From an uncultured Gammaproteobacteria bacterium (lineage in GTDB: Bacteria > Pseudomonadota > Gammaproteobacteria > Pseudomonadales > Azotimanducaceae_A), in contig CAJWZG010000040.1 in NCBI GenBank assembly GCA_913049565.1, positions 1-15,461 on the forward strand: a stretch of DNA of 15,461 bases. Reading direction: 5' to 3'. Positions 1-15,461 of the stretch are shown piece by piece (the stretch's first letter is position 1; each line of letters opens with the position of its first letter). The translations under genes were made by a program, and so were the position numbers. The notes under the pieces were generated by a model. The model saw only the letters and a program-made list of their open reading frames with translations. It had not been told where the DNA came from and ran no database searches.

Positions 1-120
1 AGCTAAACACCCGTCTTTCAGCACTCTTTCGAGGCCGAGTATGGTACCGATTCTCCGTTATCTGTCAATCGGCCCAGTCTGCTACCGCGATAAATTTCTC
101 TCACTAGACGCTCCTGATCG

Positions 121-912
121 TTAACGCTGCACAGGCTCTGGAGCGGCCGGTCTTTTAAATATCCACCGCGTCCAAACCGACTGCATCAGCGGGTCTAACC
201 ACCGATAGAGCCGGCCTGAAACCACTACCGCCTTGCCGCGCTCCACGCCAATCAGTCCTTCACGTACCACCTCTTCAGCACTGTACCAAAGCACACTCGG
301 GGTCGACTGTTTGATGTCGTCCATGCCCCCTGTGGCATGAAAGTCCGTATGGGTAAACCCCGGACACAAGGCGCTGACGTTCACACCGTAACCTTTCGTG
401 GTCAGCGCTAAGGCTTCCGACAGGGCAATGACGTAGGCTTTTGACGGCCCATAATGACTGTCTCCGGCACTGGCTATTCGCCCTGCTACCGAGGCAACGT
501 TGATCACCCGACCATAACCTCCTTCAATCATGGTAGGCACCAGCCGGTGACACAATTCAGTAATACTGGTCATCATCAACGTCAGGTAGGCCTGATGGGG
601 CTGCCAACCTATCTCTTGATCGTGCAGCAATCGAGGTCCAGAAGCGCCTGCATTGTTGATCAGGTAATGCAGTGTGCTACCGGATTTTGTTACCTGCTCG
701 ACAATGGCCTGGGGCGCTTCAGGAGAGCTCAAGTCTGCCTCAATCAGCATCACCTCAACATCGGGGAAGGCTTGATTGATTTGACCCTTTACCTCGGCGA
801 GCTTGTCACGACGACGGGCTACCAATATGAGATCCATGCCCTGCACTGCAAGCTGCCGCGCAAACTCTGCGCCTAATCCTGCTGATGCTCCGGTGATTAA
901 TGCTGCCGCCAT
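121..912 (-). CDS. SDR family NAD(P)-dependent oxidoreductase
   Basis: A classical short-chain dehydrogenase/reductase of 263 residues, expected to be a cytosolic NAD(P)-dependent oxidoreductase acting on a hydroxyl or keto group. Visible motifs are the Rossmann cofactor motif TGASAGLG (residues 7-14), NNAG (86-89), the catalytic Ser in NVAS (141) and the YGPSK pair (Tyr154, Lys158). An Arg-Arg-Arg stretch after the second strand (residues 33-35) suggests a preference for NADP; this is inference. The ATG at 912 is preceded by a strong AGGAGGG ribosome site. The C-terminal tail is basic and Pro-rich (IFKRPAAPEP). It is divergent from the gene at 999. The substrate cannot be read from sequence; family membership is secure. 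Confidence 0.93.
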   Translation of the reverse strand: MAAALITGASAGLGAEFARQLAVQGMDLILVARRRDKLAEVKGQINQAFPDVEVMLIEADLSSPEAPQAIVEQVTKSGSTLHYLINNAGASGPRLLHDQEIGWQPHQAYLTLMMTSITELCHRLVPTMIEGGYGRVINVASVAGRIASAGDSHYGPSKAYVIALSEALALTTKGYGVNVSALCPGFTHTDFHATGGMDDIKQSTPSVLWYSAEEVVREGLIGVERGKAVVVSGRLYRWLDPLMQSVWTRWIFKRPAAPEPVQR

Positions 913-919
913 ATAACCC

Positions 920-954
920 TCCTAGTGTTGTGCGCACGGTTTATTTCCTAGTGT
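920..954. repeat. 9-bp direct repeat in a divergent promoter region
   Basis: The sequence TCCTAGTGT occurs at 920-928 and again at 946-954, 26 bp start to start, inside the 86-bp gap between the divergent SDR gene and the gene at 999. The first copy overlaps the ribosome site of the SDR gene. Paired sites about 2.5 helical turns apart can be operator half-sites, but no regulator is encoded next to them and chance cannot be excluded. No convincing -35/-10 pair was found in this gap on either strand. Confidence 0.25.
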
Positions 955-998
955 AGACTCTTAAACCCGCATCTCGTCTATGTTGTTTGGGGGAACGC

Positions 999-1523
999 AT
1001 GAACGCACTCATTTCTACCGCAAAAAGTCTTCTCAAGGCCGTCGCCATGCTGGGCATTACCGGGGTTCTGTTTCTTTTCGCCATGGGCTTTGCCGACGGT
1101 CCTTGGGGAGTGGTTCCCGGTGGCGCATTTAGTCAGCCGGCTCAAGCGGCGCCGGATGATTGGTCGTTTGCCAAGGATATGGACACCGTTGAGTTTCAGT
1201 TAATCGATCCAGAAAGCTCGCGCACCTCGTGGATCATGGAACACAACAATCGTATCTTTATTCCGTCGGGCTACATGAATTCGAATGTCGGCAAACTATG
1301 GAAACATTGGCCCATGCGCGCGGAGAAAAACGGCGCCGCATTGCTGCGCATTGATGATCAGGTTTATGCAGTGCAAATGCAGCGAACCAAGGACACCGAG
1401 CTATTGGCGCCGATTGTCAGCGAACTGGCGCGTAAATATATGTCCGTCGAACCGCCGATTGAAGCGATGCTGACTGAGGTCACTGACAACAATCTTTGGG
1501 TATTTGAGTTGGTTAGGCGCTAG
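999..1523 (+). CDS. Small exported or membrane-anchored protein, possible split-barrel fold
   Basis: I do not recognise this 174-residue protein by name. The chosen start is the ATG at 999, placed after GGGGGA; an in-frame TTG at 987 would add only four residues. The N-terminus has a Lys-containing start and then a long hydrophobic segment (about residues 11-28), followed by a Gly/Pro/Ala-rich stretch ending in AQAA near residue 51. It is therefore either secreted to the periplasm or held by one membrane helix. The remaining 120 residues (for example WIMEHNNRIFIPSGY and the basic segment around KHWPMRAEK) loosely resemble small split-barrel proteins of the F420/FMN-linked nitroreductase type, but this is a weak impression. 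It lies 20 bases before the CoA-transferase gene and is probably co-transcribed with it. Confidence 0.75.
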   Translation: MNALISTAKSLLKAVAMLGITGVLFLFAMGFADGPWGVVPGGAFSQPAQAAPDDWSFAKDMDTVEFQLIDPESSRTSWIMEHNNRIFIPSGYMNSNVGKLWKHWPMRAEKNGAALLRIDDQVYAVQMQRTKDTELLAPIVSELARKYMSVEPPIEAMLTEVTDNNLWVFELVRR

Positions 1524-1543
1524 CGTCAATCGAGGAGAGAGAG

Positions 1544-2737
1544 ATGACAGAACAAGCACTCACTGGCGTTCGTATTCTAGATTTTAGCCAGGTTTTGGCG
1601 GGTCCCTTTGCCACCCAACTGATGGCGCAACTGGGTGCTCAGGTCATCAAGATTGAGCAGCCCGTCGGCGGAGATATGACTCGGGGCCTGATGTCTTCAA
1701 GCAGCGATGGCATGGCGCCGTCTTTCTTAGCCGCAAATCTAGGTAAGCGCAGCCTAACCTTAGACCTGAAAAACCCGAAGTCACAAGAAGTGGTGCATCG
1801 GTTGGTGGCTGAGGCCGATGCTGTTGTCGAGAATTTTAAACCCGGCACCATTGAACGTCTGGGTTATAGCTATGAGGCGCTGCAGGCTATCAAGCCTGAT
1901 TTGGTTTACGCGTCTATCTCAGGTTTTGGTCAGACCGGGCCTCGCGCGACTTTGCCCGCCTTTGACGGCGCGATTCAGGCCTATTCGGGTATGATGAGTA
2001 TCAGCGGTCATCCCGAATCCGGGCCAGTACGCTCTGGCTACTTCTCAGTTGATATGAGCACCGCGCTGAATGCGGCCTTTGCTATTACCGCCGCGCTATT
2101 ACGTCGCGCAAATACCGGCGAAGGGCAGAGGGTGGACGTGTCGATGCTCGACACCGCAATGTTTATGCAGGCCCCGCAAATGACCGGCTATCTCGTGACG
2201 GGCAAGGTGCCCGAGCTCAACGGTAATGCCTCGCCCACCAAACAACCAACGTCTAATGTCTTTGCCAGCAGTAACGGTTATGTACAAGTCATCGCTATGA
2301 AGGAAACTCAAGTAGAGGCGCTGTTTACAGAACTTGGCCTCCCAGATCGTTACGCAGAATTCAGTGACCCGGCTATTCGACTGGCTAAACGCAACGAGGT
2401 GAACAATCTCATCGCCCCGCGGATCGCTTCCCAAACGACTGAGCATTGGCTTCAAGCGCTGGACGCCATCGGCGTGCCAGTTTCCTCGATTCAAGATTTC
2501 CCGACGATCGCCAACGAACCTCAGCTTGCGCATCGCGAGGTATTTATCGAGCAAGCCCACCATAGCGAGCCTGATCGAACTGTGAAGGTTGTGCGGGCCT
2601 CTCATGTTGCCGCGCCTGGCAATCCGACAGTTCAGGGCCCAAGCCCTACCCTCGGCGCGCACACCGACGAAATTCTGGGCGAGTTGGGCTATTCAGCAGG
2701 CGATATTGCATTGATGCACTGTGAAGGGATGGTTTGA
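1544..2737 (+). CDS. CaiB/BaiF family class III CoA-transferase
   Basis: A 397-residue member of the class III CoA-transferases, which move CoA between carboxylic acids through an enzyme-bound aspartyl anhydride or thioester. Family marks are LDFSQVLAGPFATQ (12-25), GAQVIKIEQP with GGDMTRG, the NLGKRSLTLDLK segment, VVENFKPGTIERLG (94-107) and the GQRVDVSMLD segment near 194-203. The catalytic aspartate, aligned by eye with Asp169 of formyl-CoA transferase, is Asp170 in YFSVDMSTA. Length is normal for the family. The ATG follows a GGAGAG ribosome site 20 bases after the preceding stop. The acid substrate cannot be deduced. A second paralogue of clearly different sequence sits at 9233-10447 on the other strand. 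Confidence 0.93.
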   Translation: MTEQALTGVRILDFSQVLAGPFATQLMAQLGAQVIKIEQPVGGDMTRGLMSSSSDGMAPSFLAANLGKRSLTLDLKNPKSQEVVHRLVAEADAVVENFKPGTIERLGYSYEALQAIKPDLVYASISGFGQTGPRATLPAFDGAIQAYSGMMSISGHPESGPVRSGYFSVDMSTALNAAFAITAALLRRANTGEGQRVDVSMLDTAMFMQAPQMTGYLVTGKVPELNGNASPTKQPTSNVFASSNGYVQVIAMKETQVEALFTELGLPDRYAEFSDPAIRLAKRNEVNNLIAPRIASQTTEHWLQALDAIGVPVSSIQDFPTIANEPQLAHREVFIEQAHHSEPDRTVKVVRASHVAAPGNPTVQGPSPTLGAHTDEILGELGYSAGDIALMHCEGMV

Positions 2738-2741
2738 TTAA

Positions 2742-3797
<1,056 letters not shown>

Positions 3798-3800
3798 GGC

Positions 3801-5321
3801 CTAAGCCTGCACTGCGGGTATTCGCTCGGCGATTTTCGCTGACCAGATTTTCGGGCCTTCGATGTGCACCGATTCACCATTGGCATCGACGCTAACCGTA
3901 ACGGGCATATCGTTGACCTCAAACTCGTAGATGGCCTCCATGCCCAATTCCGGAAACGCGAGCAACGTTGAGCCGGTAATCGCCTTAGCCACAAGATAGG
4001 CAGCTCCGCCTACCGCGATCATCGACACGGCTCGGTTATCACGAATTGCGTCGATGGCCACCTTGCCGCGCTCTGCCTTGCCGATCATGCCTAACAGACC
4101 TGTTTGCTCGAGCATGGTTCGCGTGAACTTATCCATTCGAGTGGCCGTTGTCGGCCCAGCTGGACCCACTACTTCTTCTCTGACTGGGTCAACCGGGCCG
4201 ACGTAATAGATCACTCGATTGGTGAAATCGACGGGCAGTTCCTCACCTTTGTAGATCATATCCACCAGTTTTTTGTGCGCTGCATCTCGCCCAGTCAGCA
4301 TCTTTCCTGAGAGTAAGAGCGTGTCACCAGATTTCCACGTCTGCGTCTCTTCTGGCGTGAGTGTGTTCAAATTTACTCGCTTCACATCATCACCAAGCTC
4401 AAACTCGATATCAGGCCACTCGGCTAAATCCGGCGGCGTAAATTGAGCGGGTCCAGAACCATCTAACGTAAAATGCACATGCCGTGTGGCGCTGCAGTTG
4501 GGAATGATAGCGACAGGTTTGTTCGCAGCATGGGTTGGATATTCCTTTAACTTCACGTCAAGCACCGTGGTCAAGCCACCCAGGCCTTGCGCCCCAATAC
4601 CCAGCGCGTTCACTTTCTCGAAGAGCTCCATTCGCAGCTCTTCCGCTGCGTCAGACGAACCATCGGCTTGCAGCTCGTGCATGTTCAACGGCTCCATCAG
4701 CGACTCTTTGGCAAGTAACATGGCCTTTTCTGGTGTGCCTCCGATACCCACTCCCAAAATACCCGGCGGGCACCAGCCGGCTCCCATAGTGGGCACTACG
4801 CTTAAAATCCAATCCACCACAGAGTCTGACGGGTTGAGCATGGCAAATTTGGCTTTTGCCTCACTGCCGCCACCCTTGGCCGCCACTTCAATTTCCACCT
4901 TGTCGCCAGCGACGATCTTCGTGTGTACCACTGCTGGGGTGTTGTCCTTGGTATTGGCACGCGCACCGTTAGGATCCGTCAGCACCGAACCACGCAGTAC
5001 GTTGTCTGGGTGCGTGTAGCCACGCCGCACCCCTTCATTGATCATGTCTTCAAACGCCATATCGGCGTCCCACTGCACATCCATACCTACAGAGACCAGT
5101 ACGTTGACGATACCGGTGTCTTGGCAAATAGGGCGCTTGCCAATAGCGCACATGCGTGAATTGACCAGCACCTGTGTTAGCGCAGCCTTAGCAGCCGGGG
5201 ACTCTTCTTGCTCCCATGCCCCACGCATCGCTCGAATGAAATCGGTTGGGTGGTAATAAGAAATGAACTGCAGTGCGTCAGCAACGCTCTGAATCAGATC
5301 TTCTTGCTTGATTACAGTCAT
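3801..5321 (-). CDS. Class I (iron-sulfur) fumarate hydratase
   Basis: A 506-residue cytosolic [4Fe-4S] hydro-lyase of the FumA/FumB class, expected to interconvert fumarate and L-malate. The three cluster cysteines are in the expected places: Cys66 (RPICQDTG), Cys184 (AGWCPPG) and Cys276 (IIPNCSATRH). The alpha- and beta-type halves are fused, as in FumA. Other marks are TKDNTPAVVH, KGGGSEAK and GPAGPTTATRMD. The ATG at 5321 follows GGAG. It is the last gene of a three-gene run, 29 bases after the partner of the UGSC selenoprotein, an unusual setting for a TCA-cycle enzyme. Class I relatives also include tartrate dehydratase and enzymes hydrating mesaconate, so a related C4/C5 dicarboxylate substrate cannot be excluded. 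Such clusters are oxygen-sensitive. Confidence 0.93.
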   Translation of the reverse strand: MTVIKQEDLIQSVADALQFISYYHPTDFIRAMRGAWEQEESPAAKAALTQVLVNSRMCAIGKRPICQDTGIVNVLVSVGMDVQWDADMAFEDMINEGVRRGYTHPDNVLRGSVLTDPNGARANTKDNTPAVVHTKIVAGDKVEIEVAAKGGGSEAKAKFAMLNPSDSVVDWILSVVPTMGAGWCPPGILGVGIGGTPEKAMLLAKESLMEPLNMHELQADGSSDAAEELRMELFEKVNALGIGAQGLGGLTTVLDVKLKEYPTHAANKPVAIIPNCSATRHVHFTLDGSGPAQFTPPDLAEWPDIEFELGDDVKRVNLNTLTPEETQTWKSGDTLLLSGKMLTGRDAAHKKLVDMIYKGEELPVDFTNRVIYYVGPVDPVREEVVGPAGPTTATRMDKFTRTMLEQTGLLGMIGKAERGKVAIDAIRDNRAVSMIAVGGAAYLVAKAITGSTLLAFPELGMEAIYEFEVNDMPVTVSVDANGESVHIEGPKIWSAKIAERIPAVQA

Positions 5322-5350
5322 CGGGGACTCCGAGGTGGAAAGAAATCGGT

Positions 5351-6424
5351 TTAGGCGTCACCTAAACGCGGAATTTCACAGTATAGGTCGAGCTCAACTC
5401 GTTGGCTAACATAGCTGTTTTGATGGGCCCCAGCGCACCAAGACGGCATCACCATCGAGTACAAACCGCTGCCGCCTGCCATTAGCAGCAAAATGTCTTC
5501 AGGCCGGGCGAAGCAGCGATAGCTTTCGCCTTTAATGCGTTCAGCGAAACCTGCTGCAAAGTATTCCAGCTGTTGAGTTGGGTAATGGGTTAGCTCCCAC
5601 AGGCGCTGCAAGATCATGCTCCGATCTAACCCTGCGTCTGCGAGTATCTTCGCATGCTCAGGATTGAGCACGACCACCGCGCTGCCACTCGTCAGCACGG
5701 CATTGTTAGTCGCCATGTTCGCTAAACCAATGGCTAACACTTCAAGTAGCTTTTGCGCATCTTGCGGGTCATCGGCATCGCCACTGTAAATCACCGAGTG
5801 TGGTGCCTCAGCACCAATCACGGTGACCACCGTATCCTCGGCATCAAACCCTAGGTCTTGGTGCATAGGGGCAAATGGAGAGTGCTCTTCATCTTCGCCA
5901 AGACAGTAGGTGAATTTGCCCGGATGCCCCAGCAAGGCCATATCCGATTCGCCAGCCTTAGCGCCTCCGATGTTGATCATGCACAGCCTCAACGCGCGTC
6001 CGATGCTGGCGTTCGCACGATGCCCGGGACCTAACGCGCCAAATCCGCTGGCAATTGGCCCACAACTTAGCCGACCTGGACCATTCACAATGATCAACGG
6101 AGCTGTACAGTGGGTAGTCGATTGCATTTGGGCGAGATCAAATGCGTCTTGCAAGACCGCCTGAACCGAGGCGATAACGACGGGCATATACTCTGGTAAA
6201 CATCCCGCCATGACAGCCGCGATGGCGACTTTTTCAATGGTGGCAACCCCTCCAGCTGGACCCATAACGCCCAGTCGCATATCGGGATCCTGTCCGCTGG
6301 CCAAAACCATGTTCGCTACTCGATCTGCTGTTGGTATCACCACGGGCAGCCCATCGGTCATGCCGGCTCTATGTAGGACCTCCAACGCCGCCGATTCATC
6401 TGCGGCCTGCATCCACTCAGACAT
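5351..6424 (-). CDS. Uncharacterised partner protein of the UGSC selenoprotein
   Basis: A 357-residue protein of a conserved family with no function that I know. Recognisable family-style segments are MTDGLPVVIPT (22-32), a Gly-rich GVMGPAGGVATIEK (52-65), AAVMAGCLPEYMPVV (69-83) with Cys75, PLIIVNGP (109-116), GFGALGPGHRANASIGRALR (128-147) and GHPGKFTYC (166-174) followed by an acidic GEDEEHSPF. Eight cysteines are visible (75, 106, 121, 148, 174, 304, 330, 349). No signal peptide or transmembrane helix was seen, so it is probably cytosolic. The start ATG overlaps the end of the selenoprotein gene by 8 bases (ATGTCTGA), which implies translational coupling and a shared job, probably a two-subunit enzyme. 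The many Gly- and Asn-rich conserved segments suggest an active site, but the chemistry is unknown. Confidence 0.88.
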   Translation of the reverse strand: MSEWMQAADESAALEVLHRAGMTDGLPVVIPTADRVANMVLASGQDPDMRLGVMGPAGGVATIEKVAIAAVMAGCLPEYMPVVIASVQAVLQDAFDLAQMQSTTHCTAPLIIVNGPGRLSCGPIASGFGALGPGHRANASIGRALRLCMINIGGAKAGESDMALLGHPGKFTYCLGEDEEHSPFAPMHQDLGFDAEDTVVTVIGAEAPHSVIYSGDADDPQDAQKLLEVLAIGLANMATNNAVLTSGSAVVVLNPEHAKILADAGLDRSMILQRLWELTHYPTQQLEYFAAGFAERIKGESYRCFARPEDILLLMAGGSGLYSMVMPSWCAGAHQNSYVSQRVELDLYCEIPRLGDA

Positions 6425-6947
6425 GCTTCAGCTGTTCGATAATCAGCGGGGCCATGCGCATGGACACTTCTCGCAAACGGTCTTGCCCGGTGCCTGCGAG
6501 CGGATGCGGCAGTTTTACGCGAGGCACCCCGGGCATGCCGAGGCTATTGGCGGTGAAATCGCCTTGTGGCCAAAAATCTTCTGTTACCAAAGCCACGGAG
6601 GGAATGCCTCGCCTTGCTGTATTTATGCCGTCACGCACGGTGCCGGTTGTACAGCTGCCTCAGTGGCCGTATGCCGCGATCACGGCATCACATTGGGACT
6701 GTATCTCGTCAAGCATGTCATCTGGTGCAGCAACTGACGCATTACCTTTATTCCAAACACGCACCTCTATTCCTTCGATGATTTGCTCAAGTTCTCCGCC
6801 AATGTGACGCAAAAAATTCTCTGAGTCTGGAAATCCGTTCGCGAGCAGTCCGACAACCGGCCTTTGTTGTGCAGCCAAATCAATGCCTAGCGTATAGGGT
6901 TCCGCTGGAATAGCGCGCTCGCCCAGCGGGCTGTGAAATTCAATCAT
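6417..6947 (-). CDS. UGSC family selenoprotein (in-frame TGA read as selenocysteine)
   Basis: One gene of 176 residues interrupted by an in-frame TGA at 6660-6662, residue 96. The reading frame is the same on both sides, and the junction reads YGH-[Sec]-GSCTTGTVRDGI, so the TGA is the Sec of the UGSC motif with Cys99 as its likely redox partner. Upstream it has VVGLLANGFPDSENF (31-45) and the acidic DMLDEIQSQCDAVIAAYG. Downstream it has RRGIPSVALVTEDF, LGMPGVPRVKLPHPL and a C-terminal helix. Both halves match the family as I remember it, and many relatives carry Cys in place of Sec. The start is the ATG at 6947, after GGGAGGA. The true stop is the TGA at 6417-6419, overlapping the next gene. 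It is probably a cytosolic redox or reductase-type catalytic subunit; the substrate is unknown. No Sec-machinery gene lies in this window. Confidence 0.9.
6616..6659 (-). promoter_or_regulatory. Predicted bacterial SECIS hairpin
   Basis: Read on the minus strand just after the Sec codon. The outer stem is GCTGTA (6655-6650) with TACAGC (6621-6616), 6 perfect pairs. After an A-rich internal loop comes CCG (6646-6644) with CGG (6630-6628), a single G-A mismatch, and CAC (6642-6640) with GTG (6634-6632). These close a five-base loop CGTGC (6639-6635) containing a GU. The loop starts about 20 bases after the TGA. The position just 3' of UGA inside the coding region and the G/U in the apical loop fit the known bacterial SECIS bound by SelB. 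The fold was made by hand; no energy was computed. Confidence 0.72.
6660..6662 (-). other. Selenocysteine codon (TGA)
   Basis: This TGA is in frame with the start at 6947 and the stop at 6417 and encodes residue 96. It directly precedes codons for Gly-Ser-Cys-Thr, giving the UGSC motif. Coding similarity to the family on both sides argues against a real stop or a sequencing error. Confidence 0.88.
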
Positions 6948-7121
6948 TAGTCCTCCCAATCAAAGAACACTGGAAAAAAAATACACCTCGCTCTAGTGTT
7001 TTGGTGTACAGCCTAAAACAGATGGGTAGACAGTAGAATAAAAAGTACTTGCGAGCTACCTGCCGCCACTGTCCAAGAAAACGGCGACTTGGTTTCGATC
7101 CCGCAAAAAGGACACGATTGA
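6948..7121. promoter_or_regulatory. Divergent intergenic region between the selenoprotein operon and the dipeptidase gene
   Basis: This 174-base gap must hold promoters for both the selenoprotein operon (minus) and the M19 gene (plus). It is AT-rich compared with the flanking genes, with an A-run at 6973-6981. A TAGAAT at 7034-7039 resembles a -10 box for the plus-strand gene, but no good -35 lies at 16-18 bases upstream. Ribosome sites are clear: GGGAGGA for the minus gene (about 6951-6957) and AAAGGA for the plus gene (about 7107-7112). No operator or riboswitch could be supported. Confidence 0.4.
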
Positions 7122-8378
7122 ATGATGCCCAAACGCAGCCCGCTTCAAACCGCACCCCTGATTGCCGTTATTGCTTTGTGCAGTGCGTGTGGCCAAACGC
7201 CGGACACAGCTGATACCGCGGCAGCTCCCATTGCTGGGGCCGGCGCCGATTCTGAGCAAACGCTGATTATCGATACCCATATCGACATTCCTTTTCGATT
7301 GCACCGCAACTTTAGTGATGTCGGTCAGGCCACCGATGGCGGTGATTTCGATTATCCGCGAGCCAAAGCGGGCGGGTTGAACGCGGCGTTCATGTCTATC
7401 TACATACCTGCCGCGGTCGACGAGGCGGGCTCAGGCGCAGAACTGGCAGACAAGCTGATTGACGACATGGAGACCCTGGCAGCCAATCATCCCGATAAGT
7501 TTGCAATCGCCACCTGCAGCGCCGACATTCAGGCTCAAGCGGACGCAGGGTTGATATCTATGCCGCTGGGCATGGAAAACGGCGGCCCAGTCTCTATGTC
7601 GGACACGGCCCTCGAGCATTTTTTCCAGCGCGGTATTCGCTACATTACTTTGGCTCACAGCAAGTCCAACGCGCTGTCGGATTCGTCATACGATTTAAAC
7701 GAGGCCCACGGCGGTTTATCACCTTTAGGCAAAGAGATGGTTGGTGAGATGAATGCAAAGGGCGTAATGGTGGACGTATCGCATATCTCGGATGCGGCGT
7801 TCGAGCAGGTGATTGCCATCAGTGCGGTGCCAGTCATTGCCTCTCATTCATCACTGCGCCACTACACCCCGGGCTTTCGGCGCAACATGACCGACGACAT
7901 GGTGAAGACGTTGGCGGCAGCTGGCGGCGTGATCCAGATCAACTTCGGCAGCAGCTTTATCAGCGCAGAGGCTCGAGACTATTCGAATGCAGCAAGCGCC
8001 AATGTCATGGCGTATCAGCAGCAGAACAAGTTGGCAAGGGACTCACAACAGCTAAGCGATTACCGCGATCAATATCGCATCGATAACCCTTACCCTTTTG
8101 CCACCATGGAAATGGTGTTGGATCACTTCGATCGAGCGGTGGAGTTGGGCGGCATTGACGCCGTCGGTGTCGGTTCCGACTACGATGGTGTGGGTGATTC
8201 ACTGCCCATCGGCCTCAAGGATGTGGCGGCCTACGGTGACTTGATGGACGGCCTCCGCGGCCGTGGCTACAGCCAGTCAGATATCAATAAAATCATGGGT
8301 GGTAACTTGCTGCGGGTATGGCGAGCGGTGGAGGCCTATGCTGAATCCCAAGGCCAAAAGGTCGAGTGTTCCAGCTGA
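7122..8378 (+). CDS. Membrane dipeptidase, peptidase family M19 (renal dipeptidase-like), probable lipoprotein
   Basis: A 418-residue zinc dipeptidase of family M19, related to mammalian membrane dipeptidase, which cleaves dipeptides including those with a D-residue at the C-terminal side. Metal ligands by motif are His53 and Asp55 (DTHIDIP), Glu152 (GMENGG), His221 (DVSHISD) and His242 (ASHSSLR), with Asp353 in GVGSDYDG. The N-terminus has a basic start, a hydrophobic segment and ALCSAC at 19-23, resembling a lipobox (Cys23 lipidated) although Cys at -3 is unusual; an Ala/Asp/Thr-rich linker follows. It is therefore probably anchored facing the periplasm. The start is ATG 7122 (a second ATG follows at once) after AAAGGA. 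It is divergent from the selenoprotein operon and convergent with the GST gene. Confidence 0.93.
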   Translation: MMPKRSPLQTAPLIAVIALCSACGQTPDTADTAAAPIAGAGADSEQTLIIDTHIDIPFRLHRNFSDVGQATDGGDFDYPRAKAGGLNAAFMSIYIPAAVDEAGSGAELADKLIDDMETLAANHPDKFAIATCSADIQAQADAGLISMPLGMENGGPVSMSDTALEHFFQRGIRYITLAHSKSNALSDSSYDLNEAHGGLSPLGKEMVGEMNAKGVMVDVSHISDAAFEQVIAISAVPVIASHSSLRHYTPGFRRNMTDDMVKTLAAAGGVIQINFGSSFISAEARDYSNAASANVMAYQQQNKLARDSQQLSDYRDQYRIDNPYPFATMEMVLDHFDRAVELGGIDAVGVGSDYDGVGDSLPIGLKDVAAYGDLMDGLRGRGYSQSDINKIMGGNLLRVWRAVEAYAESQGQKVECSS

Positions 8379-8386
8379 TACCCATA

Positions 8387-8415
8387 CTGAGTGACGAGGC
8401 TATTCGGTCACTCGG
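8387..8415. terminator. Hairpin between convergent genes, possible bidirectional terminator
   Basis: A 7-bp perfect inverted repeat, GAGTGAC (8389-8395) and GTCACTC (8407-8413), is extended by a U-G and a C-G pair to 9 bp around an 11-base loop. It lies just after the dipeptidase stop and covers the last bases of the oppositely oriented GST gene. There is no T-tract on either side, so it is not a canonical intrinsic terminator. Confidence 0.4.
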
Positions 8416-9128
8416 CCGTACACGCCAACCGCTGCCTGAACGCGCTCAGTGTAGTCCTTGAAATGCGGGTAATCTTTAGCCACATGAGTGATCCATGTGG
8501 GCGGTCGCTGGTCGTATACGCCCGCCATAAAGCTCGCAATTGTGAAATCAAATACGCAGGGCTGTGCGGCAAATAGGAAACCCTCGCCGTTGACCGCGTC
8601 TTGCAGCGCCTGCAGGTCGCGGCGAGCGAAAGCCTCTTGTTCTTGCAGCGAATGACGTCCCAGCCCCTGCAAGTGATAGGTTTGCTGCATTTGCTTACGC
8701 GCTTGTCTTGCGACAAAACCTCGTAGCGGTTTAGGGGCGATGTGGAAAAAACCTTCCACAATGTTCGGAAACCACTCGTCATCTAGCCAACGGCTGGCCA
8801 CCATAATCCAATAGAGGTGATCATCCATAAAGCGCGAAATGGAGGTTCCAAACGCACGGTCCCTCGCCCTAAGACCCGCGTAAACGTGACCTTGGGTAAT
8901 CGAGTCAATATGCTGGGTGATCAGCTCTGAATCCGGGATTTTTACTCCGTCACTAAGCAGGTAGGGCAGTTTACCCTTGGGAGCTTTGCGCGGATCCGTC
9001 TCCACTGCCATATCGAATTTTAAGCCTAGCTGGGTCATCAGCATTTCGGCTTTCAAGCAAAAAGGACTGACGTTTTGCAACCCAAAGGCACCGCCTAGGG
9101 TGACTAAGACAAGTTTTGGTTGATCCAT
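8400..9128 (-). CDS. Glutathione S-transferase family protein, FAX/metaxin-like
   Basis: A 242-residue two-domain GST-fold protein. The thioredoxin-like N-domain shows VSPFCLKAEML (20-30), KGKLPYL with the cis-proline Pro55, and IPDSELITQHI (64-74), where the DSE segment would bind the glutathione gamma-glutamyl group. The SPFCxK and KGKLP pattern is that of the FAX (failed axon connections) and metaxin-like branch, not of the classical Tyr or Ser classes. A helical C-domain with many aromatic residues follows. It is probably cytosolic; the substrate is unknown. The ATG at 9128 follows GGAGG. It is the last of three minus-strand genes, 104 bases after the CoA-transferase, a gap with no recognisable gene or promoter. 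Its 3' end lies within a hairpin shared with the convergent dipeptidase gene. Confidence 0.87.
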   Translation of the reverse strand: MDQPKLVLVTLGGAFGLQNVSPFCLKAEMLMTQLGLKFDMAVETDPRKAPKGKLPYLLSDGVKIPDSELITQHIDSITQGHVYAGLRARDRAFGTSISRFMDDHLYWIMVASRWLDDEWFPNIVEGFFHIAPKPLRGFVARQARKQMQQTYHLQGLGRHSLQEQEAFARRDLQALQDAVNGEGFLFAAQPCVFDFTIASFMAGVYDQRPPTWITHVAKDYPHFKDYTERVQAAVGVYGRVTE

Positions 9129-9232
9129 GGTGCCTCCGCATCACTGGTCATTGCTAGCCTGCAAAAAACTTAACATAGTCATTCCATAAGCGCGGCATCT
9201 CAAATGCGCAATGGCTCACGCCCAGAAGAATT

Positions 9233-10447
9233 TTAGTCCGGGGTTGAGGGGCTACCGTCAACGATGATGCCCGCACTGAGCAAGCTCTGGACATAAGACT
9301 CTTCAAAATCCAACTCGCGCAGCACGGCTAAACTGTCGGCACCGATGTCGGGGGCTCGCCGCGGAGCCTTCTTAGGCTCACCTACCATGTTGATTGGACT
9401 AGAGACCGTAAGATCGAAATCTCCTTGGCTATCGCCGGTCTCCACAATAATGCCGGCAGCCCGCATTTGCTCATCGGCAAGCACCTCACTCATGGTTTGA
9501 ACCTTCGCGTAGGTAATACCCTGCTCATCGAGGCGTCTGGCTGCGTCCTCATAGTTCATCTGAGCAAACGCATCACTGATCATTTGCTGCAGTAAATCGC
9601 GATTACGCATGGCTTGGCGAATATCGCTGAAACGCTCATCCTCAAGCCAATCAGGATGCTGTAACGCCTCACATAGCTGCGGATACTCCCGCTGGGTGTT
9701 GATCATGGTCAGCACGAGGTAACTGCCATCAGCACAGCCGTAGGGCGCACTTAGAGGGTTCACCCAGCCTACTTTTTGTCGATGTTCCGCCAAGTCATTG
9801 CCTGCGACCACGCCCTGTAATGCCATACCGTTAGCCCAAACCCCGTTTGCCGCCAGTGATGTACTGACATGGCAGCCTTTGCCGGTTCGCTCGCGTTTGT
9901 AAAGACCGCTCATAATAGCGCCAAATAAAGCCGTCGCCGTTGAGTGATCGCCCATCCCGGGCGCTGGCATCAACGGGGTTTGATCAGGGTCACGGATAAA
10001 CTCCATCATGCCGGATCGAGCCCACCACCCCGTCACGTCGAAGGCACGTCGATCAGCCTCAGGCCCCTCATCGCCGTAACCGGTGATGTGTGCATAGACC
10101 AATCGGGGGTTGATCGCCTGGAGCGTGGGGAAGGTTATCTGGTAGCGTTCAAGCTGAGGTTGCATCATATTGGTCGTCATAACGTCGGCCTTGGCGATCA
10201 GCTTATGCATCAGTTCCTGACCTGCATCCTTGGTCAAATCTAGCGCCAGCGACTGCTTATTGCGCGAGGTCAGCAGCCAGTGATACGGCACCGGATAACG
10301 TCCAACGAGCCCTCGGTAACCGTCACCGCTAGGCGGCTCGATCTTAATGACCTTGGCACCAAAGTCCCCTAGCATGGTTGCTGCGCCTGGACCTGCCAAA
10401 AACGTCGCAGCATCTACGACGACAATGTCCTCTAAGAAATATTCCAT
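9233..10447 (-). CDS. CaiB/BaiF family class III CoA-transferase, second copy
   Basis: A 404-residue class III CoA-transferase. Family segments are VVDAATFLAGPGAATMLGDF near the N-terminus, GAKVIKIEPPSGDGYRG, SRNKQSLALDLTK, LVYAHITGYGDEGP and the Gly-rich loop ending in GMGDHSTA. The Asp in that last motif (residue 167 from the ATG) aligns by eye with the catalytic aspartate of formyl-CoA transferase. The ATG at 10447 lies well placed behind a GGAGGAGGG ribosome site; the GTG just before it is less likely. It differs strongly from the CoA-transferase at 1544, so the two are not a recent duplication. It lies about 46 bases after the CPXCG gene and upstream of the FAX-like GST. The substrate is unknown. 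Confidence 0.92.
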   Translation of the reverse strand: MEYFLEDIVVVDAATFLAGPGAATMLGDFGAKVIKIEPPSGDGYRGLVGRYPVPYHWLLTSRNKQSLALDLTKDAGQELMHKLIAKADVMTTNMMQPQLERYQITFPTLQAINPRLVYAHITGYGDEGPEADRRAFDVTGWWARSGMMEFIRDPDQTPLMPAPGMGDHSTATALFGAIMSGLYKRERTGKGCHVSTSLAANGVWANGMALQGVVAGNDLAEHRQKVGWVNPLSAPYGCADGSYLVLTMINTQREYPQLCEALQHPDWLEDERFSDIRQAMRNRDLLQQMISDAFAQMNYEDAARRLDEQGITYAKVQTMSEVLADEQMRAAGIIVETGDSQGDFDLTVSSPINMVGEPKKAPRRAPDIGADSLAVLRELDFEESYVQSLLSAGIIVDGSPSTPD

Positions 10448-10493
10448 CACCCCTCCTCCATTTATCGCTGGGCAACTGGCGCTGCGCCGACGA

Positions 10494-10691
10494 TTAACAA
10501 TCGTTCTCGTGTTGAGCCAGCACGAAAAACTCCCCTGTTGCTGACAACGTTACAGTGAACTGAATCGGTGCGCAGCACACATAACAATCCTCGATATAGC
10601 GCTGCTCTCCCCCACTGATATCTACAACAAGCTCATAGCTCTCACCGCAGTAGGGACAATCGATGACCTGTGTATCGGTACTAAAATGCAT
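10494..10691 (-). CDS. CPXCG motif-containing cysteine-rich protein
   Basis: A 65-residue protein with CPYCGE (Cys12, Cys15) and EDCYVCCAPI (Cys36, Cys39, Cys40). This is the pattern of the small CPXCG Cys-rich family, a presumed zinc ribbon common in gammaproteobacteria and of unknown role. No membrane segment is present, so it should be cytosolic. The length is typical. The start ATG at 10691 has AGGA only a few bases upstream, closer than usual, so initiation may be weak. It is first in the minus-strand run leading to the CoA-transferase, and divergent from the alpha/beta hydrolase across a 100-base gap. Confidence 0.88.
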   Translation of the reverse strand: MHFSTDTQVIDCPYCGESYELVVDISGGEQRYIEDCYVCCAPIQFTVTLSATGEFFVLAQHENDC

Positions 10692-10791
10692 TTCCTAGTC
10701 TAGTCTGGTTGCGGCATGTCCACTAGCTGCGCAGCGGATGAAAATCTAAGTCGCAGCGTGTAGGGTAAGCCGCTTTTGCCGGAGCCATACC

Positions 10792-11700
10792 GTGTCGGAT
10801 TTACCCTTTTGGTACTCTACTGCAATTAACTATCCGTCTCAGTCCGCTAGCATTCGCGTCGATGGGGTTGAGATTGCCTATGAGACCTGGGGTGAAGTGG
10901 GTAGCCCGGGCGTCGTGCTCATTCACGGCAGCAATGCACATTTAGAATGGTGGCGGTTTACTGCGCCATTCTTGGCGGATCGTTTTCGATTGGCCGCGAT
11001 CGACCTTTCAGGCAATGGCAACAGCGGCTGGCGCGACCGCTACACCGGAAAAAACTTCGCCGACGAGGTGTGGGCCGTCTGCCAAGCGGCAGAATTGGGG
11101 GATCAACCCCTCGTGGTCGGCCACAGCTTTGGCGGTTTTGTTGCGTTGGAGGTAGGACATCACTATGGCGCCCACCTCGGCGGCATTTTGTTTATGGATT
11201 TCACAGTGGCTCCACCCGAAGAGTCAATGGAGTGGGGATTGCGGGTAGAGCGTGAAGGTGTTGAACCCGGACGCAAGCTGCGCGTCTACGACGATTTCGA
11301 TACTGCGCTTGGGCGCTTTCGTTTTATCCCAGAACAACCGGGTGTCCACCCAGAAGTGCTCAAACACTTAGGCACTTACGGACTGAAAGAAGTCGCTGAT
11401 GGCTGGACCTGGAAATTTGATCCTGGTCTTTTTGACTATCTCGAAATGGGTACCGAGCAACACGATAAGATGAGGGCACTACCCTGCAAAACTGCGCTTA
11501 TGCTGGGTGAGCAGAGTGAGGATGAGGGAGCCCTATTCGGTGAACATATGTTCAATGCCAGTGGCGGCACTTTGCCAATGATTACGGTGCCCGGAACCTT
11601 CCACCACCTGATGTTCGACCAGCCCATTGCTGTGGCTTCATCGATGAAGTTGCTGCTACTTGAGTGGCAAAGACAGAACTCGCGCGCCATCGGCAGCTGA
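10792..11700 (+). CDS. Alpha/beta hydrolase
   Basis: A 302-residue alpha/beta-hydrolase-fold enzyme acting on an ester, epoxide, halide or similar bond; the exact substrate is not readable. The oxyanion-hole motif LIHGSNAH (43-50), the nucleophile elbow GHSFGG (Ser112) and the catalytic-His candidates in GTFHHLMFDQP (His271 or His272) are visible. The acidic member is less clear, probably within LGEQSEDEG (238-246), where the usual Asp position is not obvious. The start is a GTG at 10792, 7 bases after a GGAG ribosome site. No signal peptide is present, so it is cytosolic. Its stop directly abuts the stop of the converging symporter gene with no spare base. Confidence 0.9.
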   Translation: MSDLPFWYSTAINYPSQSASIRVDGVEIAYETWGEVGSPGVVLIHGSNAHLEWWRFTAPFLADRFRLAAIDLSGNGNSGWRDRYTGKNFADEVWAVCQAAELGDQPLVVGHSFGGFVALEVGHHYGAHLGGILFMDFTVAPPEESMEWGLRVEREGVEPGRKLRVYDDFDTALGRFRFIPEQPGVHPEVLKHLGTYGLKEVADGWTWKFDPGLFDYLEMGTEQHDKMRALPCKTALMLGEQSEDEGALFGEHMFNASGGTLPMITVPGTFHHLMFDQPIAVASSMKLLLLEWQRQNSRAIGS

Positions 11701-12480
11701 TCAAGCGGCTTTAGCCCGCGCAGCAAGGTCACGTCGAATTTGCTCATGCCGTTTACTGTCCAACGAGTAAAAGTGCGCCAACACCAACGCCACACTCATC
11801 AGCACTATGGGCACCAGGGTCAGCATCTGTTTAATCGCCTCCAGTGCTTCCGGGGTTTGCTCTTGATTAGCAATATAACCCACAGCACCGAGAGCTAAGG
11901 CAACCCCGGCTCCACCAACCGCCTTCGCCAATTTTTGGAAGAAGCTTGCCGACGCATAAACCGTGCCATCCACTCGCTTGCCATGTTTCCACTGTGCGTA
12001 TTCAACGGTATCGGGAATCATCGCCCAACCCAGAACGGCAACCGGAGCACCTCCCAAGGCGACTAGCGCTCCCCAAAAAATAATCCACTGGTGTTCACTC
12101 GCATCGGTGAAATAAAAACCAATGCAGGCGGCAATAGAGAACAATGAGCCTAGCTGAATAGCTCCAGCCTTGCCAAATTTTGCCGCAAGCTTAGGTACGA
12201 ACGGCAAACCAACAAACATCACCGCAAGACCAAGACCGAAAAATACGCTAATCAGATCAGGTCGCCCCATATTGTAGGTGAAGTAATAGACGGCGACGGT
12301 TTGACGAACAGTGAAACTAAGCATCCCAAGGGTAAACAGACAAATAACGATCACCAAGGGTCCATTGGAAAAAACCGCTTGTAGGCTGTCTCGAGTGCTT
12401 AACCTTTGTTCGCGTGGCGGGGTAATCACTTCCTCAGTGGAGAAAAAGGCAACCGCCAAAAAGGCTGCTAAAAAGAGCGG
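11701..12480 (-). CDS. GPH-family sugar:cation symporter, C-terminal half only (cut at contig junction)
   Basis: The C-terminal part (about 260 residues) of a MelB/YicJ-like glycoside-pentoside-hexuronide:cation symporter, an inner-membrane carrier with 12 helices in full-length form. The GPH signature is clear in WAMIPDTVEYAQWKHGKRVDG, and about six or seven hydrophobic helices remain. The reading frame runs upstream through LFLAAFLAVAFFSTEE, which fits the end of TM6 and the central loop, then meets a stop codon at 12490-12492, where the sequence changes to another genome. Helices 1-6 and the real start codon are absent. A TTG at 12459 is the first formal start but lies inside a helix and is not credible. 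The loss is probably an assembly artefact, not a natural deletion. The C-terminus is basic (RRDLAARAKAA). Confidence 0.85.
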   Translation of the reverse strand, partial: PLFLAAFLAVAFFSTEEVITPPREQRLSTRDSLQAVFSNGPLVIVICLFTLGMLSFTVRQTVAVYYFTYNMGRPDLISVFFGLGLAVMFVGLPFVPKLAAKFGKAGAIQLGSLFSIAACIGFYFTDASEHQWIIFWGALVALGGAPVAVLGWAMIPDTVEYAQWKHGKRVDGTVYASASFFQKLAKAVGGAGVALALGAVGYIANQEQTPEALEAIKQMLTLVPIVLMSVALVLAHFYSLDSKRHEQIRRDLAARAKAA

Positions 12481-12490
12481 GGTCAGCGGC
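12440..12490. other. Probable chimeric junction between two genomes
   Basis: Left of this point the minus strand carries a gammaproteobacterial-style symporter half; right of it the plus strand carries an alphaproteobacterial-style ABC ATPase. The segment around 12442-12477 makes sense in both genes: on the minus strand it encodes the end of a hydrophobic helix (FLAAFLAVAFF), on the plus strand a Lys/Ala-rich tract (KKATAKKAAKKSG). Such a shared, low-complexity stretch is where an assembler could wrongly join two genomes. GC content and codon style rise to the right. Confidence 0.75.
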
Positions 12491-13321
12491 TATGGCGGCG
12501 GGTCGGTCGATGTCGTGATGTCGGTCGACCAGGTTGCCAAGGAAGCTGCATCGATTGCTGCCAACGCACCGACTGTGGTCGAACTGGATGCCATGGTTGA
12601 TGACAACAGTTTCCTGTCGATCAACAATCTTCGCGCCGGTTATGGCAAAATGGAAATCCTGCATGATTTCAGCCTTCGTGTCGGGCGCGGCCAGTCGCTC
12701 TGCCTGATCGGGCCGAATGGTGCCGGCAAGTCAACGGTTCTGCATTCGATCTTCGGTTTTACCAACATCTTCTCCGGCAGCATCAATGTCGATGGCAAGG
12801 ATGTGACAGCGCTGACACCCTCGCAGAAACTTGCCGAGGCCGGCATTGCCTATATCCTCCAGGACAAGTCGGTATTCCCGCAGATGACGGTCGAGGAAAA
12901 TCTGCTGATGGGCGGGTTCCTGAAGAACAAGCCTGCCGAAGCGAAAATCGCGGCCGAGGAGGTTTTCTCGAAATACAGTCGCCTTGCTGACCGTCGCGAC
13001 AAGCCGGCCGGTGTGCTGTCCGGTGGTGAGAGGCGCCTTCTGGAAATCTCGCGCGCGCTCGTCATGCAACCGCAGGTGCTGCTTGTCGATGAGCCTTCAA
13101 TCGGGCTGGAGCCACGCTTCATCGACATGGTGTTCGAGATTCTTGACGATCTTCAGCGCAAGGACGGCAAGACCATCATCATGGTTGAACAAAACGCGAA
13201 AAAGGGCCTGGCCTTCGCCGATCTCGGCTATGTGCTTGTCTCTGGCGAAACCGCCATCGCGGGGAATGGTGACGAACTTCTCGACAATCCGGACGTCGGT
13301 CGCCTGTTCCTCGGCGGCTGA
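12476..13321 (+). CDS. Branched-chain amino acid/urea-type ABC transporter ATP-binding protein (LivF-like), 5' end uncertain
   Basis: ATPase subunit of a LivF-type importer. From the Met at 12518: Walker A GPNGAGKST (65-73), Q-loop in YILQDKSVF (Gln115), signature LSGGERR (167-173), Walker B VLLVDEPS (187-194), and MVEQN (222-226), the LivF-style switch segment. The usual ATPase starts near residue 31, so this protein has an N-terminal extension that is longer still if the Lys/Ala-rich tract at 12443-12475 belongs to it. The true start cannot be fixed: no ribosome site precedes 12518, and the upstream frame is antisense to the symporter, so the 5' end is probably lost at the junction. The usual permease and LivG partners would lie upstream and are missing. 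It is followed by the MFS gene in the same frame. Confidence 0.88.
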   Translation, partial: SGVSGYGGGSVDVVMSVDQVAKEAASIAANAPTVVELDAMVDDNSFLSINNLRAGYGKMEILHDFSLRVGRGQSLCLIGPNGAGKSTVLHSIFGFTNIFSGSINVDGKDVTALTPSQKLAEAGIAYILQDKSVFPQMTVEENLLMGGFLKNKPAEAKIAAEEVFSKYSRLADRRDKPAGVLSGGERRLLEISRALVMQPQVLLVDEPSIGLEPRFIDMVFEILDDLQRKDGKTIIMVEQNAKKGLAFADLGYVLVSGETAIAGNGDELLDNPDVGRLFLGG

Positions 13322-13341
13322 CCGGGACGGCCCGGCAGTTT
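13318..13341 (+). terminator. GC-rich hairpin over the LivF stop and MFS start
   Basis: CTG-(A)-CCGGG (13318-13326, one bulged A) can pair with CCCGG-CAG (13331-13338) around the loop ACGG, followed by TTT. This 8-bp stem contains the stop codon of the ABC ATPase and ends just before the presumed TTG start of the next gene. It could attenuate transcription or hide the start. The T-run is too short for a strong terminator. Confidence 0.35.
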
Positions 13342-14596
13342 GGCACGTCCGGGACCAGTTCTTGGCATACTTGACGGGACCCGGCCGACCGCGCTGATCG
13401 TTATTACCTGTATCGCCGGTGTGCTGGCGATGGTCAGCTTTGCGATCTGGCCGGTCTTCCTTGTGTCGCTGGGGCCGGAATGGGGCCTGACAAACACCGA
13501 AATCGGTTGGATCAGCGGTGCTTATTTCCTCGGTTATGTTATCGCCACACCCGTTCTTGTAGGGCTGACCGACAGCATTGACGCCAAACGCGTCTTCATC
13601 GGCGGCAGCGTGACAGCCGCCATCGGCTGTGCCGGTTTCGCCACCGTCACCGACGGGTTCTGGGGCGCCGCCTTGACATGGAGCCTTGTCGGAGCCGGTC
13701 TTGCCGGCACCTATATGCCGGGGCTGCAAATTCTGAACGCACGGCTTTCGGATAAACAACGGCTGAAGGCTGTGCCTTTCTATACCTCTTGCTTCGGCAT
13801 TGGCACCGGCGGGTCATTCTATTTGAATGGCTATCTGCTGGTCCATTTTGACCATTTTATCGCCGCCTGGCTTGGCTGTGGTGGGGCGCTGCTGGCGACG
13901 CTGCTGGTGGTCTGTCTTATTCGCGCCGCACCGCCCGCCGAACGCCCGCACGCCGAGACCCGGCGTCATCCGCTGGATCTGCGGCCTGCCTTCCGCAACA
14001 GGCTGGCGCTTGGCTATATCTTTGCCTATGGCGCACATACCTATGAGCTGTTTGCCTATCGCGGCTGGAGCTTCGCCATGTTTGCCTTCATCGGCGCCAC
14101 CGCGACGCCGGCATTGTCGCTGTCTGTTGTGACCATTCTCGTCAGCCTACTTACCCTCACAGGCATGGCGGCATCGATCATCGGTGCGCGCTACTGCCTT
14201 GCCTATGGCCGGCATCGGGTGATCTCCATCATCGGCGCGGTGTCTGTCGGCTTTGCGGTGCTGTCCGCGCTGGCGCTTGATGGGCCGGTATGGCTCGCGC
14301 TGACCTGCCTGTGGATTTACAATATCTGCATCATGCTCGACAGTGGCGCTCTGACCGCCGGCACGGTGGCGGCGGCACCGGCGCATGAACGTGGTGCGCT
14401 TCTTGCCGTGCATTCGATGGTCGGTTTCAGTGGCGGTGCGCTTGGCGGGCCGGCGGTCGGGATGATGCTTGATCTTGGTGGTGGCGAGACCTCGATGGAT
14501 GCCTGGTTCTGGGCGATCCTGATCATGGGAATCGGCTCGGCCATTGTTGCGGTTATCCAGTGGCGGGCCTGGCGCCTGCGAGGATATGGGGCGTAG
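13340..14596 (+). CDS. MFS transporter
   Basis: A 418-residue integral membrane carrier with about 12 hydrophobic helices. The first begins near residue 18 (ALIVITCIAGVLAMV), and motif A appears between helices 2 and 3 as GLTDSIDAKR. The two halves are joined by a hydrophilic loop rich in Pro, Arg and His (RAAPPAERPHAETRRHP, near 194-210). The substrate is unknown. The start is unusual: the frame opens right after the TGA of the ABC ATPase, the only usable start codon before the first helix is a TTG at 13340, and no ribosome site precedes it. It is followed after 7 bases by the kinase gene, so the three right-hand genes form one transcription unit. Its GC-rich codon use matches its right-hand neighbours. 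Confidence 0.87.
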   Translation: MARPGPVLGILDGTRPTALIVITCIAGVLAMVSFAIWPVFLVSLGPEWGLTNTEIGWISGAYFLGYVIATPVLVGLTDSIDAKRVFIGGSVTAAIGCAGFATVTDGFWGAALTWSLVGAGLAGTYMPGLQILNARLSDKQRLKAVPFYTSCFGIGTGGSFYLNGYLLVHFDHFIAAWLGCGGALLATLLVVCLIRAAPPAERPHAETRRHPLDLRPAFRNRLALGYIFAYGAHTYELFAYRGWSFAMFAFIGATATPALSLSVVTILVSLLTLTGMAASIIGARYCLAYGRHRVISIIGAVSVGFAVLSALALDGPVWLALTCLWIYNICIMLDSGALTAGTVAAAPAHERGALLAVHSMVGFSGGALGGPAVGMMLDLGGGETSMDAWFWAILIMGIGSAIVAVIQWRAWRLRGYGA

Positions 14597-14603
14597 GGCG
14601 ACA

Positions 14604-15461
14604 ATGGTAGCGGGGCATGGATTTATGGAGCCGGGATTTACTGTCTGTGGCGGATGCCATATCGACCGACAGCTTCGCCTGACCGCGCCGCCACAAACTG
14701 GCCGCACCAACCCGGCAGAGGCGCGCGAACGACTTGGTGGAGTGGCGGCCAACATTGCCTGCCAGCTGGCCGGTTGGGGTGCCTCTGTAGGTTTTGTCGG
14801 TGTGCAGTCGCCAGGTGACCTTGCCAGCATACAGGCGCGGCTTGCCGCGGCGGGAGTCACCCCGTGGCTTGCAACGTGTGATGGTGAGCCGCCGGGTTAC
14901 ACCGCGATCCTGGCGCCTGATGGCGAATTGCTGATGGGCGCAGCGGCGATGTCGCTTTATGACACTGTATCGCTGCCAATGATCCGCCCCGGCATCGTTG
15001 GAACAGCAGGCCCCCTTATCCTTGATGCGAATTTTGCGGCTGACACCATCACCGCCATTGCCAGTGCGGTTGCCCCGGCGCGCCGGTTGTTTGCCGCCGG
15101 TACGTCGATTGCGAAGGTGTTGCGGCTTGTGGGCGCGCTGCCTTTGCTTGATGCGCTGGTGCTGAATCGTGGTGAGGCCGCCACACTCCTAGGCGCGGAG
15201 ATGGCGGTGGATGAAATGGCAATATCGCTCGCTGCAAGGCTGCGGGATGGTGGGGTTGTTCTGGTCAGTGACGGCGCCGACATGGCGGCGCTGGCAGATG
15301 CCTCTTCCGGTGCTGTGGTGTCGGCGCACCCGCCGCGGATCCGTCTTGTGAATGCGAACGGTGCCGGTGACGTGATGGCGACGCGGCTATTCTGCGACCT
15401 TGAAGGTCAGTCTGATATGGCGCTGGCTGACCGGCTGTTGGCGGCGCTGGCGGCTGGTGCG
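14604..15461 (+). CDS. PfkB (ribokinase) family carbohydrate or nucleoside kinase, 3' end outside window
   Basis: An open frame of 286 codons running off the window. It has the PfkB/ribokinase layout: a substrate-side GGVAANIACQLAGWG (45-59) with the conserved Gly-Gly-x-x-x-Asn, ILAPDGE (102-108), LVLNRGEA (185-192) containing the Asn-x-x-Glu metal-site pattern, VVLVSDGADMAAL (218-230), and the C-terminal signature VNANGAGDVMA (249-259) whose Asp256 is the catalytic base. The usual DTxGAGD start is NANGAGD here. The ATG at 14604 has only a weak AGGG upstream; ATG 14625 is an alternative. The family phosphorylates sugars or nucleosides with ATP; pseudouridine kinase is one option, but nothing here proves it. 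A few residues of the end are missing. Confidence 0.88.
   Translation, partial: MVAGHGFMEPGFTVCGGCHIDRQLRLTAPPQTGRTNPAEARERLGGVAANIACQLAGWGASVGFVGVQSPGDLASIQARLAAAGVTPWLATCDGEPPGYTAILAPDGELLMGAAAMSLYDTVSLPMIRPGIVGTAGPLILDANFAADTITAIASAVAPARRLFAAGTSIAKVLRLVGALPLLDALVLNRGEAATLLGAEMAVDEMAISLAARLRDGGVVLVSDGADMAALADASSGAVVSAHPPRIRLVNANGAGDVMATRLFCDLEGQSDMALADRLLAALAAGA

Follow-up and report, generated by a model that had tools for sequence, protein, structure and literature searches.

A UGSC-family selenoprotein gene with an in-frame TGA and its overlapping partner gene NB, a possible two-subunit reductase

The minus strand of the window, by which we mean the whole stretch of 15,461 nucleotides that was analysed, carries a gene that, as far as sequence can show, encodes with near certainty a real UGSC-family selenoprotein. 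Its product very probably works together with NB, the product of the overlapping gene. The gene is a further member of a selenoprotein family known since 2008, and what is added to that family here is the NB partner, clusters with sel genes, a predicted fold and a possible tie to GrdB/PrdB; the excerpts of the UGSC literature consulted hold no statement on any of these four points. The features are as follows.

6417..6947, minus strand: UGSC-family selenoprotein gene, 176 residues, selenocysteine (Sec) at residue 96
6660..6662, minus strand: TGA almost certainly read as selenocysteine, the U of U-G-S-C; TGA in 77/77 aligned genes, Cys in homologues
6952..6957, minus strand: ribosome-binding site GGGAGG, 4 bases 5' of the UGSC ATG, from sequence
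6616..6655, minus strand: SECIS-like hairpin of bacterial type, invariant core at about 6628-6646 (CCG.CAC[CGUGC]GUG.CGG); bases of codons 102-106 invariant in 77 genes
5351..6424, minus strand: NB, partner protein with 357 residues, from an unnamed family; adjoins UGSC in 76/76 testable loci and in 13/13 UGSC-matching plasmid records; no Pfam or NCBIfam match

A sequence-only reading of this DNA had proposed that two short frames are one reading frame broken by the TGA at 6660-6662, and this was confirmed, as the frame reads through from 6947 to 6417 with a single internal TGA (6662-6660) and a final stop TGA at 6419-6417. Around residue 96 the protein reads ...AAYGH-U-GSCTTGTVRDG.... The good ribosome site claimed for the start is present as listed, and so is the 8-base overlap with the next gene, where the final stop (6417-6419) runs into the NB ATG (6424-6422). 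Automated annotation had been expected to split the gene, and the mechanical list of open frames does give two pieces, 6660-6959 from a TTG start and 6417-6638 from a GTG start.

The same reading took GH-[TGA]-GSCTTG for the UGSC motif with family-like sequence on both sides, and here the joined protein agrees with it, matching the Pfam UGSC model (PF24696) across the TGA from residue 26 to 174 with 150.7 bits (cut-off 25; E 5.7e-44). The sole NCBIfam match at E 0.001 was NF041046 (UGSC), with 108.7 bits, which is below its equivalog cut-off of 125. As both halves belong to one Pfam family and the same in-frame TGA is found in 76 of 80 related loci, the frame is not a product of chance. A protein search with UGSC gave 310 relatives, and 22 of the 120 listed were inspected; the full-length ones among these hold Cys at the Sec site, except P0002 with Trp, perhaps another translation of TGA, and similarity continues downstream of the TGA. 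Five relatives (P0017, P0018, P0047, P0098 and P0109) are shorter and stop right at the Sec site, with ...YGH as their last residues, and P0013 diverges from the family after the N-terminal half. The Sec/Cys-Gly-Ser-Cys columns are invariant in 57 sequences (TGA read as C), a set gathered as UGSC matches with P0002 excluded. In a phylum-wide sample UGSC was detected in 5 of 398 genomes, the centre genome counted.

The 2008 Global Ocean Sampling survey lists the "UGSC-containing protein" among the most abundant selenoproteins, with 255 sequences (PMC2398784), and a 2026 review describes the functions of UGSC and similar selenoproteins as largely uncharacterised (PMC13188914); the earlier description of UGSC as a selenoprotein family from marine metagenomes whose reaction is unknown is in line with both.

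With NB as query we fetched 80 related loci, from gammaproteobacterial and similar MAGs including the OM182 and K189A clades and from strain HTCC2143, whose locus L023 carries both genes. These were the best 80 of 343 confirmed candidates from named genomes, hence the set consists of close kin. An in-frame GH-TGA-GSC lies just upstream of NB in 76 of them, while in the other four (L033, L045, L068 and L069) the contig runs for only 13 to 232 bases beyond the start of NB and so stops short of the Sec site. No Cys codon was found at the Sec site in the 76 related loci with the site covered, and the TGA is invariant in the 77 aligned genes, that is, the window and these 76. Codons 102-106 were GGC, ACC, GTG and GAC in 77/77 genes at their positions and CGT in all 76 genes with Arg, though the same amino acids use many codons elsewhere in the same genes. 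The mean normalised codon entropy was 0.18 for the seven conserved sites in 100-107 versus 0.88 for 52 other conserved sites (Mann-Whitney p 4e-5). This synonymous-site constraint is the footprint of an RNA element at the position expected of a bacterial SECIS. The window hairpin is no more stable than its shuffles (z 0.03), so the evidence for the SECIS is conservation and not energy. A different sequence is conserved in 15 UGSC genes from other branches, and it folds into a hairpin at about the same distance.

For the selenocysteine machinery we searched 24 genomes from 25 related loci, which are relatives and not the window's own genome. They hold 52 UGSC matches over the cut-off, all with an internal TGA (51 with one TGA, one with TGA and TAG); two sub-threshold matches that lack a TGA were not counted. 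The selB gene was over the cut-off in 20/24 and tRNA-Sec in 21/24, with selB below it in G001, G002, G006 and G021 and tRNA-Sec in G001, G006 and G021, assemblies of unstated completeness. Further, in an order sample of 194 genomes from the order of G010, UGSC was over the cut-off in 15, 14 of them with one TGA and one (G464) without a stop; G477, G498 and G517, with sub-threshold matches only, were left out of this count. The 26 order-sample genomes with selB include all 14 with the TGA type of UGSC and exclude G464, thus 14/14 versus 12/180 of the others (Fisher p 1.3e-14, a value that is too small owing to shared ancestry), and the co-occurrence of UGSC(TGA) with selB is without exception in this sample.

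The partner NB had 7,049 relatives among 8,000 candidates scored. Searches of the window NB against Pfam and NCBIfam gave no match, and for 38 aligned NB members the NCBIfam search turned up no more than isolated matches, with E 0.04 or worse. Beyond the testable related loci, in all 76 of which the two genes adjoin, an NB relative of 35-39% identity stands beside UGSC in 13 of 15 loci of other branches (L081-L094 and L098, with motifs such as ALADUGSC); in L091 and L094 the contig ends before the expected place of NB. Gene order differs between the branches, with NB first in the other-branch loci and UGSC first in the branch of the window. All 13 plasmid records with a UGSC match have NB within about 200 bases, and their hosts are Haloarchaea, Actinomycetota and Alpha- and Betaproteobacteria. 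Pairs of the Cys type occur too, for example in Roseovarius and Natrinema. In Variovorax boronicumulans a single CDS holds both UGSC and NB; a fusion of UGSC with an "Unknown_1" domain was reported in the 2008 survey (PMC2398784), and this domain may be NB. The pairing has exceptions: 11 of 24 NB-bearing plasmid records gave no UGSC by tblastn with P0070, among them Haladaptatus, in which no UGSC is annotated beside NB. In Sporomusa (L103 7311-9035) and Vibrio europaeus (L104 7392-9077) NB forms the later portion of a longer protein, and in Sporomusa it is preceded by a degenerate UGSC-like part in which Met occupies the Sec site (E 6.5e-4). Aconitase X genes lie near NB in both.

Invariant across the 38 NB sequences are one Cys only (C75), several Arg, Lys170 and Glu177. 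The predicted structure of NB has a pLDDT of 85.9, and Foldseek ranks class I fumarases first, at low quality; a profile comparison of NB with class I fumarase gave no support for kinship. As an observation on gene order, a class I Fe-S fumarase gene lies at 3801-5321 of the window (minus strand), 29 bases past NB, and a fumarase gene is near NB in 22 relatives too. Beyond it in the window is trxB (2766-3797), which is near NB in 17 relatives as well; we treat the trxB near NB in this branch as synteny.

The genes selA, selB and selC are often joined in one operon (PMC5330540). Some UGSC-NB pairs lie close to sel genes. UGSC is within 5 kb of selB in 4 of the 14 order-sample genomes with the TGA type (G456, G557, G576 and G579). 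The sel-cluster regions were chosen because UGSC had been placed near selB, and four of them (L177-L180) cluster NB, UGSC, selA, selB and tRNA-Sec. In L177 and L179 these genes, the UGSC with TGA, occupy about 5.6 kb, and in L178 and L180 a ketoacyl-synthase-like gene is present as well; L180 has in addition selD and, between UGSC and selD (9074-9400), a thioredoxin-like gene that lacks the usual CxxC. The genes of L181 are selB, NB and UGSC, and in L182-L184, with UGSC of the window's branch, selA and selB lie no farther than about 8 to 13 kb from the pair. Plasmid pFER4 of Paracoccus ferrooxidans (L188 1-22000, corresponding to 1315000-1337000) has a 20-kb stretch that holds trxB, selA, UGSC, NB and selB, with UGSC annotated as two hypothetical pieces and no tRNA-Sec found in the stretch. 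An ISPme2 copy stands at either end of it, the two being inverted and sharing 99.8% identity over 854 bases, and the arrangement resembles a composite mobile island that carries a selenoprotein module.

For the link to thioredoxin we used a wide-flank set of 20 UGSC loci outside the window's branch (L101, L102, L106-L110, L141, L144-L146, L177-L181 and L185-L188). The set is non-random, with L177-L181 chosen for selB and L185 and L187 for an absent TGA; on one side L185 extends for no more than some 3 kb, and annotation is lacking for L141 and L146. By tblastn, a trxB of at least 43% identity to a reference was present in 5 of the 20, within about 3 kb of the pair in L102, L106 (with trxA), L107 and L187 and at about 9 kb in L188. 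Weaker TrxB-like matches were seen in L110 (159.5 bits versus a TrxB model cut-off of 343) and L146, and tblastn found no trxB in the other 13 loci. The annotated plasmid neighbours of UGSC and NB vary by host and include CoA transferases, TRAP and tripartite carboxylate transporters and lyases; these neighbourhoods point to small carboxylic acids as substrate. Genes like ComA (phosphosulfolactate synthase family) lie near the pair in a haloarchaeon (L101 5488-5955) and on an Arthrobacter plasmid (L106 4660-5448), a possible substrate hint.

The AlphaFold2 model of UGSC has a pLDDT of 96.1, with strands alternating with helices and Sec96 beginning the helix 97-112. Structure comparison matched it to broad folds of the flavodoxin, receiver and Rossmann types, and we describe the predicted fold as flavodoxin-like. 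The thioredoxin fold has the order beta-alpha-beta-alpha-beta-beta-alpha, with two strands in a row, which the strand/helix alternation throughout the model, a prediction and not a solved structure, does not fit. The prediction speaks against the expectation of 2008, when a thioredoxin-like fold and possible redox activity were suggested for UGSC (PMC2398784).

Profile alignment gave a further lead. With hhalign, UGSC aligned with marine PF07355 (UPxC) proteins Sec on Sec; two runs scored 35.1 and 34.9 (E 2e-4 for the single pair, probability 44-45%) and a third 32.8 (E 5e-4, probability 31%); the PF07355 profiles held 23 and then 19 sequences, from 30 loci of the same genomes. Among controls, 50 column shuffles reached at most 21.6 and the reversed profile 12.2, four unrelated families scored 16 to 21 against the UGSC profile, and NB against CoA-transferase, with no expected kinship, reached 26.8. 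One of the 19 PF07355 members matches the UGSC model (PF24696) at E 0.0033. The window protein gave no match to PF07355 at E up to 10 with the HMMER filters on; this model stops just before Sec and is without the UGSC-like half. The comparison is suggestive of, and not proof of, kinship between the Sec-bearing half of UGSC and GrdB/PrdB.

The in-frame TGA with its SECIS footprint, the steady NB pair and the tie to sel genes can be read from the sequences themselves; the chemistry that follows is a proposal. The best explanation of the whole, and in our judgement a fairly likely one, is a real UGSC selenoprotein that works together with NB, our best guess for the pair being a two-subunit reductase fed by thioredoxin. 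That the two form one enzyme we infer only tentatively. UGSC would be the small, flavodoxin-like alpha/beta subunit, its Sec-Gly-Ser-Cys pair predicted at a helix start, and NB would provide most of the substrate site. As nucleophile, Sec96 may attack a small substrate of the carboxylic-acid type at a polarised bond. Cys99 would resolve the Sec-Cys bond or Sec adduct that results, and thioredoxin with thioredoxin reductase would be the donor for its reduction. In its way of working UGSC would resemble the Sec subunits known from glycine and proline reductases, with a different partner protein and within marine bacteria that we take to be aerobic. Glycine and proline reductases carry out reductive cleavage with Sec subunits. 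Reductive cleavage by UGSC-NB is proposed because of this analogy (see also PMC13188914), and it is a possibility that we hold with reserve. Further, we speculate, with somewhat more doubt still, that UGSC-NB could be a so far unrecognised family of Sec (or Cys) reductases, with two subunits, thioredoxin as electron source and a distant kinship to glycine/proline reductase, by which marine gammaproteobacteria, actinobacteria and haloarchaea break a bond in small carboxylic acids, and that in some genomes it comes near to a self-contained module with selA, selB and tRNA-Sec (a single plasmid has it together with trxB, selA and selB, enclosed by IS copies). With a fixed partner, a likely electron donor and a fold predicted with confidence, UGSC passes from "function unknown" to a two-protein system open to expression and assay.

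Other explanations were weighed against this one. Were the TGA a true stop, left by a decayed or split gene or by a sequencing error, the product would be a truncated protein; the three of 24 relatives' assemblies with neither selB nor tRNA-Sec over the cut-off (G001, G006, G021) and the ordinary stability of the hairpin could be read in this way. But the same TGA in 77/77 genes, the conservation of both sides, the synonymous constraint just after it and the presence of selB in 14/14 order-sample genomes with TGA-type UGSC make it hardly credible. More weight is due to a general thiol or peroxide oxidoreductase, with an antioxidant or repair role and not that of a catabolic reductase, for which trxB and the sel genes would only be the supply. 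Thiol-redox roles are common among Sec families, the survey's suggestion of a Trx-like fold with possible redox activity (PMC2398784) is in its favour, and the genes beyond NB in the window's branch are mixed; the predicted fold, however, is not thioredoxin-like, the invariant Arg, Lys170, Glu177 and Cys75 of NB suggest a specific ligand, and genes for catabolism and carboxylate transport are frequent among the annotated plasmid neighbours, hence we find this role rather unlikely.

Less probable again, and in our view improbable, is that UGSC-NB does not reduce an organic substrate but binds or transfers a metal, a metalloid or a sulfur/selenium species. Sec/Cys pairs bind soft metals, and the Paracoccus ferrooxidans stretch is also annotated with DsrE, TusA and cysteine-desulfurase genes, but in the annotated plasmid tables sulfur-trafficking genes were seen in this species only and no recurring metal-resistance genes were noticed.

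Nothing essential sets the window protein apart from the UGSC family (PF24696; PMC2398784), with which it shares the model match, the UGSC motif, Sec by TGA and marine relatives, although it stays under the cut-off of NCBI's narrower naming model NF041046. The marine UPxC "PrdB-like" selenoproteins (PF07355) have a similar C-terminal half and occur in 19 of 20 related genomes searched; they differ in the motif, UPxC, and in the rarity of NB beside them, since just one of 30 fetched loci had NB at a distance of about 1.5 kb or less. In those loci (L111-L140) several copies of the UPxC proteins were seen in some genomes, the Pfam match again stopping just before Sec. GrdB of glycine/betaine/sarcosine reductase and PrdB of D-proline reductase have as partner a pyruvoyl-type proprotein, GrdE/PrdA. 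They differ from the present system in that the window UGSC has no direct PF07355 match and that their known partners are not recognised in NB, which has no Pfam match. They are alike in the UxxC at a matching place and, by a weak profile alignment, in a similar half, and glycine reductase is reduced by thioredoxin (PMC13188914), the donor that we propose for UGSC-NB.
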